Source: a virus
Direction: 5' to 3' (one strand)
IMG/VR virus record: IMGVR_UViG_3300036770_006296
Span: 124,001-188,000 of that record
DNA: 64,000 bases
How positions within the stretch are numbered: position 1 is the first letter of the stretch; each line of letters begins with the position of its first letter. Position numbers and translations under genes: made by a program. A model generated the notes under the pieces. The model was not told the origin of the DNA. It worked only from the letters and a program-made list of their open reading frames with translations, and did no database searches. Below, piece after piece: positions 1 to 64,000 of this stretch.

Positions 1-153
1 CCTTCTTCTGATAGCTTTTATCCTACTCCTGATCCTCTTGAAGATATTAGTCAAAATCAGATACTTTTAGATATGAACAAGCTTCCTGGAGGATTAGATT
101 CTTTGATACCTTATTCTGTGTATAAGGAAGATCCTTTTTTATATGTTAATTAA
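1..153 (+). CDS. C-terminal part of a gene entering from the left edge, unknown
   Basis: An open frame runs from base 1 to a TAA at 151-153, giving the last 50 residues of a protein whose start lies outside the window. The visible part is rich in Pro, Asp and Leu (PTPDPLEDI, then MNKLPGGLDSLIPY) with no recognisable motif. Its codon use matches the following genes. It could be an independent short ORF, but no start codon precedes residue 25 in the window. Function unknown. Confidence 0.6.
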   Translation, partial: PSSDSFYPTPDPLEDISQNQILLDMNKLPGGLDSLIPYSVYKEDPFLYVN

Positions 154-154
154 T

Positions 155-240
155 AGGGCCGGGGTCCTAAAATCTGGGTGTGTTCCAAAACGAAATTTTT
201 GCGTGCGTACTGGAATGGGTGTTCCCTCGATGATATATAG
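155..240 (+). repeat. Intergenic GC-rich element, copy A
   Basis: This short spacer holds GGGCCGGGGTCC followed by CTAAAAT, then GGAATGGGTGTTCC and CTCGAT. The same pieces in the same order occur at 1141-1235, in front of another leader gene, so the two are probably diverged copies of one element. Its GC content is far above the surroundings. An untranslated structured RNA, an old tRNA-like relic or a terminator remnant are all possible. Confidence 0.35.
232..240 (+). promoter_or_regulatory. GGATATATAA-type element (GATATATAG)
   Basis: GATATATAG lies four bases before the ATG at 245. It matches the recurrent element in front of many leader genes and supports starting the gene at 245 rather than at the upstream in-frame ATG at 143. 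Confidence 0.45.
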
Positions 241-244
241 ATGT

Positions 245-1117
245 ATGAAGTATATTAAGCTATTTGAAAATTTTAATGAGCCTGAACAGTTCTGTGAGTA
301 TTGTTTAGAGCCTGTTGATCTTAAGCTTCTTTCTTATGAAGATAAAAGATCTTTTATAAACACAGGGTTATGCTCTAAGTGTTTAGCTGCAAAGAATGAT
401 AAAAAATTTAATCCCGAGATAGGTTTTGATGACGTTGATGATTACCCTGAAATTGGTAAGAGAGGCAGTGAATTAGATTCTGCAGCTCTTGATGAATTGG
501 AAAGCCTAGTGGAAAGGGCTATGAACTATCCGGTAACTAAGGATGGATATTTTAGGTTTTGGGCAGATTTCTTTAGATGGGAGGTTGCTAATAATTATTA
601 TGGGGGCACACAGTTTTTTACTTTTGAAGTAGGAGGTAAACCATCTAAGGATAGAAAAGAATGGATTTATAAGGAGTATTCTCCTAGAACTTTAAAAGCA
701 AGACCTGCTCTTAGAATAGGGGTTAAGCTTTTGGCTCTTAGAAAAAGATTTGCACCTGTATGGAAGGAATCTTCTGACTCTTCTTTTATGAGAAATACAA
801 ATCCAGACGTTTCACCGAATACTCCATACCAGGATGATCTTAACAGGCTTGAGACATCTATTAAAGGGAACGTAAGAGGAGCCGTTATACATAATTGGAG
901 TAATGCTGACCGTAAGGAATTCCATATGACACTTAGAAGAAATGCGTTGAGAAAAGTTGGATTGGCTAATAGACAAAAATTAATGGCTGATCTTGATTCA
1001 GGTGAATATTTTAAAAACCTTAGCTCTAGAGAACTTGAGGAATTAATGAATAATGCCTTAGATTCTGGTGATTTTAAAACTGTAGAGATTTTAAGAAAAA
1101 TTATGTATCCTGGATAG
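245..1117 (+). CDS. KLFE-leader protein with paired CxxC motifs, putative virion cargo
   Basis: The frame is open from 143, but the protein is best started at 245, where the leader MKYIKLFENFNE begins; a GATATATAG element precedes it. Residues about 17-50 hold two Cys pairs (FCEYC and LCSKC) that could bind zinc. The rest (total 290 residues) is basic and helical, with a C-terminal ELEELMNNALDSGDF segment. I recognise no enzyme motif. By analogy with T4 internal proteins the leader suggests packaging into the prohead; that is inference. First of a run of leader genes that continues at 1335 and 2371. Confidence 0.75.
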   Translation: MKYIKLFENFNEPEQFCEYCLEPVDLKLLSYEDKRSFINTGLCSKCLAAKNDKKFNPEIGFDDVDDYPEIGKRGSELDSAALDELESLVERAMNYPVTKDGYFRFWADFFRWEVANNYYGGTQFFTFEVGGKPSKDRKEWIYKEYSPRTLKARPALRIGVKLLALRKRFAPVWKESSDSSFMRNTNPDVSPNTPYQDDLNRLETSIKGNVRGAVIHNWSNADRKEFHMTLRRNALRKVGLANRQKLMADLDSGEYFKNLSSRELEELMNNALDSGDFKTVEILRKIMYPG

Positions 1118-1140
1118 TAATCCTATTTCTTCTATAATGG

Positions 1141-1318
1141 TGGGGCCAGGCCCTAAAAATCATCATTGATTGGTTTTAAAAATTTTACGAGCGCGGTGGA
1201 ACAGGGGTTCCTATGGCTTCGCCTCGATTACATACCTTGCCCTCCGGGCTCCTAGATTTTTCTACAGATCTTAAAAACGGCCCTTGGGGCCTTGAGCCTA
1301 AGAATTCATTGATTAGAT
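1141..1318 (+). repeat. Intergenic GC-rich palindromic region, contains copy B of the element
   Basis: The 217-base gap between two leader genes is locally GC-rich and holds several short inverted repeats: GGGCC-A-GGCCC at 1143-1153, GGAAC-AGGG-GTTCC at 1198-1211 and GGCCC-TTG-GGGCC at 1279-1291. The part up to about 1235 resembles 155-231 in order and sequence. No ORF with a plausible start fits. It may specify a structured RNA or be a recombination hot spot; no poly-T follows, so it is not a simple terminator. Confidence 0.4.
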
Positions 1319-1321
1319 CTT

Positions 1322-1331
1322 GGATATATAA
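1322..1331 (+). promoter_or_regulatory. GGATATATAA element
   Basis: An exact GGATATATAA ends three bases before the ATG at 1335. It belongs to the short-spacing class; if it is a -10 element the transcript would be nearly leaderless. Confidence 0.5.
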
Positions 1332-1334
1332 GAT

Positions 1335-1847
1335 ATGAAACATATTAAGCTATTTGAGGGTTTTAACGAGGAGCCTATTGTTATACCACAGTTTGTTAAG
1401 GATAGGTTAAGAGATCTGTGTCAGTACTTACGGTCAAGAGATTTATGGGGTTTGAGTATAGATTGTAATATTTATTATAGGGATGACGGGACCTGGAAAA
1501 GCGATTGGCCTATTAGAATTCAAAATAACGAGGGTAAATATGGAGTTTATATTCACTTTAATAGAACCCCAGAGAATTTAAGTGCTAGTGGGGGTATGTA
1601 CTCTGATAAGAATCCTCATATCTATTTTACTAAGGAGACTAATCCTCGTGAAGTGGGTGAGGATATTTATATCCCTTCAGACAATCCATTGGGTAGAGCG
1701 GCTTCTGGGACTCTATATAAAGGAACATATTTATCTGGACGTGGCTATATCAACCATGTAATTTCTAGAGCTTGCGGAGAGGATGAAGAATTTAAAAAAT
1801 TATTATGGGCTCTAATAACAGATATACAAGGAATTTTACCTTATTAA
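1335..1847 (+). CDS. KLFE-leader protein, unknown, putative virion cargo
   Basis: The 170-residue protein starts with MKHIKLFEGFNEE, a good match to the leader with a Glu-rich end suitable for prohead-protease cleavage. The rest is acidic and aromatic, with GVYIHFNRTPENLSASGG near the middle and DIYIPSDNPLGRAASGTLY later. No family recognised. An exact GGATATATAA element precedes it. Co-directional with the genes on both sides. Confidence 0.75.
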   Translation: MKHIKLFEGFNEEPIVIPQFVKDRLRDLCQYLRSRDLWGLSIDCNIYYRDDGTWKSDWPIRIQNNEGKYGVYIHFNRTPENLSASGGMYSDKNPHIYFTKETNPREVGEDIYIPSDNPLGRAASGTLYKGTYLSGRGYINHVISRACGEDEEFKKLLWALITDIQGILPY

Positions 1848-1860
1848 TCAAATATATCGT

Positions 1861-2355
1861 ATGATCTTTGTTAATGTATACGAGTACTCTTCAACATCAC
1901 ATGGCGATTATATAGTGTATAGATTTTACTCTGGTGACACCGAGGATTCTGTGAAACGTATGATTATAGAGCATACCATCGATTCGTGGGATGGTGCCGG
2001 TGATGTAGTTGTAGATGCTTTGGAAGAATTGAAAGCATCTTTGAGTTTTAAGGAGATTGCAAGAGAGATAAATGATATCATTAATGATCTAGTTATTAGT
2101 GATAATGGACAATTACAGGAATATGATTTAATAATAGGAGATCCCACTTCTGATATTTCATATGGTTTAGATCTTTATGATGACTATAAGAGTGTAGATG
2201 ATAATGATAATTATCAGGGTGTTGATTTTTATTTCTATGGTGGATATGCTATTAAGGTACAGAAGCTATTTCCTTATGCCTATGATCTCATGAAAAATTA
2301 TGGTGTTGTTATAGACAATAAAATCTTTGACAAGATGGTTAAGGAGTTGCTTTAA
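1861..2355 (+). CDS. Hypothetical acidic protein
   Basis: 164 residues starting MIFVNVYEYSSTSHGDY, with no leader. The composition is strongly acidic with many Asp and Tyr (DLYDDYKSVDDNDNYQGVDFYFYGGY). It sits 13 bases after the previous stop and 15 before the next leader gene, so it is probably co-transcribed. The small reverse frame at 1926-2147 lies wholly inside it and is a shadow. No function can be assigned. Confidence 0.7.
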   Translation: MIFVNVYEYSSTSHGDYIVYRFYSGDTEDSVKRMIIEHTIDSWDGAGDVVVDALEELKASLSFKEIAREINDIINDLVISDNGQLQEYDLIIGDPTSDISYGLDLYDDYKSVDDNDNYQGVDFYFYGGYAIKVQKLFPYAYDLMKNYGVVIDNKIFDKMVKELL

Positions 2356-2362
2356 TATATAA
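2353..2362 (+). promoter_or_regulatory. GGATATATAA-like element (TAATATATAA)
   Basis: TAATATATAA ends eight bases before the ATG at 2371. It keeps the ATATATAA core but not the GG. Confidence 0.35.
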
Positions 2363-2370
2363 TAAATTCT

Positions 2371-2880
2371 ATGAAACACATTAAGCTATTTGAAAGTTTT
2401 GGTATAAAATACAAGGTGATTGCAGTTAATATGGAAACCAGAGAAGCTGTGGGTGTGTTTCCTTCGTATCGAGATTTAGAGGATAATGCTAAAAAAGGTG
2501 CTTCCATGTTAAGTAGATTTGGAGCGGTAGAAGGAGCCGAAGATATCTATGATAGTCTTAATCCGAAAGCAACTGATCAGAGTTATTATTTTGTTTACCC
2601 TATGATAGATATACCAGATGATCATGACATTGTTGTTTGTAATAACTCTTCAGGAACTCCTGAGATATCTACTATGTCATCTAGGGATTTAAAAGAACCT
2701 GCTGTGGGTGATTCTTCTATGTATAATTGGTATACGAATGATGATGGTAGTGTTCATAATGTTTATTATAGAGTAGACAGAAATTCTGGAAAATTTGTAA
2801 TGGTGGGAGCGTATGGACATGTTGATAGAATGAGTCCAGATGAGATAGTTGAAATGTATAACTACGGCGCATCACTTTAG
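2371..2880 (+). CDS. KLFE-leader protein with internal NRFG-type motif
   Basis: 169 residues beginning MKHIKLFESF. Residues 41-51 read KKGASMLSRFG, a version of the motif found at the extreme C terminus of four other proteins in this window; here it is internal and followed by about 118 further residues. The C-terminal half holds aromatic strands (DRNSGKFVMVGAYGHV). No enzyme family recognised. Likely a packaged protein on the strength of the leader only. Confidence 0.72.
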   Translation: MKHIKLFESFGIKYKVIAVNMETREAVGVFPSYRDLEDNAKKGASMLSRFGAVEGAEDIYDSLNPKATDQSYYFVYPMIDIPDDHDIVVCNNSSGTPEISTMSSRDLKEPAVGDSSMYNWYTNDDGSVHNVYYRVDRNSGKFVMVGAYGHVDRMSPDEIVEMYNYGASL

Positions 2881-2906
2881 ATATATAGAAAAATAAATAT
2901 AAATAA

Positions 2907-3812
2907 ATGAAAAATAAATTTACATTGTTAGCCGTGGCTCTCTTGATGTTTACAAGCTGCGGTATTTTAAAAAAATCATCCTATTCCCCCCCACCTTCTG
3001 GACAGGTACTTACTGGTGTATTGAACACTGTGATTCAAAGCGAGGCGGTTCAGAACTATCAATTTGTAATTGAGGATGGGTGCACGCCTTCAGTTCTTAA
3101 TGATCTTGAATTTTGTAACTCTGTAAAGAGCAAGAATGATATAACAACATCTGTAGTAGATCAAGCGTGTGTTGATGCTTGTAATGTTGCTTATGATATT
3201 TGTCATGGCGGATGCTCCACTATCGACTGGACTTGTAACAACTGTTGCACTAAGGAGTGTAAGAAAGGAAGGGATCTATGTAAAGATGCCTGTGGCTATT
3301 TAAACGTTAAGATTGGATATTACGAATACCAGGTGATTAATGCTAAGGGGCTAGGAGCTCTTAGAGTTACTAGTGTGACTGATCCGGTTGTTGATCCTAA
3401 TAACGACACTTTGTTTAGCGTGAATATCACTATGGATGTACCCGCTGAGGTGACATCCAAAGTTCATTATGAATTTCAAATTGATGGCACTCCTGCTATT
3501 AAAGGAGATATGACACTTTCCACTACTGGGGTGTCTGCAAAAGGAACTGGAATTCTTAAAGATAGATGTGGTGATGGCTACTACTTGGAGATCACTACAT
3601 TAACTATTGATATACCGGAGAACATATTTGATAGTAACGAGTTAACTAAGATAGCTGAAGAGCTTATGATTGCTGTTTCCGATCTCACATTTGGGACTGT
3701 TGATCTGAGAAAAAAACTGATGGATAAATTAAATGACACTGTAAGTAAGCAAGTGATGAAAGCTCTTAACGAAGTGCTAGATGACACTAAGATTGCTCCT
3801 GCTGGTTGCTGA
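2907..3812 (+). CDS. Predicted lipoprotein with Cys-rich insert
   Basis: 301 residues. The N terminus MKNKFTLLAVALLMFTSC is a lipoprotein signal with a lipobox ending in Cys18, so the mature protein should be anchored to the host envelope after Sec export. Residues about 90-135 form a Cys-rich insert (CVDACN, CHGGC, CNNCC, CKDAC) that could be disulfide-bonded in the periplasm. The C-terminal half is helical with Ile/Leu repeats (FDSNELTKIAEELM). It is followed at once by a strong terminator. A role in envelope modification or superinfection exclusion is possible but unproven. Confidence 0.72.
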   Translation: MKNKFTLLAVALLMFTSCGILKKSSYSPPPSGQVLTGVLNTVIQSEAVQNYQFVIEDGCTPSVLNDLEFCNSVKSKNDITTSVVDQACVDACNVAYDICHGGCSTIDWTCNNCCTKECKKGRDLCKDACGYLNVKIGYYEYQVINAKGLGALRVTSVTDPVVDPNNDTLFSVNITMDVPAEVTSKVHYEFQIDGTPAIKGDMTLSTTGVSAKGTGILKDRCGDGYYLEITTLTIDIPENIFDSNELTKIAEELMIAVSDLTFGTVDLRKKLMDKLNDTVSKQVMKALNEVLDDTKIAPAGC

Positions 3813-3836
3813 GAAATTCCTTACGTATTTTATGAA

Positions 3837-3864
3837 AATCCCGCACATAGCGGGATTTTTTGTT
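3837..3864 (+). terminator. Rho-independent terminator
   Basis: Perfect 8-bp stem AATCCCGC/GCGGGATT with loop ACATA followed by a T run. It closes the lipoprotein gene and separates it from the host-type promoter at 3908. Confidence 0.85.
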
Positions 3865-3907
3865 TGTATATGATTTAGAATCATTTTTTTTATCTCTTTG
3901 AATTTTC

Positions 3908-3915
3908 TATCTTTG
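3908..3915 (+). promoter_or_regulatory. Host-type promoter, TATCTTTG
   Basis: TATCTTTG matches the Bacteroidota -7 element TAnnTTTG. About 20 bases upstream lies the tract AATCATTTTTTT (3879-3890), which also precedes other small-gene blocks at 4281 and 34561. It should drive the gene at 3930. Confidence 0.55.
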
Positions 3916-3929
3916 GTAAAAACACAGAT

Positions 3930-4280
3930 ATGGCTTTAAATTATGATCTTAGAGAGATAAAGAGTTATAAGAGACTTTTTGAAAAATCTACAGAAACTGG
4001 AGGATCCAAAATGAAGGATGTTCCAAGGACTATAGTCATGAGCACTATAAGTGTGGGGATGAGAGAAATCACCAAGGATAATTATAGAAAATTCTACAAT
4101 CGGCTTAGTCTGCTTGAGAATGTTTATGGGCATTTTTTCTACGTGAGGAGGAGGGGAGGTAAAATGATTCCTCGACCTATTACTTTAGGTGAAGTGGAGA
4201 GAATGATAGGACTGAAGACTAATGCTTCTGAAATTTCGAGAACTAAGTTCTTAAGTAGAATTGATAAGGATAAATTTTAA
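3930..4280 (+). CDS. Small basic hypothetical protein
   Basis: 116 residues, Lys/Arg-rich (REIKSYKRLFEK, FYVRRRGGKMIPRP). No leader and no known fold seen. It has its own host-type promoter and starts a block of small genes that runs to the tmRNA, consistent with early expression. Nucleic-acid binding is possible from the charge but not shown. Confidence 0.7.
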   Translation: MALNYDLREIKSYKRLFEKSTETGGSKMKDVPRTIVMSTISVGMREITKDNYRKFYNRLSLLENVYGHFFYVRRRGGKMIPRPITLGEVERMIGLKTNASEISRTKFLSRIDKDKF

Positions 4281-4319
4281 GAATCATTTTTTTTAAGGAT
4301 GAAGGATTTCTAACATAGC
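4281..4319 (+). promoter_or_regulatory. Host-type promoter variant
   Basis: GAATCATTTTTTTT at 4281-4294 followed by TAACATAG at 4311, the same layout as at 3879-3915 but with TAG in place of the TTTG end. ATG of the next gene at 4332. Confidence 0.4.
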
Positions 4320-4331
4320 AAAAAAATAATC

Positions 4332-4673
4332 ATGGAAAAGAAAGAGGTAAGGGTGCTTAACGCAATCCCAGAGAACATGACACTAACTGAATACTTTGAC
4401 TCGTTGGATGTCTTTGGAAAAAGAGAGTTGATTGATGAGCTAAAATACATGGGCGATGTTTATGCTAAGAATTTATCTAGGAATATGATTCTTGCTGGTG
4501 TATCTTGGTTGTGTTCTTTCTTGTGTTATTTTGGAATACAGGAGACTTGGGCAATCTATTACTTGATCGGTATCAATATCCCTTTAACAATCTTCTTTTG
4601 GCTGAATGTTAGAAACTTTACCAACTACAAAGGGGTTGCTAAGCATTTAGAAAAACGAATGGGTGAACAATAA
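4332..4673 (+). CDS. Small membrane protein, two TM segments
   Basis: 113 residues. A soluble N-terminal part (to about 45) is followed by two hydrophobic segments, roughly 52-70 (LAGVSWLCSFLCYFG) and 75-95 (YYLIGINIPLTIFFWL), then a short basic tail. No signal peptide. Function unknown. Its end overlaps a possible upstream GTG start of the next gene. Confidence 0.7.
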   Translation: MEKKEVRVLNAIPENMTLTEYFDSLDVFGKRELIDELKYMGDVYAKNLSRNMILAGVSWLCSFLCYFGIQETWAIYYLIGINIPLTIFFWLNVRNFTNYKGVAKHLEKRMGEQ

Positions 4674-4683
4674 AAATAGCATA

Positions 4684-4902
4684 ATGGTAAAAAGAGGATT
4701 ATCTGGAATTTATTTCAGAGCAAAAAACGAAGAGACGGGGAAATTTGAAAATCTCGTGTTTGAGGACTTATCTGAAGAGCAGCAAGATGAAATGATGAAT
4801 GGGAGATCTGAGGAGTGGCTAAAGAGCTTAGCAAAGCAATTAGCAAATACCCTACGGACCATTGGTGATCAATTTGATATTTCAGTGGGATCAGATGAGT
4901 AA
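4684..4902 (+). CDS. Small acidic hypothetical protein
   Basis: About 72 residues from the ATG at 4684 (MVKRGLSGIYFRAKNEE). A GTG at 4663 in the same frame would add seven residues and overlap the previous gene. Acidic, helical middle (DLSEEQQDEMMNG). Its stop overlaps the next start (ATGAGTAA), indicating translational coupling. Confidence 0.6.
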   Translation: MVKRGLSGIYFRAKNEETGKFENLVFEDLSEEQQDEMMNGRSEEWLKSLAKQLANTLRTIGDQFDISVGSDE

Positions 4903-5200
4903 CAAGAAATATAAAAAAATGGAATATAGAATCAAGAGTATCGAATACTTCGACGAACATGGAAAATCTAAATACTTAAATTACTTCATAGAGTATAGAG
5001 TGAAATTTTTATTCTTTTGGGAAAGATGGAAAGAGGTTACTCATTTAAGCTGCGGAATGTGTGATTGTCATAATGTAACAACATACTTTAATAGTTTAGA
5101 GGAAGCAGAAGAATTTGGTAAAAATCATTTGTGTAGTGGAAAAATTTATGACGGGCATGAGATTACCACTATTAAGACTTTAAGTTGTAAATCTGAATAG
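4895..5200 (+). CDS. Hypothetical protein with Cys/His cluster
   Basis: 101 residues from MSNKKYKKMEY. The ATG at 4895 is preferred because it overlaps the previous stop; the longer frame would need a TTG. The segment LSCGMCDCHNVTTYF with a later HLCSGK offers possible metal ligands. Otherwise unrecognised. Operon with 4684 and 5202. Confidence 0.6.
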   Translation: MSNKKYKKMEYRIKSIEYFDEHGKSKYLNYFIEYRVKFLFFWERWKEVTHLSCGMCDCHNVTTYFNSLEEAEEFGKNHLCSGKIYDGHEITTIKTLSCKSE

Positions 5201-5201
5201 G

Positions 5202-5516
5202 ATGACTAAAAAGGAAATTGACTTGATAAAACTCAAAGCTCAGTACGAAGTTCTTTCCGAATTAGAAAGTGCATTTCCTGTATCTTCAAAACATGCAGTC
5301 TTCCTATTGATCCAGAAAAAAATGGACCAGCTGATCGCTATCATTGAATCTGATGAAAAAAATCAGAAGAATGAGTTTATTGGTAAATTCTTACAGAAAG
5401 CTATGAAAGATTATAATCTCTCGTATGGTTTACAATATTACAACCTTCTTGCTGAGAAGTCGGATCTTGCTGAAAAAGCCTGGACAAAACACAGAAAAAA
5501 ACAGGTGGTAAAATAG
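5202..5516 (+). CDS. Small helical hypothetical protein
   Basis: 104 residues, nearly all helical, Lys-rich and Glu-rich (MTKKEIDLIKLKAQYEVLSELESAF). It begins one base after the previous stop and is the last gene before the tmRNA. Function unknown. Confidence 0.65.
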   Translation: MTKKEIDLIKLKAQYEVLSELESAFPVSSKHAVFLLIQKKMDQLIAIIESDEKNQKNEFIGKFLQKAMKDYNLSYGLQYYNLLAEKSDLAEKAWTKHRKKQVVK

Positions 5517-5569
5517 AGAAAGTAAAACACGTTATCGTGGATGTGTGCTAACGTACTGAAACTTTTAAT

Positions 5570-5577
5570 TACTTTTG
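5570..5577 (+). promoter_or_regulatory. Host-type promoter for tmRNA, TACTTTTG
   Basis: TACTTTTG fits TAnnTTTG and ends 16 bases before the mature tmRNA 5' end. A 6-bp inverted repeat ACGTTA/TAACGT (5529-5554) lies just upstream and could be an operator or a weak terminator of the previous operon. Confidence 0.5.
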
Positions 5578-5593
5578 TATATATAATAAAAAT

Positions 5594-6011
5594 GGGCCCG
5601 CTTTGGATTTGACAGGCGGAGGTAGTTCTTTGAAATGATGCAGGCAGGGTTAGATTGGAAATCCTTAATCACCTATCAAACAATAAACGCAAACGTTTAC
5701 AACGCAGAGGATATGATGAGTATCCCAACTTCTATTACTCGCGTAGCGGTAGCAGAAGAGGCTGAGTTGCTAATGGCAGCTTAACCGGCGGGCCGCACCG
5801 GCCTAGGAACAGAAAGGTGATGGTGGAGTCAGGTCTTACCTTAAAGACCGAAACGGAAATTCGGTTCATCCCGAAGAGTACACAGACCGAGCATTAAGTT
5901 TGTAATAAAAGAAATGCAAAAAAGTTTGTCCGTGTCGAATAACGGAATAAGCCTGTGAATGAGTTTCTTGAGCATTCGATCTGGACGAGGGTTCGACCCC
6001 CTCCGGGTCCA
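5594..6011 (+). ncRNA. ssrA: Transfer-messenger RNA with a long tag
   Basis: Acceptor stem GGGCCCG (5594-5600) pairs with CGGGTCC (6004-6010, one G-U), followed by discriminator A6011; CCA is not encoded. The 5' side reads CTTTGGATTTGACAGG, as in the tmRNA D-arm region, and the T arm is GAGGG-TTCGACC-CCCTC (5987-6003). The tag frame most likely resumes at GCA 5689 in GCAAACG, as in E. coli, and ends TAA at 5784: about 31 residues, starting ANVYNAEDMM and ending AEELLMAA-like (AEAELLMAA region, final LLMAA). Its role is to rescue stalled ribosomes with SmpB and tag the nascent peptide. The tag is longer than usual, and its LLMAA end still looks like a ClpXP degron. A terminator follows. Confidence 0.9.
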
Positions 6012-6019
6012 CTAGATTT

Positions 6020-6048
6020 AATCCCACTCTTATGGAGTGGGATTTTTT
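6020..6048. terminator. Bidirectional terminator after tmRNA
   Basis: Perfect 10-bp stem AATCCCACTC/GAGTGGGATT, loop TTATG, followed by T6. It ends the tmRNA and, read from the other side, includes the stop codon of the convergent gene at 6030, so it probably serves both. Confidence 0.85.
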
Positions 6049-6482
6049 GTGGTTATTGATTTCAACATTTTTTGGTAATCTGGAGAAAGTAATGATGATC
6101 CCTCTATCAGAAACTCCATATAATCATTAGTAGGATTAAGCCCTTCAACTAGATAATCTTTCTGGGCTATGTATGTTATACATTCAATTTTTTTACCATC
6201 GGAGATAACATTAATCTTTTCCCTTCTGTAATGTAAAGGAGCACCCTCGAATTTATCTAGTTTTTCAAGGTGTGATTCACTTATATCAAATATTATCCCC
6301 TCTACTGTATCACCTTCGCTTTCTTCTATGTTTGCAAAAGACCAATCCCCTTTAGAGGATTTTTTATTAAATTTTAATACATAATTGTTAAGGATTCCGT
6401 GAGATCTAGAAAGAGGAGTTACCCCTCTTTTTATCATTCTAGAAACACTCATATTGGAACCGTATGCAAAGTATTTTACCAT
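6030..6482 (-). CDS. Gamma-glutamylcyclotransferase-like protein
   Basis: 150 residues. YFAYGSNM at residues 4-11 is the substrate-binding loop of the GGCT/AIG2 fold, and Glu79 in LDKFEGAP matches the catalytic glutamate. Members open gamma-glutamyl amides, releasing 5-oxoproline; in phages the substrate is unknown, and glutathione or a gamma-glutamyl peptide of the host are candidates. The length fits a single GGCT domain. No leader. Convergent with the tmRNA. Confidence 0.82.
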   Translation of the reverse strand: MVKYFAYGSNMSVSRMIKRGVTPLSRSHGILNNYVLKFNKKSSKGDWSFANIEESEGDTVEGIIFDISESHLEKLDKFEGAPLHYRREKINVISDGKKIECITYIAQKDYLVEGLNPTNDYMEFLIEGSSLLSPDYQKMLKSITTKNPTP

Positions 6483-6493
6483 TATAGATTAGA

Positions 6494-7060
6494 TCATAAT
6501 GATTTCAATCGATCTATTGGAAAATTATCAATAGAATATTTGGTAACTATAGCATGAGAGTTTGGTCCTCTTAGGTTCCGAGTTAAGTTGTTGTATGTGT
6601 CTGTTATATCGGTAGTTTTTGTAACAATCATACCAGCTTCCTGTGCTTTTTTCATTATGAAATGGCCATATATTCGGGATCTTCTATCGTCACCTTCAGA
6701 CTCTGACTTTGCAACAACTATAATGGAAATGAGATTGCCGCCTTTACTTCTTTCTTTAGCCCATTCTTTTACTGCCCACCATACACTCCCCATAACATCT
6801 TGCATATTATTTCTTCCTGTGAGATCGTCCGTATATTGATCTCCTGAGGTTTCTGCTTTAGATGAGAAATGTATTTCGAGTGTTACTGTGTTGTCCTCCC
6901 ATCTTCTAACTAGAATAAAAACACGGTATGGGTATCCGTCTATCTCAAATTCATATGTTATATCCTCATCCCTTGCAGGAATCTTGTTTATAACTTTGAT
7001 GTCTGGGATTGTGTCCCACATCTCATTAAGAAATTGACGGTATTTAAGTAAGGAACTCAT
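6494..7060 (-). CDS. Leader-type protein with a DDRR domain, unknown
   Basis: 188 residues. The start MSSLLKYRQFLNE is a leader variant ending in LNE, a good prohead-protease site. The central and C-terminal part (FEIDGYPYRVFILVRR, then GDDRRSRIYGHFIMKKA near 125-140) resembles the C-terminal half of the protein at 14291 (EDDRRRLNLYKAYIVKNF), so the two probably share a domain, perhaps of the acetyltransferase-like type. No catalytic residues can be named. A GGATATATAA element on the minus strand (7066-7075) precedes it. Confidence 0.7.
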   Translation of the reverse strand: MSSLLKYRQFLNEMWDTIPDIKVINKIPARDEDITYEFEIDGYPYRVFILVRRWEDNTVTLEIHFSSKAETSGDQYTDDLTGRNNMQDVMGSVWWAVKEWAKERSKGGNLISIIVVAKSESEGDDRRSRIYGHFIMKKAQEAGMIVTKTTDITDTYNNLTRNLRGPNSHAIVTKYSIDNFPIDRLKSL

Positions 7061-7065
7061 TCAAT

Positions 7066-7075
7066 TTATATATCC
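7066..7075 (-). promoter_or_regulatory. GGATATATAA element
   Basis: Exact GGATATATAA on the minus strand, five bases before the start at 7060. Confidence 0.5.
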
Positions 7076-7087
7076 TTATTTTATAGG

Positions 7088-7891
7088 TCATGATTTTTTA
7101 GAATACCTATTATTATAGTTTTGAGCGTACTTATCTAATTCTTTAGGATTAGATTTTAAATATTGTACCTCCTTAGATGTTAATGGATATATCTCCTTTA
7201 TTAATTCCCCCATTTTTTTAGTAAGAGCCGGGGTGAAATCTTTTTGTGTTCTATACGGAGAAAAATAATCTATGAATCCCAGTAATTTTGCGGGGTGTTC
7301 TTTAGGATCTGTAGAAATACTAGGATCTGATATTTTTCTAGTAAGTATGAAAGTTCCGTATCCTTCTCTTCCTCCGTCTAGAGGGTTTGTGTTTCCCTCT
7401 ATTCCTGTCCATGTTCCTGCTGATTTATCTACCGAAAGAACTATTCCAGTATGGCCCTTTCCTGGATATGCTCCTTTTTTATCTCTGCTTAGATAGCAAA
7501 AGACCATGCCTGGTAATATTTTATTTGCGTCCATTCCTTCTGTATAGACTAATTTTTTACCTTTGGTTGTTTCCCAGTGATATTTAACCGCTGCGCTGCT
7601 TGGTATTTTACTAAGATCCTCTGGTTTAAACTTTGTTTTAGATAGAGCACCTTTAACGAAGCCAACACACCAAGGATTTCCTGGGGTTACATTTACTCCT
7701 TTTAGTAGGGTTTCGACTTCTGGTCCCTTATTGCTTCCCCTCGGCTTTTCCTCTGCTATAGAAGATTTAATTGCAGAATAAAAACTATCTATTAGATTTT
7801 TATTTTCTTGTGAGGTGTTTACAGACTCTTGGAGACTACTTTTTTGTAGATCATTATTTTTAAAATTCTCGAAAAATAATATATGCTTCAT
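7088..7891 (-). CDS. KLFE-leader CHAP-like peptidase/amidase
   Basis: 267 residues. Leader MKHILFFENF, then a linker of about 40 residues. A CHAP/NlpC-type papain fold follows, with Cys75 (NPWCVGFVKGAL), His147 (GKGHTGIVLSV) and Asn167 (EGNTNP) as the likely triad; the pattern of Cys, then GHxGIV, then a polar residue is typical. Such enzymes cut peptidoglycan peptides or amide links. The leader suggests it is carried inside the virion, perhaps to cut the wall at infection. Preceded by a GGATAAATAA element. Downstream genes on the same strand also have leaders. Confidence 0.78.
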   Translation of the reverse strand: MKHILFFENFKNNDLQKSSLQESVNTSQENKNLIDSFYSAIKSSIAEEKPRGSNKGPEVETLLKGVNVTPGNPWCVGFVKGALSKTKFKPEDLSKIPSSAAVKYHWETTKGKKLVYTEGMDANKILPGMVFCYLSRDKKGAYPGKGHTGIVLSVDKSAGTWTGIEGNTNPLDGGREGYGTFILTRKISDPSISTDPKEHPAKLLGFIDYFSPYRTQKDFTPALTKKMGELIKEIYPLTSKEVQYLKSNPKELDKYAQNYNNRYSKKS

Positions 7892-7894
7892 TGA

Positions 7895-7904
7895 TTATTT
7901 ATCC
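7895..7904 (-). promoter_or_regulatory. GGATAAATAA element
   Basis: GGATAAATAA on the minus strand, three bases before the start at 7891 and overlapping the stop of the upstream gene at 7895. This variant is closest to the T4 late box TATAAATA. Confidence 0.4.
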
Positions 7905-8257
7905 TTTAGTTTTTGTGTTTTTCTTTTGGATGCTTCACACTTAGATACCGCGTAATCGTGTGCTCTCTTAAGCCTACTTTTAGTGTCCGGATCTTTTGCT
8001 CTTCTCACAGCAACACGCAGTCTTTGTTCTATGAGATTTAGTATTTGTGACTGTCTTTGATGTGATTTGGATTTAAAAGCTTTACTGTTAACTGTTGCTT
8101 GTACGTCTTCTTTTGTACGAAATTTAACTGGAACGGTGTCACTAGGATTCTCATCCGTGTATAGTCTTCTCCCTGATCCTTTAGGTTTTTTTCCTGTGCC
8201 TTTTCTTGGATCATTTCCTTCGTTGATAAAATCATTAAAGTTTGACAGATGCCTCAT
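7895..8257 (-). CDS. Leader protein, DUF5872-like basic protein
   Basis: 120 residues. MRHLSNFNDFINEGND is a leader with an INE cleavage site. The rest (KGTGKKPKGSGRRLY, DENPSDTVPVKF, then a Lys/Arg-rich helix) resembles a small domain I know from other phages and giant viruses as DUF5872, function unknown. It is very basic, so DNA packing inside the head or binding of DNA after entry is plausible. The plus frames inside it are shadows. Confidence 0.75.
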   Translation of the reverse strand: MRHLSNFNDFINEGNDPRKGTGKKPKGSGRRLYTDENPSDTVPVKFRTKEDVQATVNSKAFKSKSHQRQSQILNLIEQRLRVAVRRAKDPDTKSRLKRAHDYAVSKCEASKRKTQKLKDK

Positions 8258-8276
8258 GTGGTATATATTAAAAAAA

Positions 8277-8286
8277 GAATATATAA
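8277..8286 (+). promoter_or_regulatory. GGATATATAA-like element (GAATATATAA)
   Basis: GAATATATAA ends three bases before the ATG at 8290, in the divergent spacer between 7895 and 8290. On the other strand the spacer also carries a TATATATTC stretch that may serve the minus-strand gene. Confidence 0.45.
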
Positions 8287-8289
8287 AGC

Positions 8290-8757
8290 ATGATACAACA
8301 CTACGAAGAATTTATAGCAGAAAAGAAAAATCCATGCTGGCCTGGTTACAAGCAGATAGGCACAAAAAAGAAGAATGGTAGGATGGTTCCTAATTGCGTA
8401 AAGGAAAGTGAACTTTCTGGTTACTCGCAAGATTCCTATATAAACGAGGAAAGCGAATCCCACCAAGAATTTGCAGAGAATAGATTAGCGGGAGCAACAA
8501 AAATATCCAAAGCGGCAAAGGAGAAGGGTGGCGATGCTCTACTAACATACCATCATTTTCACGTGAAACTTCCATATTATCAAAAAGCCGTTGATGGTGA
8601 ATTAGAGATGGAAGAACTTAAGGGTGAATATGATAAATTACTAACGGATCTTTATGAAGCCACTAGAAATTCTATGAATATCACGCAGGTAAAATTCCAA
8701 GAGCTTGTTGGAAAGATAGAAGTTGTAGGTGAGCTTTTAATTGAAAACAATAAATAA
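8290..8757 (+). CDS. Leader protein with CWPGYKQIG motif, helical
   Basis: 155 residues. MIQHYEEFIAEKKN is the leader closest to the classical T4 capsid-targeting sequence, with an IAE site. It is followed by NPCWPGYKQIGTKKKNGRMV and then PNC, a short Cys-Trp motif that recurs at the N terminus of many phage head-associated proteins. The rest is helical. Possible prohead core or internal protein. The gene is divergent from 7895. Confidence 0.75.
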   Translation: MIQHYEEFIAEKKNPCWPGYKQIGTKKKNGRMVPNCVKESELSGYSQDSYINEESESHQEFAENRLAGATKISKAAKEKGGDALLTYHHFHVKLPYYQKAVDGELEMEELKGEYDKLLTDLYEATRNSMNITQVKFQELVGKIEVVGELLIENNK

Positions 8758-8765
8758 ATGGCATT

Positions 8766-9572
8766 TTGAAATATATTAAACTATTCGAGTCTTTCCTTAA
8801 CGACTCCTCTACTATTATATTATTCGGACCCCAAGGGGTTGGTAAAAGCACACTTGCAAAAGAACTAGGTAAACAACTAAACATGGAAGTAGTTGGATCC
8901 GATGATTTTATTGATCAGGGAAATTGGTCAAAAGAAGAGATATGGAGTAAAGGGTGGCAAGTTAGAAAACAAAACGAATATAAAGGTATGATTAAGTACC
9001 TTAATGATAATTTAGGTAAGCCTGTTATATTGGACGTTGGTGGTAGCCATGGAGTATGGGACGGTAGAATGTTAGAAGATATTATGAATATGCTAGAACC
9101 ATATCCTAATAGATTCTTAATAATACCTTCTAAGAATGAAATAGAAAACCAAGAGTTTTTAAGAGGTAGATTATTGAAAAGAGAATTGGATATGCACCCA
9201 TCCAATATTAAATATTGGGAAGCTGTTTTGAAGGGTGATACAAGCTTTGCAAAAGATTTTGACCAAGAAAAAAGGAATGAATTTTTAGAGAGAGTAGAAC
9301 TAGTAAGGAAAGAAGAAAAATATAGAACAATGGCTATGAATATGCTTAAATCTAGCCAGAACAGATATAACTCTCTAAAAAGCGGGGTTGAGTGGATGGT
9401 TTACGGTAATTCACCAGAACAAAAATTCGATTTTGAAATGAATAAGATTGAGGATTATTCTAAGTTCTTTATAGACACGATGAAAAATTCAGGAATAGCT
9501 AATCACATAATTTATAATAAGGATAAGCCCTCCAATTTGTTAGTTGATGAAATAAAAAAATTATTAAAATAG
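8766..9572 (+). CDS. KLFE-leader P-loop kinase-like protein, TTG start
   Basis: 268 residues. The frame has no ATG at the leader; TTG at 8766 starts MKYIKLFESF, and the leader shows this is correct. Residues 21-28 are the Walker A loop GPQGVGKS, followed by EVVGSDDFID as in shikimate kinase and AAA-like small kinases, and by LDVGGSHGVWD near 97. A nucleotide or small-molecule kinase fold is likely; the substrate is unknown. As putative cargo it could act on the host as soon as DNA enters. Confidence 0.78.
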   Translation: MKYIKLFESFLNDSSTIILFGPQGVGKSTLAKELGKQLNMEVVGSDDFIDQGNWSKEEIWSKGWQVRKQNEYKGMIKYLNDNLGKPVILDVGGSHGVWDGRMLEDIMNMLEPYPNRFLIIPSKNEIENQEFLRGRLLKRELDMHPSNIKYWEAVLKGDTSFAKDFDQEKRNEFLERVELVRKEEKYRTMAMNMLKSSQNRYNSLKSGVEWMVYGNSPEQKFDFEMNKIEDYSKFFIDTMKNSGIANHIIYNKDKPSNLLVDEIKKLLK

Positions 9573-9573
9573 A

Positions 9574-10299
9574 ATGAGACATTTAAAATTATTTGAATCG
9601 TTTATAGCTAAGAAAAATCCTAACTATAAAAAACCTGAGTATGAATTTAAAGAGTTCTATAGGGCTTTTAAATCTTATCCAGAGTTAAGAGAGCTTCTCC
9701 CCTCGGAGATAGACCAAGATATATTTGATATTAGAGAAGATGGATTTGGGGGAGAGCCAAAATGGTTAGAAAACCACGTGGATCCGCCTAGCAAACCGGG
9801 CGAAATAACAACTGATGAACTCTTAGATATAGCTGAGGAAAGAGATCCAAGATTTGTTCCTTTTATTCTTTGGTGTCGTGAATTATTTGAATGTGGGGAA
9901 ATGGAAAAGATTCCTCTTGATTATTTAAGGAGAGGATTAGCTACTACATTTAAAAATCATGATTGGGATATTTTAGAGAAAGATCCGGATTATTTAGGTA
10001 AATGTGAGAGCGAATACAATAAAGCAATCGAAGCAGGATTAGACGACTATACCCTTGGTAATACATTAGGGCTTGTAAAAAAATATCCAGACATTGCTAT
10101 AAACATGGCTCAATTCTGGGCGACTTACATAAAAGGATCCATAGCACACTTTAACCGTGTTGAAGAAAGTGGAGGACAATTACCATGTACACAGTTTATA
10201 TTGTATAGAGGTAATTACTACACAATAGGAGGTAGAAGAAGAATGTTCTGGCACTTCTATAATCACATAGATCCCACAGTTTGGATAATGGAACAATAA
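9574..10299 (+). CDS. KLFE-leader protein with C-terminal GGRRR motif
   Basis: 241 residues. The start MRHLKLFESFIAKKNPNYKK has the leader with an FIA stretch, then basic residues. The body is helical and acidic. The C terminus reads ILYRGNYYTIGGRRRMFWHF, weakly recalling the GGRR turn of ParB-like folds; that is only a resemblance. It starts one base after the previous stop. Function unknown. Confidence 0.7.
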   Translation: MRHLKLFESFIAKKNPNYKKPEYEFKEFYRAFKSYPELRELLPSEIDQDIFDIREDGFGGEPKWLENHVDPPSKPGEITTDELLDIAEERDPRFVPFILWCRELFECGEMEKIPLDYLRRGLATTFKNHDWDILEKDPDYLGKCESEYNKAIEAGLDDYTLGNTLGLVKKYPDIAINMAQFWATYIKGSIAHFNRVEESGGQLPCTQFILYRGNYYTIGGRRRMFWHFYNHIDPTVWIMEQ

Positions 10300-10303
10300 G
10301 TGT

Positions 10304-10771
10304 ATGTATTTATTAGAAGCTTCACATTTTGATACCACTTACGGAAGGGCTAGTTATGGCTATTATCTTATCGGATACAAGAGCGACGAGGAATGTAGAA
10401 AAAAAATAGAGGATATCCTTTTCGATCTAGAATTTGAAAGAGAACACGCTCGTATGATTATAGATGGGATACCTGATGTTTCTTTTGTTCAACATGGGGA
10501 GGATGATCATTATGAGGTTAACAAGATTGGAAGAATAAATTCTCCTTGTGAGTTCTATAAAACTATAGCAGATAGCTATTATAGATTTAAGAGTTATATG
10601 GACGATGACACTAACACTGAATATGATGAGTACTACTTTACATATTATGACGAGGATTATTTCGTAAGCGGTGACAGTATAAATAGCAACAACCGCCACT
10701 TCTTTTATAACATAGAATTAATGAGAAGATATAGAATATGTTTTAATCCATTAAAGAATCTTATAAAATAG
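10304..10771 (+). CDS. Acidic hypothetical protein
   Basis: 155 residues from MYLLEASHFDTTYGR, with no leader. Rich in Asp, Tyr and Glu (YMDDDTNTEYDEYYFTYYDEDYF), like the protein at 1861. It lies five bases after 9574-10299 and ends at the GGATATATAA element of the next gene. Unknown function; mimicry of nucleic acid by the acidic surface is only a guess. Confidence 0.65.
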   Translation: MYLLEASHFDTTYGRASYGYYLIGYKSDEECRKKIEDILFDLEFEREHARMIIDGIPDVSFVQHGEDDHYEVNKIGRINSPCEFYKTIADSYYRFKSYMDDDTNTEYDEYYFTYYDEDYFVSGDSINSNNRHFFYNIELMRRYRICFNPLKNLIK

Positions 10772-10780
10772 GATATATAA
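10771..10780 (+). promoter_or_regulatory. GGATATATAA element
   Basis: Exact GGATATATAA, 17 bases before the ATG at 10798: the long-spacing class that leaves room for a short 5' leader. Confidence 0.5.
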
Positions 10781-10797
10781 TAGTAAATAATAAAAAA

Positions 10798-11538
10798 ATG
10801 AAAAAGCACCTTAAATCTTTTGACGATTTCTCTTTAAATGAGGGGATATTTGACATCTTTAGAAGTAAGAAAGAAATGCCTCCTAGCTTTGGTTATTCAC
10901 CGGATAAGAGTAAAGACTCTTATTTAAAATCCGCTACACATTCACAGATAAATATAACTTATGAAACCAGCTGGGATGCTTCTTTTGTTATTGATATTTC
11001 GGGAGATTTAATATCAAAAGGGAGAGATAGCTATGTTATAACACCTAGAAAAATTAAGGTTTTTCCTACATATAAAGGATCAACATACGGTGGTACAGTA
11101 AATAATATTCCTATCGATTTTTATGGACATTATTATAATAGGGGAACGGATCAATATGAGAAAAACCCAATTCCTTTACAACAAAGTCAGCGTTTGAGTG
11201 AAATTGATGATTTGGAGGATGATATTAACAGAGAAATGCAGTCTCATATAGGAAAAGATTTAACACTTAGTTTTTATGAATTGGATCTAGAAGCTTGGGC
11301 AGAAGAACATTCGGACCCTCTGTTTATAATGGGAAAGAAAACTCCTAGTTGGGTAAAAAATGGTGTTAAGCTTCCTTTGATTGAAGGAGGGGAACTTCCA
11401 GAAACAAATTTATTAGACGATAGAAATAGGTTAAAAGAGGCTATTTGGGTAAGCATCTCTGGGATGGGATATGCCTTTGCAAGACCAGGAAATGGTATAT
11501 TGAGAGAAATATCTGTTTATAGCACAGAAATGTGGTAA
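10798..11538 (+). CDS. Leader protein, unknown
   Basis: 246 residues. MKKHLKSFDDFSLNEGIFD is a leader with an LNE site. The middle is strand-rich (ITYETSWDASFVIDISGD; KVFPTYKGSTYGGTVNN). It contains acidic and Trp segments (ELDLEAWAEEH). No known family. Preceded by GGATATATAA and followed by two more leader genes in the same direction. Confidence 0.7.
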   Translation: MKKHLKSFDDFSLNEGIFDIFRSKKEMPPSFGYSPDKSKDSYLKSATHSQINITYETSWDASFVIDISGDLISKGRDSYVITPRKIKVFPTYKGSTYGGTVNNIPIDFYGHYYNRGTDQYEKNPIPLQQSQRLSEIDDLEDDINREMQSHIGKDLTLSFYELDLEAWAEEHSDPLFIMGKKTPSWVKNGVKLPLIEGGELPETNLLDDRNRLKEAIWVSISGMGYAFARPGNGILREISVYSTEMW

Positions 11539-11553
11539 AATAAAAGGCAAAAA

Positions 11554-11841
11554 ATGAAAACATTCAATGATTATAAATACGGGAGATTAGATGAATACCA
11601 AGCTCCTTTTTATTCCTCCGCCGAAAAGATCAAGGCAATAGTTTCTAGCGACACTGTTGCTAGTAAAATGGGAATGCAAAGTGTAGATTATATAAATCAA
11701 AAGTCTGAATTAGTTTACGCACTTAAAAGTAATGCTGTTCCTGGATATTATTTTAAGGTCACTTTAAACGAGACGCCAGGAAATCAGTACGGGGAAGGTA
11801 AAAAATATTCCGTACTATCGGTAGAAAAACTCGTACCTTAA
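11554..11841 (+). CDS. Small leader-type protein
   Basis: 95 residues. MKTFNDYKYGRLDEYQAPF is a looser leader (MKTF-x-x-Y) with an LDE that could be a cleavage site. The rest is a compact, strand-rich domain (PGYYFKVTLNETPG). Operon with the genes at 10798 and 11845 (gaps of 15 and 3 bases). Confidence 0.6.
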   Translation: MKTFNDYKYGRLDEYQAPFYSSAEKIKAIVSSDTVASKMGMQSVDYINQKSELVYALKSNAVPGYYFKVTLNETPGNQYGEGKKYSVLSVEKLVP

Positions 11842-11844
11842 CAG

Positions 11845-12489
11845 ATGAGATATATTAAATCAATAGATCAATTTATAAACGAGCAGCTATTTTCTGATGC
11901 TAATAGATTTGCTAAATTACTAGGTTTAGGAGGAGGTGAGGCAGGTGCTTCTGGCTCAGACTCTCCCAGCGGACCAGTTTCCACTTCCCGAAATGACGAG
12001 GCATCGTGCCCAAACTACGACTGCTGGACTCACTTTGGTAAGGATGCTTTTTGGAACGGAACAAGTCAAATAGGAGGTAGAACAGTACCAAAGATAACAA
12101 TCCAAAAATCTCCAACATCTTTTAATATTAATTATGATGGACCTGCTTCGGGATTTCTACTTAAACATGCCAAAGGGGGTAAAGGAGATACTATCCATCA
12201 GTTATTAAATGTTCTAACATTAGAGCTTAATGAGTACCTTAAAACTATAAGTGTCAAGCCTGACGTGAAAAATATTAAGATGGAAATGGTGGGAAGTAAA
12301 TTAAGTGTTTCTGTTCCTCTTGTTAAGGTTCCCGAAGGCGTCCACTATCTTATAGCAAGAAGAGGAGGATTAGGTCATGGAGGGGATTTTACTGGACTAA
12401 TGAAATATAAAAAAATGGAAGGATACGAGGAGGCTAAGCACAAATCGGGTAGTCTCACAGAAAAGTTTGTAACGGTAATAAGCAAATAG
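11845..12489 (+). CDS. Leader protein with EQLFSDANRF module
   Basis: 214 residues. The leader MRYIKSIDQFINE is followed directly by QLFSDANRFAKLLGLGGGE. This second module recurs after the leaders of 33052, 33785 and 49769, and the INE/QLF boundary is a likely cleavage point. A Gly/Ser linker follows, then a folded domain with CPNYDCWTHFG and HYLIARRGGLGHGGD. Unknown function. The last 23 codons are repeated, out of any gene, at 13497-13574. Confidence 0.72.
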   Translation: MRYIKSIDQFINEQLFSDANRFAKLLGLGGGEAGASGSDSPSGPVSTSRNDEASCPNYDCWTHFGKDAFWNGTSQIGGRTVPKITIQKSPTSFNINYDGPASGFLLKHAKGGKGDTIHQLLNVLTLELNEYLKTISVKPDVKNIKMEMVGSKLSVSVPLVKVPEGVHYLIARRGGLGHGGDFTGLMKYKKMEGYEEAKHKSGSLTEKFVTVISK

Positions 12490-12494
12490 TTTAT
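12417..12494 (+). repeat. 78-bp direct repeat, copy 1
   Basis: The 78 bases covering the end of the 11845 gene and its stop recur at 13497-13574 with only two mismatches, offset by exactly 1080 bases. The two copies bracket the gene at 12501. Confidence 0.9.
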
Positions 12495-12500
12495 ACTAGT

Positions 12501-13490
12501 ATGAAAGATCTTAAATATATTTTATTGTTTGAAAATTTTTCTAATGCTATTGATATTAATGAAAATGCTAAAGAAAATTTAAAAACATCCACTAAATTTT
12601 TAAGACTAAAGCCTAGATTTTTATCGAAGATCAAAAAGATCCTTGGTGTATCTAATGATAAAGAACTTGCTAAAGAAGACATCAAGCAATTTCAGAAAAA
12701 AAGAGGAATAAAAGAGGATGGTAATTTAGATCACAGAACTATTCTTTCCGGGTTAAAAGGTGAAGAACCAGATAACACTAATAATCTCTCCAAAGAAACC
12801 CCTACTATACCGGGTGAAAAATCTCCCATAAAAAATGCTAAAGCTAATGAGAATTTTATAAGTGAAGAGAACGAGACCGATTATTTAGCTAAATATACGT
12901 CGCAAAAAAAACAAGTAATAGGGTTCTTAAACTCGATATTTCCTTCAACGTTACCTTTTATAAATGATAAGGTTGATTCCGCTATCCCGCCTAAATTTGA
13001 AAAGTGCTATACAGTAAATTATCTAGTTTCCTCTAAGGAGGTTTGCTTTAGTGCGGGTCTTAGTGTTGAAATTAAATCAATAAAAATAAAAGACGCTACA
13101 TTCACTGCTCCCACAGAGTTTAAAGCAGATGGATATGTTAAAGGTAAACTAAAAGGGACTGTTGATCTTAAATTTTTTGCCCATATTATAGGGGAAAAGG
13201 GAATAGGCGATGATCTTTCGATAGATTTCGAGCAGAACGTTTGGTTTTATAAATTCTCTCAAATACAGATATATCCTCCATTATTAAACATATCAACAAA
13301 GATCTATGATCTTGGGGTTGTTTGGGCTTGGGTTTCTAATAATAATTTCAAAATAGAAAACTCATTAATTGGAACATATAAATGGGATCTTCCTATCCAA
13401 AAGAACGTAAACACATGTTTTGATCCTAAAGGAGGACCTTACATAAAAAATGTATCATCTTCGGATCTTAATAAATGGATATCCATATAA
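12501..13490 (+). CDS. Leader protein with possible peptidoglycan-binding-like N domain
   Basis: 329 residues. The start MKDLKYILLFENFSN is a leader lengthened by three residues. Residues about 40-90 (LSKIKKILGV, DIKQFQKKRGIKEDGNLDHRTI) recall the PG_binding_1 repeat, with the typical FQKxxGIxxDGxLxxxT pattern. The remainder is a strand-rich domain with two Cys near CYTVNYLVSSKEVC. It lies between the 78-bp direct repeats, so it looks like an inserted cassette. Binding to the wall is plausible but not sure. Confidence 0.7.
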   Translation: MKDLKYILLFENFSNAIDINENAKENLKTSTKFLRLKPRFLSKIKKILGVSNDKELAKEDIKQFQKKRGIKEDGNLDHRTILSGLKGEEPDNTNNLSKETPTIPGEKSPIKNAKANENFISEENETDYLAKYTSQKKQVIGFLNSIFPSTLPFINDKVDSAIPPKFEKCYTVNYLVSSKEVCFSAGLSVEIKSIKIKDATFTAPTEFKADGYVKGKLKGTVDLKFFAHIIGEKGIGDDLSIDFEQNVWFYKFSQIQIYPPLLNISTKIYDLGVVWAWVSNNNFKIENSLIGTYKWDLPIQKNVNTCFDPKGGPYIKNVSSSDLNKWISI

Positions 13491-13496
13491 AGGCAG

Positions 13497-13574
13497 GGAA
13501 GGATACGAGGAGACCAAGCACAAATCGGGTAGTCTCACAGAAAAGTTTGTAACGGTAATAAGCAAATAGTTTAT
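13497..13574 (+). pseudogene. 78-bp direct repeat, copy 2: remnant of the 11845 gene end
   Basis: In frame this copy reads EGYEETKHKSGSLTEKFVT and then the stop, that is, the C terminus of the 11845 protein with one A-to-T change. It has no gene body of its own. It marks an insertion or duplication junction after the gene at 12501. Confidence 0.85.
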
Positions 13575-13578
13575 TTTC

Positions 13579-13588
13579 GGATATATAA
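13579..13588 (+). promoter_or_regulatory. GGATATATAA element
   Basis: Exact GGATATATAA directly after repeat copy 2 and 17 bases before the ATG at 13606. Confidence 0.5.
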
Positions 13589-13605
13589 AAAATATTAGAT
13601 AAAAA

Positions 13606-14313
13606 ATGAGACACCTTAGATCTTTTGAAGAAATAAACGAACATCTCGGAGGCAGAGATACAAGCAGCATCGATAGAATGAAAGCTAAATATCCTAAAGG
13701 CATAGAAATACCACGGAGTATCACAGCAAAAGGGACGGGAGCTTTTGAAATTGGCGTAGACTCATTAGATCCTAAATCTAAAAAATTCTTAGATATAGTC
13801 CAATTAATTAATGATCTACTTCAAAACTCTAAAGGAACTGTTAACGTTACTGTTAGTGCTGGAGCCTCTGCAGTAGGACAGGGAAGATATGATAATCAAG
13901 GTCTTGCTGAAAGAAGAAGAGATAACACTATAAAAGCTCTTAAAAACTATCCATTCATTGACCCAAGCAGAATTAAATTTACCGCAGGTAAGGCGATTGT
14001 TGGTAAATCTACGGTCAAAGACTCAAAAGAGGCAGAAGCTGAACAATTTGTTAGTGTTGACATTTCTGGAACTGGAAGCTTAAATGTTCCTGTGACTGGA
14101 GTAGAAGGAGATAACACTAACGTTTATCGTCCTGAGCTTTTTAAAAATTCTTTAGATAAGGATGATAACATACCTGTAGATATAAAAAGAATCTGTATCC
14201 AATTACCTAAGCCTTATGTTGAAAAATTTGTTAAAATGTTAGGGGAATTTAGAAAGGAGAATAATTTTAAGACAATACCTTACGGAATCTATGACATCCT
14301 TCCTAAAAAATAA
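13606..14313 (+). CDS. Leader protein with OmpA-like domain
   Basis: 235 residues. MRHLRSFEEINEHLGG is a leader with an INE site. Residues about 55-160 look like an OmpA/MotB-type peptidoglycan-binding fold: VNVTVSAGASAVGQGRYDNQ, GLAERRRDNTIKAL and SRIKFTAGKAI follow the usual G-(n)-LAxxRAxxV pattern. Such domains dock on the wall. A packaged wall-binding protein is my inference. Its end overlaps the start of 14291. Confidence 0.68.
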   Translation: MRHLRSFEEINEHLGGRDTSSIDRMKAKYPKGIEIPRSITAKGTGAFEIGVDSLDPKSKKFLDIVQLINDLLQNSKGTVNVTVSAGASAVGQGRYDNQGLAERRRDNTIKALKNYPFIDPSRIKFTAGKAIVGKSTVKDSKEAEAEQFVSVDISGTGSLNVPVTGVEGDNTNVYRPELFKNSLDKDDNIPVDIKRICIQLPKPYVEKFVKMLGEFRKENNFKTIPYGIYDILPKK

Positions 14314-15232
14314 TGGTGATTTCCTCAAAAAAAATAAGGACAACTTAAAAATAGATGAGGGTACTTCATTTGAAGGTATAAGACTTGCTTATAAAAGAGC
14401 TAAGGAAATTGCTTATAACGTTTTCAATGCCTTTAAAACTGAGGGAAGAGAAACCACAGAGATGATGAGGGTTTTCAATTATCATCTAAGAAAAAAACTC
14501 AGACTAGATACCAGAGGGGATCAACCAACAGAGGATGAATTTAAAAATGCACTGGAACAATTAAAAGAAATTCCTAAGCTAGCCCCTTATGCTATTATTT
14601 TATTGACTTCTCCTATACCTTTTTCTTCTACTATGTACACAGGTTTAGGTGTATATCTAAGAAAAATTTCTGGAGGATATATTAATTTATTACCTGATTC
14701 ATTCAATGATATTTTCAAAAAGAATGAAATCGCTGGACTGGAAGAAAAACACAAGCATGGGAATATTCTTAAGTACTCTAAATTTTATGACGATTTTTTT
14801 GTTTATGAATCTATGATTAATGAAATAGGTGAAGCAAACATAGAACATCTTCCATGGAACGTTGTATATAGTAACAAAAAAGAAGCTCTCTATAGTTTCT
14901 ATTTTGGGCCAGAACTTTACGAAGTACATATAGAAAGAAAATCTTTAGAAAACATAACTATGTATTTCTCATGCGACGGTAATCGTGACGATATTACTAA
15001 TGCTGGGCATCCATTTACAATAATGGGAACTATTATCGGGATTCTAAAAGATTATCTTAGTAATAATCCAGAGGTTAAAACTTTTTCTTTTGTTCCTAGT
15101 ATATCTTATGAGGATGATAGAAGAAGACTTAATCTTTACAAAGCCTATATAGTAAAGAACTTTCCTGGCGCAAGGATAACGACCGAGAATTTGCCTAGGG
15201 GATATGTTGGGGTTGATGTTACAATAAAGTAA
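14291..15232 (+). CDS. Two-part hypothetical protein: LETM1-like N half, DDRR C half
   Basis: 313 residues, starting inside the previous gene. The N half (residues about 20-140) includes LRKKLRLDTRGDQPTEDEF and KLAPYAIILLTSPIPFSS, which weakly recalls LETM1-type membrane-associated domains. The C half (190-313) shares EDDRRRLNLYKAYIVKNFPG with the protein at 6494. No cleavable leader at the start (MTSFLKNNGDFLKK). Function unknown. Confidence 0.65.
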   Translation: MTSFLKNNGDFLKKNKDNLKIDEGTSFEGIRLAYKRAKEIAYNVFNAFKTEGRETTEMMRVFNYHLRKKLRLDTRGDQPTEDEFKNALEQLKEIPKLAPYAIILLTSPIPFSSTMYTGLGVYLRKISGGYINLLPDSFNDIFKKNEIAGLEEKHKHGNILKYSKFYDDFFVYESMINEIGEANIEHLPWNVVYSNKKEALYSFYFGPELYEVHIERKSLENITMYFSCDGNRDDITNAGHPFTIMGTIIGILKDYLSNNPEVKTFSFVPSISYEDDRRRLNLYKAYIVKNFPGARITTENLPRGYVGVDVTIK

Positions 15233-15663
15233 TGATAGCAAAGAGACCATTAAATATTGGGACTTTCGAGGTTTTACCTAAGGTAAAACAATATGAAAAT
15301 TATCTGGAATTTCTTAATGATTATTCTAGGGATACACCTAATAGCGAAGGAATAAGAATAGCTAAATATAAGGAGGCTAATTATCTTCTGACAGAATTTA
15401 AAAAATTAAAAGTATCCCAATACTTGACTGAATATTATTACACTTTCGTAACTGAAATAGTTGTAAGATATGATCCTTATGGTACTGGAGCTTACAGAGA
15501 AGCCATCATAGATGATCCGATTGAGATTGTTAAATTCCACGAGGGAGAGCCTGCCTTGGGATATGATAACGACGGAGACGAAAGTGAATTCACGAGGGGT
15601 TCTAGTAGAATAGATGACTGGACTAATGAAAGTTCTGTATTTTTTTTAGTTAGATCGTTATGA
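15232..15663 (+). CDS. Hypothetical protein
   Basis: 143 residues; the ATG at 15232 overlaps the previous stop (TAATG). Mixed alpha/beta composition with an acidic C terminus (GYDNDGDESEFTRGSS). Not recognised. Likely translated from the same message as 14291. Confidence 0.65.
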   Translation: MIAKRPLNIGTFEVLPKVKQYENYLEFLNDYSRDTPNSEGIRIAKYKEANYLLTEFKKLKVSQYLTEYYYTFVTEIVVRYDPYGTGAYREAIIDDPIEIVKFHEGEPALGYDNDGDESEFTRGSSRIDDWTNESSVFFLVRSL

Positions 15664-15690
15664 AAAAAGATCCTAGATAATTTAATTTTT

Positions 15691-16029
15691 ATGAAGGAGC
15701 TGATAATGTTTAAAACCGACAAAGAGGATTATCAGAAATTTATAATCAACTTTGGTATAATCCCTACACTTATACTACTTCAGAAATTTGAAACACTAGA
15801 ACTTTATGAGGAATGCGCAAAAATTTTAGGAGCTATAAATGCTATAAATAAAAAAGCATTAATCTACAAACAAACAAAGCTAACAGACGATCTGATAAGT
15901 GAGGTGGTGGACGATTACAGAAAAATGGGAATGGAAGATATGGATAAAGAAAAATTAATGGTCAGATCTGAACGTTACGCCTCTATGTTTATATCCAATA
16001 ATTCCTTTATGATTTTTAAATCTAAATAG
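15691..16029 (+). CDS. Hypothetical helical protein
   Basis: 112 residues, starting MKELIMFKTDKEDYQKF, almost entirely helical. No motif. Ends eight bases into the convergent gene at 16022, and the frames share those bases. Confidence 0.62.
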   Translation: MKELIMFKTDKEDYQKFIINFGIIPTLILLQKFETLELYEECAKILGAINAINKKALIYKQTKLTDDLISEVVDDYRKMGMEDMDKEKLMVRSERYASMFISNNSFMIFKSK

Positions 16030-16393
16030 ATCCTCTTTTTATAGACAGATACCCATCCTCGTGATATTCAGCACCTATACTTTTCCAAAAATCCATACTC
16101 TCCTGTGTGGGCATTGCTAGGAAGTAGTTCACGCTGGGAAATTTATCAAACAATCTTCTTATTGCTAGTCTACCTATCCCTTTCCCTCGAAATTCTTCGT
16201 ATACATGAATCCCTGCGATCTCGGCCTCATCATATCTAAGATTTTCCTTGTAAAACCCGACATCTAATATACCAGCTTTTCTGTTATTAAAATAAATTGC
16301 AAAGGATTTGTATTGTGGTGCTTCTTCCACTAAAACAAGATCGAGATGAGCTAAATCAAGATAGTGTTCTTCGAAAAGTTTAATGTGTATCAT
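16022..16393 (-). CDS. Leader-bearing GNAT acetyltransferase
   Basis: 123 residues. MIHIKLFEEHYLD is a leader variant. The body is a compact GNAT fold: EIAGIHVYEEFRGKGIGRLA carries the R-G-x-G-I-G acetyl-CoA loop (residues about 70-76), and FLAMPTQESMDFWKSIGAEY fits the C-terminal part. It should acetylate an amine using acetyl-CoA; the target is unknown. As putative virion cargo it could modify a host protein early, in the way T4 injects Alt to ADP-ribosylate RNA polymerase. An AT-rich ATATATATC stretch lies upstream. Confidence 0.8.
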   Translation of the reverse strand: MIHIKLFEEHYLDLAHLDLVLVEEAPQYKSFAIYFNNRKAGILDVGFYKENLRYDEAEIAGIHVYEEFRGKGIGRLAIRRLFDKFPSVNYFLAMPTQESMDFWKSIGAEYHEDGYLSIKRGSI

Positions 16394-16433
16394 TGAGATA
16401 TATATTTTTATCTAATAAATAATCGACTTGAGT

Positions 16434-16637
16434 ATGAGCAGCAATGAGGATTTTTTTTATGATGTGTACCACGATATAAGAGCGAAAGGGATCGTGGATG
16501 ATTTTTATACACAAATTGAAAAAATGAAATTTCAAGATCATCACAAATACAAAAGTGTAAAAGAAACATGGGAATACGCTTATAAAAAACTCACAAGCTC
16601 TAAATTTTCAGAATTCAAGTCTAAAAATCTTATTTAA
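16434..16637 (+). CDS. Small hypothetical protein
   Basis: 67 residues from the ATG at 16434 (a TTG six bases upstream is in frame). Charged and helical: MSSNEDFFYDVYHDIRAKG. Its end overlaps the convergent gene at 16608 by 30 bases. Function unknown. Confidence 0.55.
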   Translation: MSSNEDFFYDVYHDIRAKGIVDDFYTQIEKMKFQDHHKYKSVKETWEYAYKKLTSSKFSEFKSKNLI

Positions 16638-17138
16638 CCATTCAGGAACTTCTGGTATTTCTTCTAGAGAAGATATGGTAAATGGTGTGTTCTTGCCCCA
16701 CTGATACTCCCATTTTTTGAATTTAGAAGGCGTTGTAAAGGCTTTACCGGAGTTTAGAATATCAAACCTTATATCGCCATCTGAAAGTCCTTTAAAACTC
16801 TTTATACGAGATATCTCTTTCCTCCTAAAATACACGTGAATGCCCCTCATGCTTTTTTCCCAGAATAAAGAATCCAGATCTATTTTGTTTGATTCTAATC
16901 TTCTTTTGAATTCTTCTACCGAATTTTTTGTTCCCTCTATATCAAGGCAAGATATACCGGAGTCGCTTAGATCTATCCCAATAAAATTATAAGTGGACCA
17001 TAAGGGATTAATAGGATCTTCTATATCAACTTCGAGTAATCCTTTTGTGTGTTTGATGTTTCCTATTTTTCCTGTGCAATTTGTAAGGTATGTTTTAACC
17101 CCTAGTATCTGCCACCTTAACACAAAGTCTATAATCAT
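16608..17138 (-). CDS. Stand-alone Prim-Pol (archaeo-eukaryotic primase fold)
   Basis: 176 residues. Signature parts of the bifunctional primase-polymerase N domain are present in order: GIDLSDSGISCLDIEG (acidic pair near 65-69), RGIHVYFRRKE (about 98-107, in the place of the catalytic His) and GDIRFDILNSGKAFTTPSKF (121-140). The usual helicase part is missing, so it is a Prim-Pol domain alone, either a primer-making factor used with a separate helicase or a repair polymerase. No leader. Confidence 0.72.
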   Translation of the reverse strand: MIIDFVLRWQILGVKTYLTNCTGKIGNIKHTKGLLEVDIEDPINPLWSTYNFIGIDLSDSGISCLDIEGTKNSVEEFKRRLESNKIDLDSLFWEKSMRGIHVYFRRKEISRIKSFKGLSDGDIRFDILNSGKAFTTPSKFKKWEYQWGKNTPFTISSLEEIPEVPEWLNKIFRLEF

Positions 17139-17139
17139 A

Positions 17140-17149
17140 GGATATATAA
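17140..17149 (+). promoter_or_regulatory. GGATATATAA element
   Basis: Exact GGATATATAA just upstream of 17165, in the divergent spacer with 16608; 15 bases before the ATG. Confidence 0.5.
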
Positions 17150-17164
17150 TATTATATTTATAAA

Positions 17165-18061
17165 ATGGAAAAAAGAGTAAAGAGTTTCACACAATTTTTT
17201 GAAAGCACCTCCTCTGGAAATAATCAAAGCTATACATATTCTATATTTATAGAAGCAGCTGAGGAGTATGGATATCCAATTTTTGTTTTAAAGGAGAGTG
17301 GAGATCTTTTCGACGTCGATGGGAATCTTCTTGATGCTCCTGATGTGGATGATTTATTTGAAGAGTATATGGATGCTGAACATGGGCCTATGAATGGGAT
17401 TGATGGTTTTGGGGACCTTGTTGATGCAGTTGAATATTATTTAGAGGATAGATCTGAAGAAAATTTGGAAGGTATAGATTCTTGGCTAGACACTTTAGGT
17501 ATAGATGGGACGGATCCAGAGAAACTAGCGGATTCGTATGAGGGGGACAACTCATATTGGAACGAAACAGTATCTAAGTTCAACTCAAATATGAGAATTC
17601 AATTTGATGGTGATTATTTTGGAGAATTCGGAAAAAAAGCATGGAATTTTTTAGTTCTTTCTCCAGAAAGTCTAGATCCTGAACTTTATGGTCAGGATGC
17701 TATACATAACACTTCTCCTTGCTTCGATGATTTCTTCGATGAGTGTCCTTTTAATTTGTGTTATAATAATGATTCTGATATTTTGTATACATGGTCAGAT
17801 GCAGGAAATCATAAATATGAATTCTTAGAGACAGGGTTAATGAAGCAGGATCTACAATTACCAATTATTGATGTCCTATTAAAGATATTAAATAGTGATA
17901 GAACTGAGATAATTACTCAATTAATTAAAAATTTCCTTTCAAAACAAACGGCAAGCCAATTATATAAGGAGATAATACAAAGATTACAAGAAGAAGGAAA
18001 CTCTAAAATAATTAGCACAATAAAGGGAGCGAGAATGCTGGGAAGATTCGGTGTTATTTAA
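17165..18061 (+). CDS. Leader protein with C-terminal NRFG tail
   Basis: 298 residues. MEKRVKSFTQFFESTSSGN is a leader variant. The middle is very acidic (LFEEYMDAEHG, GIDSWLDTLGIDGTDPEKL) and suggests a DNA-mimic-like surface. It ends in KGARMLGRFGVI, the recurrent NRFG tail found at the C termini of 27699, 28683 and 55686. No enzyme signature. A GGATATATAA element precedes it, and the next gene is another leader gene. Confidence 0.7.
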   Translation: MEKRVKSFTQFFESTSSGNNQSYTYSIFIEAAEEYGYPIFVLKESGDLFDVDGNLLDAPDVDDLFEEYMDAEHGPMNGIDGFGDLVDAVEYYLEDRSEENLEGIDSWLDTLGIDGTDPEKLADSYEGDNSYWNETVSKFNSNMRIQFDGDYFGEFGKKAWNFLVLSPESLDPELYGQDAIHNTSPCFDDFFDECPFNLCYNNDSDILYTWSDAGNHKYEFLETGLMKQDLQLPIIDVLLKILNSDRTEIITQLIKNFLSKQTASQLYKEIIQRLQEEGNSKIISTIKGARMLGRFGVI

Positions 18062-18077
18062 AAAATAAAATGAATTA

Positions 18078-18581
18078 ATGAAACATATTAAACTTTTTGA
18101 AAACTTTGATCCTATAAATGAATCCGACTTTGTTGTTGATAACTATAAAATGAGTGCAACAAAAGACGGTGAGATACAAGTAGTGGACACTGCTGCTAAT
18201 AAAACTTATGTTTACGTTGTTAGTGCAGGTGTAGTTGGGATAAAAGTTAAGGATTTCCCAGAGGGTAATTCTATTCTAGTTAGTGCTTTAGGTAAAAGCA
18301 TAACTAGTCCTCTTTCTAAAGAAGGGACAACAATTAAATCCATCAAGGAAAATTTAGGGAAGTCTAAAATAAAGTTCGATCTTCCTGGTGCATCACTCAC
18401 GCTGACATGTAAAACCGGATGTGAAAAATCTGCAGATAATGTTGCTAACATAAAAGTTACTGCGGAAGAAATGGATATAGATTTGAGTGATGTACTCGAT
18501 TCAGCAAAAGAAGCAGGGCACAATGTCATGAAAGCGGTAGAGGGAGGAGCAGATAAATTAAAATCGCTCCTTAAATGGTAA
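18078..18581 (+). CDS. KLFE-leader protein, unknown
   Basis: 167 residues. MKHIKLFENFDPINESDFV has the leader and an INE site at residues 14-16. A strand-rich domain with CKTGCEKS follows, then a helical C terminus (DLSDVLDSAKEAGHNVMKAV). Function unknown. Putative packaged protein. Confidence 0.72.
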   Translation: MKHIKLFENFDPINESDFVVDNYKMSATKDGEIQVVDTAANKTYVYVVSAGVVGIKVKDFPEGNSILVSALGKSITSPLSKEGTTIKSIKENLGKSKIKFDLPGASLTLTCKTGCEKSADNVANIKVTAEEMDIDLSDVLDSAKEAGHNVMKAVEGGADKLKSLLKW

Positions 18582-18610
18582 AATTGTTTTTTTCACTTTA
18601 GTTTAATTTC

Positions 18611-18618
18611 TACATTTG
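18611..18618 (+). promoter_or_regulatory. Host-type promoter, TACATTTG
   Basis: TACATTTG fits TAnnTTTG and lies below a T7 tract (18587-18593), just upstream of the next small-gene block. Same architecture as at 3908 and 34591. Confidence 0.5.
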
Positions 18619-18641
18619 TAAAAATAAATTAAGTGAGAAAA

Positions 18642-18830
18642 ATGAAATTACATCTGATAACCATTCTTGTAGTAGCAACAGTGCTTTCAATTTTGTACTT
18701 TTTGTTAATAAGTCCAACTATAATGTCTTTTATTCTTTTGGTAGGCATAATATCATTAGGCACGTGGGCTTTGATTAAATTTTATAAATTTGTCTACGCG
18801 ACAGTTAAAAATCTAGTTGGAAATGAATAA
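18642..18830 (+). CDS. Small membrane protein
   Basis: About 62 residues from the ATG at 18642 (an in-frame GTG at 18633 would add three). Two hydrophobic stretches, LITILVVATVLSILYFLL and IMSFILLVGIISLGTWALI, predict two TM helices. Overlaps the next gene start by 8 bases. Unknown role. Confidence 0.6.
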   Translation: MKLHLITILVVATVLSILYFLLISPTIMSFILLVGIISLGTWALIKFYKFVYATVKNLVGNE

Positions 18831-19107
18831 AGATAAAGCATTCGGCAAACTTATTACCTCAGATGGGATCGTTAAGGATTTGCAATTTTCTAAAAAAATG
18901 GTCACACTAAAAGAAATGCAGGATTGTGTTGGCGGATACATTGAATTCGTTTGGCTTAAGGATAATAAAATTCTCGTAGTTAATGAGGATGGAAAAATAA
19001 CAGGATTACCAGATAATCTTACTGCCACTAAGTTAATAAGAGAACAGGGTATAAGCGACCACATAGTAGGCGATGCTCTTTTAATAGATCTTAAATACGT
19101 AGATTAA
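18823..19107 (+). CDS. Small hypothetical protein
   Basis: 94 residues from MNKDKAFGKLITSDG; the ATG at 18823 overlaps the previous stop, and the earlier TTG is not needed. Compact alpha/beta (FVWLKDNKILVVNEDG). Its stop overlaps the start of the next, shorter gene (TAATG), so three small genes are translationally coupled. Confidence 0.62.
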   Translation: MNKDKAFGKLITSDGIVKDLQFSKKMVTLKEMQDCVGGYIEFVWLKDNKILVVNEDGKITGLPDNLTATKLIREQGISDHIVGDALLIDLKYVD

Positions 19108-19274
19108 TGCACAAGAAGGAAAAAAACAAACAATCTAATTCTTTTTACGCGTACAACAATTTAAAAAGACGAGTGATGGAAAATCCTAATCCAGAAGAAA
19201 AAGACTGGATAAGACTAAAATATGAGGATAAAATGGATTGGATTAACAAACACGGAAAGATCCTAGAGTTCTAG
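19107..19274 (+). CDS. Very small basic protein
   Basis: 55 residues beginning MHKKEKNKQSNSFYAYNN and ending NKHGKILEF. The ATG overlaps the previous TAA by one base, which argues that it is translated. Lys/Asn-rich with a charged helix (NPEEKDWIRLKYEDK). Function unknown. Confidence 0.55.
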   Translation: MHKKEKNKQSNSFYAYNNLKRRVMENPNPEEKDWIRLKYEDKMDWINKHGKILEF

Positions 19275-19275
19275 A

Positions 19276-19671
19276 TTATCTTAATTCGTAGTAATCTATT
19301 CCATTCGTTATCACCCCATAGATGTTGTCATCTATTATAAAATTATACGCTCTTCCTATTATAGATTCGGGAAGTCTTGAAAGATCTCTTTTAGAGACAA
19401 GAACCGCTATAGGCTTTTCCCTCACGTATCCACTAGGACTCATTACTATCTCTCTATTTAATATTTTAGAAAATTGATTAACTGAAGCCATCGAAACAGA
19501 TCCTGGATATTTCCATTCCTCTTGGGATATTAAATAGGGATCAATTAAATCATCAATAGCAAAAATAAAAGGAGTTTTACCGGTTTTTGTAATCAGGTAT
19601 TCTAGCTCACTTCTTGTTATAGGAGCAGGATCTTTCGTAAAGAAATTTTCAAATAATATTAAATTTTTCAT
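19276..19671 (-). CDS. KLFE-leader protein, unknown
   Basis: 131 residues. MKNLILFENFFTKDP is a leader variant. The rest is a small alpha/beta domain (TGKTPFIFAIDDLIDPY; KPIAVLVSKRDLSRL). No family recognised. It sits four bases after the 19676 gene on the same strand and is probably co-transcribed with it. Confidence 0.68.
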   Translation of the reverse strand: MKNLILFENFFTKDPAPITRSELEYLITKTGKTPFIFAIDDLIDPYLISQEEWKYPGSVSMASVNQFSKILNREIVMSPSGYVREKPIAVLVSKRDLSRLPESIIGRAYNFIIDDNIYGVITNGIDYYELR

Positions 19672-19675
19672 TTTT

Positions 19676-21271
19676 TCATTTCTTTAATTTCCAGCTTATT
19701 GCTCCAGCCCATGAGTCTTCCAGAGTTCTGAGATCGAAAGGAATAGTAATCTTTCCTGTTGCACTACCAGAAGTTCCCATTACTCTGTACGTCCCCCTTT
19801 GTCTATCTAAGTCGTGGATTACTCCTTCGGAATTTCCTGAACTTACTCTATCCCCTATTTTTATGTAATCTAAATGTGGGTATTTAGAAGAGATTTCTTT
19901 CTCTGGCTCTTCCTCTACAACTAGTAAAATTTTATTTATTTTATTTTTTAATATTTTCTCTAGATCTGCTCTTATTTCCACTTCTGGATCCTGGGATATT
20001 TTTTTCAATTCATTTGTAGCATAGTCAAGTACTGAGTTCAATAATATTTTTTTCTCGCCAGCATTAATAATTATTGGGGTTGGTTCTTTTAATAAATAAC
20101 CTCCTGGTCTCCACATTCTTCTCTCTATGCTTTCCGCTGATGTTCCCTGCATATCTGCTACTGCATCTAAGAAAGATTTTTTAAGGAGATTAACTTTATA
20201 TCTTTCGTCCGGCTCGTATTTTTTACCGCTTGGTCCAAAATTGTATAGGGCGTAACAAAATATATTTTCATTTATTTTTTTTATTGATTCTTTGGCGATT
20301 TTAGAGAAGATGTCAGATCCTTTTAATCTTTCCTCAGTTATATTTTTTGTTATGTCTACAATGCCTGATAGAATTTCAACTATTTTATTGGAGATATCTC
20401 TTAGGTCTACTCCTTGATTTATATTATCGTCTATGATGATCATTTTTCCGAAGTTGCCAGCATTATCCCCTAATCCACAATGGTGTACAGCGCTTATAAA
20501 TGCTTCTGTTGCTGTGTTATATTTTGGTCTTAGCGAGCTTCTTATTCCTCCCATTTCCCCGGAGGATCTTATTTCAAAGCTAGGATCTTTCCCTTCTTGT
20601 GCTTGTATTGATAGATTAGCTATCATTCCATCTATCCATGGCTCTACCCTTCGCATAGTGGGTGAATATCTAGGTTTCTCGTCTCCTTTTCTGTGTATTA
20701 CTTTGCCAGTCCTTTTATTGATTACATCTTTCTCGTAGTATCCTCTGGGTATATCAAGCTCTGATTCTATTTTTCTGTTATATGAATCCCAGTCTACAGC
20801 CTGCATAACATCTGTATATTTTATTTTTGGTATACTGATTACTGTAGCATTTGGATAGATATTTAAAAAAGATCCCTCCATTTTCTTAACAAGATCCCTG
20901 CTACTTCCTATGGTTACTATGTAGTCTATATTTCCCTCTATATTATTTGTGAAGGTGTATCTAAAAAAATCCTCCAAGGTTTCACCAGGAGCCATCGAAA
21001 AACGGTCATCTTTTAAAGGATCCATTATAAATTTCTTAGCATTATCACCTTCCTCTGTGTCAGCAACATATGGAGTTCTTGGATAAAGACCAAAATATAT
21101 TTTTATATTTGCTATACCTCTTTCCGAAAAATTAAGATTGTTTGGATTTATTGTTTTTAGTAGCTCATTGGGGTTACTTGGATCGTTTTTTACAGATAAA
21201 TATGTTTTCCCCTCACTATCGTACCAAGCACCCTCGTTTATAAACTGTAGGAAATTTTTAAGATGATTCAT
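19676..21271 (-). CDS. Leader-bearing phosphoribosyltransferase-like protein
   Basis: 531 residues. MNHLKNFLQFINEGAW has an INE leader site. Residues 276-290 (KMIIIDDNINQGVDL) match the PRPP-binding loop of type I phosphoribosyltransferases, in which two acidic residues precede a Gly-containing loop. Upstream are a long N domain with VTIGSSRDLVKKM and the segment STPKI-like; downstream is an SH3/KOW-like tail (YIKIGDRVSSGNSEGVIHDL). The substrate is unknown. Such a protein in the head could consume PRPP or modify a base or nucleotide in the host. Possibly several domains; the family is not firmly placed. Confidence 0.65.
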   Translation of the reverse strand: MNHLKNFLQFINEGAWYDSEGKTYLSVKNDPSNPNELLKTINPNNLNFSERGIANIKIYFGLYPRTPYVADTEEGDNAKKFIMDPLKDDRFSMAPGETLEDFFRYTFTNNIEGNIDYIVTIGSSRDLVKKMEGSFLNIYPNATVISIPKIKYTDVMQAVDWDSYNRKIESELDIPRGYYEKDVINKRTGKVIHRKGDEKPRYSPTMRRVEPWIDGMIANLSIQAQEGKDPSFEIRSSGEMGGIRSSLRPKYNTATEAFISAVHHCGLGDNAGNFGKMIIIDDNINQGVDLRDISNKIVEILSGIVDITKNITEERLKGSDIFSKIAKESIKKINENIFCYALYNFGPSGKKYEPDERYKVNLLKKSFLDAVADMQGTSAESIERRMWRPGGYLLKEPTPIIINAGEKKILLNSVLDYATNELKKISQDPEVEIRADLEKILKNKINKILLVVEEEPEKEISSKYPHLDYIKIGDRVSSGNSEGVIHDLDRQRGTYRVMGTSGSATGKITIPFDLRTLEDSWAGAISWKLKK

Positions 21272-21324
21272 CGGAATCTTTTTTTTATTTACTTTATAAT
21301 CTCTACCTTTACAAAAAATAGAAT

Positions 21325-21801
21325 ATGACTTATATATCCTTTACTAAAGTAGATCTACCTTATGGATGGCTAGGAAACATGTCACCTTATCCAGTAAAAT
21401 ACGATGGTAAGATCTGGAGGACAACAGAAGCTCTCTTTCAGGCTCTTCGGTTCAACGATGATTCTATAAAAGAAGCTATAAGAAACGAGAAAAGTCCAAT
21501 GGGGGCTAAATTAAAAGCTAAGTCTCTTATGAAATTAGATCCATCTAAGGTTTGCGTTTCCCCTCTTTCTGATACTGATTTGGAAAATATGAGAATGTGT
21601 ATTAGACTTAAATTGGAACAGCACCCTCATTTACTTAGCGAGTTATTAAAGACTGGAGGCTCCAAAATATACGAGGATGTTACTTCACGTGGTAAAAGAG
21701 GTAGTAATCTATTCTGGGGAGCTCTAATGGAGAATGGGGCATGGATAGGAGAAAATCATTTGGGAAAAATATGGGAGGATATTAGAGAATCTTACAGATA
21801 A
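21325..21801 (+). CDS. NADAR (YbiA-like) glycosidase domain protein
   Basis: 158 residues, a single NADAR domain. Landmarks are WLGNMSPYPVKYDGKIWRTT, then EALFQALRF (Glu35 and Gln39 in the catalytic helix) and a C-terminal SNLFWGALMENGAWIGENH. The family cleaves N-glycosidic bonds of riboflavin intermediates, and some members remove ADP-ribose from guanine, countering DarT-type toxins. In a phage this could neutralise a host ADP-ribosylation defence or process NAD-derived signals; that is inference. Convergent spacers on each side, no leader. Confidence 0.85.
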   Translation: MTYISFTKVDLPYGWLGNMSPYPVKYDGKIWRTTEALFQALRFNDDSIKEAIRNEKSPMGAKLKAKSLMKLDPSKVCVSPLSDTDLENMRMCIRLKLEQHPHLLSELLKTGGSKIYEDVTSRGKRGSNLFWGALMENGAWIGENHLGKIWEDIRESYR

Positions 21802-21831
21802 TTTTCTCCCTCGTATTTTTATTTTTGTGTT

Positions 21832-21839
21832 TATTTTTG
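21832..21839 (+). promoter_or_regulatory. Host-type promoter, TATTTTTG
   Basis: TATTTTTG fits TAnnTTTG in a T-rich spacer; the ATG of the next gene is at 21872. Confidence 0.4.
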
Positions 21840-21871
21840 TATTATAATTAAAATCAATAAAAAGTTCAATT

Positions 21872-22213
21872 ATGGCTGTTAAAATGGAATCAGCAGATTT
21901 GCTGAAAGAGTACTTTAATGGGGTTCTAAGTAGAGCCGATCATCACGCTCAGGGTGTTCAAGAAATTTCACTAGCTCTATTAGGTGCTGTCATCTGGAAA
22001 GCTGATGGCGACATAGAAGTTAAGTCTGTTAAAAACGAGGGGATGGGTAATATCCTTTGGTTCAACACTAGCGGTAGTAGGTATGCAATGTACTACAATC
22101 ATGCTAATGTTAAGATAGAACTTCGTGAGAGAACTATGAATGGTGACACTCTCCATGAGTTCGACAACACTACGCCTATTTCTGAGGTGTTTACTGTTTT
22201 TAAGGATCTGTAA
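21872..22213 (+). CDS. Small conserved-looking hypothetical protein
   Basis: 113 residues. The segment SRADHHAQGVQEISLALLGA followed by DGDIEVKS, LWFNTSGSRYAMYYN and ISEVFTVFKDL strongly recalls small bacterial proteins often seen in integron cassettes and plasmids, whose function I do not know. Single compact domain. It stands just upstream of the tRNA-like gene. Possibly acquired by transfer from a bacterium. Confidence 0.62.
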   Translation: MAVKMESADLLKEYFNGVLSRADHHAQGVQEISLALLGAVIWKADGDIEVKSVKNEGMGNILWFNTSGSRYAMYYNHANVKIELRERTMNGDTLHEFDNTTPISEVFTVFKDL

Positions 22214-22222
22214 AAGATCTTT

Positions 22223-22348
22223 AGTCAGGTGGCGGAATTGGTAGACGCATAAATAAAGGTTAACAGTAAGGATAACGTAGAGTAACCTTGAAATACCCAT
22301 AAGTATAGCTCATAAGTTATCATACAGGTTCGAATCCTGTCCTGACTA
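22223..22348 (+). tRNA. tRNA-Leu-like gene with a large atypical central domain
   Basis: Acceptor AGTCAGG (22223-22229) pairs perfectly with CCTGACT (22341-22347). T8-G9, D stem GCG/CGC with loop GAATTGGTAGA, and T arm ACAGG-TTCGAAT-CCTGT are all classical and Leu-like. However, the region between the D and T arms is about 74 bases and no 5-bp, 7-base anticodon arm is seen. It can form ATAA/TTAT closing pairs, a 7-bp AAGGTTA/TAACCTT stem (22256-22262 with 22283-22289) and ATAC/GTAT. At 126 bases it is about 40 longer than a normal tRNA-Leu. It may hold an insert or be a tRNA-like RNA without decoding function. CCA is not encoded. Confidence 0.6.
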
Positions 22349-22362
22349 CTAAATTAAATATT

Positions 22363-22488
22363 ATGTGGGTAAGAAAAACACCAAACAAATGGCAAAATGT
22401 AGTTGAGATAATAATAATTTTATTATTAATGATAACCTGGTCATTATTAGTCAAAAGTATAACAAATGAAATACTTCCAATAAAATAA
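22363..22488 (+). CDS. Small single-TM protein
   Basis: 41 residues: MWVRKTPNKWQN, then a hydrophobic helix (VVEIIIILLLMITWSLLV) and a short polar tail. One TM segment with positive N side. No ribosome-binding evidence beyond an A-rich upstream. Unknown function, similar in style to small phage membrane proteins. Confidence 0.45.
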   Translation: MWVRKTPNKWQNVVEIIIILLLMITWSLLVKSITNEILPIK

Positions 22489-22534
22489 GTATTTAATGAA
22501 TCAGAAAAAAGTGTGAATTTTTAAAACATTTAGT

Positions 22535-22873
22535 ATGAGATCAAGAGTTGAATACATTTTTCATAGGGAATTTAAAAACGATAAATCCTTTATGGATAAG
22601 CCATCCTTACTAGGGGCAATTTTCCCTAGAAAATATTCCGATACTGACATGCGAGAAACATTTCATAGGGGTGCTAGAATTGGCATTGAAATAGGATTAA
22701 ACGAAGCATCCCCACAGGGGCAGAGAATACAATTGGACAATAATACTGATCTTAAACATAGAGAGTTTCTCGAAAAAATGTATGCACTTTGCGAAGAATA
22801 CGAATGCTCCATTGAATATCATCCCGAAGTTGGTATGATCGTTTTAGATAAAATGAATAGTTATGAAAGATAA
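22535..22873 (+). CDS. Hypothetical protein
   Basis: 112 residues from MRSRVEYIFHREFKND. The middle reads GARIGIEIGLNEASPQGQ, the end EYECSIEYHPEVGMIVLD. No motif identified. First of a run of six overlapping small genes to 23691. Confidence 0.62.
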   Translation: MRSRVEYIFHREFKNDKSFMDKPSLLGAIFPRKYSDTDMRETFHRGARIGIEIGLNEASPQGQRIQLDNNTDLKHREFLEKMYALCEEYECSIEYHPEVGMIVLDKMNSYER

Positions 22874-23066
22874 TAAACAAAGTCCAGTAGAAAGAATATT
22901 TGAACAATTCAATCTACTATCTGATGCTGAATTTAAATCCTGGATGTTAAACCAGCATGATAATTTACACGAAGCGGAAAGAAAAATTCTTGCAGAAGAA
23001 TATATGAAAGGCAAAAAGAAGGGTAAAAGATTAACCACAACAAGCACTTTAGTAAGGGGAAAATGA
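22863..23066 (+). CDS. Small helical protein
   Basis: 67 residues, MKDNKQSPVERIFEQFNLL, helical and basic at the C terminus (KGKKKGKRL). It overlaps both neighbours by a few bases, so translational coupling is likely. Unknown. Confidence 0.6.
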   Translation: MKDNKQSPVERIFEQFNLLSDAEFKSWMLNQHDNLHEAERKILAEEYMKGKKKGKRLTTTSTLVRGK

Positions 23067-23302
23067 ATAGATTAATTATAATTTTATTAGTAGCAATTTT
23101 TGCCTCTTGCTCAGAAAGAAGAGGATCTAAAGCTCCTGATTCAAAAAGAATGGAATTAGATTCTACATCCCAATACTACGACCAGAACTACAAAGTTTAT
23201 ACACTTGAAGGGTGTGAATATATTGTAGTTGGATATGGAAATACTAGATGGGGATCTCATAAAGGTAATTGTAAAAATCCTATTCATAATGGAAACAAAT
23301 AG
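23063..23302 (+). CDS. Small predicted lipoprotein
   Basis: 79 residues. MNRLIIILLVAIFASCSE is a lipoprotein signal with lipobox Cys16, so the mature part (about 63 residues, Tyr-rich, two Cys) would be lipid-anchored in the host envelope. Overlaps the start of the next gene. A surface-exclusion role is possible. Confidence 0.62.
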   Translation: MNRLIIILLVAIFASCSERRGSKAPDSKRMELDSTSQYYDQNYKVYTLEGCEYIVVGYGNTRWGSHKGNCKNPIHNGNK

Positions 23303-23495
23303 AATAGTAACATTCAGCTGTAGTAATAAGATACACATCTACGAAAGAGGATGTGGAAAATTACCTAATCCCCCATATAAAAAACACGATAACATAGATT
23401 CAGCTGTTTTTTATATGTCCCAGGTTTTAGGTGTTAATGATATAGAGATAGTAATAGAAAAAAAATTAAAAAGAGAGAGTGATGAAATTAACTGA
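23289..23495 (+). CDS. Small hypothetical protein
   Basis: 68 residues from METNRIVTFSCSN, the ATG at 23289 overlapping the end of the lipoprotein gene. Contains CSNKIHIYERGCGKLPNPP. The longer frame to 23229 lies within the upstream gene and is not preferred. Unknown. Confidence 0.55.
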   Translation: METNRIVTFSCSNKIHIYERGCGKLPNPPYKKHDNIDSAVFYMSQVLGVNDIEIVIEKKLKRESDEIN

Positions 23496-23691
23496 TGATC
23501 AGAAGGAATTTATAATAAAAAAGTATGAATCAGCAGATATGGAAGGTTTTCCTTTCGAAGAAAAAGTTGAAATCATAGTAGATTACATGTTGGATGAGGA
23601 TATTGAAGATATTTCGGACGACGAGGACGGAGACGCGCATGAAGATCTATATAACACAGTTTGGGAATATCTAGAATCTCTTCCTGAATAA
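23482..23691 (+). CDS. Small acidic protein
   Basis: 69 residues from the ATG at 23482 (a GTG three bases earlier is also in frame). Very acidic C half (DEDIEDISDDEDGDAHEDL). An anti-nuclease DNA mimic is conceivable but unsupported. Ends the overlapping block. Confidence 0.55.
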   Translation: MKLTDDQKEFIIKKYESADMEGFPFEEKVEIIVDYMLDEDIEDISDDEDGDAHEDLYNTVWEYLESLPE

Positions 23692-23728
23692 AATTAATAA
23701 ATCCTTTTTTATAAATATCATTTTTCTC

Positions 23729-23736
23729 TATCTTAG
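23729..23736 (+). promoter_or_regulatory. Host-type promoter variant, TATCTTAG
   Basis: TATCTTAG below the tract TCCTTTTTT (23702-23710); the same ATCCTTTTTT plus TAnCTTAG arrangement appears at 24653-24688. ATG at 23748. Confidence 0.4.
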
Positions 23737-23747
23737 TAGAAAACAGA

Positions 23748-24041
23748 ATGATAGATTATCTAAAATCCCAGGGATACTACGAAATAAGAGAAATTAATTC
23801 CAGGGGAATCTGCGGATTGATGGATTTTATGTTCACTACAGGACTTGTGATAGGAATGGACAGGATTGGCTATTTCGGAAGGTACTGTTATAAAACTAGG
23901 CAAGAGGCTCTAGATGCCCTTAATAAATGGGATGGATCAGGAGATCCTCCCGGAAATTGGATAAAATACAAAGGATCTGGCGGGGAAAGAGAGAATCCCA
24001 ATAATACTAATGGATGTTTAAATTGTTCTAAAAATGGATAA
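23748..24041 (+). CDS. Small hypothetical protein
   Basis: 97 residues, MIDYLKSQGYYEIREINS, with a DPPGNWIKYKGSGGERENP segment typical of small phage proteins and a terminal CLNCSKNG. The end overlaps the following gene by eight bases. Unknown. Confidence 0.6.
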   Translation: MIDYLKSQGYYEIREINSRGICGLMDFMFTTGLVIGMDRIGYFGRYCYKTRQEALDALNKWDGSGDPPGNWIKYKGSGGERENPNNTNGCLNCSKNG

Positions 24042-24648
24042 GATTTTTTTACCCGAGGATCTAATTGATATGGTTTCTAAACAAAGAGATTCTTTTTCTC
24101 ATCTTATGGCTTTAAGAGATAAAGGAATGGAGCTCTACAAAAGATACGATTCTAGAGAAAAATTTAGGAGCGGTGTTTCTTGGCATGTTCCAACTCAATC
24201 TCTTGTAGATTTACTTAAATTACATTCTCCTTTAGTTTCTGTGGGAAGTGGATTTGCATACACAGAAAGTATAGCCAAAGAACAAGGGGCAGATATTATA
24301 GCAACGGATTTAAAACCGAACAAAGAAAATGCGTGGTGTAGAGATGGCGAGTTCTTTTGTGATGTCGAAGAAATAGATGCAGTTTCTGCAGTCAAGAAAT
24401 ATAAAGAACGGAATGTATTTATGGCTTGGCCTCCTTATGATACAGACATGGCTTATAATGTAGCTTTAAATATGATGCCCGGATCAGTCTTGATATATGT
24501 CGGAGAAGGATGGGGAGGATGCAACGGAGACGACGAATTTTTCCAATATCTTAGCGATCAATTTGAGGAGATTGATGATCTAGCGATTCCTAAATGGTTC
24601 GGATTGAATGATTATTGTTCAGTTTATCGAAAAAAAGACAAAAAATAA
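24034..24648 (+). CDS. Class I SAM-dependent methyltransferase-like protein
   Basis: 204 residues. LVSVGSGFAYTESIAKEQGA (around 68-87) resembles the glycine-rich SAM-binding motif I, followed by DIIATDLKP (motif II with acidic end). The segment MAWPPYDTDMAYN resembles a PPY-type catalytic motif. The fold is plausible as a small methyltransferase; the substrate (DNA, RNA or protein) is not shown. Two-gene unit with 23748, downstream of a host-type promoter. Confidence 0.6.
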   Translation: MDKIFLPEDLIDMVSKQRDSFSHLMALRDKGMELYKRYDSREKFRSGVSWHVPTQSLVDLLKLHSPLVSVGSGFAYTESIAKEQGADIIATDLKPNKENAWCRDGEFFCDVEEIDAVSAVKKYKERNVFMAWPPYDTDMAYNVALNMMPGSVLIYVGEGWGGCNGDDEFFQYLSDQFEEIDDLAIPKWFGLNDYCSVYRKKDKK

Positions 24649-24680
24649 AGAAATCCTTTTTTTATAAAGATCCAATATTC

Positions 24681-24688
24681 TAACTTAG
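24681..24688 (+). promoter_or_regulatory. Host-type promoter variant, TAACTTAG
   Basis: ATCCTTTTTTTATAAAGATCC (24653-24673 region) followed by TAACTTAG; ATG of the sigma gene at 24717. Like 23729. Confidence 0.4.
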
Positions 24689-24716
24689 CAGACAATTTAA
24701 ATTAAAAATATAAAGA

Positions 24717-25577
24717 ATGAGACAACTTAAGATCACATCGAGTATTACAAGTAGGGAAGATAAAGCTTTAGAAAAATATTTACAAGATATTTCAAAGGAG
24801 GAAATGATTACTGCCGACGAGGAAACACATTTAACCAGAAGAATAAAAGATGGGGACCAGGAGGCTTTAGATAAAATGGTTAGAGCAAACTTAAGATTCG
24901 TTGTGTCAGTTGCCAAGCAATATCAACATCAAGGTCTTCCCCTGGTTGATCTAATAAACGAGGGAAATGTTGGACTGATAAAAGCTGCTAAAAAATTCGA
25001 TGAGACAAGGGGATTTAAGTTTATATCGTATGCTGTTTGGTGGATTAGACAAGCAATAATGGAAGCTCTTTCAGAGAAAGCGAGAGTTATAAGAATACCT
25101 TTAAATCAAGTTGGTGTTTTAAGTAAAATAAACAAGGCATATGCTAGATTAGAGCAGGATCTAGGTAGAGCTCCATCCTCTGAAGAGATAGCAGATGAAC
25201 TGGATCTCCCAGAACAGAAAGTCAAAGACACTTTAAGCAGTTCGAGAAATCATGTATCCTACGACGCTCCAATGGGGGGTGACCAAGAAAACTCCTCAAT
25301 GATAGAAGTACTAAGCAACGATTTCCCCTCAACAGATTCTATAATGATAGAGGAATCCTTAAGGGTTGATATTGAAAGAAGTCTCTCCGCCTTAGATCCT
25401 AAATGTAGAGAGATAATAAAATTAAACTACGGAATAGGATACACACATCCTAAATCATTAGATGAGATTGGTGAAAAATACTCTCTGACTAAGGAAAGAG
25501 TAAGACAGATTAGAGAAAAGGGTCTTAGAAAGCTAAGGGTTGAATCTAGAAGCAAAACACTAAAACAATATCTCTAG
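24717..25577 (+). CDS. Sigma-70 factor, flavobacterial RpoD type
   Basis: 286 residues, full length for the short Bacteroidota RpoD (no long region 1.1). Region 2 has ANLRFVVSVAKQYQHQGLPL (56-75) and region 2.4 FISYAVWWIRQAI (102-114) that reads the -7 element. Region 3 lies about 125-190, region 4.2 is a helix-turn-helix with LTKERVRQIREKGLRKLR (257-274). It should bind host core RNA polymerase. Its DNA-reading residues are close to the host type, so it may recognise TAnnTTTG-like promoters and compete with or replace the host factor. The host-like sequence suggests capture from a flavobacterium. Confidence 0.93.
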   Translation: MRQLKITSSITSREDKALEKYLQDISKEEMITADEETHLTRRIKDGDQEALDKMVRANLRFVVSVAKQYQHQGLPLVDLINEGNVGLIKAAKKFDETRGFKFISYAVWWIRQAIMEALSEKARVIRIPLNQVGVLSKINKAYARLEQDLGRAPSSEEIADELDLPEQKVKDTLSSSRNHVSYDAPMGGDQENSSMIEVLSNDFPSTDSIMIEESLRVDIERSLSALDPKCREIIKLNYGIGYTHPKSLDEIGEKYSLTKERVRQIREKGLRKLRVESRSKTLKQYL

Positions 25578-25586
25578 GATAAATAA
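25577..25586 (+). promoter_or_regulatory. GGATAAATAA element
   Basis: GGATAAATAA overlaps the sigma stop codon and lies three bases before the GTG at 25590. Confidence 0.35.
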
Positions 25587-25589
25587 TAT

Positions 25590-25790
25590 GTGAAAGATTT
25601 TTTAAAATATCTAGTGGTGTGGATAAGTGAGAACTTATCCATTCCTTTTTGGATAGTTGGACATATACATCTTACCATGAACATTTACGGGGATCTCTAT
25701 GAGGTCCTTTGTTCTTTAGGGATGAATATTATTGTTGGTGCTGGTTTTTACCTATCTTATAAAGAATGGAAAAAGAATAAAGATATATAG
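25590..25790 (+). CDS. Small membrane protein, GTG start
   Basis: 66 residues with a GTG start (an ATG one base earlier reads ATGTGA and is a dead end). It has two hydrophobic stretches, IPFWIVGHIHLTMNIYG and LGMNIIVGAGFYLSY, with Lys-rich ends. Possibly a holin-like small membrane protein, but no lysis context is near. Follows the sigma gene by 12 bases. Confidence 0.5.
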   Translation: MKDFLKYLVVWISENLSIPFWIVGHIHLTMNIYGDLYEVLCSLGMNIIVGAGFYLSYKEWKKNKDI

Positions 25791-25810
25791 AAAGAACAAA
25801 AAAAATAAAT

Positions 25811-27415
25811 ATGAATTACATAGAAACTTTCGAATCCTTCTACAACTTTGCTCCTAATGATGGAGGTGCTAACATTAACGAATTATTCTCTTTAAATCAG
25901 AGCTGTATGCCTAAATATACATGCGAAGAATTCAAGAATTTATTTTCTTCCTATCTAAACGAGTCAGAAGAATATATGGATGATGATTCTTTAAATGAAG
26001 CTCACGCATACTACGAAATCGCAATGCTTTCTGAAGCTAGATCTTCGTGGGGAGAAACCGAAGGGGATATTCATTATGTAGACGCAGAAACACACGTTAT
26101 ACTAGTTAAAAATTCAGAGGCTTTTATTATAGAAAAGAAAACTTTAGACTATGTACAGAATAACAATCTTAATGAGTTTAAAATGTTTTCGTTTAGTGAT
26201 CTTAAAAAAGCATATCACAAATTAAAGGATAAAGCTGTTGATTATGCTAAGAAAAAAATAAGCAACGCTAAGGAATTTGTTGCTAAGTCTTGGGATAAAA
26301 TGTCAGATGGTGCTAAAAAAGCATGGGAATGGATGAAAACAGCAGTATCGGCCAGCGCTAAATTTGTAGGAGATAACTTAGAAACAATAACGATTGTTCT
26401 TACTGTACTTGGTTCAGTTTTAGGAATAGCTGGAGGACTTTTAACAGCAGTAGGAATAGGACCTATACTTACAGCAATTGCTGGGGGTATTATGGCTATA
26501 AATGGTGGTATACACATATATGAAGGATTCCATAAAATTCATCACGCAACTGAGATATCTAAGGATGTACCGGTAGATCCTATTGCTAAATTTGCGGCAG
26601 GTATGATTAAAGCTGGTCCTGATCTTTTCCTAGGATTATTATTTCTTCCTCTTGGATTTTATGATATAAGCCACGGATTAACAGAAGCACTAGCAAATCC
26701 AGCAGCAGGATCTATTGCCGCAGGGGTTAAAGAAACTGCTAAAGCTGCTTCAAAATCTTGGTTAGGAAATCTGGGCCACACTATAGAAAAAGTATTAGGT
26801 GGATTTCTTAAAAATTTCTTTGCTAATCCTAAAGTTGGCGCAGCAGTTGGCGCGGGTGTAGTCGGGGGAATTACAATCCTTGGTGCTAAATTCTTTACCG
26901 ATGTTTGTGGGTGGCTTTATGAATTTATGCTTAAAAGTAGTGATTCGATACTTAAAGGAATAAATTGGCTTCTCGACATACCTAAAAAATTAACGGATGC
27001 GATTGATAAATTTTCTAAAGTTGCAGATGGATTTTTATCGAAGATAATAGCTAAAGGGTTAAGTGCTATAGTTAAGCCTATGACATCTTATTTAGCTAAA
27101 ATATGTGAAAAATATTTTAAACCATTAGTTGATAAATCACGAAAATTTATACAAAGACAGATTGCTGCTAAAAAACTCTTAGATGCAGAAATGGAAAAAG
27201 CACACGGGGGTCATGGAAAAGGGGCGGACAATAAAAAACACGGAGAAATTCCAAAATCTAAAGGCAAGCCCTTATTTAAAATGGGAACTGTAGAGATTGA
27301 AAAAAAGGATGCCAAATATGCTTCTAAGGTAAATAAAGGAATTAAAAAAGTTAAAGAATCACAAGTCTGGGAAAATAAATATATTGGTTCTTTTGATGAT
27401 TTAGAATTCATCTAG
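25811..27415 (+). CDS. Leader protein with glycine-rich TM core, putative membrane-active cargo
   Basis: 534 residues. MNYIETFESFYNF is a leader; further LNE and LSE sites occur at 49-100 and 131. After a helical Lys-rich section (AKKKISNAKEFVAKSWDKM), residues about 191-240 form a long Gly/Ala/Ile segment (IVLTVLGSVLGIAGGLLTAV, then ILTAIAGGIMAINGG) of glycine-zipper type. Two more hydrophobic stretches follow near 265-285 (LGLLFLPLGF) and 345-365 (AAVGAGVVGGITILGA). The C terminus is Lys-rich. It resembles phage internal proteins that insert in the membrane and form a DNA channel, which is an inference. Confidence 0.72.
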   Translation: MNYIETFESFYNFAPNDGGANINELFSLNQSCMPKYTCEEFKNLFSSYLNESEEYMDDDSLNEAHAYYEIAMLSEARSSWGETEGDIHYVDAETHVILVKNSEAFIIEKKTLDYVQNNNLNEFKMFSFSDLKKAYHKLKDKAVDYAKKKISNAKEFVAKSWDKMSDGAKKAWEWMKTAVSASAKFVGDNLETITIVLTVLGSVLGIAGGLLTAVGIGPILTAIAGGIMAINGGIHIYEGFHKIHHATEISKDVPVDPIAKFAAGMIKAGPDLFLGLLFLPLGFYDISHGLTEALANPAAGSIAAGVKETAKAASKSWLGNLGHTIEKVLGGFLKNFFANPKVGAAVGAGVVGGITILGAKFFTDVCGWLYEFMLKSSDSILKGINWLLDIPKKLTDAIDKFSKVADGFLSKIIAKGLSAIVKPMTSYLAKICEKYFKPLVDKSRKFIQRQIAAKKLLDAEMEKAHGGHGKGADNKKHGEIPKSKGKPLFKMGTVEIEKKDAKYASKVNKGIKKVKESQVWENKYIGSFDDLEFI

Positions 27416-27423
27416 TCTAGCTT

Positions 27424-27448
27424 ATCTATTATCCGCATTGTAATAGAT
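27424..27448 (+). other. 8-bp hairpin without T run
   Basis: ATCTATTA/TAATAGAT with a 9-base loop in the short spacer after the glycine-rich membrane gene. Could be a weak terminator or an mRNA 3' end structure; no poly-T follows. Confidence 0.4.
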
Positions 27449-27487
27449 AGCGATAACAAGATTATTAATGACCCCGTTTAATTATAT

Positions 27488-27694
27488 ATGATAGCATATA
27501 CAATTTCTGTCATCTTATTTACCCTTATAATAGCATCTGGAATTTTCTTTTGGGTAGTATCGATGTTTACTGGAAAGGTAGAAAAGCCAATTCTATCCCT
27601 AATAGGATATGTATTTTGGCCAATAAGTCTTGTTTTTATATGGATTTATGCCTATTTTTACAATAAATACCAGAAGGGAAGAAAGGATATATAA
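27488..27694 (+). CDS. Small membrane protein, two TM segments
   Basis: 68 residues: IAYTISVILFTLIIASGIFF and SLIGYVFWPISLVFIWIYAY predict two TM helices, with a basic C terminus (KYQKGRKDI). The GGATATATAA element for the next gene overlaps its last codons. Unknown; holin-like size but no lysis partner close by. Confidence 0.55.
   Translation: MIAYTISVILFTLIIASGIFFWVVSMFTGKVEKPILSLIGYVFWPISLVFIWIYAYFYNKYQKGRKDI
27685..27694 (+). promoter_or_regulatory. GGATATATAA element
   Basis: Exact GGATATATAA inside the end of the previous gene, four bases before the ATG at 27699. It shows the element is kept even where it must also be coding. Confidence 0.5.
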
Positions 27695-27698
27695 ATCT

Positions 27699-28382
27699 AT
27701 GAAGAGGATAAAACTTTTTGAAAATTTTGACAATGAAGGGAAGTACTTATGGCCTGAAGCGGCGCTGTGGATAGAAGAACTTCATCCAGAAGAAATATGT
27801 TTTTTAGCTCTTTATGTTTCAATTGTAGAATACAACAAAAATCTTCCCTATAACAGAAGTACAGAAGATCTGCTTTTTCCTATAAAAACCGATTATAAAA
27901 GTTATGAATTAGAACCGGATTCTTATGACGATGAAGATGGAATTTCTAATTTTGAACTCTATTATGAAATACCATCAAAGAACAAAGAAAATTGTATATT
28001 TTCTATTGATGTTACAGGCAAAGGACATTTCACCCAAATTAGAAGAGGTGGATATATGGAGCCAGACGAAGGGGGTGAACCTATCCTTGATTCAATAGAA
28101 TTTGATTCTGCTTACTATTTAGATTCCAAAGAGGAGACGGAAATAAATTTTTCTGATAACTCTTATATTTTTAAATCTGACATTCTAACAAAAAAAGATC
28201 TAACTAACATAATAGAGTATGCCGCAGCTCAAAGAATAGAAGCTGATGATAATACGGATACTCATAAGCCTTTTATTCCACAAAGATTAATGGACAAGTG
28301 TCAAGAAATTAGAAAGAATCATCCGGATTCAGTAAAAGGTGGTAATTTGCTGAACAGATTTGGAATTTTGGGAACAAACTAG
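27699..28382 (+). CDS. KLFE-leader protein with C-terminal NRFG tail
   Basis: 227 residues from MKRIKLFENFDNEGKYLW; the longer frame to 27630 overlaps the upstream gene and lacks the leader. The body is acidic (PDSYDDEDGISNFELYYE) and ends in KGGNLLNRFGILGTN, the NRFG tail. So this protein has both recurrent end signals. Unknown function; putative packaged protein. Confidence 0.75.
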   Translation: MKRIKLFENFDNEGKYLWPEAALWIEELHPEEICFLALYVSIVEYNKNLPYNRSTEDLLFPIKTDYKSYELEPDSYDDEDGISNFELYYEIPSKNKENCIFSIDVTGKGHFTQIRRGGYMEPDEGGEPILDSIEFDSAYYLDSKEETEINFSDNSYIFKSDILTKKDLTNIIEYAAAQRIEADDNTDTHKPFIPQRLMDKCQEIRKNHPDSVKGGNLLNRFGILGTN

Positions 28383-28416
28383 AATTTATTAGTATAAGGA
28401 TAGTTAAATCCTTAAA

Positions 28417-28674
28417 ATGAAAAATATATTTTTAGCTCTATCTTTATTTGTTTCTTTATTATCTTTTTCGCAAGATTATAAATTCAACAAATTATCTGTT
28501 GTTTCCCCTAATAGGGATACTCTCTGGCTTCTAAATGACCCGTCGGGAAGGCTAATTGCTTATTCTTGGGAGCTAGAACAAAATCTACCTGAGAAAAAAC
28601 CAGTAATTATTCTTGTTGAATCATTACCAACTATCGAGAAAAAAAAGAAAAAAGGATATATAGAAGGTAATTAA
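28417..28674 (+). CDS. Small secreted protein
   Basis: 85 residues. MKNIFLALSLFVSLLSFSQ is a Sec signal peptide (cleavage likely after Ser-Gln, a common Bacteroidota pattern). The mature part (about 66 residues) is strand-rich with a Lys-rich end. It may act in the periplasm. Unknown. Confidence 0.6.
   Translation: MKNIFLALSLFVSLLSFSQDYKFNKLSVVSPNRDTLWLLNDPSGRLIAYSWELEQNLPEKKPVIILVESLPTIEKKKKKGYIEGN
28654..28663 (+). promoter_or_regulatory. GGATATATAG element
   Basis: GGATATATAG within the end of the secreted-protein gene, 19 bases before the ATG at 28683. Confidence 0.4.
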
Positions 28675-28682
28675 AAACCTTT

Positions 28683-29075
28683 ATGAGACATATACGATTA
28701 TTTGAAAATTTCGACCAGGATAAAACAGTAGACTCATCTGGATTATTATTTGATTGGATTCCCTTTGATACGGAAGTTAATAATCCAATTAATTCTTCAG
28801 TCCCTACAGAAATAACTCCACAGAAACTTATAGAGTATTGCAACGCTAATCCGGAGATAGGTAAAGTAGGTTTGTATATTGCGCATAAAAAAAATCCTGC
28901 TGGGGGATTTACTAGATATGTAACCACTTCAACAAATCCTTTGTTATTAGAATCGGCAATGTTTGATAGCGAGTTTAACAAGATTAATGATGTGAAAGGA
29001 ATAAGTGCAGCATCTCTTGATTCATTTGGGAAGGGAGCTTCAATGATGAACAGATTCGGATTATTCGACAAGTAA
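28683..29075 (+). CDS. KLFE-leader protein with C-terminal NRFG tail
   Basis: 130 residues, MRHIRLFENFDQDKTVD to the end KGASMMNRFGLFDK. The middle contains GKVGLYIAHKKNPAGGFTRY, a short strand-turn unit seen in no family I know. Both N-terminal leader and C-terminal NRFG tail are present. Followed by a strong terminator. Putative packaged protein. Confidence 0.75.
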   Translation: MRHIRLFENFDQDKTVDSSGLLFDWIPFDTEVNNPINSSVPTEITPQKLIEYCNANPEIGKVGLYIAHKKNPAGGFTRYVTTSTNPLLLESAMFDSEFNKINDVKGISAASLDSFGKGASMMNRFGLFDK

Positions 29076-29104
29076 TTATAAGTTATACATATTAAAAAAT
29101 ATTA

Positions 29105-29127
29105 AAACCCGGTAACGGGTTTTTTTT
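29105..29127 (+). terminator. Rho-independent terminator
   Basis: 7-bp stem AAACCCG/CGGGTTT with GTAA tetraloop and a T8 run. Confidence 0.9.
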
Positions 29128-29225
29128 ATGAATTTTTTTTCCTATTTTTTCAAAAAAATATAAACTTTTTTAAAACCCCTGCATATAATATAAGTATAAA
29201 ATAAAAACAATTTAAATTTTTAATT

Positions 29226-29699
29226 ATGGAAAAAAGAGAAGCAAAAATTGAAGCACTTTTGGCTTTAAAGAATGACAAGTCAGTAAAAGCATGGATTGGT
29301 CCTAATCATGTTCTTTTCAAGGACAGTGACGAAAATAGGGACATGTTCCTTACTACTTATCGAATTAGAAATGCCTATGAGGAACTGCTATTAAAATTAG
29401 AAGTTAATGAGGAAGTTACAGAAGAAAGAGATCTTCTATTAATCAAAAGGTTTTTTGAAATGATGTTTTATCCACCTAGAAAAATGAGCATCAGCGATTG
29501 GAAAAACGGAAGAGATCCTATTGTTAAAATAGTAAAGGCTTATAAGGATGTTAGATGGAAAGGTAACAGAAGAAGAAAACATGAAATAACTCTTTTATTA
29601 GATGACGGAAAAAAGATACAAATTAATCCAGGGGATGTTTTGAATAAGTTTTTCCATATATGGGGAAATTTCGATTCACTTATAAATTCTAAGTTATAA
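29226..29699 (+). CDS. Hypothetical helical protein
   Basis: 157 residues, MEKREAKIEALLALKND, mostly helical and charged, with a basic patch (RWKGNRRRKHEITLL). No known motif. It lies alone between two terminators and has an AT-rich upstream with GCATATAAT (29180-29189) that could be a -10. Confidence 0.65.
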   Translation: MEKREAKIEALLALKNDKSVKAWIGPNHVLFKDSDENRDMFLTTYRIRNAYEELLLKLEVNEEVTEERDLLLIKRFFEMMFYPPRKMSISDWKNGRDPIVKIVKAYKDVRWKGNRRRKHEITLLLDDGKKIQINPGDVLNKFFHIWGNFDSLINSKL

Positions 29700-29723
29700 G
29701 TATTTTCTTGTTAATAAAATATT

Positions 29724-29753
29724 AGCCGGCTTCACATTAAGCCGGCTTTTTTT
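29724..29753 (+). terminator. Rho-independent terminator
   Basis: 9-bp stem AGCCGGCTT/AAGCCGGCT with loop CACATT and a T run. Confidence 0.9.
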
Positions 29754-29774
29754 GCGGGTTTTTTTAAGGCGGGG

Positions 29775-29784
29775 GGATATATAA
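29775..29784 (+). promoter_or_regulatory. GGATATATAA element
   Basis: Exact GGATATATAA immediately below the terminator at 29724, 21 bases before the ATG at 29806. Confidence 0.5.
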
Positions 29785-29805
29785 CCAGTAAATAATTACT
29801 AATTG

Positions 29806-30177
29806 ATGGAAGAATTTGGCCCTCACATAACTATTGATCTAAAAGGATGTCCTAAAGAAACATTATCTAACTACGAGTTACATTTTAATTATCTTAAGAA
29901 TCTTCCGGAATTAATAAGTATGACACCAATAACACAGCCTTATGTGTTTCCTTATTCTGGATTGGTTCCAGAGGATAAAGGTATAACTGGAATAGTTATA
30001 ATAGCCGAGAGCCATATATCTGTACATTCATTTGAAGAGAAAGGATATTGCTTTATTGATATTTTCTCTTGTAAAGATATGGATGTAGAAAGAGCTATAC
30101 AAATAACATTGGATACTTTTAAACCTACTGACTCAGAAATTAATATAGTTAAAAGGGGAAAAGATTTTCCTAGATAG
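29806..30177 (+). CDS. S-adenosylmethionine decarboxylase-like (SpeH/SpeD family)
   Basis: 123 residues from the ATG at 29806 (a TTG three bases earlier is also in frame). The family hallmark is IIAESHISVHSFEEKGYCFI followed by DIFSC: Ser69 after Glu68 is the self-cleavage and pyruvoyl site, and Cys89 fits the catalytic position. The enzyme makes decarboxylated AdoMet for spermidine synthesis; some bacterial and phage relatives have changed to arginine or ornithine decarboxylases, so the substrate is open. A deoxyhypusine synthase-like gene lies 1.8 kb away. Single domain of normal bacterial class length. Confidence 0.85.
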   Translation: MEEFGPHITIDLKGCPKETLSNYELHFNYLKNLPELISMTPITQPYVFPYSGLVPEDKGITGIVIIAESHISVHSFEEKGYCFIDIFSCKDMDVERAIQITLDTFKPTDSEINIVKRGKDFPR

Positions 30178-30636
30178 TTATTTTTTAAATTTTCTTTTCA
30201 TCTCTTCAATCTCGCTTATGATATTTTTCATATCATTCTTAACTATCACTGTTGATGTGTTTCTTACCGAAGTGGAGGAGGAGTCAACTTTTTTCAATGT
30301 TTCCATATTCATTTGACTTAATATCTTGTTATCCTCTTTTTTAGCTTTGTCCTTTAGATAGTCGAGCATTGTCACAAATTCTTTTTCCCTTTCTAATATT
30401 TCGTTGGTACAACTTTTTTGTTCTTCCCTTATCTTAGTATCTTTTTCGTTTAATTCAGTCTCTAATGACTTTATTTTATTTGTTTTTGCCTCTACTTCCT
30501 CCTTTAGTTCATCTTTACTTTCTATTATAGAAGGACCTATCGTGATTACCACTATGGAGAATAAAATAAGTGAAAGAGCTATCACCTTTTGCGGGGTTGA
30601 AAACTGGGCTAAGATCTCTGCAATATATTTAAACAT
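30178..30636 (-). CDS. Membrane-anchored coiled-coil protein, spanin-like
   Basis: 152 residues. An N-terminal stretch of 17 residues precedes one TM helix (KVIALSLILFSIVVITIG), followed by a long charged coiled coil (LKEEVEAKTNKIKSLETELN, then EKDTKIREEQ) and a Lys-rich end. This N-in, coil-out layout fits an inner-membrane spanin (Rz-like), but no partner lipoprotein overlaps it, so another coiled-coil membrane role is possible. Convergent with 29806 and abutting it. Confidence 0.5.
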   Translation of the reverse strand: MFKYIAEILAQFSTPQKVIALSLILFSIVVITIGPSIIESKDELKEEVEAKTNKIKSLETELNEKDTKIREEQKSCTNEILEREKEFVTMLDYLKDKAKKEDNKILSQMNMETLKKVDSSSTSVRNTSTVIVKNDMKNIISEIEEMKRKFKK

Positions 30637-30676
30637 ATTTTTAGTTGTTATTTGCTGATTCTTAATATATACTCAT

Positions 30677-30985
30677 ATGGCCAATATAATTAAAGGAAAT
30701 TTAGAAATAATGGGACAGGATCTTCCTGGTAAGATGTCATGGACCAGTGTTCCTGCTCAATTAGAGTTATTAGGGGGAAATGGATGGAGACTTCCTTATG
30801 AAAGTGAATTTTTAGAGATCTTCCAGCTATATAAACTTGGTATTGGTGGATTTAAGCCATCACGATATTGGTCATACTCATCGTATCTTAATAAAGCTTG
30901 GTATTATGATCTTAGCGTGGGATATTCTCCACACATCATAGATAAAACTAACCTGTATTACGTTAGACTTGTTAGAGACATCTAG
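30677..30985 (+). CDS. DUF1566/Lcl-like domain protein
   Basis: 102 residues. GGNGWRLPYESEFLEIFQLY, then SRYWSYSSYLNKAWYYDLSV and YYVRLVRDI give the Trp-rich layout of DUF1566 (Lcl C-terminal, related to formylglycine-generating enzyme-like/C-type-lectin folds). These domains often bind sugars or surfaces. Whether virion-associated is unclear. Unpaired on this strand. Confidence 0.65.
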   Translation: MANIIKGNLEIMGQDLPGKMSWTSVPAQLELLGGNGWRLPYESEFLEIFQLYKLGIGGFKPSRYWSYSSYLNKAWYYDLSVGYSPHIIDKTNLYYVRLVRDI

Positions 30986-31002
30986 AAATAGATAACAGAT
31001 CC

Positions 31003-31218
31003 TTAACTTGAATTCCTCATACGGAAAAGATTTTTTCTGACTGACTTATCTAAATCCTCAGAAGTTGTTCTTAATCCTTTATCGTATATGTTAGAAAGGG
31101 ATCTTGCTACTTTGTTTTGATCGAGAATTATCTCCCATCTGGGATCTTTTTCCTTGTTGATGATTTCCTCTGCTATTTCTTTGCCTAGCTCTTCAACTTT
31201 TTTTTCGTATGCTCTCAT
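31003..31218 (-). CDS. Small helical protein
   Basis: 71 residues, MRAYEKKVEELGKEIAEEII, highly charged, with a C-terminal basic part. Possibly regulatory, no motif. Third of three minus-strand genes with 31246 and 31562. Confidence 0.55.
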   Translation of the reverse strand: MRAYEKKVEELGKEIAEEIINKEKDPRWEIILDQNKVARSLSNIYDKGLRTTSEDLDKSVRKNLFRMRNSS

Positions 31219-31245
31219 AATATTTTATACCAGATGATTCTGGTT

Positions 31246-31560
31246 TTATTTCATCTGGTTGTATATTTTTTGCAAATCCCCAACAATCCAGTCTTCGGGG
31301 TATCCATCATCTTTAGAATTTTCTATAGCATCACTTATTATTGAGATGTATTTATACTCCTCGCTTCTACGATTAAATTTAGGAGTGTTTTCTTGACCAT
31401 TATAGTAGTTTAGTATATCTTTGATTGTGGATTTTAAAACATAAAGATCCGCGCCAAGTTCTATAGCTTTATTTATTTTTTTAGAAATAGCTGTGTAAGG
31501 ATCTTCTGATCCTGGATGGAATTCGTATAATTTTAAAAATTCTTTGTATTTAGTTAGCAT
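31246..31560 (-). CDS. Leader-like small protein, paralogue of 31562
   Basis: 104 residues. MLTKYKEFLKLYEFHPGSED shares the Y-K-x-F-L leader core and the HHPG/HPG motif with the next gene upstream, MIKKYKDFLSINEHHPG. The rest is helical. The two are likely tandem duplicates. A leader with LYE instead of a clean INE site suggests cleavage may differ. Confidence 0.62.
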   Translation of the reverse strand: MLTKYKEFLKLYEFHPGSEDPYTAISKKINKAIELGADLYVLKSTIKDILNYYNGQENTPKFNRRSEEYKYISIISDAIENSKDDGYPEDWIVGDLQKIYNQMK

Positions 31561-31561
31561 T

Positions 31562-31918
31562 TTAAAATGAGTATTCTTTTATAATATTCTCTATCTCCTT
31601 CATTATTAGATCCTCGTCGTACCAATCTTCCTCAGCTAATATAAATTTTTGTCTTAGTGAATTTATGGCGGAGTTTAAGTCCGTTCCTATAGAAATACCT
31701 TTTTTTTCTTTAAAATCCATAATGTCTCTGTCACTATAAGCTGTTGCTTTATTTATTTTATAAAAATCTAAATAGAAAGATAAAGCCTCCATAATAACTG
31801 GTATAGTAAATCCTCCATCCATCAATTTTTTTATACCTTCTCGTATCATATCTTGGACAGGAATAGCACCGGGGTGATGTTCATTTATTGACAAGAAATC
31901 CTTGTATTTTTTTATCAT
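31562..31918 (-). CDS. Leader-like small protein, paralogue of 31246
   Basis: 118 residues. MIKKYKDFLSINEHHPGAIP ends its leader in INE, a textbook prohead-protease site, then the HHPG motif. The rest is helical and acidic. Same strand as 31246 with one base between. A TTATATATC element (minus strand) follows its start. Confidence 0.66.
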   Translation of the reverse strand: MIKKYKDFLSINEHHPGAIPVQDMIREGIKKLMDGGFTIPVIMEALSFYLDFYKINKATAYSDRDIMDFKEKKGISIGTDLNSAINSLRQKFILAEEDWYDEDLIMKEIENIIKEYSF

Positions 31919-31921
31919 AGA

Positions 31922-31931
31922 TTATATATCA
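31922..31931 (-). promoter_or_regulatory. GGATATATAA-like element (TGATATATAA)
   Basis: On the minus strand TGATATATAA ends three bases before the start at 31918, in the divergent spacer with 31975. Confidence 0.4.
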
Positions 31932-31974
31932 AGAAATAAAAACCAATTATTAACTATAATTAAATAAAAATAGA

Positions 31975-32955
31975 ATGGTAAAGAAAAAAGGACCTATCAG
32001 TATGTTTATAGAAAGAAACTATAAACACTTTAATGCAGCAGCTCTAAAAGATGCTGCTATAGGATATGAAACACACATCGACGGTGGAGGAAAAATGCTG
32101 GTCTCTCTTGCTGGTGCAATGAGCACAGCAGAACTTGGTATTTCTCTTGCTGAAATGATTAGAGCTGGTAAAGTTGATATTATTTCTTGTACTGGTGCCA
32201 ACCTAGAAGAAGATCTCATGAATCTTGTAGCACATTCACATTACAAGAGAATACCTAATTACAGAGATCTTACCCCAAAAGAGGAGCGTGATTTATTAGA
32301 CAATGGACTTAATAGAGTTACAGATACTTGCATTCCGGAGGAAGAAGCATTCAGAAGACTACAGAATCACATATATGATATATGGAAAAAAGCAGAAAGC
32401 AGAGGAGAAAGACACTTTCCACACAAATACATGTACGAATTAATAAATAGCGGAGTGTTAGAGCAGTACTATGAAATTGATCCTAAGGATTCATGGATGG
32501 TTGCAGCAGCAGAGGTGAATTTACCTATGGTTGTTCCAGGGTGGGAAGATTCCACCTTAGGAAACATCTTTGCTTCGTATGTAATAAAAGGTGACTTGAA
32601 GCACGACACTGTAAAAAACGGGATAGAGTATATGGTTTCTTTAAGCCATTGGTACAGGGAAAATTGTCAAGAGCCAGGAATAGGATTCTTCCAGATAGGT
32701 GGGGGAATTGCCGGGGATTTTCCTATCTGTGTTGTACCTATGATGTACCAAGATCTTGAATGGGAGGATGTACCATTTTGGTCTTATTTCTGTCAAATTT
32801 CGGATTCAACAACATCTTATGGTTCTTATTCAGGAGCAGTACCAAATGAAAAGATTACTTGGGGCAAATTGGACGCAGACACCCCTAAATTTATTGTAGA
32901 ATCGGATGCCACAATAGTTGCTCCCCTGATTTTTTCATGGATATTAAATAAATAG
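31975..32955 (+). CDS. Deoxyhypusine synthase-like protein
   Basis: 326 residues, full DHS length. The NAD/spermidine fold is visible: MLVSLAGAMSTAELGISLAE (35-75 region), VDIISCTGANLEEDL (matches the TTAGGVEEDL motif), FQIGGGIAGDF and the catalytic lysine motif WGK, with Lys298 in EKITWGKLDADTP. DHS moves the aminobutyl group of spermidine to eIF5A; bacterial relatives without eIF5A are often homospermidine synthase-like or of unknown role. In a phage it probably acts on polyamines. No leader, no signal peptide. Confidence 0.88.
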   Translation: MVKKKGPISMFIERNYKHFNAAALKDAAIGYETHIDGGGKMLVSLAGAMSTAELGISLAEMIRAGKVDIISCTGANLEEDLMNLVAHSHYKRIPNYRDLTPKEERDLLDNGLNRVTDTCIPEEEAFRRLQNHIYDIWKKAESRGERHFPHKYMYELINSGVLEQYYEIDPKDSWMVAAAEVNLPMVVPGWEDSTLGNIFASYVIKGDLKHDTVKNGIEYMVSLSHWYRENCQEPGIGFFQIGGGIAGDFPICVVPMMYQDLEWEDVPFWSYFCQISDSTTSYGSYSGAVPNEKITWGKLDADTPKFIVESDATIVAPLIFSWILNK

Positions 32956-33051
32956 AGTTTGAATATATATTAGATGAAAGAGATATACGGCCTATTGATA
33001 TTCTCTATAGTTATTTTATTAGCAGGCTATATCAACATAAAAAAAGAAAAA

Positions 33052-33783
33052 ATGAAGCATCTTAAAAGTATAGATGAATTTAAAATAGCAAATGAACAGC
33101 TTTTTTCTGACGCTAATAAATTTTCTAAGCTCTTCGGATTAGATTCACCATCTAAAGACTCAAGTGATAATAAAGATTCATCTTCAGGAGGGACAGATTC
33201 TTCTGGAGCATCCTCATCAATTTCTGCCAAAACAGAACTTGGTAATTATGGTAAATTTAGTGAAGCATCTAAGAAAAATGCTCCTCTAATTATGGTTTAT
33301 GGAGGTATAGATGTAGGAGGCAAAAAGAGTGGAGAATATATGTATGACTATTTAGGAAAAATAGGAAGCTCCGCTAATATTTTTGTGGCAAAGGATCACA
33401 AAGTAGATGGCAAAGGATCATACAAAGCAGTCAAAGATAAATTGTCTGAAAAATCGATATCGCCTTCTAAAAAAATATTATATCTTTTTTCTGGAGGATA
33501 TAAACCAGGAATGGAATTATTAAATAGTGTTTCGGCTTCAGAGTTCGACTTAATATATCTAGTTGATATTTGGATGGGTAATTCAAAAGTTGCTTCCTTT
33601 TATAAAAATTTAGCAGAGAATAATAGAGGTAAGGTTAGGTATTTTTATAGCGGAGACGGAGCTCAAAATGCAGATGCAAAAAACAGTTTAATTAAAACTC
33701 TGAACTTCTACAAGTCAAATGATCAAAACAATCATATGGCAACAAACACAGATGCCGTCTCTGATCTATCAAATAAATTATAA
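33052..33783 (+). CDS. Leader protein with EQLFSDANKF module, esterase-like body
   Basis: 243 residues from MKHLKSIDEFKIANEQLFSD. The frame is open back to an ATG at 32974 that would add a hydrophobic N-terminal segment (LLIFSIVILLAGYI); because the leader is intact I prefer 33052. After EQLFSDANKFSKLFGL and a Ser-rich linker, the body has PLIMVYGGIDVGGKKSGEYM and KKILYLFSGGYKPGMELL, recalling an alpha/beta hydrolase, but no GxSxG triad can be assigned. Two bases before the next leader gene. Confidence 0.66.
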   Translation: MKHLKSIDEFKIANEQLFSDANKFSKLFGLDSPSKDSSDNKDSSSGGTDSSGASSSISAKTELGNYGKFSEASKKNAPLIMVYGGIDVGGKKSGEYMYDYLGKIGSSANIFVAKDHKVDGKGSYKAVKDKLSEKSISPSKKILYLFSGGYKPGMELLNSVSASEFDLIYLVDIWMGNSKVASFYKNLAENNRGKVRYFYSGDGAQNADAKNSLIKTLNFYKSNDQNNHMATNTDAVSDLSNKL

Positions 33784-33784
33784 A

Positions 33785-34561
33785 ATGAAACACATAAAGA
33801 ACATACAAGAATTTAATCACCTTTATGAACAGTTATTTGCTGCTGATATTGCAAAATTTAACAAATTGATGGGTATATCAGTGGAAGAAACCGGTATGGA
33901 GGAACCAAATATATCTCCTGCTGAAAATCCTTCTGGTTCAGGGTCAGCCTTTGCTTCTGTTGTTAAACTTAACACCAGTCAGTTAGATGAATATGGATCA
34001 ACTGTTGGGATTAGTGAAAAAGGAGATAATGCTCCATTACAGCAGCCAGCAAGAGGGCCTTTAGGAAATATAGTAAATTCAGCTTATGCTAACTTAAATG
34101 TTTCAACTAGAAAAATACCAGGGACTCTCGGAGGTAATTTAGGTTGTGCAGCAGCAGTTTCCATTATATTTTATAGAGCTACTGGATACGCAATAGCTGG
34201 TTCTGGAGCTATCACACTAGGCACCGCTCACATGTGGAACCATTTTGAAAAAGAAAGCAGAAATCCCAGCGGAGTTTGGCAGAAAATAACTAATTGGAAG
34301 ACTGACTCACAGCCTGGAGATATAATATTAACATCTAGAGGGTCTAAAGCAGGACACGTGGGTGTTGTTGTAGAGGGAGGTAACATTATATCAAATTCTT
34401 CTGGAGGATTCCAAGGAGATAAAAAAGGACAGATCGAGCTAAACTATAATCTAAACACATGGCAAAGTGTTGCTAATAGAAATCCACAGCAAACTGCTTC
34501 TTTTAGATATAAAGGACCCTATAAAAACACCTGGGGTAAAACGGAAAAACCAGTAGCATAG
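33785..34561 (+). CDS. Leader protein with EQLF module and CHAP/NlpC-like domain
   Basis: 258 residues from MKHIKNIQEFNHLYEQLFAA; the frame extends upstream but overlaps the previous gene. DIAKFNKLMGIS continues the module shared with 11845 and 33052. Residues about 110-215 resemble a CHAP/NlpC peptidase: Cys121 (NLGCAAAVSIIFYRA), His191 (KAGHVGVVVEGG) and Asn204 (IISNSSGG). This should cut peptidoglycan cross-links. As putative cargo it may open the wall at entry. Confidence 0.78.
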   Translation: MKHIKNIQEFNHLYEQLFAADIAKFNKLMGISVEETGMEEPNISPAENPSGSGSAFASVVKLNTSQLDEYGSTVGISEKGDNAPLQQPARGPLGNIVNSAYANLNVSTRKIPGTLGGNLGCAAAVSIIFYRATGYAIAGSGAITLGTAHMWNHFEKESRNPSGVWQKITNWKTDSQPGDIILTSRGSKAGHVGVVVEGGNIISNSSGGFQGDKKGQIELNYNLNTWQSVANRNPQQTASFRYKGPYKNTWGKTEKPVA

Positions 34562-34590
34562 AATCATTTTTTTATTGGTGCTTTAATCTC

Positions 34591-34598
34591 TATATTTG
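34591..34598 (+). promoter_or_regulatory. Host-type promoter, TATATTTG
   Basis: TATATTTG fits TAnnTTTG; GAATCATTTTTTT lies upstream at 34561-34573, the same tract as at 3880 and 4281. ATG at 34613. Confidence 0.55.
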
Positions 34599-34612
34599 GA
34601 CAAAAATCATTT

Positions 34613-34837
34613 ATGGGAGAAAAAGTAATCAAGGTAAAAGACAATTACCGAACGAATCCGGAAAGCCACATTCCTGGCGGATCCGTAGTGGAAACCTTTA
34701 ACGATAAAGGTATAAGATTAGTTTACGATAAGATTAAAAATCCGGGCGCATATATCAGGAGAATTACTAAGGATGAATCTATAATCAGGGTATATGTAGA
34801 CGGGGAACTTAAATTCGATAGGAATGGAGAACAGTAA
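34613..34837 (+). CDS. Small hypothetical protein
   Basis: 74 residues, MGEKVIKVKDNYRTNPESHI, a small beta-rich domain with charged ends. Its stop overlaps the next start region by 14 bases. Unknown; opens the block to 36370. Confidence 0.6.
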   Translation: MGEKVIKVKDNYRTNPESHIPGGSVVETFNDKGIRLVYDKIKNPGAYIRRITKDESIIRVYVDGELKFDRNGEQ

Positions 34838-35171
34838 ATTTACGGATCTGGTCTACTTTGGACATGATCACTATGGGGAAAAAGCAAACAATGCACAGAA
34901 GGAGGAAAAAGAATTTATAGAAACCCTTAGAGAAAGATTTCCTTCCGTTCAATTTAAGGATGCTTACGATGAGATCAAAGGATTTAGGCAAGAAGTCATT
35001 TTAGAGAAGTCTTTTCAGGACGAATATTATTCGTGGGTATTTGCATTCGGATGGATGGACTACTCACTTAGTACTTGTTTAATGGTTGCAAATATAGACG
35101 GGAAAGATGATGCGAAAAAATACATCAATTTAGCAAAGGCCGAATATCCAGAAAATTTTAAAACCCAATAA
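34824..35171 (+). CDS. Hypothetical protein
   Basis: 115 residues, MENSKFTDLVYFGHDHYGE, helical with an aromatic stretch (EYYSWVFAFGWMDYSL). No motif. Overlaps the preceding gene. Unknown. Confidence 0.6.
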   Translation: MENSKFTDLVYFGHDHYGEKANNAQKEEKEFIETLRERFPSVQFKDAYDEIKGFRQEVILEKSFQDEYYSWVFAFGWMDYSLSTCLMVANIDGKDDAKKYINLAKAEYPENFKTQ

Positions 35172-35178
35172 AATTAAA

Positions 35179-35685
35179 ATGAAATATCTAGATTATAAAG
35201 TAACAGAGCTACCAGATAGCATAGAGAATCTTTTTTGTAAGCCTCTGGATGAAAGAGGAGAAAGAGTTGGATTAGATGATATACAAATCCAGATTATAAC
35301 TCTAGCAATGGTTTCGTCTAAAGAGAAAACCGACTACATGTACGAGAAGCTAAAGAGCGATAACTATCTCTCACTTATACTGGAGGACCGTCTAAAATCT
35401 ATTAACTGCAAAACTGATAATGGGGTTAAGATATTAATTACATACTCATGTAAATCCCCAGGAGAAGTTGTGATGTACACTTACTACTTAGCATACAAAA
35501 TGAAGGAATTAGGAATAGAATTTTTAGATATGGAGGCACTGTGCTTAGAAGTTTTTCCTAAGGGATTTTTTTCTAGTGAGACATTAGAAAAATATTGGTA
35601 CACACAAAAAGTGGATACAGGGGGTAAAAAGGGCGGAGACAATTTGTTGGACTATAATAAAGCAGCCGAAAGTCTCGTGAAATAA
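35179..35685 (+). CDS. Hypothetical protein
   Basis: 168 residues, MKYLDYKVTELPDSIENLF. Helical, with the motif GVKILITYSCKSPGEVVMYT near the middle. No known family found by eye. Unknown. Confidence 0.62.
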   Translation: MKYLDYKVTELPDSIENLFCKPLDERGERVGLDDIQIQIITLAMVSSKEKTDYMYEKLKSDNYLSLILEDRLKSINCKTDNGVKILITYSCKSPGEVVMYTYYLAYKMKELGIEFLDMEALCLEVFPKGFFSSETLEKYWYTQKVDTGGKKGGDNLLDYNKAAESLVK

Positions 35686-35720
35686 ATTCTAACTCCTACT
35701 CTATAATAAGTAAAGTCTAT

Positions 35721-35861
35721 ATGGAAAAAGATAAAGACGTTATTAAAGATATTACCAATCTTATTAAGAAGTATCCAAACGATTACGAGCTTGGTAAGAA
35801 AATAAGGGAGATGTTTAGTTCTGTAGTAAAAGACGGGGAAAATAATGAACATCGTAAATGA
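35721..35861 (+). CDS. Very small acidic/basic helical protein
   Basis: 46 residues: MEKDKDVIKDITNLIKKYPN, then DYELGKKIREMFSSV. The stop overlaps the next ATG (ATGA), supporting translation. Unknown. Confidence 0.5.
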   Translation: MEKDKDVIKDITNLIKKYPNDYELGKKIREMFSSVVKDGENNEHRK

Positions 35862-36370
35862 TTAAATATTATGCTGGGATAGGCTCAAGAGAAACCCCTC
35901 CGGGTATTGAACCTATGATAGAGGAAATAGTTAAGATCCTTACTAAATTTGGATATGTTCTCCGCTCTGGTGGAGCAGATGGATCTGATTTTATGTTCGA
36001 AAAATATTGTGAGGGTGAAAAAGAAATATATCTTCCCTGGAAAGGATTTAATAAAAACACCTCAGATCTTTATTTAGATAATATGGATCCTGGAATTATA
36101 GAGAGATCCAAAGAGATCGCAAAGAAATTTCATCCCTCTTGGAACTTTTTATCCGATGGAGGAAGAAAACTTATGATCAGGAACACTTTTCAGATTCTAG
36201 GTAAAGATCTAGAAAGTCCAGCTTCTTTTGTTGTGTGTTGGACACCAGGAGGAAAGATATCAGGGGGCACAGGACAAGCTTTAAGGATCGCAAAAAGCTT
36301 ATCCATACCTATATTTAACTTATATGAAAAAGACTGCTTATACAAGCTAAAAATACAAATAAATAAATAA
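35858..36370 (+). CDS. SLOG/DprA-like nucleotide-binding protein
   Basis: 170 residues. YYAGIGSRETPPGIEPMIEE opens with the GxGSR loop of SLOG folds, and KFGYVLRSGGADGSD supplies the GGA-D phosphate-binding turn. The end reads WTPGGKISGGTGQALRIAKS. SLOG proteins bind nucleotides or NAD derivatives and include DprA-like and defence-signal sensors. Function in a phage is unknown; a sponge or phosphohydrolase for a host signal is possible. Starts a three-gene run with ClpP and Dda. Confidence 0.75.
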   Translation: MIKYYAGIGSRETPPGIEPMIEEIVKILTKFGYVLRSGGADGSDFMFEKYCEGEKEIYLPWKGFNKNTSDLYLDNMDPGIIERSKEIAKKFHPSWNFLSDGGRKLMIRNTFQILGKDLESPASFVVCWTPGGKISGGTGQALRIAKSLSIPIFNLYEKDCLYKLKIQINK

Positions 36371-36943
36371 ATGGCAGACACAATTAACTTACCAAACCCT
36401 AAAGAAAGAAACCTTTTCTTTGACAAACAGGTCTCACAAAGTTCTGTAAATACCCTTTCGAAAGATATCATAGAAATTAACGAGCATGACGAATACATTA
36501 AAAAAATCTATGATGCTCACGACTTAAACTATACTCCTAAACCAATTAAGATCTATATCGATTCTTATGGAGGATATGTTTACCAGTGTCTAGGTTTAGT
36601 TGGTATAATGAGATCCTCTAAAACTCCTATTCATACAATAGTTACTGGGTGTGCAATGTCTTCGGGATTTTTGATAGCTATATCGGGACACAAAAGATTT
36701 GGACATCTTAGATCTACATATTTATATCACCAAGTTGCAGGAGGTGCTTTTGGAAAGGTGAAGGACATGGAAGAAGAACTTGCTGAGATTTTAAGATTAC
36801 AGCAAGCAGTGGAGGAGATAACACTAGAAAGTACTGCTATAACAAAAAAGATGCTAGAGAAAGCATATAGAGGGAAAAAAGACTGGTATATTACATCAGA
36901 ACAAGCAATTAAATTAAAAATAATAGATGAAATAATATCTTAA
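36371..36943 (+). CDS. ClpP-like serine protease
   Basis: 190 residues. The ClpP fold is clear: IYIDSYGGYVYQCLGLVGIM, then GCAMSSGFLIAISG with Ser97 at the nucleophile place, LYHQVAGGAFG with His120, and KKDWYITSEQAI with Asp171 completing the triad. It overlaps the helicase start by one base (TAATG). No ClpX-like partner is in the window; the AAA protein at 57891 is of another class. Could act in virion maturation or host-protein turnover. Confidence 0.86.
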   Translation: MADTINLPNPKERNLFFDKQVSQSSVNTLSKDIIEINEHDEYIKKIYDAHDLNYTPKPIKIYIDSYGGYVYQCLGLVGIMRSSKTPIHTIVTGCAMSSGFLIAISGHKRFGHLRSTYLYHQVAGGAFGKVKDMEEELAEILRLQQAVEEITLESTAITKKMLEKAYRGKKDWYITSEQAIKLKIIDEIIS

Positions 36944-38370
36944 TGGAAGAACCTAAAATAATTCCTAAGCCTATTATAGATCTTTCGTCTTTAAATAAAG
37001 ATCAGAAAGAAGCTTTTGATAAGCTTAAGAATTTTATATACAATAGAAAAGATGATGATATTTATGTCCTAAAAGGTTGGGCAGGAACGGGAAAGACCTA
37101 TTGTGTTAGTGTACTTGTTAGATATGTTCTTGATGTTATTTATCCCGATAAAAATTGGTATAAGATAGCAGTTACTGGGCCAACTAATAAGTCTGTTAGG
37201 GTAATTAAGAAAACAACTGGGATAAAAAATCCTAGAGTTATTTTCCAGACTGTTCATAAAATGCTCGGTCTAACAGAAAGAATAACACAGGACGGGCAAC
37301 AGGAATTTGTTAATCAAGGGGATTTTGTTCCTCAAATAGAAAAAGTCAAACTTCTTATTATAGATGAAGTGTCTATGCTTAATGATGACTTGTTTCATGA
37401 AATATTAAGATATAGAGACAGAGTCAAGATTATATGTATGGGTGATCCCGCACAAATCCCTCCAGTCGGAAAACCTGATTGTATTCCCTTTAGAGACGAA
37501 TTTGCTGAAATGTATGGAATAAAAACTATAGAGCTTAAAACAATAATGAGGCAAAAAGGAGATAATCCTATTATAGACACTTCAGTTAATATAAGAAATG
37601 ATTTAGAAAATCCCTATGTTGACACAGGTAACACATCTAAATTAAATGATAGGGGGGAAGGAATAGAGATAATAAATATAAACTCTAGCGATCGAAGGGT
37701 TACTTTCTCGGATATACTTTCTAGCTATTTTAAAACTGAAGAGTTTAAGGAGGATTCCGAATACTCTAAAATAATAGCTTGGAGGAATAAAACAGTAGAA
37801 ACTATGAATAATCTTGTTAGGAAGGTTATTTACGGAGAAGAAAATATCGGATCTAAAATATTAATAGGAGAAAAGCTTATAGCCAATAATCCTATTATGG
37901 ATATGAATCAGATACTTTTTAATACCAATGACGAGTTTAGTGTGGAGAACTTCGAAATAAAAAAAGAAAAAGTTAAGGTAGATGGCGAGGAAGGCACTTT
38001 GAAGTATTATGAAACTAGAGTTACCTATTTAAATGATGACGACAAGAAAGTTTGTTATTATATAGACATACTACACGAAGACAGCGAATCATATTTTAAT
38101 GTTTTAGCGAGTAAGCTTAAAAAGATAGCTATAGAAAAAAGAGGCAAAGAAAAATCGTGGATAAAATATTATGATTTTCTTAGAAGGTTCGCAGATGTTA
38201 GTTATGCCTATGCTATAACTGCCCATAAATCTCAAGGGAGTACGTATAACACTGCTTTCGTTCTCGAAGATGATATAGATGTCAACACTAATATCGTGGA
38301 GAGAAATAGAATAAAATACACAGCATACACAAGATCAAGTAAAAAATTATATGTACTTAAACGATTCTAA
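36943..38370 (+). CDS. dda: Dda-like SF1B DNA helicase
   Basis: 475 residues, the size of T4 Dda. Motif I is GWAGTGKT (45-52), motif II LLIIDEVSML (about 135-145), motif III GDPAQIPPVG, and motif VI near the end is SYAYAITAHKSQGSTYNTAF followed by YTAYTRSSKKLYVL. The usual Dda/RecD-type 5'-3' helicase helps replication start and fork movement past proteins. One-base overlap with ClpP; its end overlaps the next gene by 20 bases. Confidence 0.88.
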   Translation: MEEPKIIPKPIIDLSSLNKDQKEAFDKLKNFIYNRKDDDIYVLKGWAGTGKTYCVSVLVRYVLDVIYPDKNWYKIAVTGPTNKSVRVIKKTTGIKNPRVIFQTVHKMLGLTERITQDGQQEFVNQGDFVPQIEKVKLLIIDEVSMLNDDLFHEILRYRDRVKIICMGDPAQIPPVGKPDCIPFRDEFAEMYGIKTIELKTIMRQKGDNPIIDTSVNIRNDLENPYVDTGNTSKLNDRGEGIEIININSSDRRVTFSDILSSYFKTEEFKEDSEYSKIIAWRNKTVETMNNLVRKVIYGEENIGSKILIGEKLIANNPIMDMNQILFNTNDEFSVENFEIKKEKVKVDGEEGTLKYYETRVTYLNDDDKKVCYYIDILHEDSESYFNVLASKLKKIAIEKRGKEKSWIKYYDFLRRFADVSYAYAITAHKSQGSTYNTAFVLEDDIDVNTNIVERNRIKYTAYTRSSKKLYVLKRF

Positions 38371-38695
38371 AATAAAACACCTATTAGCAATATTTTTTGC
38401 GATAGGCATATCTCACGAACTGGTTGTTTTATTGAGATTTTCTATACCTGAATTATCCTTAATTTATACGGTGGGTTTATTGATATTAATATTTAATTTT
38501 TCCGCAGTAAAAAGATATGTCTGGCCTCCTGGATTGGGCATCATAGGTATTTTTTCTTTACTCTATTTTGTATTTCTTTTGATAGGATATGGAGCTGAAT
38601 TTTTTAGAGATTTATCATCTGTCATATCTATAGCAGTCTGGCTTAAATGTATATCATGTCTAAATAATGAAATAGATATGGATGATTATGAATAA
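38351..38695 (+). CDS. Small membrane protein
   Basis: 114 residues with three to four hydrophobic stretches (LLAIFFAIGISHELVVLL; LSLIYTVGLLILIFNF; GLGIIGIFSLLYFVFLLI). Short N tail inside the helicase gene. Ends acidic (NNEIDMDDYE). Unknown; possibly exclusion. Confidence 0.55.
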   Translation: MYLNDSKIKHLLAIFFAIGISHELVVLLRFSIPELSLIYTVGLLILIFNFSAVKRYVWPPGLGIIGIFSLLYFVFLLIGYGAEFFRDLSSVISIAVWLKCISCLNNEIDMDDYE

Positions 38696-39149
38696 TGTAA
38701 AAATAAAAAAGAGGATGAAGACATCGGAAAAATATAGACATATAGGGTATTCGTATCCTGGAGTACCTAGCGGATGGAAGCCTATAGTTGAGAAGACAAT
38801 AGTAGAGATAGAAAGAAAAATGTGGCCTAGATGGATTCCATTGTTTGTTAAAAGATGGATACACTATCTAGCTACAGGAAACAGTGTGGTTAGGGTTAGA
38901 AGTAGATTTTGGTATAAGATAAGAACTAAGCTAACAAGGGGTCAAATGGTAACTGATATTAAAGACAAGTTTGCTACTCTTAGAATATATGGACATTTTC
39001 ATGAGGAGATAGAAAAGATAATAGAGAAAGCAGAGGATAACTGTTACCGCACTTGTGAAAAATGTGGGGGAAAAGAAAAAGTTAGAAGCGTAGGGAAAGG
39101 ATGGATATACAATCTTTGTAAACCTTGTAGATTTTCTAAATCTAAATAA
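38682..39149 (+). CDS. Basic protein with C-terminal zinc ribbon
   Basis: 155 residues, strongly basic N half (KIKKRMKTSEKYRHIGYSYP), with TDIKDKFATLRIYGHF before a C-terminal CEKCGGKEKVRS and LCKPCRF, a CxxC-CxxC zinc ribbon. Probably nucleic-acid binding. Overlaps the end of 38351. An in-frame second ATG at 38688 is possible. Confidence 0.65.
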   Translation: MIMNNVKIKKRMKTSEKYRHIGYSYPGVPSGWKPIVEKTIVEIERKMWPRWIPLFVKRWIHYLATGNSVVRVRSRFWYKIRTKLTRGQMVTDIKDKFATLRIYGHFHEEIEKIIEKAEDNCYRTCEKCGGKEKVRSVGKGWIYNLCKPCRFSKSK

Positions 39150-39177
39150 ATCCTTTTTTATTCTTTAGTAGAATTTC

Positions 39178-39185
39178 TATTTTTA
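39178..39185 (+). promoter_or_regulatory. Host-type promoter-like region
   Basis: AATCCTTTTTTATTC at 39148-39162 followed by TATTTTTA near 39178; the ATCCTTTTTT tract is the one seen before 23748 and 24717. Weak because the last base is A rather than G. Confidence 0.3.
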
Positions 39186-39189
39186 TATC

Positions 39190-40008
39190 ATGAAAGTATT
39201 GACGTTGGGAGATGTGCACGGAAGAGATAGATGGATGTTTCACACCCATGGAAGCCCTTATGAGTTTAATAATTGGATGACTATGATTGGAAAAGGGGTC
39301 CCCGCGGATGATGTAGAATTCTGGAAAGAAATGCCATATTTACAATATGACAAAATTGTTTTTATTGGAGACTATGTTGACAGCTTTGATATTAGCAATG
39401 TTACAATCCTAGACAATCTTAAAAAGATATTGTTTTTTAAAAAAGCATTACCAGATAAAGTAGTTCTTTTATTGGGAAATCATGATATTCAATATTTTGT
39501 TCCTAATGAAATATGCAGCGGATATAGAGCAGAAATGAAACCGGATCTTTATCAGTTATTTACAGAGAATAAAGAATGTTTTAAAGTTGCTCATTTAGAA
39601 AAAGATAATACCGGTATTAAGTATCTTTGGACACATGCAGGTGTTACTAATGGATGGCTAAAAGATGTTTGTAAGGATATTAATAATCCAAGATATAGGC
39701 ACTATGAAATAGCTAAAGACTTTGATCCTAATGATCTGGAGAAATTTATAAACGATCTATTTGAACTCAGAGTTGATAATATATTTAATGTAGATGCACA
39801 TAGTGGTGGTTATAGCTTGTGGGCTGGTCCTTTTTGGGTTAGACCAACAATTCTAAATAATTATCCTCTAGAAGGTATTAATCAGATAGTTGGACACACA
39901 CCGCAAAAAACTGTCGAGCATATTAAGTGTGGAGATGTTACTCATTATTTAGTAGACTGCCTTTTTGACGATTGTGATGATGTTTTAGTTCTAGATATAG
40001 AAAAATGA
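39190..40008 (+). CDS. Calcineurin-like metallophosphoesterase
   Basis: 272 residues. The metal motifs are clear: LTLGDVHGRDRW, IVFIGDYVDSFD, LLLGNHDIQYF and WTHAGVT, then NQIVGHTPQ. This is the protein Ser/Thr-phosphatase/bis(5'-nucleosyl) phosphatase group, so the substrate may be a phosphoprotein or dinucleoside polyphosphate. A second enzyme of the superfamily is at 60004. No leader. Overlaps 40005 by four bases. Confidence 0.86.
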   Translation: MKVLTLGDVHGRDRWMFHTHGSPYEFNNWMTMIGKGVPADDVEFWKEMPYLQYDKIVFIGDYVDSFDISNVTILDNLKKILFFKKALPDKVVLLLGNHDIQYFVPNEICSGYRAEMKPDLYQLFTENKECFKVAHLEKDNTGIKYLWTHAGVTNGWLKDVCKDINNPRYRHYEIAKDFDPNDLEKFINDLFELRVDNIFNVDAHSGGYSLWAGPFWVRPTILNNYPLEGINQIVGHTPQKTVEHIKCGDVTHYLVDCLFDDCDDVLVLDIEK

Positions 40009-40325
40009 CAAGAAAGTTTAAGTTCGATAAGGAAGACAATAGATGGTTTGTAGAATTACCCGAGTGGGAGGGGGAAAAAGAAGATCTTGAAATGGTAATG
40101 GGTGCAGACATTCTATTAGACATTCTTTCTGGAGGTTCTGACTATTGCTATGTTACTTTTAGTGACGAGCCATTTGACGAAGCTAAGATTCTTTCTTATG
40201 ACTATAACGAATCTACTGCGGGCTATTACAACAATGACGCTTGGCACGGGCCATCAACGGTTTGGCTTTGTTATGTTACTGAATTTGTTTTTGGTAAATA
40301 TCCAGAAAAAATATATTACAAATGA
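40005..40325 (+). CDS. Acidic hypothetical protein
   Basis: 106 residues, MTRKFKFDKEDNRWFVELPE, with a Trp-rich centre (WEGEKEDLE) and an aromatic end (TVWLCYVTEFVFGKYPEKIY). Overlaps the phosphoesterase stop. Recalls small phage proteins of unknown role. Followed by a perfect hairpin. Confidence 0.62.
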   Translation: MTRKFKFDKEDNRWFVELPEWEGEKEDLEMVMGADILLDILSGGSDYCYVTFSDEPFDEAKILSYDYNESTAGYYNNDAWHGPSTVWLCYVTEFVFGKYPEKIYYK

Positions 40326-40357
40326 AAGCCGGGGTGGTTGCGATTTCCCCGGCTTTC
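40324..40357 (+). terminator. Strong hairpin after 40005 gene
   Basis: Perfect 11-bp stem GAAAGCCGGGG/CCCCGGCTTTC with loop TGGTTGCGATTT; its first bases overlap the TGA stop. No clear T run follows, so it may be an mRNA 3' end or processing structure rather than a classical terminator. Confidence 0.6.
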
Positions 40358-40368
40358 GATGATACTTG

Positions 40369-40393
40369 CGTAACATCACGGTCCTAAGCCGTG
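40369..40393 (+). other. Second hairpin, 23S rRNA-like string
   Basis: CACGG-TCCTAAG-CCGTG (40377-40393) is a 5-bp, 7-base-loop hairpin. Together with the upstream CGTAACAT it resembles the bacterial 23S rRNA segment CGTAACTATAACGGTCCTAAG (known also as the I-CeuI target). It lies in the 120-base spacer after the strong hairpin, with no tRNA T arm near. Confidence 0.35.
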
Positions 40394-40445
40394 TAATATT
40401 TTTGAAATTTTTGTTTTTAGTTAGCCTATAATATATTTATTCGCT

Positions 40446-40652
40446 ATGAAAAAAAAACAAGAAATCATCAGGGAAAAAGAGATAGATATTCCTACCTTAG
40501 CTGGTAAAAGAAAACAGCTTTTCGATAATATGAGAATTCTATATCCTAAAGGAAAAAAAGAGGCACAAATGGATCTTTGTCAAGAATTACATGAAAGTAG
40601 GATCGATTATTATCTTGAAAGTATCTTTAGCTTAAAAATTAAAAACAAATGA
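40446..40652 (+). CDS. Small basic helical protein
   Basis: 68 residues, MKKKQEIIREKEIDIPTLAG, Lys/Arg-rich. CCTATAATATATTT lies 20 bases upstream and may be a -10. Overlaps the lipoprotein start by four bases. Unknown. Confidence 0.6.
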   Translation: MKKKQEIIREKEIDIPTLAGKRKQLFDNMRILYPKGKKEAQMDLCQELHESRIDYYLESIFSLKIKNK

Positions 40653-40891
40653 GAAAAACATTATTTATTCCTGCTATCGTATCTGTTCTTTGTTCGTGTG
40701 CTATTAAAAACGGAACTAAGGAGATAGATTGCGTTGTCACTAAATCTGAGGCGATACCAAAGAAATCTATTCATGACGAGATGAATCCTACTAAATATAT
40801 GATCGAAACAGATTGTGGAAAATTTTTTAGCTCTAGAGAAAATTATCAAGTTGGTGACACAGTTAAAATGACTATAGTCTATTACAAGTAA
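40649..40891 (+). CDS. Small predicted lipoprotein
   Basis: 80 residues. MRKTLFIPAIVSVLCSCAIK has a lipobox ending near Cys17. The mature part has two Cys and an OB-like or strand-rich pattern (KYMIETDCGKFFSS). Just upstream of the endolysin; an outer spanin or exclusion protein is conceivable, the former by position only. Confidence 0.6.
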   Translation: MRKTLFIPAIVSVLCSCAIKNGTKEIDCVVTKSEAIPKKSIHDEMNPTKYMIETDCGKFFSSRENYQVGDTVKMTIVYYK

Positions 40892-40910
40892 AATTTAGGT
40901 TTTTATTTTG

Positions 40911-40920
40911 GGATATATAA
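40911..40920 (+). promoter_or_regulatory. GGATATATAA element for the endolysin
   Basis: Exact GGATATATAA, 17 bases before the ATG at 40938; its presence on a lysis gene supports a late promoter role. Behind it TTATATCCC makes an imperfect inverted repeat with the element. Confidence 0.55.
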
Positions 40921-40937
40921 TGTAAAAATTATATCCC

Positions 40938-41750
40938 ATGATACTTAAATTAGGCTCCAAAGGTACAGCGGTAGAAAAACTACAGAATTTTTTAGGTGTA
41001 CCGATCAATGGAAATTTCGACGAAAGCGTAGATAAAGCTTTAAAAACTTGGCAAAAATCAAACGGATTAAAAGATGATGGTATAGCAGGACCAATCACTC
41101 TTAAAAAAATGGGTATAATCCTAGAATCCGATATCCCTGTTCCTACTTCTTCTTTTAAACTTGATAAGTTAAAAGGACATATTCCCGATTCTGTTATAGC
41201 TCAAATACCAGATACCGCAGCTAAATTTGGAATAACAAACGTGCTTAGACTTTCGCATTTTCTTGCACAGTGTGGGCACGAGTCTGGAGGTTTTAAGGCA
41301 GTATCAGAAAATCTTAACTATTCAGCCGATGGTTTAAAAAAGATATTTGGAAAATATTTCCCTGGTAATCTTAATGAGTCATATGCTAGACAACCAGAAA
41401 AAATTGCTGCTAGAGTTTACGGAAGTAGAATGGGAAATGGCGATGAAGCTTCCAAAGACGGATGGAAATTTAGAGGAAGAGGATACATCCAATTAACAGG
41501 AAAATCTAATTACGAAGCATTCGACAAATTTGTAGATGATGACATATTAGGTAATCCAGATTTAGTTGCAACCAAATACCCTCTAATGTCAGCAGCTTGG
41601 TTTTTCAATAAAAATGGTCTATGGACTATTTGTGATAAGGGCGCGGATGATGCAACGGTTACTGCTGTTACAAAAAGAGTAAACGGAGGAACTATAGGAT
41701 TATCTGATAGGATTAAACATTTTAAAGAGTATTATTCTTTGCTTAAATAA
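40938..41750 (+). CDS. Endolysin: peptidoglycan-binding domain plus GH19-type glycosidase
   Basis: 270 residues. Residues 1-60 are a PG_binding_1 domain (LKLGSKGTAVEKLQNFLG, ending GIAGPITLKKMG). Residues about 75-268 resemble class 19 chitinase/lysozyme folds: GHESGG with Glu115 as catalytic acid, a second Glu125 in SENLNYS, and GWKFRGRGYIQLTG. It would cut the glycan backbone of peptidoglycan. No leader or signal peptide, so it needs a holin or another path to the wall. GGATATATAA upstream. Confidence 0.88.
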   Translation: MILKLGSKGTAVEKLQNFLGVPINGNFDESVDKALKTWQKSNGLKDDGIAGPITLKKMGIILESDIPVPTSSFKLDKLKGHIPDSVIAQIPDTAAKFGITNVLRLSHFLAQCGHESGGFKAVSENLNYSADGLKKIFGKYFPGNLNESYARQPEKIAARVYGSRMGNGDEASKDGWKFRGRGYIQLTGKSNYEAFDKFVDDDILGNPDLVATKYPLMSAAWFFNKNGLWTICDKGADDATVTAVTKRVNGGTIGLSDRIKHFKEYYSLLK

Positions 41751-41775
41751 TATATACAGTAAAATAATTTATAAT

Positions 41776-42384
41776 ATGTGTTATACTAGAGAACAAATAG
41801 AAAAGGCTGTTAAAGCAAAAGGATATGTTTGGTTCGCGGATGATGCAAACAAAACATACGACGTAAACATAGTTGGTGTTAGAAATAATGCACCAAGTGT
41901 TGCTGATAAGGTAACTAATGTTTTTGATGACTGTTTAACAATCTCTTATAAAGACGAAGCTGCTGCATGGCAATTCTTCTGCTGGATGGGAACTTGTGAC
42001 CCGGGTAAAAAAGGGGTTATGGAGTTTCATAACAATAAAGGAGTTGCTAGATTAGTACCCGGTCAATATAGAGGGGTTTGGAAAATAGACAAACACCAGG
42101 GCAAATACGATGCTCTTTGTCAAAGAAACGGAAACGTAACTGTTTGGAGAGATGCTAATAGAGATTTGCTTTTTGAAGAAAAAGTAACAGACACTGGTAT
42201 GTTTGGTATTAACATACACAAAGCAGGACAAGATTCTACATGGGTAGAAAATTGGTCAGAGGGGTGTCAAGTATTTAAAAGAGTTAAGGATTTTGATGCT
42301 TTTATGGCTATTTGTAGAAAAGCTTCTAAAATTCACGGGAATAAGTTCTCTTATACTCTATTAGAATCTACGGATATAGTTTAA
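41776..42384 (+). CDS. Hypothetical protein with YkuD-like HxxxxxxxGC pattern
   Basis: 202 residues. FGINIHKAGQDSTWVENWSE is followed by GCQVFKR, recalling the His...Ser-x-Gly-Cys motif of L,D-transpeptidases (YkuD). Other fold features are not clear. It follows the endolysin by 25 bases and may also act on peptidoglycan, or be an unrelated structural protein. No signal peptide, no leader. Confidence 0.55.
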   Translation: MCYTREQIEKAVKAKGYVWFADDANKTYDVNIVGVRNNAPSVADKVTNVFDDCLTISYKDEAAAWQFFCWMGTCDPGKKGVMEFHNNKGVARLVPGQYRGVWKIDKHQGKYDALCQRNGNVTVWRDANRDLLFEEKVTDTGMFGINIHKAGQDSTWVENWSEGCQVFKRVKDFDAFMAICRKASKIHGNKFSYTLLESTDIV

Positions 42385-42385
42385 T

Positions 42386-42652
42386 CTATATTCTTTTTAT
42401 CAATATTTTAAGATCTTTAGATCCTTTTATGAGGCGATGATATTCGCCTCTTTTTATTTGTATAGGCCCTTTTAGTTCGATCGGGAGAAGATTATCAAAT
42501 TGAAATTTCCAATCAGTTTCTCCTATAGCTTCTATTATCCTGTCCTCTTCATCGAAGTGCCATTTAAGCTCCTCGTCAAATAAAGATTCTTTAAATATCC
42601 TGATGGATTCTTTCTCTGAAATCCATTCCTCTCCGAAGGGTAAATCTTCCAT
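42386..42652 (-). CDS. Small acidic hypothetical protein
   Basis: 88 residues, MEDLPFGEEWISEKESIRIF, acidic with Trp. Convergent with 41776 and divergent from the kinase cassette. A minus-strand GATATATAAA element sits at its start. Unknown. Confidence 0.55.
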   Translation of the reverse strand: MEDLPFGEEWISEKESIRIFKESLFDEELKWHFDEEDRIIEAIGETDWKFQFDNLLPIELKGPIQIKRGEYHRLIKGSKDLKILIKRI

Positions 42653-42654
42653 AA

Positions 42655-42664
42655 TTTATATATC
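42655..42664 (-). promoter_or_regulatory. GGATATATAA-like element (GATATATAAA)
   Basis: Minus-strand GATATATAAA two bases before the start at 42652. Confidence 0.4.
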
Positions 42665-42682
42665 TTTTTTAAGGCCACGAAG

Positions 42683-42692
42683 GAATATATAA
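42683..42692 (+). promoter_or_regulatory. GGATATATAA-like element for the kinase cassette
   Basis: GAATATATAA (with a G before it) 13 bases before the ATG at 42706; suggests the cassette is late-type expressed. Confidence 0.45.
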
Positions 42693-42705
42693 TACAACTA
42701 ACACT

Positions 42706-44472
42706 ATGTCTACTCTATCTAAAATCTCTCTGGTATTATCTGCTTTAATAATGTCTATTTATTTTAGTATACAATCTCTATTAGTTTTCAATTATATCGA
42801 TTATACGGAATCTTTGGGTAGATTTGAATATGGATGTTTCGTTTTATTTGTCCCACTTTTTTCGATAGTTGTTAGAGAGTTTATAATAAAAAATAAGAGG
42901 AGTATTAAATTAAATATCTATGGTAAAAAATTAAATGACGTTCTTGTGAAGCAGTCGCATAATAGATTATTCTATAATGGAAATCTATCAGAGGCTGCTA
43001 AAGAATTAACTAAAGAGGTCACACAATCCATTAATGTTGAGAGATGCTCAGTTTGGCTATACAATAGGGATAAAACATCAATAGTTTGCCAACAGCTTTA
43101 TATTAAGTCAGAGTACACTTGGTATCAGGGATCTGAATTACTCGAGAAAGACTTTAGGCCCTATTTTGATGCTTTGAAAAATAATCCTGTCATTGTAGCA
43201 AATAATGCAGAGAAACATCCCTCTACATCTTGCTTTAGTGAAGTTTATTTAAAACCATTGGGCATAAAATCGATGTTAGATGTACCTATCCTGTTTAAAG
43301 GTGATGTAATAGGAGTAATATGTATAGAGAGCTTAGTAAAAAAAGAATGGTGTGAATTCGAGATTAATTTTTCCAAGTTGCTCTCTTCCTTATATACTTT
43401 TTCTTATTCAGTAAAAGAAAACAAAAAACAAGATCAAAAAATAGATGACATTAATAATTTTATAGATGAAGCTGCCCTTGTTTCTAAAACAGACGCAAAG
43501 GGAAAAATTGTATATGTGAATAAAAAATTCGAGGAGGTATCAGGATGGAGTCTGAAAGAAGTAATAGGTAAGGACCACAATATAGTTAATTCAGGTGAAC
43601 ATCCCAAGGAAATGTGGGCAGAAATGTATAAGAGTGTTTTAGTAGATAAAAATATTTGGAATAGGGTTATTACAAACAAAGCAAAAGATGGACATTTATA
43701 CCATGTGGACACTTATATAAAAGCGGAATTCGACACGGAGACTGGAGATCTAATAGGATTTATTTCTATCAGGCAGGATGTAAGTAAAATAGTATATACA
43801 TTACAAGAGATAGACAAGAAAAATACTTATTTAGAACATGCTGCTAAAATAATTAGACATGACATGCACTCGGGAATAAACACCTATATTCCAAGGGGGA
43901 TTAGCTCACTAGAAAGAAGACTTTCCGACGAAGATATAAAAAATCTTAAAATAGAAGCTCCATTAAAAATGATTAAAGAAGGGCTTAGACATACTCAAAA
44001 GGTATATAAAGGAGTTTATGAGTTTACTAATCTTGTTAAAAAGGACGCAGCCCTTAACAAGGATGAAATAGATCTAAAGTATATCCTCGACGATTATCTT
44101 TCTTCGACTGCTTATAAAAGCCAGGTTGATATATCAAACTTAGGAAAGTTTAGTGTCAATGAGGCTCTTTTTTGCACTGCAATTGATAATTTAATAAGGA
44201 ACGGACTTAAATATAATGATAGTAACAACAAATCTGTAAAAATATCAAGAATAGGAAATATTATTTATGTTGAAGACAATGGTAGAGGCTTAACATCTGA
44301 AGAATTTAAGACTCTTTCTAAACCATATACTAGGAAGGAGGGTCAAAAAGAAACCGGTACTGGCTTAGGATTAAATATATGTATATCAATACTCAAAGAA
44401 CACGGATTTTCAGTCGATTGTGAAAAAAAGGTTGAAGGCGGATCTAGAATAAAAATAAAGTTAGATAAATGA
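42706..44472 (+). CDS. Membrane sensor histidine kinase with GAF and PAS domains
   Basis: 588 residues. Two TM helices (about 6-28 and 42-60) without a cleavable signal, a GAF domain (about 88-235: INVERCSVWLYNRDKTSIVC), a linker coil, a PAS domain (about 250-362: LVSKTDAKGKIVYVNKKFEE), then the dimerisation/H-box region IIRHDMHSGINTY with His385. The ATP-binding part has N box DNLIRNGLKYN (494-504), G1 EDNGRG (523-528) and G2 GTGLGL (551-556). All residues for autophosphorylation appear intact. It should sense a cytoplasmic signal and phosphorylate the receiver at 46512. Overlaps 44469 by four bases. Confidence 0.9.
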   Translation: MSTLSKISLVLSALIMSIYFSIQSLLVFNYIDYTESLGRFEYGCFVLFVPLFSIVVREFIIKNKRSIKLNIYGKKLNDVLVKQSHNRLFYNGNLSEAAKELTKEVTQSINVERCSVWLYNRDKTSIVCQQLYIKSEYTWYQGSELLEKDFRPYFDALKNNPVIVANNAEKHPSTSCFSEVYLKPLGIKSMLDVPILFKGDVIGVICIESLVKKEWCEFEINFSKLLSSLYTFSYSVKENKKQDQKIDDINNFIDEAALVSKTDAKGKIVYVNKKFEEVSGWSLKEVIGKDHNIVNSGEHPKEMWAEMYKSVLVDKNIWNRVITNKAKDGHLYHVDTYIKAEFDTETGDLIGFISIRQDVSKIVYTLQEIDKKNTYLEHAAKIIRHDMHSGINTYIPRGISSLERRLSDEDIKNLKIEAPLKMIKEGLRHTQKVYKGVYEFTNLVKKDAALNKDEIDLKYILDDYLSSTAYKSQVDISNLGKFSVNEALFCTAIDNLIRNGLKYNDSNNKSVKISRIGNIIYVEDNGRGLTSEEFKTLSKPYTRKEGQKETGTGLGLNICISILKEHGFSVDCEKKVEGGSRIKIKLDK

Positions 44473-45074
44473 AAAAAATATTTTTAATTATTATCCTATT
44501 GGGGATAAGGGGATTTTGCTTTTCTCAAAACTTTTATCCGATACAAACAATTTTAAAAGGAGATTCTGTTGTTATATACACGCTAGAACAGTCTCAAGAT
44601 ATAAATCTAATGATACAGAATCAAAAATCATTAAATGTAAGCTATAAGAGCAAATATGAGCACTATCTAGGAAAAACAGACAGTTTAGAAAAAATAGTAG
44701 CTGCGCAACTGTACTTGATTGATAGCTTAAGATTAGTTCAAAAAAATCAAGATAGCTTGGAAAAAAAATTACACACAATAGAAAGTTGGTTAGTAAAAGC
44801 ATCAATCGATAACTCTTACCTCTATATGTCATGGCAGGATTCTAAAATTAAATCGGTGGACCTAACATTATATACTGTTCATTGCAGTATGCAAACAGGA
44901 ACGATAAGAATGGTTAGGAGAGGTCCTAATGATGAATTTTATACCTGGAAAGGAATAAACCACACAAGAAGAGAAAGCCCCTCCATTAACTGGGAATTAA
45001 AATATCCAGAGGAAGATAGGCCGATAGTTAATAATTTACCAGTAGATATCAAAATAAGTCAATATGTAAGATGA
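44469..45074 (+). CDS. Secreted or periplasmic coiled-coil protein of the kinase cassette
   Basis: 201 residues. MKKIFLIIILLGIRGFCFSQ is a signal peptide ending FSQ. The mature part has a coiled coil (LGKTDSLEKIVAAQLYLIDS, LRLVQKNQDSLEKKLHTIES) and a C-terminal strand-rich part (VDLTLYTVHCSMQTGTIRMV). It overlaps both neighbours, so it is made together with the two kinases. It may present or block the periplasmic signal of one kinase. Confidence 0.7.
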   Translation: MKKIFLIIILLGIRGFCFSQNFYPIQTILKGDSVVIYTLEQSQDINLMIQNQKSLNVSYKSKYEHYLGKTDSLEKIVAAQLYLIDSLRLVQKNQDSLEKKLHTIESWLVKASIDNSYLYMSWQDSKIKSVDLTLYTVHCSMQTGTIRMVRRGPNDEFYTWKGINHTRRESPSINWELKYPEEDRPIVNNLPVDIKISQYVR

Positions 45075-46510
45075 AAAAAATAGTGCTTTTAGTAGTAATA
45101 CTATTCTCTTTCCAGAGCTTTTCTACCGCTCAAGGAATAACCCCGAATAAAAAATCTATAGTTGAAGCTGTTTGGGATCAAGGAATACCAGTTTGTCCTG
45201 ATGACAAATACATATCTTCACTTATCGACAAAGTTGGATTTGATAATCTAAGAAATAATAAAAAACCTATTGATAAGAATGAAGCTAAATTGTGTAGGGA
45301 GATAGGGATTGCTTTTTACAATAGGGGAATGTATGAAGCTGCTGACTGGTATTTAGAAAGAGTCAGAGGATACGTTGAGGTTGTAGAACTCGAGCCGGAG
45401 GTGGTTTTTGAAACACCCAAGCAGGAAGAGGAAGAGGAGGATGTTTCTATAGATGATATAAAAAGTCTAGAAGCGGACAAGGAATTTTTACAAAATCTTC
45501 CTAAAAGTTACGACAACGTTTCTCCCGGTGACATGAAAAAGTTAGCGGACCAAATTGAAGACCAAATAAAAAAGCTCATTGCAGAAAAAGAAGCTTTATT
45601 AAAAAGAAATGCTCCTAAATCTGTTATAGATGCTAAGGATGCTGCTATAGGATCTTTAGGAAAAGAAAAAGAAATCATAGACCTATCTATAGAAAAAGAA
45701 GATTTAGAGGTAGAAGTAGTTGACTTAGAAGACGATAAAAAAGTATTAAGGAAATATTTAATAGGATCCGTTATAGGAATTATTATAGCTATTTTAGCAA
45801 TAATAGCTCTACTACAAAGGAAAACAATAAGAGTAAAAGACGTAGAGCTAGAAAAGCAGTTAGATGATATCAATAAGAAAAATACTTATCTTGAATATGC
45901 TGCTAGAATTATTAGACATGATATGCACAGTGGTATTAATACTTATATGCCTAGAGGCCTTTCCTCTCTACAGAAAAGAATGGATCAGGAAAAAATCGAT
46001 GAACTAAAGATCGGTCCTTCTTTAAAGATGATTTCAGAGGGATTAGCACACACCCAAAAGGTATATAAAAATGTATATGAATTTACAAATCTCGTAAAAG
46101 TTAAGGCAGATTTTAGTACTAAAGAAATAGATCTAAAGGAGGCTTTGGAGAAATATCTAGCTAACACCTCATACAGAAATCAAGTTGTAATAGATGATCT
46201 TGGTTTGGTAAATGCTAATGAGCAATTGTTTTGTAATGCAATAGATAATCTGATTAAAAATGGCCTCAAATACAACGAGAAAAACGACAAATGTGTTAAG
46301 ATATATAAGGAAGTAGATGTAATAGTTGTTGAAGATAATGGTATAGGATTAACGTCTAAAAAATTCGAAGAATTAATCAAAAAAGGCATTGATACAGAAT
46401 CTGATACCGGTATTGGATTAAGTATTACAAAAGCAATTATTGAAGAACATGGCTATTCCATCTTTTGTGAGAAAGTTGAGAATGGCACAAAAATGAAAAT
46501 AAAAATATAA
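45071..46510 (+). CDS. Sensor histidine kinase with exported helical sensor region
   Basis: 479 residues. Signal peptide MKKIVLLVVILFSFQSFSTA, a periplasmic helical part with a possible TPR-like repeat (AFYNRGMYEAADWYLERV, about 81-98), an acidic linker and long coiled coil (about 155-225), one TM helix (YLIGSVIGIIIAILAIIALL, 229-248), then the H-box IIRHDMHSGINTY with His283, N box DNLIKNGLKYN (392-402), G1 EDNGIG (421-426) and G2 TGIGL (446-450). Kinase core is clearly a paralogue of 42706. Could sense an envelope signal, such as stress or superinfection. Followed one base later by the receiver gene. Confidence 0.9.
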   Translation: MKKIVLLVVILFSFQSFSTAQGITPNKKSIVEAVWDQGIPVCPDDKYISSLIDKVGFDNLRNNKKPIDKNEAKLCREIGIAFYNRGMYEAADWYLERVRGYVEVVELEPEVVFETPKQEEEEEDVSIDDIKSLEADKEFLQNLPKSYDNVSPGDMKKLADQIEDQIKKLIAEKEALLKRNAPKSVIDAKDAAIGSLGKEKEIIDLSIEKEDLEVEVVDLEDDKKVLRKYLIGSVIGIIIAILAIIALLQRKTIRVKDVELEKQLDDINKKNTYLEYAARIIRHDMHSGINTYMPRGLSSLQKRMDQEKIDELKIGPSLKMISEGLAHTQKVYKNVYEFTNLVKVKADFSTKEIDLKEALEKYLANTSYRNQVVIDDLGLVNANEQLFCNAIDNLIKNGLKYNEKNDKCVKIYKEVDVIVVEDNGIGLTSKKFEELIKKGIDTESDTGIGLSITKAIIEEHGYSIFCEKVENGTKMKIKI

Positions 46511-46511
46511 A

Positions 46512-46943
46512 ATGATTAATTCTATACTATTAGTTGATGATGAGGATTTATTCCACTTAGTTTTTGAAGATGCCTGCAGTCTTTTGGATATAACACTTTC
46601 TCTTGAAAGTCTAACTTCTGCTGATGAAGCAGAGAAACTGTTTAAAGCATGGCACAAAGAAGCCGATGGAAAACCTGAGTGTGTGTTTGTAGATCTTAAT
46701 ATAATAGGTTCTTCTTTCGATGGCATAGAGCTAATAAGAAAAATAAATTTTGAATACGGTAATCATGTTGTTATCGGTATTATCTCCTCATCAAACGAAC
46801 CAGAGGAACAATCAAAAGCTTTACAGGCCGGAGCTCAGTTTTGGATAATAAAATCCGACGACATAGAACCTAGGTTAGAGGATTTTAAAAAAGATTATGA
46901 GGGATATAAAAACAGAACAAATTCGTTCAAGGTTTATAAATAG
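46512..46943 (+). CDS. Stand-alone response-regulator receiver protein
   Basis: 143 residues, one CheY-like domain. Acidic pocket Asp9-Asp10 (LLVDDEDL), phosphoacceptor Asp61 (VFVDLNI), conserved Ser near 92 (GIISSSNEP) and Lys114 (WIIKSDD). There is no DNA-binding output domain; the C-terminal about 25 residues are charged. It should be phosphorylated by one or both kinases and act through a protein partner, perhaps the membrane protein at 46949 or the sigma factor nearby. Confidence 0.88.
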   Translation: MINSILLVDDEDLFHLVFEDACSLLDITLSLESLTSADEAEKLFKAWHKEADGKPECVFVDLNIIGSSFDGIELIRKINFEYGNHVVIGIISSSNEPEEQSKALQAGAQFWIIKSDDIEPRLEDFKKDYEGYKNRTNSFKVYK

Positions 46944-46948
46944 AATAT

Positions 46949-47626
46949 ATGAAGCTAAACAAAGAAACTAGGGGACAGCTTCTAGATTTATGGAAGAAAA
47001 GAAAAATAAGTCTAAGTGGTAATATCCTAAAGGTTATAGATGCTGATGGTGACGAGGAGCTGAAAAAATATTTAGACGAATCTATCCAAAGAGACAACGA
47101 AGTTAGAAGAAAAAGACTGGATGTTACTAAGAAGGTGCAATCACAAAATGATGAGCTAATAGTTTGGAAAGAAGAGAATGAAAAGATACAAAAAGAACTT
47201 CTAGATTCTCTTAAAAAAACTGAGGAGTCAATGCAGGAGTCAGAAAGACTCAGAGAAGAAGCAGAAAAAGCCAAAGAAGAAGCAGAAGCTTCAATGTTAG
47301 AAGCTCAATCTGCTAAAGAAGAAGCTGAAATAGCTAGAGAAGAAGCAGAAAATGCTAAAAACGCTGCAGAAAATGATCTAGATCTGATACAGAAAAAAAC
47401 GCAGTTTGAATTAATAGGAACTATTATTAGAGTTGCTCTTTGGGTAATTCTTGGAGTAGGTGTTGTAACAACTATGGTTTATCTTATAGCTCTTTTTACT
47501 GGAGTTGATACTGCAGTTATTGGATCAACTTGGTCAAATATAGTTGGTATACTATTGACCAACTCATTTAGCATAGTTGGTACTATAATGGGTGTAAAAT
47601 ACGCATCTGAAAAGGAAAGTAAATAG
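46949..47626 (+). CDS. Coiled-coil membrane protein, end of the kinase cassette
   Basis: 225 residues. A charged N part (LDLWKKRKISLSGNILKVID) is followed by a long coiled coil with Glu-Ala repeats (about 65-150: REEAEKAKEEAEASMLEAQS) and two TM segments (ALWVILGVGVVTTMVYLIAL; NIVGILLTNSFSIVGTIMGV). It starts five bases after the receiver. It may be the output, a scaffold holding the receiver at the membrane. No similarity to known effector found by eye. Confidence 0.7.
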   Translation: MKLNKETRGQLLDLWKKRKISLSGNILKVIDADGDEELKKYLDESIQRDNEVRRKRLDVTKKVQSQNDELIVWKEENEKIQKELLDSLKKTEESMQESERLREEAEKAKEEAEASMLEAQSAKEEAEIAREEAENAKNAAENDLDLIQKKTQFELIGTIIRVALWVILGVGVVTTMVYLIALFTGVDTAVIGSTWSNIVGILLTNSFSIVGTIMGVKYASEKESK

Positions 47627-48196
47627 TTATTCAAATCTTTTTTCTTCCGCTATAGAATTTAAATATTCGTTCAGTTCTAGTTCTTTTCCTCCTTTACTTA
47701 CAAACAGAGTATATTTATTATTATCCGCTTCCTCATCGGTCGTTCTATCTATGACATCGTCAGCTCCTAGTTTGAATTTTATTCTATTTGCTAAATCTGA
47801 TCTTGTTTTTTCGTCATTGAATTCCCATTGATATTCAGAAATAATGTTTGTTATTTCCTCTCTAATTATATCCGATTCAACACTAGAGGGAAGCAAATTA
47901 TTAAGATATACTACATTTGATAAATGCGATGCAATAGTAGGAACTAGATACATTTTCATCATAAGAACCGGGGTCATAGAAACTTCATCTATCCAAGACT
48001 CAAATTCAAAATCCATGATCTTGTCTTTGTGTGTATGTATGTAATCCTCGATAACTTCGATACATCCCTCATAGTCCTCTATAAGATCCTCTATAGTAAA
48101 AGGAAAAAACTTTTTAATTGTTTTTGGTCCTCTCTGAAGAGATTCTATTTTTTCAAATATTGAATCTCTAATATCAACTTTTATATTTTTTTCCAT
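47627..48196 (-). CDS. Acidic hypothetical protein
   Basis: 189 residues, MEKNIKVDIRDSIFEKIESL, helical and acidic, with FTIEDLIEDYEGCIEVIEDY. Convergent with the cassette end (abuts 47626). No motif. Unknown. Confidence 0.62.
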   Translation of the reverse strand: MEKNIKVDIRDSIFEKIESLQRGPKTIKKFFPFTIEDLIEDYEGCIEVIEDYIHTHKDKIMDFEFESWIDEVSMTPVLMMKMYLVPTIASHLSNVVYLNNLLPSSVESDIIREEITNIISEYQWEFNDEKTRSDLANRIKFKLGADDVIDRTTDEEADNNKYTLFVSKGGKELELNEYLNSIAEEKRFE

Positions 48197-48239
48197 ATTA
48201 TTTCTAGATATTTATTGTAAAAAAATTTCGTTCTCAATA

Positions 48240-48249
48240 GGATAAATAA
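48240..48249 (+). promoter_or_regulatory. GGATAAATAA element
   Basis: GGATAAATAA, nine bases before the ATG at 48259. Confidence 0.4.
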
Positions 48250-48258
48250 AGATAAAAT

Positions 48259-48459
48259 ATGGACTATAGAGAATACCTTGAAAACATAAAAAAGAAACTA
48301 GACTCTTTAAATAAAGTTGCTGGAGTTAACCCAGAAGCAGACAGGGAGCTTAAAAAACAAATGCAACAATCTCAGATGCCATCCGATGAGATATTCGATA
48401 TGTTAGGGCACGGTGCTAAAATGTGGATGGATAAGAATAAAAATCAAAATCCTTTGTAA
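48259..48459 (+). CDS. Small helical protein
   Basis: 66 residues, MDYREYLENIKKKLDSLNK. The N terminus MDYREYLENI is weakly like the leader. Helical, Gln/Met-rich. Lies between the cassette and the second sigma gene. Unknown. Confidence 0.55.
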   Translation: MDYREYLENIKKKLDSLNKVAGVNPEADRELKKQMQQSQMPSDEIFDMLGHGAKMWMDKNKNQNPL

Positions 48460-48510
48460 CTAATCTGGCTTTAGACCGTAAGAAGTTTATAATCCATTAA
48501 AAATGTATTA

Positions 48511-49392
48511 ATGCGGGATTTTAAAATAATTAACCGGATAACAAATACCTCTGATAATCTAAACCGATACTTCAATGAAATATCAAAATATGAATTATTA
48601 AGTGCTGAGAAAGAGGCTGAACTTGCTTTTAAAGCTAAGGCTGGTGACGAAAAAGCTAAAGAAGCAATATTAAAATCTAATCTAAGATTTGTTATTTCTG
48701 TTGCAAAATCGTATGTTTCTGGCAACTCCCCACTGGAAGATCTTATATCTGAAGGAAACAAAGGATTAGTAGAAGCAGTCGAAAATTTCGATCCGACTAC
48801 CGGATTCAAATTTATTAGTTATGCTGTTTGGCATATTAGGAAAAACATACTTGTATATCTTAATAATCACACAAGATCCATAAGAATCCCTTCTAACGTA
48901 AATAATGAGATGCGAAAATATCATGCTATAGAGGAATCTTTTATCTCTTATAATGGTAGGGAACCTTCAATAGATGAGATGCTAGAGATAATAGAAAATC
49001 CTGAATATGGGATCCAGATTTCTAACGCCACAATAGATACAATTAAAAACACCCCGTTATCTATTCCTCTCGAAAATTACGGAAAAGAAAATGACGAGAT
49101 TGGCTCTCCTCTAAGTTGGTTGCAATCATCTGAAAATAGTGATGGTATAACATTGAGTGACGATATCAGGAATATTATCTTGCGAGTTCTTTCAGAGTTA
49201 AAGCCTATGGAAAGGGAAGTTACTATTTTAAAATACGGACTTGGAGACTCAAAAGAACCTATGAGCTATAAAGCTATAGGGGAGAAGCTAGAAAAAACAA
49301 CAGAATGGGCTAGGATTATTTCTAAGAAAGCTGAAATGAGGATGAAGGCTATTATTAGGAGAAGAAAAATAAAAGAATTATTCTTCGATTAA
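48511..49392 (+). CDS. Divergent sigma-70 factor, candidate late sigma
   Basis: 293 residues. Region 2 is well kept (KSNLRFVISVAKSYVSGN; 2.4 FISYAVWHIRKNI at 101-113), and so is region 3. Region 4.2 has an altered recognition helix, EKTTEWARIISKKAEMRMK (261-279), against TKERVRQIREKGLRKLR in the 24717 sigma; the W in 2.4 also changes. It should still bind core polymerase but may read another sequence, perhaps GGATATATAA. It lies near the end of the two-component cassette. Which promoters it reads is inference. Confidence 0.85.
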   Translation: MRDFKIINRITNTSDNLNRYFNEISKYELLSAEKEAELAFKAKAGDEKAKEAILKSNLRFVISVAKSYVSGNSPLEDLISEGNKGLVEAVENFDPTTGFKFISYAVWHIRKNILVYLNNHTRSIRIPSNVNNEMRKYHAIEESFISYNGREPSIDEMLEIIENPEYGIQISNATIDTIKNTPLSIPLENYGKENDEIGSPLSWLQSSENSDGITLSDDIRNIILRVLSELKPMEREVTILKYGLGDSKEPMSYKAIGEKLEKTTEWARIISKKAEMRMKAIIRRRKIKELFFD

Positions 49393-49706
49393 GCTAGTTC
49401 CATTTCCTCTATTCTAAAAGGCAATTTAGTTCCGTATCTGTACATACAAAAATGATCAAATTCTTCTTCGTTCATTTTGTCAGTGTGGAACTCCATTTCA
49501 TCCCACAGAACTTTATTATTCTTGTCTTTTAAATAGAGATCGAAAACATCTTTGCCTTTCTCTATCTTTTTTACGAGAGAGTTATTTAGATCTTTTTTTA
49601 TTTTTTCCGCTCTTTCTTTAGAGATTGTTATTTTTTCAATCCACTCTTTTCTAGACCCTTCTTCAATTACAGATCCTCTTATTATGTAAGCTTTCTTATT
49701 ATTCAT
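49389..49706 (-). CDS. Hypothetical helical protein
   Basis: 105 residues from MNNKKAYIIRGSVIEEGS; the longer frame to 49766 starts in the spacer with a hydrophobic run that is unlikely to be translated. Charged, helical (KERAEKIKKDLNNSLVKKIE). Convergent with the second sigma (4-base overlap). Unknown. Confidence 0.6.
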   Translation of the reverse strand: MNNKKAYIIRGSVIEEGSRKEWIEKITISKERAEKIKKDLNNSLVKKIEKGKDVFDLYLKDKNNKVLWDEMEFHTDKMNEEEFDHFCMYRYGTKLPFRIEEMELA

Positions 49707-49741
49707 ATCTGCTAATTTAATAAATAAATTAAAAAGCAAAA

Positions 49742-49751
49742 GGATATATAA
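49742..49751 (+). promoter_or_regulatory. GGATATATAA element
   Basis: Exact GGATATATAA, 17 bases before the ATG at 49769. Confidence 0.5.
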
Positions 49752-49768
49752 AGATAATAGAGACAAAA

Positions 49769-50596
49769 ATGAGACATCTTAAATCATTAGAAGAGTTTAG
49801 AATAGTTAATGAGCAGCTATTTAAAGATGGCGAAGCATTAATGAAACTCTTAAGCGGAGGTAAACTTCAGGATTCTCCTGTAGAAGGATCAGTAACAATA
49901 AAAGGAGGAGCTATATCAGGGGATAAAGCCAAAAATGCACAAGCAGTGATAAATTCTATGAATAAGCATGGAATAACAAACCCTTACACACAAAAAGCAA
50001 TACTAGGTGTAATTGGTAAAGAGTGCGGGTTCATACCTCAAAATGAGACATCATACTCTACCACTTCTTCTGCTAGAATAAGAAGTATATTTGGTGAAAG
50101 AGTTAGTAAAATGACTGATGCACAGATTGATCAGTTAAAAAAGAACGATGAAGCTTTCTATAATTACCTGTACGGCGGAAGATACGGAAATGCTCCTAAT
50201 GAGGGATACAAATATAGAGGTAGAGGATTTAATGGTATAACATTCAAAGGGGTTTACCAAAAAATGAATGATCTCATGAATCGGATTGGAAAGCTGGATA
50301 GAAAGGTTGATCTAGTGGCTAATCCAGATGTCATTAATGATATAGATGTTGCTGCAGAATCTGCAGTGCTTTATTTTATAGACAGGGCTTCTTCCCCAGA
50401 AATGAACAAGAAATATGGTGTTAAGGATCTAAACGGATTCAAAGACGAGGAAACAGCAGTTAAAGCTATGGTTCATGCAAATGCTGGATGGGGATCTAAT
50501 ATGAATTCTCCGTTTCTAGCAACTAGCTTAAATAAGGCTAAGGATATGGCTAAGCAATTTAGTATTGCAGATTTAGGTCAAAATAATTTAGCTTAA
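49769..50596 (+). CDS. Leader protein with EQLF module and GH19-like glycosidase
   Basis: 275 residues. The leader MRHLKSLEEFRIVNEQLFKD is followed by GEALMKLLSGG, the module shared with 11845, 33052 and 33785. Residues about 60-260 are a GH19-type domain: GKECGF with Glu85, NETSYS with Glu93 and YRGRGFNGITF, aligned by eye with the endolysin at 40938. So the phage encodes both a late endolysin and a leader-tagged version. The latter is a candidate virion wall enzyme. Confidence 0.82.
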   Translation: MRHLKSLEEFRIVNEQLFKDGEALMKLLSGGKLQDSPVEGSVTIKGGAISGDKAKNAQAVINSMNKHGITNPYTQKAILGVIGKECGFIPQNETSYSTTSSARIRSIFGERVSKMTDAQIDQLKKNDEAFYNYLYGGRYGNAPNEGYKYRGRGFNGITFKGVYQKMNDLMNRIGKLDRKVDLVANPDVINDIDVAAESAVLYFIDRASSPEMNKKYGVKDLNGFKDEETAVKAMVHANAGWGSNMNSPFLATSLNKAKDMAKQFSIADLGQNNLA

Positions 50597-50597
50597 A

Positions 50598-50939
50598 TTA
50601 TCTTCTAAATTTATTAGGAAACATTCTTCTCCACTCGTGACCTTGTGGAATGTCCTTTGCTCTTACACCGAATATCTTTTCTTCTGGGCATGGATCCATT
50701 TCTCTAACCATTCGATTGTTCATCCAGGTCTCTATTTTAACAAAGTTATTATTACAAGCCCAAGATTCTATTGATCTGTTCCATGATGAACCTGTCATAA
50801 ACGGAAAATTTGTATTTGAGTTATTAACGACATCCGTTATTTGACTTCCTTGAAGTTCAACTTTTATCTCACCAAAATTCCTATGCTTAAGAATCATAGT
50901 CCTTTGGTTGAAATTTTCGTATAGTTCTATATAATTCAT
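50598..50939 (-). CDS. Leader-type small protein
   Basis: 113 residues from MNYIELYENFNQRTMIL, a leader variant (the longer frame to 50972 lacks the leader and runs into the GIY-YIG gene). Basic C terminus (GHEWRRMFPNKFRR). No motif. Convergent with 49769. Confidence 0.62.
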   Translation of the reverse strand: MNYIELYENFNQRTMILKHRNFGEIKVELQGSQITDVVNNSNTNFPFMTGSSWNRSIESWACNNNFVKIETWMNNRMVREMDPCPEEKIFGVRAKDIPQGHEWRRMFPNKFRR

Positions 50940-50940
50940 T

Positions 50941-51615
50941 TTATTTTTTACATCTTCCTGTTTTAAAACCATCTGGTATTTTTTCCCCCTCGGGTATTCT
51001 TTTGTTTTCTAGCAATACAGGATTGTAATACCATTTATAATTCTTTTTTCTCATTGGATTATTATCGCCTGAAAATCTTTCCCTATATCCATTTATTATA
51101 CTTTCGTAATTTTCACCGAATCTTTGTCTTTCGTTTTTATATTTGGATCTTGATTTTTTTAAATTTATTTTTATATTTTCTGCTTTTTCTAAACCGTATA
51201 TTTCTTCTAAAGATTTTCCTTTTTTCCTTTTTGTGCTGTCGTGATTCTTTGATAATTTTTCCTTGTGGTCTAAAGAGAATTCCCTATTTTTAAGTGCTTT
51301 ACTAATTTTATTTTTTATTTCATCCAATTTAGGATTATTGCTCATTGTATCTCCTCCGTCGCCGCCTTTAGATATATTATATCCTATATTCCTATCATTA
51401 GATTTATAAAATTCTATCCAATATTTTTCAGAATTAGATAGATCCTCGTAATTATCTGTTTCGTATATTATTTCTTTTTGAAAATATTCTATTCCATATT
51501 TTTTTATAGCTCTTTTAATTAATACACCCGAACCCATATAATTTTTATTAGAAAGTGTATCTTTACCTATGTATATTTTGCCGTCTAATATATTAGTTAT
51601 TATATAAACCTGCAT
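50941..51615 (-). CDS. GIY-YIG homing endonuclease with NUMOD3 motifs
   Basis: 224 residues. The N domain has VYIITNILDGKIYIGKDTLS (Y-I-I to Y-I-G pattern) and continues with KYGIEYFQKEIIYE and E64-like acid. The middle has ISKGGDGGDTMSNNP, and a NUMOD3-like DNA-binding stretch (SGDNNPMRKKN, GKSLEEIYGLEKAENI). It should nick a specific target and promote spread of its gene. It sits inside the cargo region between leader genes, without an intron visible. Confidence 0.85.
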   Translation of the reverse strand: MQVYIITNILDGKIYIGKDTLSNKNYMGSGVLIKRAIKKYGIEYFQKEIIYETDNYEDLSNSEKYWIEFYKSNDRNIGYNISKGGDGGDTMSNNPKLDEIKNKISKALKNREFSLDHKEKLSKNHDSTKRKKGKSLEEIYGLEKAENIKINLKKSRSKYKNERQRFGENYESIINGYRERFSGDNNPMRKKNYKWYYNPVLLENKRIPEGEKIPDGFKTGRCKK

Positions 51616-51626
51616 ATTTTATATTT

Positions 51627-52199
51627 TTACCAAGGATTGCTAGATTTAATACCTATCAATTTACGATAACGTGAGATATTGCACGACCAGTATTTAGCTT
51701 TCCATTTAGGCCCAGGTTGATCACAGCGCATTCTTTTTTGAAACGATCTTGCTTTTTTAGGATCTGCATTATTAACTCTCATTCCTGGTTCACCGAATCC
51801 AACCTTAACAATGTTACCGCTTTGATTTTTTGTGTATACACCAAATTTCCTAGGACCTGAAGGTGTTCTGAAAGGTCTATTGAGGTTTACTTTTCTACCC
51901 CTATATTCTGCCTCATGTAGCTCTTCTACATCTTCAAAAGGTATGTCGAGAAAAACCTCTCTTCCCTCATATATTCCCCTTTTGCCAGCATCAGTACCAA
52001 CCAACCAGATTTCATCTTCAGTTAGTCCAATATTTCCTTCATTAAATAATATTCTAGCTTCGTTAACAAGATCTAACCACGCTTCTGATTCCACCCTAAA
52101 AACGCTTTCTAGTAAGCCTATACCGTTGTTAAAGTGATAAGATAAGTTCTCAGATAAGGAATTATTATTAAATGCGTTAAAATCGCTTATATGCTTCAT
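51627..52199 (-). CDS. Leader protein, unknown, with CNISRYRKL end
   Basis: 190 residues. MKHISDFNAFNNNSLSENLS is a leader variant with LSE sites. The C terminus RCDQPGPKWKAKYWSCNISR resembles a Cys-Trp motif of other phage head-associated proteins. It contains DLVNEARILFNEGNIGLTED. No known enzyme. GGATATATAA lies just upstream on its strand. Confidence 0.7.
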   Translation of the reverse strand: MKHISDFNAFNNNSLSENLSYHFNNGIGLLESVFRVESEAWLDLVNEARILFNEGNIGLTEDEIWLVGTDAGKRGIYEGREVFLDIPFEDVEELHEAEYRGRKVNLNRPFRTPSGPRKFGVYTKNQSGNIVKVGFGEPGMRVNNADPKKARSFQKRMRCDQPGPKWKAKYWSCNISRYRKLIGIKSSNPW

Positions 52200-52204
52200 A
52201 TAAA

Positions 52205-52214
52205 TTATATATCC
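52205..52214 (-). promoter_or_regulatory. GGATATATAA element
   Basis: Exact GGATATATAA on the minus strand, five bases before the start at 52199 and directly abutting the end of 52215. Confidence 0.5.
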
Positions 52215-52937
52215 TTATTTGATTAGATCATTCTGAAACATAATATCACATATGTATCTTGAGATTTTTGTATCCGATGGATAGTGGATGCCAACCACCT
52301 CCCTGCTTCTTGCAATTTTTTCTCCTACTTCTCTAACCTCGGACGCAATTTCAGGATGTTTTCTTGCATAATGCTCTGCCATTGTAAATGCAGTGAGTGC
52401 GTGCCCGCTCGGGTAAGCTGCGGTCATGGCATCAGTTCTTATTAATGGATACAATGGAATGTCATAAGCTTTAGCTAACTGATATGGCCTAGGCCTATTA
52501 ATGACGTCCTTCAAATAATTAAGAATCGCGTCCGTTTGGTTGTCTATCCTAAAATATCCATCCATAGTCTCTTCGTATCCTTTTGAATTTAAAAAATCTA
52601 TAAAAATGTTTGGTAGATTGCTCTGGTCATCAGCGTATCTAGCAAATGTAACATCATCTCCCGTTGCATTTGATGTTAATTCTAGTAATTCTTCTAGGTC
52701 TTTTCTTGTAGTTTCGCTGTCGTTCAAAGGAGCTTCTTTTATGATCTTTTCTATTAGCCCCTCTTTTTCGAACCATTTTCTTATGGGATCATTCTTATCT
52801 TCTATGATCTCCTTGAATTCAATCGGTGCATTTCCATAAACTATTTGATTAATATCAACGGTTTTTTCTGACTTATTTAAAGATTGCTCAAGAATTATAG
52901 AATTATTTAATTCTTTAAAATAGCTTATATACTTCAT
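52215..52937 (-). CDS. Leader-type PAP2-family phosphatase
   Basis: 240 residues. MKYISYFKELNNS is a leader variant with ILE shortly after. The PAP2/acid phosphatase motifs are all there: KDVINRPRP (143-151), PSGH (176-179) and SREVVGIHYPSD (211-222), as in class A bacterial acid phosphatases. It removes phosphate from lipids or small phosphate esters; candidates are undecaprenyl-PP or nucleotides. No signal peptide, so delivery by the virion is a sensible guess. Confidence 0.83.
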   Translation of the reverse strand: MKYISYFKELNNSIILEQSLNKSEKTVDINQIVYGNAPIEFKEIIEDKNDPIRKWFEKEGLIEKIIKEAPLNDSETTRKDLEELLELTSNATGDDVTFARYADDQSNLPNIFIDFLNSKGYEETMDGYFRIDNQTDAILNYLKDVINRPRPYQLAKAYDIPLYPLIRTDAMTAAYPSGHALTAFTMAEHYARKHPEIASEVREVGEKIARSREVVGIHYPSDTKISRYICDIMFQNDLIK

Positions 52938-52941
52938 ATAG

Positions 52942-52950
52942 CTATATATC
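52942..52950 (-). promoter_or_regulatory. GGATATATAA-like element (GATATATAG)
   Basis: Minus-strand GATATATAG four bases before the start at 52937. Confidence 0.4.
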
Positions 52951-52964
52951 GATCCTAGATATTC

Positions 52965-53741
52965 TTAATCTCTAAACCACCAAATCATTCCGTCCCAAAG
53001 AGCATCCCCGTGATTGATCCAAGGAGCACGTTCTTCTTCGAAATATTCTTTATCTAATATATCATCCTCGTCTTTTCTATAATCGCTAGGAGTTATTCTT
53101 TCTTTTTTCTTTTTTAATTCTTTCCACCAATCTTTTTTATCAATATAAGAGTAATCAGGAACTATTCCTATTTCTCCAGGATATGAATCATTGAGTCTAA
53201 CTGTTGCAGGTAGTCCATAATACCAGATCTTTCTACCGTTTTCCTTTTCTTGGTTTAAGAAATCGAATGGGTGTTCTAATAGTATAGTTTCTAAAGATTG
53301 AGCGCGGGAGAGAGCATATCCGATTTCTCTAGAAAAGAATGAGTATACCAATTTTCCGTTTGCATACATCTCACATTTTCCACCATTTCTCATATCCCAC
53401 TCATCCCATTTATATTTCATGGTGTTGTATTGACGATATCTGATTTCCCAGCATATTCTATGAGCTCCTTTATCTATATAAGGAATTAGCTCTCTTATAC
53501 AAGGCTCGTGAATATCTCCATCCTCGTCAGAAATAGCTTCGTAGTCTGACCAATCTAACCACCATGTATCTGGACATCCATTGGATTTACCAAGTTCGTG
53601 TTCGTATCCAGGGATGGAATATACTGGATATAGTTTTCCGTCTATCGCTACATCAAATATTTTGTGTAGTCTTTGAAATGGTGCTCCTTCGGATTTTCCG
53701 TATTTCTCCTGAGCTTGAGCTAATGTTAATGTTTCTTTCAT
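52965..53741 (-). CDS. Hypothetical protein
   Basis: 258 residues, MKETLTLAQAQEKYGKSEGA. Contains NGCPDTWWLDWSDYEAISDE and an acidic/aromatic C terminus ending MIWWFRD. No recognised family. First of a minus-strand block with little leader content. Unknown. Confidence 0.62.
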   Translation of the reverse strand: MKETLTLAQAQEKYGKSEGAPFQRLHKIFDVAIDGKLYPVYSIPGYEHELGKSNGCPDTWWLDWSDYEAISDEDGDIHEPCIRELIPYIDKGAHRICWEIRYRQYNTMKYKWDEWDMRNGGKCEMYANGKLVYSFFSREIGYALSRAQSLETILLEHPFDFLNQEKENGRKIWYYGLPATVRLNDSYPGEIGIVPDYSYIDKKDWWKELKKKKERITPSDYRKDEDDILDKEYFEEERAPWINHGDALWDGMIWWFRD

Positions 53742-53824
53742 TTATTTTTATTTTTATAAATCCCAAATACTTTTTCTCTTCTTTTTTGGAAATTTAAAAG
53801 AAATCCAGAGTAAAAATTTTTGGA

Positions 53825-53977
53825 TTATTCTTCCCATGTTTCTTCTTTGTCCATCTCTTTTAATTCAGATTGAATTTTCTTATCATTGATAAATTTAGCA
53901 TCTTCCCATGCTTCTTTTCTGTCTCTCCATTTAATCCAGAGTCTAAAGAAATCGTATATTAATTTTATCTTGCTCAT
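53825..53977 (-). CDS. Very small helical protein
   Basis: 50 residues: MSKIKLIYDFFRLWIKWRDR then EAWEDAKFINDKKIQSELKE. Its start overlaps the end of the next upstream gene (ATGA at 53974-53977). Charged amphipathic helix. Unknown. Confidence 0.5.
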   Translation of the reverse strand: MSKIKLIYDFFRLWIKWRDRKEAWEDAKFINDKKIQSELKEMDKEETWEE

Positions 53978-54222
53978 TTTTTAAATACGATATCCCAGTT
54001 TTTATCAAACATTTTATCAATAGTTTCCTTATGATTTGGATCATCTTCTAACAATCCCATTAGATCCTTATACATAAGATAAGCAAATTTTAGATCCTTT
54101 AGATATCCCTCGCAATAATCCCCATTTGGACTTTGCTTACAAGAAATTGCTGAACAGCATCCGTCTTCTCCACAAGCATCACAAACTGAACAATATGGAG
54201 ATTTATATTTCTCTGGATTCAT
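53974..54222 (-). CDS. Small Cys-rich protein
   Basis: 82 residues. N-terminal Cys cluster (YCSVCDACGEDGCCSAISC) followed by a second CEGY; enough ligands for a zinc or Fe-S site. C half is helical (DDPNHKETIDKMF). No family recognised. Translationally coupled with 53825. Confidence 0.6.
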   Translation of the reverse strand: MNPEKYKSPYCSVCDACGEDGCCSAISCKQSPNGDYCEGYLKDLKFAYLMYKDLMGLLEDDPNHKETIDKMFDKNWDIVFKK

Positions 54223-54228
54223 AATTTA

Positions 54229-54564
54229 TTAATAAAGATCCTCACTATATAAAGTTCTACTTCCACCTCTTGATCTGTCATTCAGTTGACCCGCGGATTC
54301 AGCAATATTATATCCTTCTTCTCTATCAACAAAACGATTTTTATTAGTTAGAAATCCTTGGATTGATTCTCCAACTTCACCTGGTATGTCTCTTAACCCT
54401 GTAATTGCAACCATTTGATATATGCAATTGCCGTGTCTCCACCCGGATACAACAACACCCCTATCGACATTGTATGGTCTAAAACCTCTATGTTCTAAAA
54501 TATCTGGTTTCTTTAAGGGAAGATCCTTGTACCAAACAGCAGCACATAAAATATACTCGTCCAT
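54229..54564 (-). CDS. Hypothetical protein
   Basis: 111 residues from MDEYILCAAVWYKDLPLKKP; the longer frame to 54585 is within the upstream gene. Contains GVVVSGWRHGNCIYQMVAIT. Start overlaps the preceding stop. Not recognised. Confidence 0.6.
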   Translation of the reverse strand: MDEYILCAAVWYKDLPLKKPDILEHRGFRPYNVDRGVVVSGWRHGNCIYQMVAITGLRDIPGEVGESIQGFLTNKNRFVDREEGYNIAESAGQLNDRSRGGSRTLYSEDLY

Positions 54565-54839
54565 TATTTTATCTTTAAAAGCCAATTAGCTAAATGTTCA
54601 TCAATAGTTAATTCGTCCCACTCATAATCAGTGAAACCTTTCCTGCAATATTCACCAAAGTTTATAAGATCTACTGCAGTAAAACCCGGAGTTCTTTTTA
54701 AAACATCCTCGACAACTTCGGGAGATGCCTCCTCACCTTTTGCCTCTATATCTTTCCATTCTTTTTCTATAGATTCAGAATCCATAGAGTTAAATTTCTC
54801 TGCTAACATAGCAGTTAGCTTCATTTCATTTAGGTTCAT
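54564..54839 (-). CDS. Small acidic protein
   Basis: 91 residues, MNLNEMKLTAMLAEKFNSMD, acidic helical (KEWKDIEAKGEEASPEVVED). Overlaps both neighbours, so part of an overlapping run of minus-strand genes. Unknown. Confidence 0.58.
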   Translation of the reverse strand: MNLNEMKLTAMLAEKFNSMDSESIEKEWKDIEAKGEEASPEVVEDVLKRTPGFTAVDLINFGEYCRKGFTDYEWDELTIDEHLANWLLKIK

Positions 54840-55305
54840 ATTCTTTTATTTGTTTTATGTATGCTTCGTATACTGTTGTTCTAGTTGATCCGGTGTTTTC
54901 GTATTTGTCTACAGGAATCCATCTTGTCTCCATAGTGTCTCCTTCTTTTCTTTCACATGGAAATGCTACTATATTCGTGTCTTCTATGTCAGGTCCTTGA
55001 CAAAAAAGCTCTTTCCAAGTTGATTTCTCTAGATAATTTCTTAGAGCGCTCCATGCTTCCATATCGTGTGAGAGCCACATGTTGTCGTCGTGATTCATCG
55101 CATAATCAATCTGTCTTTGTATCTCCTCTGCTAGAGATTTCCCTTGTTGTTCTGAAAGTCTTTTACCAAAGTTTCTAACTAGATCCGACGGGTACATTGC
55201 AGATGCTATTGTGTATCTTCCGCAGAAGTATCTCAGAGAAGACCAAGTAAGATCCCATTCCCAGTCGCTCAATGGTTTAATCTTTTGCTTTTCCTTTGTT
55301 TTCAT
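54826..55305 (-). CDS. Hypothetical helical protein
   Basis: 159 residues, MKTKEKQKIKPLSDWEWDLT. Helical with LSEQQGKSLAEEIQRQIDYA and a C-terminal part with CERKEGDTMETRWIPVDKYE. No motif. Start of the overlapping run; divergent from 55367. Confidence 0.6.
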   Translation of the reverse strand: MKTKEKQKIKPLSDWEWDLTWSSLRYFCGRYTIASAMYPSDLVRNFGKRLSEQQGKSLAEEIQRQIDYAMNHDDNMWLSHDMEAWSALRNYLEKSTWKELFCQGPDIEDTNIVAFPCERKEGDTMETRWIPVDKYENTGSTRTTVYEAYIKQIKEYEPK

Positions 55306-55366
55306 AAAATTTATACTAAAAATGAAGGTTTAAGTTTCTTCTGTAAAAATAAGAGATAAATATAAG

Positions 55367-55693
55367 ATGGAAGGATATGTTTATCTGATTGTTGAGGGTG
55401 ATCATAATGGGGAAGAGAAGTACAAGATAGGAGTAACTAAGAACGACCCCCAGAAAAGACTTAAGAAATTAAAAACGGGTAATTCAAATCAGCTAGATAT
55501 CCTTAAACTTTATAAGAGCAAGCACTATAAAAAGGTGGAAAAAATTCTACACCGAAAATTTATAAGTCAAAGGACATTATCAGGGAACGAGTTTTTTTAT
55601 CTAAGTGACGAACAGGTGTTTGGATTTATAAAGTATTGTGAAGAAGCAGAACACATTATAGAGTCGCTTCAGGATAATCCATTTTTTAAGTAG
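55367..55693 (+). CDS. T5orf172/MUG113-type GIY-YIG-like protein
   Basis: 108 residues. GYVYLIVEGDHNGEEKYKIG and VTKNDPQKRLKKLKTGNSNQ then LDILKLY, with KIGVT and HRKFISQRTLSGNEFFYLSD, fit the T5orf172 branch of the GIY-YIG superfamily (compact nuclease or DNA-binding fold). Glu in the GNEFF turn is at the expected place. Possible nuclease against host or rival DNA. Not leader-bearing. Confidence 0.76.
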   Translation: MEGYVYLIVEGDHNGEEKYKIGVTKNDPQKRLKKLKTGNSNQLDILKLYKSKHYKKVEKILHRKFISQRTLSGNEFFYLSDEQVFGFIKYCEEAEHIIESLQDNPFFK

Positions 55694-56153
55694 AGCTAAG
55701 TCCAAAACGGTTAAGTAAAGCCGCACCTTTACATCTTAGTGCTTCTAATATTTTTTCGTCTAGCACTTTATCTAGTTCTTCCCTCGGATTTTCCCTATAT
55801 AGCCTAGCCATTTCTAAAGGATATTCATTAAACGATTTTATAAGATCACATAGGCGATCATATATTTCTGTGCTTCTGCCATCATTTCTATCTGCTATGA
55901 TTTCTCTCCAATTTTCTAGGCAGTCTAGTAATTCTGCCCTTTCATATAGATTAGAGTTTTCCTCCTCTAGGTCTTCAAATTTTGATTTTAGATTATCGAG
56001 GTCTCGCTCTAAATACTCAATCCTCTCCTTTGCTTCCAAAAGTTCAGATAGGTAGTCTTCTTTTGTTTGATTTAATTCTTGATTCTCGTCTTCGAGGCCC
56101 TCTATATAAAGAATAAGCTCCTCAACCTTTTTTTCTTCTAATTTATTAGTCAT
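55686..56153 (-). CDS. Coiled-coil protein with C-terminal NRFG tail
   Basis: 155 residues. A long coiled coil (about 5-85: EELILYIEGLEDENQELNQT and LESLAE-type heptads) is followed by a helical part and the end RCKGAALLNRFGLSST, the NRFG tail. It lacks the KLFE leader, so the tail can occur on its own. Convergent with 55367 by eight bases. Unknown function. Confidence 0.68.
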   Translation of the reverse strand: MTNKLEEKKVEELILYIEGLEDENQELNQTKEDYLSELLEAKERIEYLERDLDNLKSKFEDLEEENSNLYERAELLDCLENWREIIADRNDGRSTEIYDRLCDLIKSFNEYPLEMARLYRENPREELDKVLDEKILEALRCKGAALLNRFGLSST

Positions 56154-56202
56154 AAAGAATTTTATGCAAATTTAGAAAAAATTTAGAGGAATAAAAAAAG
56201 AT

Positions 56203-56787
56203 TTATTTTCTTTTCTTTCTATTAGCTTTAGCTTGTTGGTAGAGTTTTTTGTCGTGCATTTTTGTAGTCTTTCCTCCAGTTACGAAAGAGTTTACTCTAG
56301 CCATTGCCCATTGCTGTGGATTTGTTCCTGGAATGTGACCAGTTTTCCAAGCAGCATATCCTCTCTTCCAAACTTGTGTGAGTATTCCCTGTGGGAATCC
56401 TGTTTTATCTGACTTCTTTTTAAGTGCTTTTCTGACAGGACTAGTTGGAGAAGATACCCCTTCATTTAAAAAGCCCTCGAATTCTAATAGTTCTGATTCT
56501 GTTAAATGATCGAGGAACTCTATAAATTCATTTTCTAGATCCTCTAATATACTCATGAATTCGTAAGGATCTGTAATTAGGTTTTCTCCAAACATTTGTT
56601 TGTATTTTTTTGTGTATTTGCTGGTTTTAGTCCCCACCTTCTTACCCACGCCCGCTTTGCGCGATTTATAATCTGCATCCCATGGGCCATAAGCGGAAGA
56701 ATCATCGTCTCTTTTATGAGCGTGTTTTTTTATTTCCCTCCGCATCACGTTAGGATTTTTAGTAAGATACTTCTTGGGTAATTTCAT
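56203..56787 (-). CDS. DUF5824-like basic protein
   Basis: 194 residues from MKLPKKYLTKNPNVM (a TTG start upstream would add 14 residues but lies in the spacer). Basic N half; the C half has KTGFPQGILTQVWKRGYAAW, then KTGHIPGTNPQQWAMARVNS, a conserved phage domain known to me as DUF5824. A FLNEGVSS stretch looks like a prohead-protease site (LNE). Likely head-associated or DNA-binding. A minus-strand GGATAAATAC lies upstream. Confidence 0.7.
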   Translation of the reverse strand: MKLPKKYLTKNPNVMRREIKKHAHKRDDDSSAYGPWDADYKSRKAGVGKKVGTKTSKYTKKYKQMFGENLITDPYEFMSILEDLENEFIEFLDHLTESELLEFEGFLNEGVSSPTSPVRKALKKKSDKTGFPQGILTQVWKRGYAAWKTGHIPGTNPQQWAMARVNSFVTGGKTTKMHDKKLYQQAKANRKKRK

Positions 56788-56791
56788 AATG

Positions 56792-56800
56792 TATTTATCC
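56792..56800 (-). promoter_or_regulatory. GGATAAATA element
   Basis: GGATAAATAC on the minus strand, about five bases before the ATG at 56787; supports that start over the TTG further out. Confidence 0.4.
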
Positions 56801-56848
56801 AACTCTATAAAAACATTTTTTTTAAACAAATGAATTTTCTAGGTTTGC

Positions 56849-57406
56849 ATGACTATAAAAAATATGAAAAGAAAAAAAGATTATCCAACTCTAATTCATG
56901 GCTCTATCTTTAGCCCTTGCTTTATGACAGAGGAAGAATTCGAGAATGGATATAAGTCTTCAATATTTTATATAGAAAAAGATTTCCGCGAGGAATACGA
57001 AAAACACATAGCAGCAATGTCTCACATTTCAAATATAGCAAAGAGCTACATTTTTAATAACTGGGAAAAGGTTAAGGATTGGAGTGATTTAGAAGTGGTT
57101 GTTAAACATGGGCCAACTGGAGAAAAAACATACTATTACTCTTACAAAGAAAAAATAAGAAAGAAAGAATACGGCAGAGGTATGATTTCGGAGCTACTTA
57201 TGAAGTCCGATAAAAAAAAGAAAAGAAACCAAAACCCTGTTTTAACTATAAATAATGTGGTACTAGATCCAACCGATGGCGATTTTTCAATCACTATAAA
57301 CGGAAAAGAACATTGGTGGATACAAGACGAGGCTGTTATAATTATAGCAGACTATATAGAAAAAAGATTAAAAAAAGAAAATAGCCCTGATGAAAAGGAG
57401 ATATAA
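56849..57406 (+). CDS. Hypothetical protein
   Basis: 185 residues, MTIKNMKRKKDYPTLIHGSI. Contains YKEYGRGMISELLMKSDKKK-like basic stretch and a Trp-rich part (INGKEHWWIQDEAVIIIADY). A second ATG five codons in is possible. Not recognised. Next gene has its own ribosome-binding site. Confidence 0.6.
   Translation: MTIKNMKRKKDYPTLIHGSIFSPCFMTEEEFENGYKSSIFYIEKDFREEYEKHIAAMSHISNIAKSYIFNNWEKVKDWSDLEVVVKHGPTGEKTYYYSYKEKIRKKEYGRGMISELLMKSDKKKKRNQNPVLTINNVVLDPTDGDFSITINGKEHWWIQDEAVIIIADYIEKRLKKENSPDEKEI
57394..57401 (+). promoter_or_regulatory. Shine-Dalgarno-like site AAGGAG
   Basis: AAAGGAGAT, eight bases before the ATG at 57408, is the clearest SD in the window; most genes here lack one. It decides that 57408 is the start rather than the in-frame ATG at 57390. 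Confidence 0.6.
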
Positions 57407-57407
57407 A

Positions 57408-57887
57408 ATGTATGGAATTGTTTGTAACAATATAAGTTCTTTACAGAAGGGTATCCAATTTGGTAAATCTATTGTTGAATATGCAACTAAGTATGGCAGC
57501 AATGACCAGTATAAAAAATGGGCTAGCGGGGATAAACAAGTAATGCTCTATGATGGTGGAAGTACTAATTCAAGAAGATTCGATGGAAAATATATTGGAT
57601 CAATGAACAGATACTTAGATGAGTTAGATAAACATAAAATAGAATTGGTTTCTTTTTATGAGAAAGATTTAGGAGACCAACTAACTTGTATTTGTTTATT
57701 ACTAGATGAAAGGATATGGGACACCGAAAAATTTAATGACTACGACGGGCCATTTATAGACAAGCATGGAAAAGAGCCTTCTCAGATTCCCTATAATTAC
57801 TGGAGATCAAAATTTGGTAACAGTGAAGAAGAAATAAATAAAATATTTTTTCTTAGAAAATTTTTTAAAGAATTAAAAATCTTATAG
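57408..57887 (+). CDS. Hypothetical protein
   Basis: 159 residues, MYGIVCNNISSLQKGIQFGK. Contains GDKQVMLYDGGSTNSRRFDG near residue 40, and DLGDQLTCICLLLDERIW. Recalls small peptidyl-tRNA hydrolase-like (Pth2) folds with a GIQxGHA pattern, but the match is poor. No function given. Four bases before the AAA gene. Confidence 0.55.
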   Translation: MYGIVCNNISSLQKGIQFGKSIVEYATKYGSNDQYKKWASGDKQVMLYDGGSTNSRRFDGKYIGSMNRYLDELDKHKIELVSFYEKDLGDQLTCICLLLDERIWDTEKFNDYDGPFIDKHGKEPSQIPYNYWRSKFGNSEEEINKIFFLRKFFKELKIL

Positions 57888-57890
57888 TTT

Positions 57891-58910
57891 ATGTCAGAAA
57901 AATCCAATTCGGATGTTAGGAAAAGAATAAAAAATTTAATTAATATATCAAATAGAATGATGAAAAGAAACGAGAACAGATACGTTGACATGACAGATGA
58001 CGATGATGATTTAGGATTAGTTGATACGCATAAACATACCCAATGGTCAGTTCTTCAAAACGATCAATTTGCGCCATCATATGTTTCAGTTTCTAGAGTT
58101 CCTAGTGGTTTATATGAGATGAAATGGAACTCTCCTATGCAAACTTGGGTTTTAGCAAAGCAAGCTCTAAATATAGACGAGCTATATGAACTACCATCCC
58201 CTGAAATAGAAAGTATACTTAACGATATTAGGCTTTTTTGGAAAAAGAGAGGAGTTTATAGGGATTACAATTTTGTTCATAAGAGGGGTATACTTCTTTA
58301 CGGAGATCCAGGATGTGGAAAATCCGGAATCATACAGCTTTGTGTTAAAAGCTTAATAGAGGAAGAATCCGGAATCGTAATAAACATAAAAGAGGATGAG
58401 GATTTTAAAGCCTTCTTAGAATTTGTTCCTACTATAAGAACAATAGAGCCAGAAAGACCTCTTATTGTTATATTAGAGGATATCGACTCCCTAGCTGGAG
58501 AGGACCGGTACTCAACAACTAAACTCTTAAACATACTAGACGGTGTTAAACAGATAGAGAATGTTGTTTATATAGCAACAACAAATTACCCTGAAAAATT
58601 ACAGGAAAGAATTACCAACAGACCTTCCAGATTTGATAGAAGGTATGAGGTTCAAATGCCATCGAGAGAAATTAGAGAAGCATACATCAAAAACAAGCTA
58701 ACTGATGATGACTTAAAGACAATTAACATGGAGGAATGGCTAGACGCATCAGAGAACATGTCATTATCACATTTAAAAGAGATGGTGATTTCTGTTATTG
58801 TGATGGGAAAAGACTTTGATGAATCACTATCTGCTTTAGATGCACTCTCGGAGAGACCTAAAATTAAAGGAGGGAAAAGAAAATCTGGAATAGGTTTCGG
58901 AAAATCATAA
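57891..58910 (+). CDS. AAA+ ATPase, BCS1-like
   Basis: 339 residues. Walker A GDPGCGKS (138-145), Walker B IVILEDID (192-199), sensor-1 ATTN (229-232) and Arg fingers in RPSRFDRRY (244-252) are intact. The layout with an N-terminal domain of about 110 residues fits the BCS1/FtsH-type AAA group seen in T4-like phages. It probably remodels proteins or complexes using ATP; partners are unknown. Confidence 0.87.
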   Translation: MSEKSNSDVRKRIKNLINISNRMMKRNENRYVDMTDDDDDLGLVDTHKHTQWSVLQNDQFAPSYVSVSRVPSGLYEMKWNSPMQTWVLAKQALNIDELYELPSPEIESILNDIRLFWKKRGVYRDYNFVHKRGILLYGDPGCGKSGIIQLCVKSLIEEESGIVINIKEDEDFKAFLEFVPTIRTIEPERPLIVILEDIDSLAGEDRYSTTKLLNILDGVKQIENVVYIATTNYPEKLQERITNRPSRFDRRYEVQMPSREIREAYIKNKLTDDDLKTINMEEWLDASENMSLSHLKEMVISVIVMGKDFDESLSALDALSERPKIKGGKRKSGIGFGKS

Positions 58911-58914
58911 TGCG

Positions 58915-58924
58915 GGATATATAA
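58915..58924 (+). promoter_or_regulatory. GGATATATAA element
   Basis: Exact GGATATATAA, 14 bases before the ATG at 58939. Confidence 0.5.
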
Positions 58925-58938
58925 TCTAAGACTAACAA

Positions 58939-60003
58939 ATGAAGAGTTTTAGAGATAAATTTCCAGGGCTTACTGAAGAACAGATAAGAATCAAGTATAA
59001 AATCTGGGAGAAAGAGAAAGAGAGAGAAAAACAACTCAGGGAGTCTATCGAGAGAAGAAGACGAAATCCTTTTAAAGAGGATGATGAGGGAGACGAGGGG
59101 GCATCTTATTCGGGTAGCTTAGATATAGATGGAACGCATGGGATAGTTTCCGACGCCGCTTTAATTGGCTCCAATGTCACATTTTTTTACCAAAACGGAA
59201 ATAAAACATTTACTAAAACTGATTCGAAGGGAGCATTTAATGTTCCGAGAAGTTTCGGAGATGGTTATATTATTGTTGACGGAGGTATAGATTCGGTCAA
59301 CGGTCTTCCTTATATGGGACAATACAGAATAGACTCCGCATTTTTTCATAAGTATAGAGCAATAACCCCAATCACACACATTGCCAGTCATATTTGGGAC
59401 TGCACACCTACCAGAACTCCAGAAGAAGCGATGGATCTAGTTATCGATAATATATCGCACCTTACAAATATAAGTATACCTAATATAGACAAGGGATTTT
59501 TATTTAATAGCGATCATGTTAGGATCACATTGGACGACGTAGAAGGAGCTAAGGAGGTCCAAGCAATAAATACCATTATAGAAATATATTCTGATCTTAT
59601 AGGGGCTTTAAAATCAAATATGGAGGGGGAAATAATACCTAATAAAACCCAAACATATAAGGAAATAGCAAATTATCTTCTCACTAAAGTGAATGGGCAG
59701 GAATCAATAAATTACACAGATGATTTCTTTAAATTTCACGTGACTAATCAGCAAAAAAACCATGAGACTTGCTGTTCTTATTTAATAAACAAAGCCATAA
59801 AAAGTATAAACAAAGCTTTAGTAAAAGATTCAATACAAGCAACTAAAGAAATACAGGCTTTAAATTTTATAGTTAAGAGCGAATGGTGTGATAAATCTCT
59901 ATATATGACTAATGATTCTAGCGCAAGCCCACAAAAAATATGGGATAGCATTGAAAGAAAAAATCCAGTTAACCTGATAGATTCTATAAACCTAGAGATT
60001 TAA
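58939..60003 (+). CDS. Hypothetical structural-like protein
   Basis: 354 residues. Basic helical N terminus (KIWEKEKEREKQLRESIERR), an acidic linker (EDDEGDEGASYSGSLDIDG), a carboxypeptidase-regulatory-like beta unit (NGNKTFTKTDSKGAFNVPRS), then a large helical C domain. GGATATATAA precedes it, so it may be a late structural protein, but no known tail or head family is visible. No leader. Confidence 0.66.
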   Translation: MKSFRDKFPGLTEEQIRIKYKIWEKEKEREKQLRESIERRRRNPFKEDDEGDEGASYSGSLDIDGTHGIVSDAALIGSNVTFFYQNGNKTFTKTDSKGAFNVPRSFGDGYIIVDGGIDSVNGLPYMGQYRIDSAFFHKYRAITPITHIASHIWDCTPTRTPEEAMDLVIDNISHLTNISIPNIDKGFLFNSDHVRITLDDVEGAKEVQAINTIIEIYSDLIGALKSNMEGEIIPNKTQTYKEIANYLLTKVNGQESINYTDDFFKFHVTNQQKNHETCCSYLINKAIKSINKALVKDSIQATKEIQALNFIVKSEWCDKSLYMTNDSSASPQKIWDSIERKNPVNLIDSINLEI

Positions 60004-60597
60004 TTATTTGTGGTGATCAAGGTCAGTCGGATAGTCTTTTAGCTTTTCCATTATTCTCTTAAGATCTTCATAAGAATATGGCTTATAATTATTGGTGTCT
60101 ACACCTACATCCATAGTTCTTCTTCTTTTTGATTTAGTCCACCATTCATCATCTTTAAGATTGTTGTGACAGTGTCCGTGCAATTGCCAGGTTCCTTTAT
60201 GGTAGTTGTTCCATATTTTCATTGGCCAATGACTAAGTACAATATGGTCGTCATCTATTTTTATTTCTAAATAAGAGCTCACGCTCTCAAAAACCTCGTG
60301 GCATCCGTCCCTATTTTTATAGATATTCTCGTCGTGATTTCCCAGTATAATATGAACATTCTGACATATGATTCTCTCCCTGAATCTAAAAATGTTTTCA
60401 GCCCCCCCAAAACTCCAATCTCCTAAATGGTATAAAGTGTCCTCTTGTCCAACTACTGAGTTTATTGAATCAACAATTTTATTATTGTGATCTTCTAGAT
60501 TTTTAAAATCTCTACATCTGGATTTATCATCCCATTTGCTTATTCCCGAAACTATGTTTTTATGCCCATAGTGGGTATCTGAAGTAAAATATATCAT
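60004..60597 (-). CDS. Metallophosphoesterase (YfcE-like)
   Basis: 197 residues from MIYFTSDTHYGHKNIVSGIS at 60597; a longer frame upstream overlaps nothing conserved and is not favoured. Motifs: DTHYGHKN, HLGDWSFGG, IILGNHDENI, VLSHWPM and LHGHCHNN, the single-domain phosphodiesterase type (YfcE and tail-associated relatives). Acts on phosphodiester or nucleotide substrates with two metal ions. The stop abuts the previous gene. No leader. Confidence 0.86.
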   Translation of the reverse strand: MIYFTSDTHYGHKNIVSGISKWDDKSRCRDFKNLEDHNNKIVDSINSVVGQEDTLYHLGDWSFGGAENIFRFRERIICQNVHIILGNHDENIYKNRDGCHEVFESVSSYLEIKIDDDHIVLSHWPMKIWNNYHKGTWQLHGHCHNNLKDDEWWTKSKRRRTMDVGVDTNNYKPYSYEDLKRIMEKLKDYPTDLDHHK

Positions 60598-60703
60598 AAT
60601 GCTTATATTACGGAACTTTTGTAAGATTTCATGTAAAATTAATATGGTTTTCCACAAATTTAAAGAGTGCATAGATATTTTAATATCAATACACAATAAA
60701 AAT

Positions 60704-60964
60704 ATGGAAGCATATAAGTTGGGTATAGACATATTAGACTATCATGATTCTTACGATAAAGCTATTAATATTTTATTTGAAGAGATATTGACTGAAGAGG
60801 GAATGGATTGGTTAGGCTGGTATCTTTATGAAAAAGATGGCATATCGGGAAACCCAAAAAAAGATATGAAAGCGTGGGACAATAAAAAAGAGATTTGTAA
60901 AAATTTAAAGGATCTTCATGTTTATCTCACTAAAAATAACTATTTTAAGCGGAATGAAAGATAA
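60704..60964 (+). CDS. Small hypothetical protein
   Basis: 86 residues from MEAYKLGIDILDYHDSYDKA (frames upstream of 60704 run into the divergent spacer). Helical with WLGWYLYEKDG. Resembles small phage proteins of no known role. Overlaps the next start. Begins a run of overlapping genes to ThyA. Confidence 0.6.
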   Translation: MEAYKLGIDILDYHDSYDKAINILFEEILTEEGMDWLGWYLYEKDGISGNPKKDMKAWDNKKEICKNLKDLHVYLTKNNYFKRNER

Positions 60965-61154
60965 AACAAATTCTATAATTAATTGGGAACTGCACCAAAA
61001 GCTTTCTCCTAAAAGAAAAATAGATACCGAATACAAATATAAAAAGCCTAATGGAAAAAAACCAGGATGGTTCAAAAGATTTGTGTCCTACATAAAGAAG
61101 ACTCTACAAGGATTAAATGAAATGTTAAGAAATGGGTACTCATCTAGAAGCTAA
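60954..61154 (+). CDS. Small basic protein
   Basis: 66 residues from MKDKTNSIINWELHQKLSPK, Lys/Arg-rich. Overlaps both neighbours. Perhaps nucleic-acid binding. Unknown. Confidence 0.55.
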   Translation: MKDKTNSIINWELHQKLSPKRKIDTEYKYKKPNGKKPGWFKRFVSYIKKTLQGLNEMLRNGYSSRS

Positions 61155-61335
61155 ACCTAGCCCTAAAATAGTTATCGATGGCGAAATCTATAGGGTTGAA
61201 AAATTTTATATATCGGAGCTTGGCTATCTTATGATGAGATTATACTCAGAAGATAGAAAAGTCTACACCACACATAATCTGGGAACCCACAACCCCGAAG
61301 AAAATATATTTAAAGATGCAATCGAAAAAAGATAA
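61132..61335 (+). CDS. Small hypothetical protein
   Basis: 67 residues, MGTHLEAKPSPKIVIDGEIY, strand-rich. Overlaps the end of the previous and start of the next gene. Unknown. Confidence 0.55.
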   Translation: MGTHLEAKPSPKIVIDGEIYRVEKFYISELGYLMMRLYSEDRKVYTTHNLGTHNPEENIFKDAIEKR

Positions 61336-61825
61336 AGATCTGGTTCTCATAAATGTAGAAGGCCCAATACTGAAGGTTAAAAGAGCTGATGAGGGTGACT
61401 ATGTTTTATATGACAACGAAGATTCAATAGTAGATATACTGAATCCCAAAAAATTTGTAGACTTCATATTTAATGATTATCCCCTGGTCTATACAGATGG
61501 AAAGGAAATTAAATATAAAAACTATGCTCCTAAAGACAGGGCAAACAGAGGGGAGTTAGCTAGGTTTATGTTTGGTGGAGGGGTAAGTAAAGGATTTTTA
61601 GAATTTAGTAAAATTGATGGACAATGGCTATCACCAATTCCAGAGGAAAGGGAATGGCAGGAGGATGTTTTAAAAGAGATATTTCCGAGCTATCCAGAAG
61701 CCGCTCCCAAATGGCAGTATATGAATGGTCTATTACAGATAGCATTGAGATATAAAGAACAAATGGAGGTAGATCATGGCATTAGCTCTGGTGAAGAAGA
61801 ACTAGAAGACGATGAAAATGGGTAA
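61316..61825 (+). CDS. Hypothetical protein
   Basis: 169 residues, MQSKKDKDLVLINVEGPILK. Contains KFVDFIFNDYPLVYTDGKEI and an acidic end (SSGEEELEDDENG). No motif. Overlaps 61812. Confidence 0.6.
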   Translation: MQSKKDKDLVLINVEGPILKVKRADEGDYVLYDNEDSIVDILNPKKFVDFIFNDYPLVYTDGKEIKYKNYAPKDRANRGELARFMFGGGVSKGFLEFSKIDGQWLSPIPEEREWQEDVLKEIFPSYPEAAPKWQYMNGLLQIALRYKEQMEVDHGISSGEEELEDDENG

Positions 61826-62162
61826 AAAATTAATTTATATTGCATCCCCCTATACCAATCCGGATGAGAGGGTGAGACACGAGAACTATTTAATAGTTAC
61901 TAAAATTGCAGGAGATCTAGTATCCAGAGGAGCTGTTGCAATATCGCCTATAACTTATGGACACATATTAGCTGAGCACACTAAAATGTCAACAGATTGG
62001 GATTTCTGGATGGATTTCTGTCTTGTGCTTCTAGCTAAATGCGACGAGATTCTGGTCTGTAATACTATGGTTGGTTGGGAAGAATCTAAAGGAGTTACTG
62101 CAGAAATTGAATTTGCTAAGAAGAATGGAATAGAGATAAAATATTTAAATCCCATAAAATAA
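61812..62162 (+). CDS. Nucleoside 2-deoxyribosyltransferase-like (DUF1937/NDT fold)
   Basis: 116 residues (a second ATG at 61818 is equally possible). KKLIYIASPYTNPDERVRHE matches the Y-x-A-x-P-Y opening of the NDT/DUF1937 group, with ISPITYGHILAEH, TDWDFWMDFCLVLLAKCDEI and WEESKGVTAEIEFAKKNG as the usual later blocks. It may move or cleave the sugar-base bond of nucleosides. Part of the nucleotide-related right end with ThyA. Confidence 0.78.
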   Translation: MKMGKKLIYIASPYTNPDERVRHENYLIVTKIAGDLVSRGAVAISPITYGHILAEHTKMSTDWDFWMDFCLVLLAKCDEILVCNTMVGWEESKGVTAEIEFAKKNGIEIKYLNPIK

Positions 62163-62170
62163 AGGGAAAT

Positions 62171-62527
62171 ATGACAAATACAATTGCTTTAATAATCGGT
62201 ATTTTATTTGGATTCATTGCACAGGTTATGACTTTTTTTCAACTACAGGGACCGATTAAATATGATTGGTTTAAAAATCACTACTGGTTAACTGTTTTAA
62301 TGGGAATTCCGATATCAATGTTATTCATGTATTCAGTAAAGAATATGATTATAGCATTTGATGGACAGATGTGGCCATCCAGATTAATAGGATTTAGCAT
62401 AGGAGCAATGGTTTTTACTTGGCTTAGCTGGAAGGTATTTAATGAACCAATAACTTTAAAAACTCTAGTGTGTCTTTTGTTATCTGCTGGTATATTAATA
62501 ATACAACTTGTATGGAAAACACCTTAG
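62171..62527 (+). CDS. Membrane protein, four TM segments
   Basis: 118 residues with hydrophobic stretches (IALIIGILFGFIAQVMTFF; YWLTVLMGIPISMLFMYSV; LIGFSIGAMVFTWLSWKVF; LVCLLLSAGILIIQLVW), four TM helices like a half DMT transporter. Unknown role; overlaps the next gene by 16 bases. Confidence 0.62.
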   Translation: MTNTIALIIGILFGFIAQVMTFFQLQGPIKYDWFKNHYWLTVLMGIPISMLFMYSVKNMIIAFDGQMWPSRLIGFSIGAMVFTWLSWKVFNEPITLKTLVCLLLSAGILIIQLVWKTP

Positions 62528-62823
62528 ATATCATAATAGAAAGCATGACTGATGCTGAATGGGAGAAAGTAAAGCATAAAGCTGAAACTAACAGAGCTCA
62601 TAGAGCAGCAAAAACATTTAGGGATAAGAGAGAATCCGCTATTAAGTTTGGTGATTGGATACTAAAAAAGAATCTAGTAAATGGATATGACACGGATGGA
62701 TCTTCTTGTTGGGTAGTTCCTGACGGAAAGGGAAATACCTATACAACGGTTGAGATTTATAATATTTATTTAAGAGGAGATTGGGAAGAAATAGAGGATG
62801 ACGATATAGAAGATGAAATATGA
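62512..62823 (+). CDS. Hypothetical acidic protein
   Basis: 103 residues from MENTLDIIIESMTDAEWEKV; the upstream part of the frame is inside the TM gene. Helical N half and acidic C end (IEDDDIEDEI). Unknown; overlaps 62820. Confidence 0.58.
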   Translation: MENTLDIIIESMTDAEWEKVKHKAETNRAHRAAKTFRDKRESAIKFGDWILKKNLVNGYDTDGSSCWVVPDGKGNTYTTVEIYNIYLRGDWEEIEDDDIEDEI

Positions 62824-63083
62824 CGGAAAGAGAACTACAACTTTTAGGATTTGAGCAAAAAGTCCAAAATGACCCAGATTGGGGAATTTATCACTATTAC
62901 ACCTATGAAGTAACTAAAGGATTAGATTTTATATCTAATGCTAGTGATGAAATTAAGGAAGGTGAAGAATGGTACGTAGAATTTTTTGAATCCACACCAG
63001 CTATCAGATTTTATGGCTTTGGTGAGGTTCAAGCATTAATAAATCTTTTAGAAAAACATAAAATAAATGAACAACCTGGATAA
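62820..63083 (+). CDS. Small hypothetical protein
   Basis: 87 residues, MTERELQLLGFEQKVQNDPD, a small alpha/beta protein with FYGFGEVQALINLLEKHKIN. Similar in pattern to small phage proteins seen next to nucleotide genes. Overlaps ThyA by 17 bases. Unknown. Confidence 0.6.
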   Translation: MTERELQLLGFEQKVQNDPDWGIYHYYTYEVTKGLDFISNASDEIKEGEEWYVEFFESTPAIRFYGFGEVQALINLLEKHKINEQPG

Positions 63084-64000
63084 AGATTATCAGGATCTAC
63101 TAAGAGACATAATTAGTAGTGGAGTTGTAAAACAGGATCGTACCGGCACTGGAACATTATCTGTTTTTGGTAGACAAATAAGACATAAAATGTCAGACGG
63201 ATTTCCGTTACTCACCACAAAGAAAATGTATTGGAAGGGAATTGTAACCGAACTACTATGGTTCTTACGGGGAGATACGAACATTAAGTTTCTAGTTGAC
63301 AATGACTGTCATATTTGGAATGGTGATGCGTATAAAAGATTTACGTACTATACGGACGAGGAAACCTCAATGGAAAGATTTATAGAACTTATTAAAACAG
63401 ATGATGAGTTTGCTAAGAAGTGGGGTGATTTAGGCCCCGTGTATGGTAAGCAATGGAGAGATTGGGGTGGTAAAGAAATAAAGGTAATAGATGGAAAAGT
63501 AATGACAGTAATAAACGATCAAATCCAAAACCTAATCAATGACCTTAAAACAAACCCAGACTCAAGACGATTAATGGTTTCAGCTTGGAATGTAGGTGAA
63601 TTAGACCAAATGGTTCTTCCACCTTGTCATTATGGATTTCAAGTTTACACAAGAGATTTAACTTTAGAAGAAAGAAGAAAACTCGTTAGCCCTGATATGT
63701 TTAATCAGATTTATAACGGAGGCGGACCTGAATCGTTATCTAATTCTGAAATAAATCAATGGAATGTTCCAACTAAAGCGATATCTCTGATGTGGAACCA
63801 GCGTTCTGTTGACGTTTTTTTAGGACTTCCTTTTAATATAGCTTCCTATGGATTACTTCTGGAAATCATTGCTAAGGAGGTTAATATGATTCCTGATGAG
63901 TTGATTGGTAACTTAGGTGATACGCATTTGTATTTTAATCACATTGATCAGGCGAAAGAGCAGATCGGTAAAAAATACACACCACAGGAAAGAGAATCAA
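63067..64000 (+). CDS. thyA: Thymidylate synthase (ThyA), cut by the window edge
   Basis: 311 codons in the window, start ATG at 63067 within the end of the previous gene, 3' end outside. The family residues are clear: DRTGTGTLSVFGRQIRHKMS, LTTKKMYWKGIVTELLWFLR, PVYGKQWRDWG, catalytic Cys in LPPCHYGFQVY, QRSVDVFLGLPFNIASY and GDTHLYFNHIDQ. Makes dTMP from dUMP with methylene-THF, supplying dTTP for replication. It is near complete; only the C terminus is missing. Confidence 0.95.
   Translation, partial: MNNLDKDYQDLLRDIISSGVVKQDRTGTGTLSVFGRQIRHKMSDGFPLLTTKKMYWKGIVTELLWFLRGDTNIKFLVDNDCHIWNGDAYKRFTYYTDEETSMERFIELIKTDDEFAKKWGDLGPVYGKQWRDWGGKEIKVIDGKVMTVINDQIQNLINDLKTNPDSRRLMVSAWNVGELDQMVLPPCHYGFQVYTRDLTLEERRKLVSPDMFNQIYNGGGPESLSNSEINQWNVPTKAISLMWNQRSVDVFLGLPFNIASYGLLLEIIAKEVNMIPDELIGNLGDTHLYFNHIDQAKEQIGKKYTPQERES

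Follow-up and report, generated by a model that had tools for sequence, protein, structure and literature searches.

The tmRNA gene

The window analysed here is the 64,000-nucleotide stretch from position 124001 to 188000 of a 206,617-bp virus record (IMGVR_UViG_3300036770_006296). It contains one tmRNA (ssrA) gene of the one-piece type, located by ARAGORN at 5594–6012 on the plus strand, on which all parts of the gene described below also lie. The Rfam tmRNA model RF00023 matched positions 5594–6014 with 85.0 bits (E = 1.6e-31; gathering cut-off, 47 bits), and the full model (1–374) was covered. This model is itself without pseudoknots; the regions of PK1 to PK4 were aligned by Rfam with a mean accuracy of 0.62. 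The gene is thereby confirmed as a real tmRNA of the RF00023 family, and the covariance-model search proposed in the sequence-only reading, which had named a phage tmRNA here, bears that identification out.

The acceptor stem is formed by GGGCCCG (5594–5600) and CGGGTCC (6004–6010), with all seven positions paired. It includes a wobble of the G3·U70 type at 5596/6008, with G5596 as the G of the third pair; a G·U at this pair is the alanine identity element. The discriminator A6011 is followed by CTA, i.e. the 3' CCA is not encoded. The T arm (GAGGG-TTCGACC-CCCTC, 5987–6003), part of the 3' tRNA domain reported by ARAGORN, has a perfectly paired stem and the loop TTCGACC. It had been suggested from the letters alone that the acceptor stem, T arm and resume context look functional; this is apparently right, and the coordinates and frame given with it were correct. 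In addition, a helix-5-like stem (GAGTTGC/GCAGCTT, 5764–5784), recognized in the sequence and in the Rfam alignment, surrounds the last tag codons and the degron (ELLMAA plus stop). Downstream of the gene is an intrinsic terminator of the strong type (6020–6044; 11 pairs, loop of 3 and a T tail), and a scan for sigma-70 promoters upstream of the gene found none.

The 31-residue tag

The tag reading frame occupies positions 96–191 of the gene (5689–5784) and consists of 31 codons and a TAA stop, with GCA (5689–5691) as the resume codon. ARAGORN gave the encoded tag as ANVYNAEDMMSIPTSITRVAVAEEAELLMAA, which can be divided into an N-terminal module (ANVYN-A-EDMMSIPTSIT), a linker and a C-terminal part (EEAELLMAA). 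The end LLMAA is of the C-terminal hydrophobic-Ala-Ala type, as in ssrA-type ClpXP degrons. An unusually long tag of about 31 residues, running from GCA 5689 to TAA 5784 and ending in LLMAA, had been claimed beforehand, and both ARAGORN and the relatives described below agree with it. In alignments with this class, the relatives match from the resume codon (GCA, GGC or GAC) onwards, which leaves the use of another resume codon and a short tag unsupported. That the relatives encode the same peptide with different codons shows that the frame has not stayed open by chance.

For comparison, the tags of 43 bacterial tmRNAs, taken from two bacterial genome samples of which one was from Bacteroidota, were 9–16 aa long with a median of 10 (ARAGORN), and 10 is also the most frequent tag length in a tmRNA database paper of 2025 (PMC11915505). 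The 31-aa tag is thus three times the usual length and far outside the bacterial sample. It is less odd among phage tmRNAs: a comparison set, collected with a 3' motif that has nothing to do with the tag, contained several other classes of long tags (e.g. GKTNVWDAINAFGAPVAEVEYAVAA, ANVELSTMTFEDAMSFVGVDLAVAA and NGENPFFALAGLGSVESVEVALAA), together with short ones such as ANVDYSTEYYAVAA. A second class of long tags is built around VWD[AV]IN.FG[AT]P and ends in AA (L069, L070, L079, L091, L105, L244 and others), and a third carries FEDAMSFVG; all three long classes seem to have an acidic-hydrophobic motif in mid-tag in common. In the long-tag phage tmRNAs L008, L012, L024, L043, L048, L050, L059 and L073, the tags called by ARAGORN were truncated or wrong, e.g. 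EEAELLLAA for GKTINTEDMMSILTSITAPVVVAEEAELLLAA. As the start of the tag is dropped in several relatives, automatically compiled lists of phage tags may be wrong.

A virus-specific module in the tag

Relatives found through conserved stretches of the tmRNA have the core E-D-[MI]-M-S-I-P-T-S in common. These first searches fixed nucleotides, and the conservation of the exact nucleotides GAGGATATNATGAGTATCC seen in the first pass was therefore biased by the search pattern; it was replaced by searches of IMG/VR that accept any codons for E-D-x-M-S-I-P-T. This codon-degenerate search returned 52 contigs. In every one of them, a tag frame lies within tmRNA-like sequence, and the tags, of 28–34 aa, contain the same core; many of the 52 loci were confirmed by ARAGORN or Rfam and the rest were judged by their resemblance to these, a few being cut at the ends of the locus. 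Applied to 84,980 genomes of bacteria and archaea, the same pattern had 23 matches, none of them in a tmRNA. A relaxed core ([DE][DE][IM][hydrophobic]-S-IPTS) added four loci, none of which is a tmRNA. Because the relaxed pattern gave no further tmRNA, the E, D and M of the core do not vary. As far as these collections and this stringency reach, which would miss contigs shorter than 3 kb and diverged cores, the core is specific to viral contigs. Among INPHARED phages, a distant blastn search with the tmRNA found only a 33-nt stretch of the tag in LR756501 and LR756503, and tblastn with the tag found no records beyond these two. A tag that differs from that of the host had been considered in the sequence-only reading; the present one differs from ordinary host tags, in that the core was in no bacterial tmRNA found.

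The module E-D-M-M-S-I-P-T-S-I-T (5707–5739) is near-invariant in 43 distinct tag ORFs. About half of the relatives use other codons for it (GAA GAC ATA ATG TCT ATT as against GAG GAT ATG ATG AGT ATC), the Ser codon being AGT in some and TCT or TCC in others. Just past the core, at codons 9–11, which lie outside the first degenerate pattern, Ser is present in 42, Ile/Leu in 42 and Thr in 40 of the 43 tags, and four, seven and three different codons, respectively, are in use for them. The retention of the module while its codons change indicates conservation at the level of the peptide. The other end of the tag keeps a character like that of hydrophobic-Ala-Ala: Ala is the last residue in 37 and the next to last in 31 of the 43 distinct tags.

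An RNA hairpin within the module codons

A predicted RNA hairpin, GGATA-TGATGAG-TATCC (5709–5725), lies within the tag frame. Among the 72 synonymous choices for E-D-M-M-S-I, the encoding in the window is the most stable, and the nine codings observed all fall within roughly the most stable fifth. A hairpin at this place was predicted in 42 of the 43 distinct tag ORFs with a mean stem probability above 0.7, the exception being L127 (0.3). Relatives of the TCT class form a different hairpin in a shifted register (AGACA-TNA-TGTCT). In two of the relatives, synonymous changes of GAA to GAG and of TCT to TCC turn the first pair of the TCT-class hairpin from A-U to G-C, and this one pair, with both of its sides altered in the two sequences, is the source of the support from covariation. 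A shuffle test (11/500) gave modest support to the hairpin; the synonymous-codon test is the stronger one. A tree was built from the rest of the tmRNA gene, with long branches for some rows of interest. In this tree, L142 and L123, which have TCT codings, are nested among AGT relatives, and L126 and L135, which have TCC codings, lie among the TCT relatives or next to them, so that the switch of the Ser codon seems to have happened more than once.

These data could be taken to mean that the module is conserved only as RNA, with the hairpin folding, positioning or protecting the mRNA-like part and the peptide being a by-product. The top rank of the window coding, the formation of a hairpin by every observed coding and the A-U to G-C change would all fit. 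However, the same E-D-x-M-S-I is encoded by two hairpins that differ in register and sequence, and P-T-S-[IL]-T, outside the stem, is also conserved although its third positions are free. Such a pattern is hard to square with selection on RNA alone, because this would not preserve the peptide, and we regard the explanation as unlikely. If peptide and hairpin are both constrained, the module would be a compact case of dual coding on a short stretch of a tmRNA frame.

A slightly weaker candidate is that only the terminal degron matters, the remainder being a neutral spacer inherited in the phage lineage. The linker does vary freely in length and sequence among the tags, and the short phage tags mentioned above are consistent with such a spacer. 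Nevertheless, pN/pS was 0.28 for codons 9–11, but 0.89 in the linker and 0.78 over the five final codons of the same tags (pairwise values, uncorrected for phylogeny), and the module is kept across very diverged tmRNA backbones, including that of a 735-kb phage. It is improbable on these grounds that the module is spacer, and it probably does something for the virus.

Genome context and possible partners

The replication genes of the phage are T4-like, including a split DNA polymerase, topoisomerase II and a Dda-like helicase. The topoisomerase, which shares about 29% identity with the enzymes of many T4-like phages, gives no clue to the host. Shine-Dalgarno motifs are nearly absent (3 of 68 ORFs in the window; control, 1) and the leaders are A-rich, which hints at a Bacteroidota-like host. 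A Bacteroidota host is not claimed, as the promoter motif TAnnTTTG was not enriched (70, as against 78 in the reversed control).

SmpB was not found in the 206,617-bp record, nor in 19 other viral carrier contigs, several of which are fragments. It is encoded by the 735-kb phage LR756501, alongside the same tag class. A ClpP-like protease of 190 aa is encoded in the window at 36371–36943 on the plus strand (Pfam PF00574, E = 3.7e-25; further matches to NCBIfam and to ClpP structures in PDB), and the catalytic Ser, His and Asp align (GCAMSSG, YHQ and KKDWY). As its score was below the NCBIfam equivalog cut-off (61.6 as against 308.6 bits, TIGR00493), it is called ClpP-like and not ClpP. The position of the gene gives no link with the tmRNA, and a ClpP-like gene was present in 7 of 21 carriers, this genome included; ClpP was accordingly rejected as a general partner of the module. 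In this phage it is a possible partner, fitting an interest of the phage in proteolysis after tagging. For a Clp ATPase, no match to PF10431 was found in the genome.

Several other loci of the window are worth recording: 1) A tRNA-like gene at 22223–22348 (Rfam, 40.6 bits) has a long insertion in the anticodon region and was read by ARAGORN as tRNA-Met(CAT) only when an intron was allowed. 2) The ORF at 31975–32955 matches deoxyhypusine synthase (PF01916, E = 5.7e-40), which is unexpected in a phage. 3) Two proteins, encoded at 42706–44472 and 45071–46510, have histidine-kinase-type ATPase domains (HATPase_c), the former also having GAF and PAS domains.

Proposed role of the tag

tmRNA and SmpB tag the chains of stalled ribosomes, and a terminal LAA-like end feeds these chains to ClpXP. 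The reading we prefer, at a probability of about 0.6, is that the gene encodes a working phage tmRNA which carries out trans-translation during infection and adds a two-part tag whose module is a second recognition element. It starts from what the DNA presents, i.e. a tmRNA with its frame and a degron-like end, a peptide conserved specifically in viral contigs, and codons biased towards a hairpin, and from these we infer expression of the tmRNA, its charging, the tagging and a partner of the module. With SmpB and alanyl-tRNA synthetase of the host, the tmRNA would enter stalled ribosomes, translation would resume at GCA 5689, and the two-part tag would be added, reading A-NVYNAEDMMSIPTSITRVAVAEEAELLMAA at the break point with the leading A derived from the charged Ala. 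The C-terminal EEAELLMAA, as a canonical hydrophobic-Ala-Ala degron, would direct the chains to ClpXP-type proteases. The N-terminal module, close after the resume codon, is most likely the second recognition element and would bind an adaptor, an unfoldase or a phage-altered ClpP, by which rescued chains would be handled on the phage's terms. A probable function of the in-frame hairpin is to hold the long open frame in a compact form or in its proper position within the tmRNA.

A narrower version, which we put forward tentatively, is that EDxMSIPTS is a virus-specific address label, read by a dedicated receptor of the phage or the host, so that the chains would meet a fate other than that of host-tagged ones. 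If this is true, they might be passed to a phage-altered ClpP, degraded late or selectively, or recycled. Redirection of tagged peptides had been raised in the sequence-only reading; the conserved virus-specific module and the ClpP-like gene are compatible with it, and nothing was found in support of the further suggestion that the tag serves as a reservoir. A second site in a tag has a precedent in E. coli, where the SspB adaptor binds the ssrA tag N-terminal to the LAA degron. Adaptors of the SspB type are an analogy in the way of working only; unlike in that system, the adaptor of the phage module is hypothetical, and the two sites (AANDENY and EDxMSIPTS) have no sequence relation.

Published suggestions are that phage tmRNAs may serve i) upkeep of the hijacked machinery, ii) selective degradation of host proteins or iii) sensing of the host state (PMC9004378, PMC7162821). 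Another explanation would have the phage tmRNA act chiefly as a decoy or stress sensor, which competes for SmpB or stalled ribosomes, the content of the tag being secondary. The tmRNA of phage DS6A, with little beyond the tRNA-like domain, resembles a tmRNA-inhibiting form (PMC4131195, PMC11915505), and the failure to find SmpB in the phage's own record would suit such a role. A decoy would, however, have no need of the full conserved tag frame with its stop and degron, and we consider this somewhat less likely even than a neutral spacer. That the module is a mobile palindromic element inserted in frame into tmRNA genes, like the Rickettsia palindromic elements, was rejected as very improbable: it is palindromic, in frame and within an RNA gene, but it occurs in a single copy in its genome even with up to 3 mismatches allowed, all 52 viral matches are at the same place of the tmRNA, and it is synonymously recoded. 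A tag peptide kept despite strong nucleotide divergence, present in tmRNAs of viral contigs but in no tmRNA of the cellular genomes scanned, makes the purpose of phage tmRNAs testable through what binds EDxMSIPTS and the fate of proteins carrying it.

Comparison with known tmRNAs

The gene resembles bacterial one-piece tmRNAs in its tRNA-like domain, G3·U70-type pair, T arm, resume codon, tag frame, helix-5-like stem and terminal hydrophobic-Ala-Ala, and differs from them by a tag of 31 instead of about 10 aa, the in-frame hairpin and a module not found in bacterial tmRNAs. tmRNAs carried by viruses are on record for mycobacteriophages Bxz1, Wildcat and others, Bacillus phage G, Methylophilales phage Melnitz and huge phages (PMC4131195, PMC9004378, PMC7162821), and among the lytic genes of Wildcat the tmRNA is the one with the highest expression (PMC7474061). 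In the open-access papers searched, no mention of the EDxMSIPTS tag class or of an in-frame hairpin was found; the present gene is a member of the tmRNA family, new by its tag.

The same module is present in the tag of LR756501 (GDYKMNAEDMMSIPTSLTGKVATESFVEDLVLA), an uncultured phage which, unlike the phage of the window, encodes SmpB itself and whose tmRNA is interrupted in the T-arm region by a group I intron. A 735-kb genome was reported in Clades of huge phages (PMC7162821), and LR756501 is presumably that genome. Group I introns, which are known in bacterial tmRNA (PMC11915505), were detected in the T-arm region of tmRNAs of this tag class (Rfam RF00028, 96–100 bits; L042:328-554, L039:7609-7837 and L115:3247-3478), the carriers including the 735-kb phage. 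The tmRNA-like 3' ends of L047, L051, L072 and L081 have a T loop without TTCGA (e.g. stem, loop and stem of CCGGG, GGCAGTA and CCCGG), with TAAGCCTGTGAATGAG or a similar motif and the acceptor end still present.
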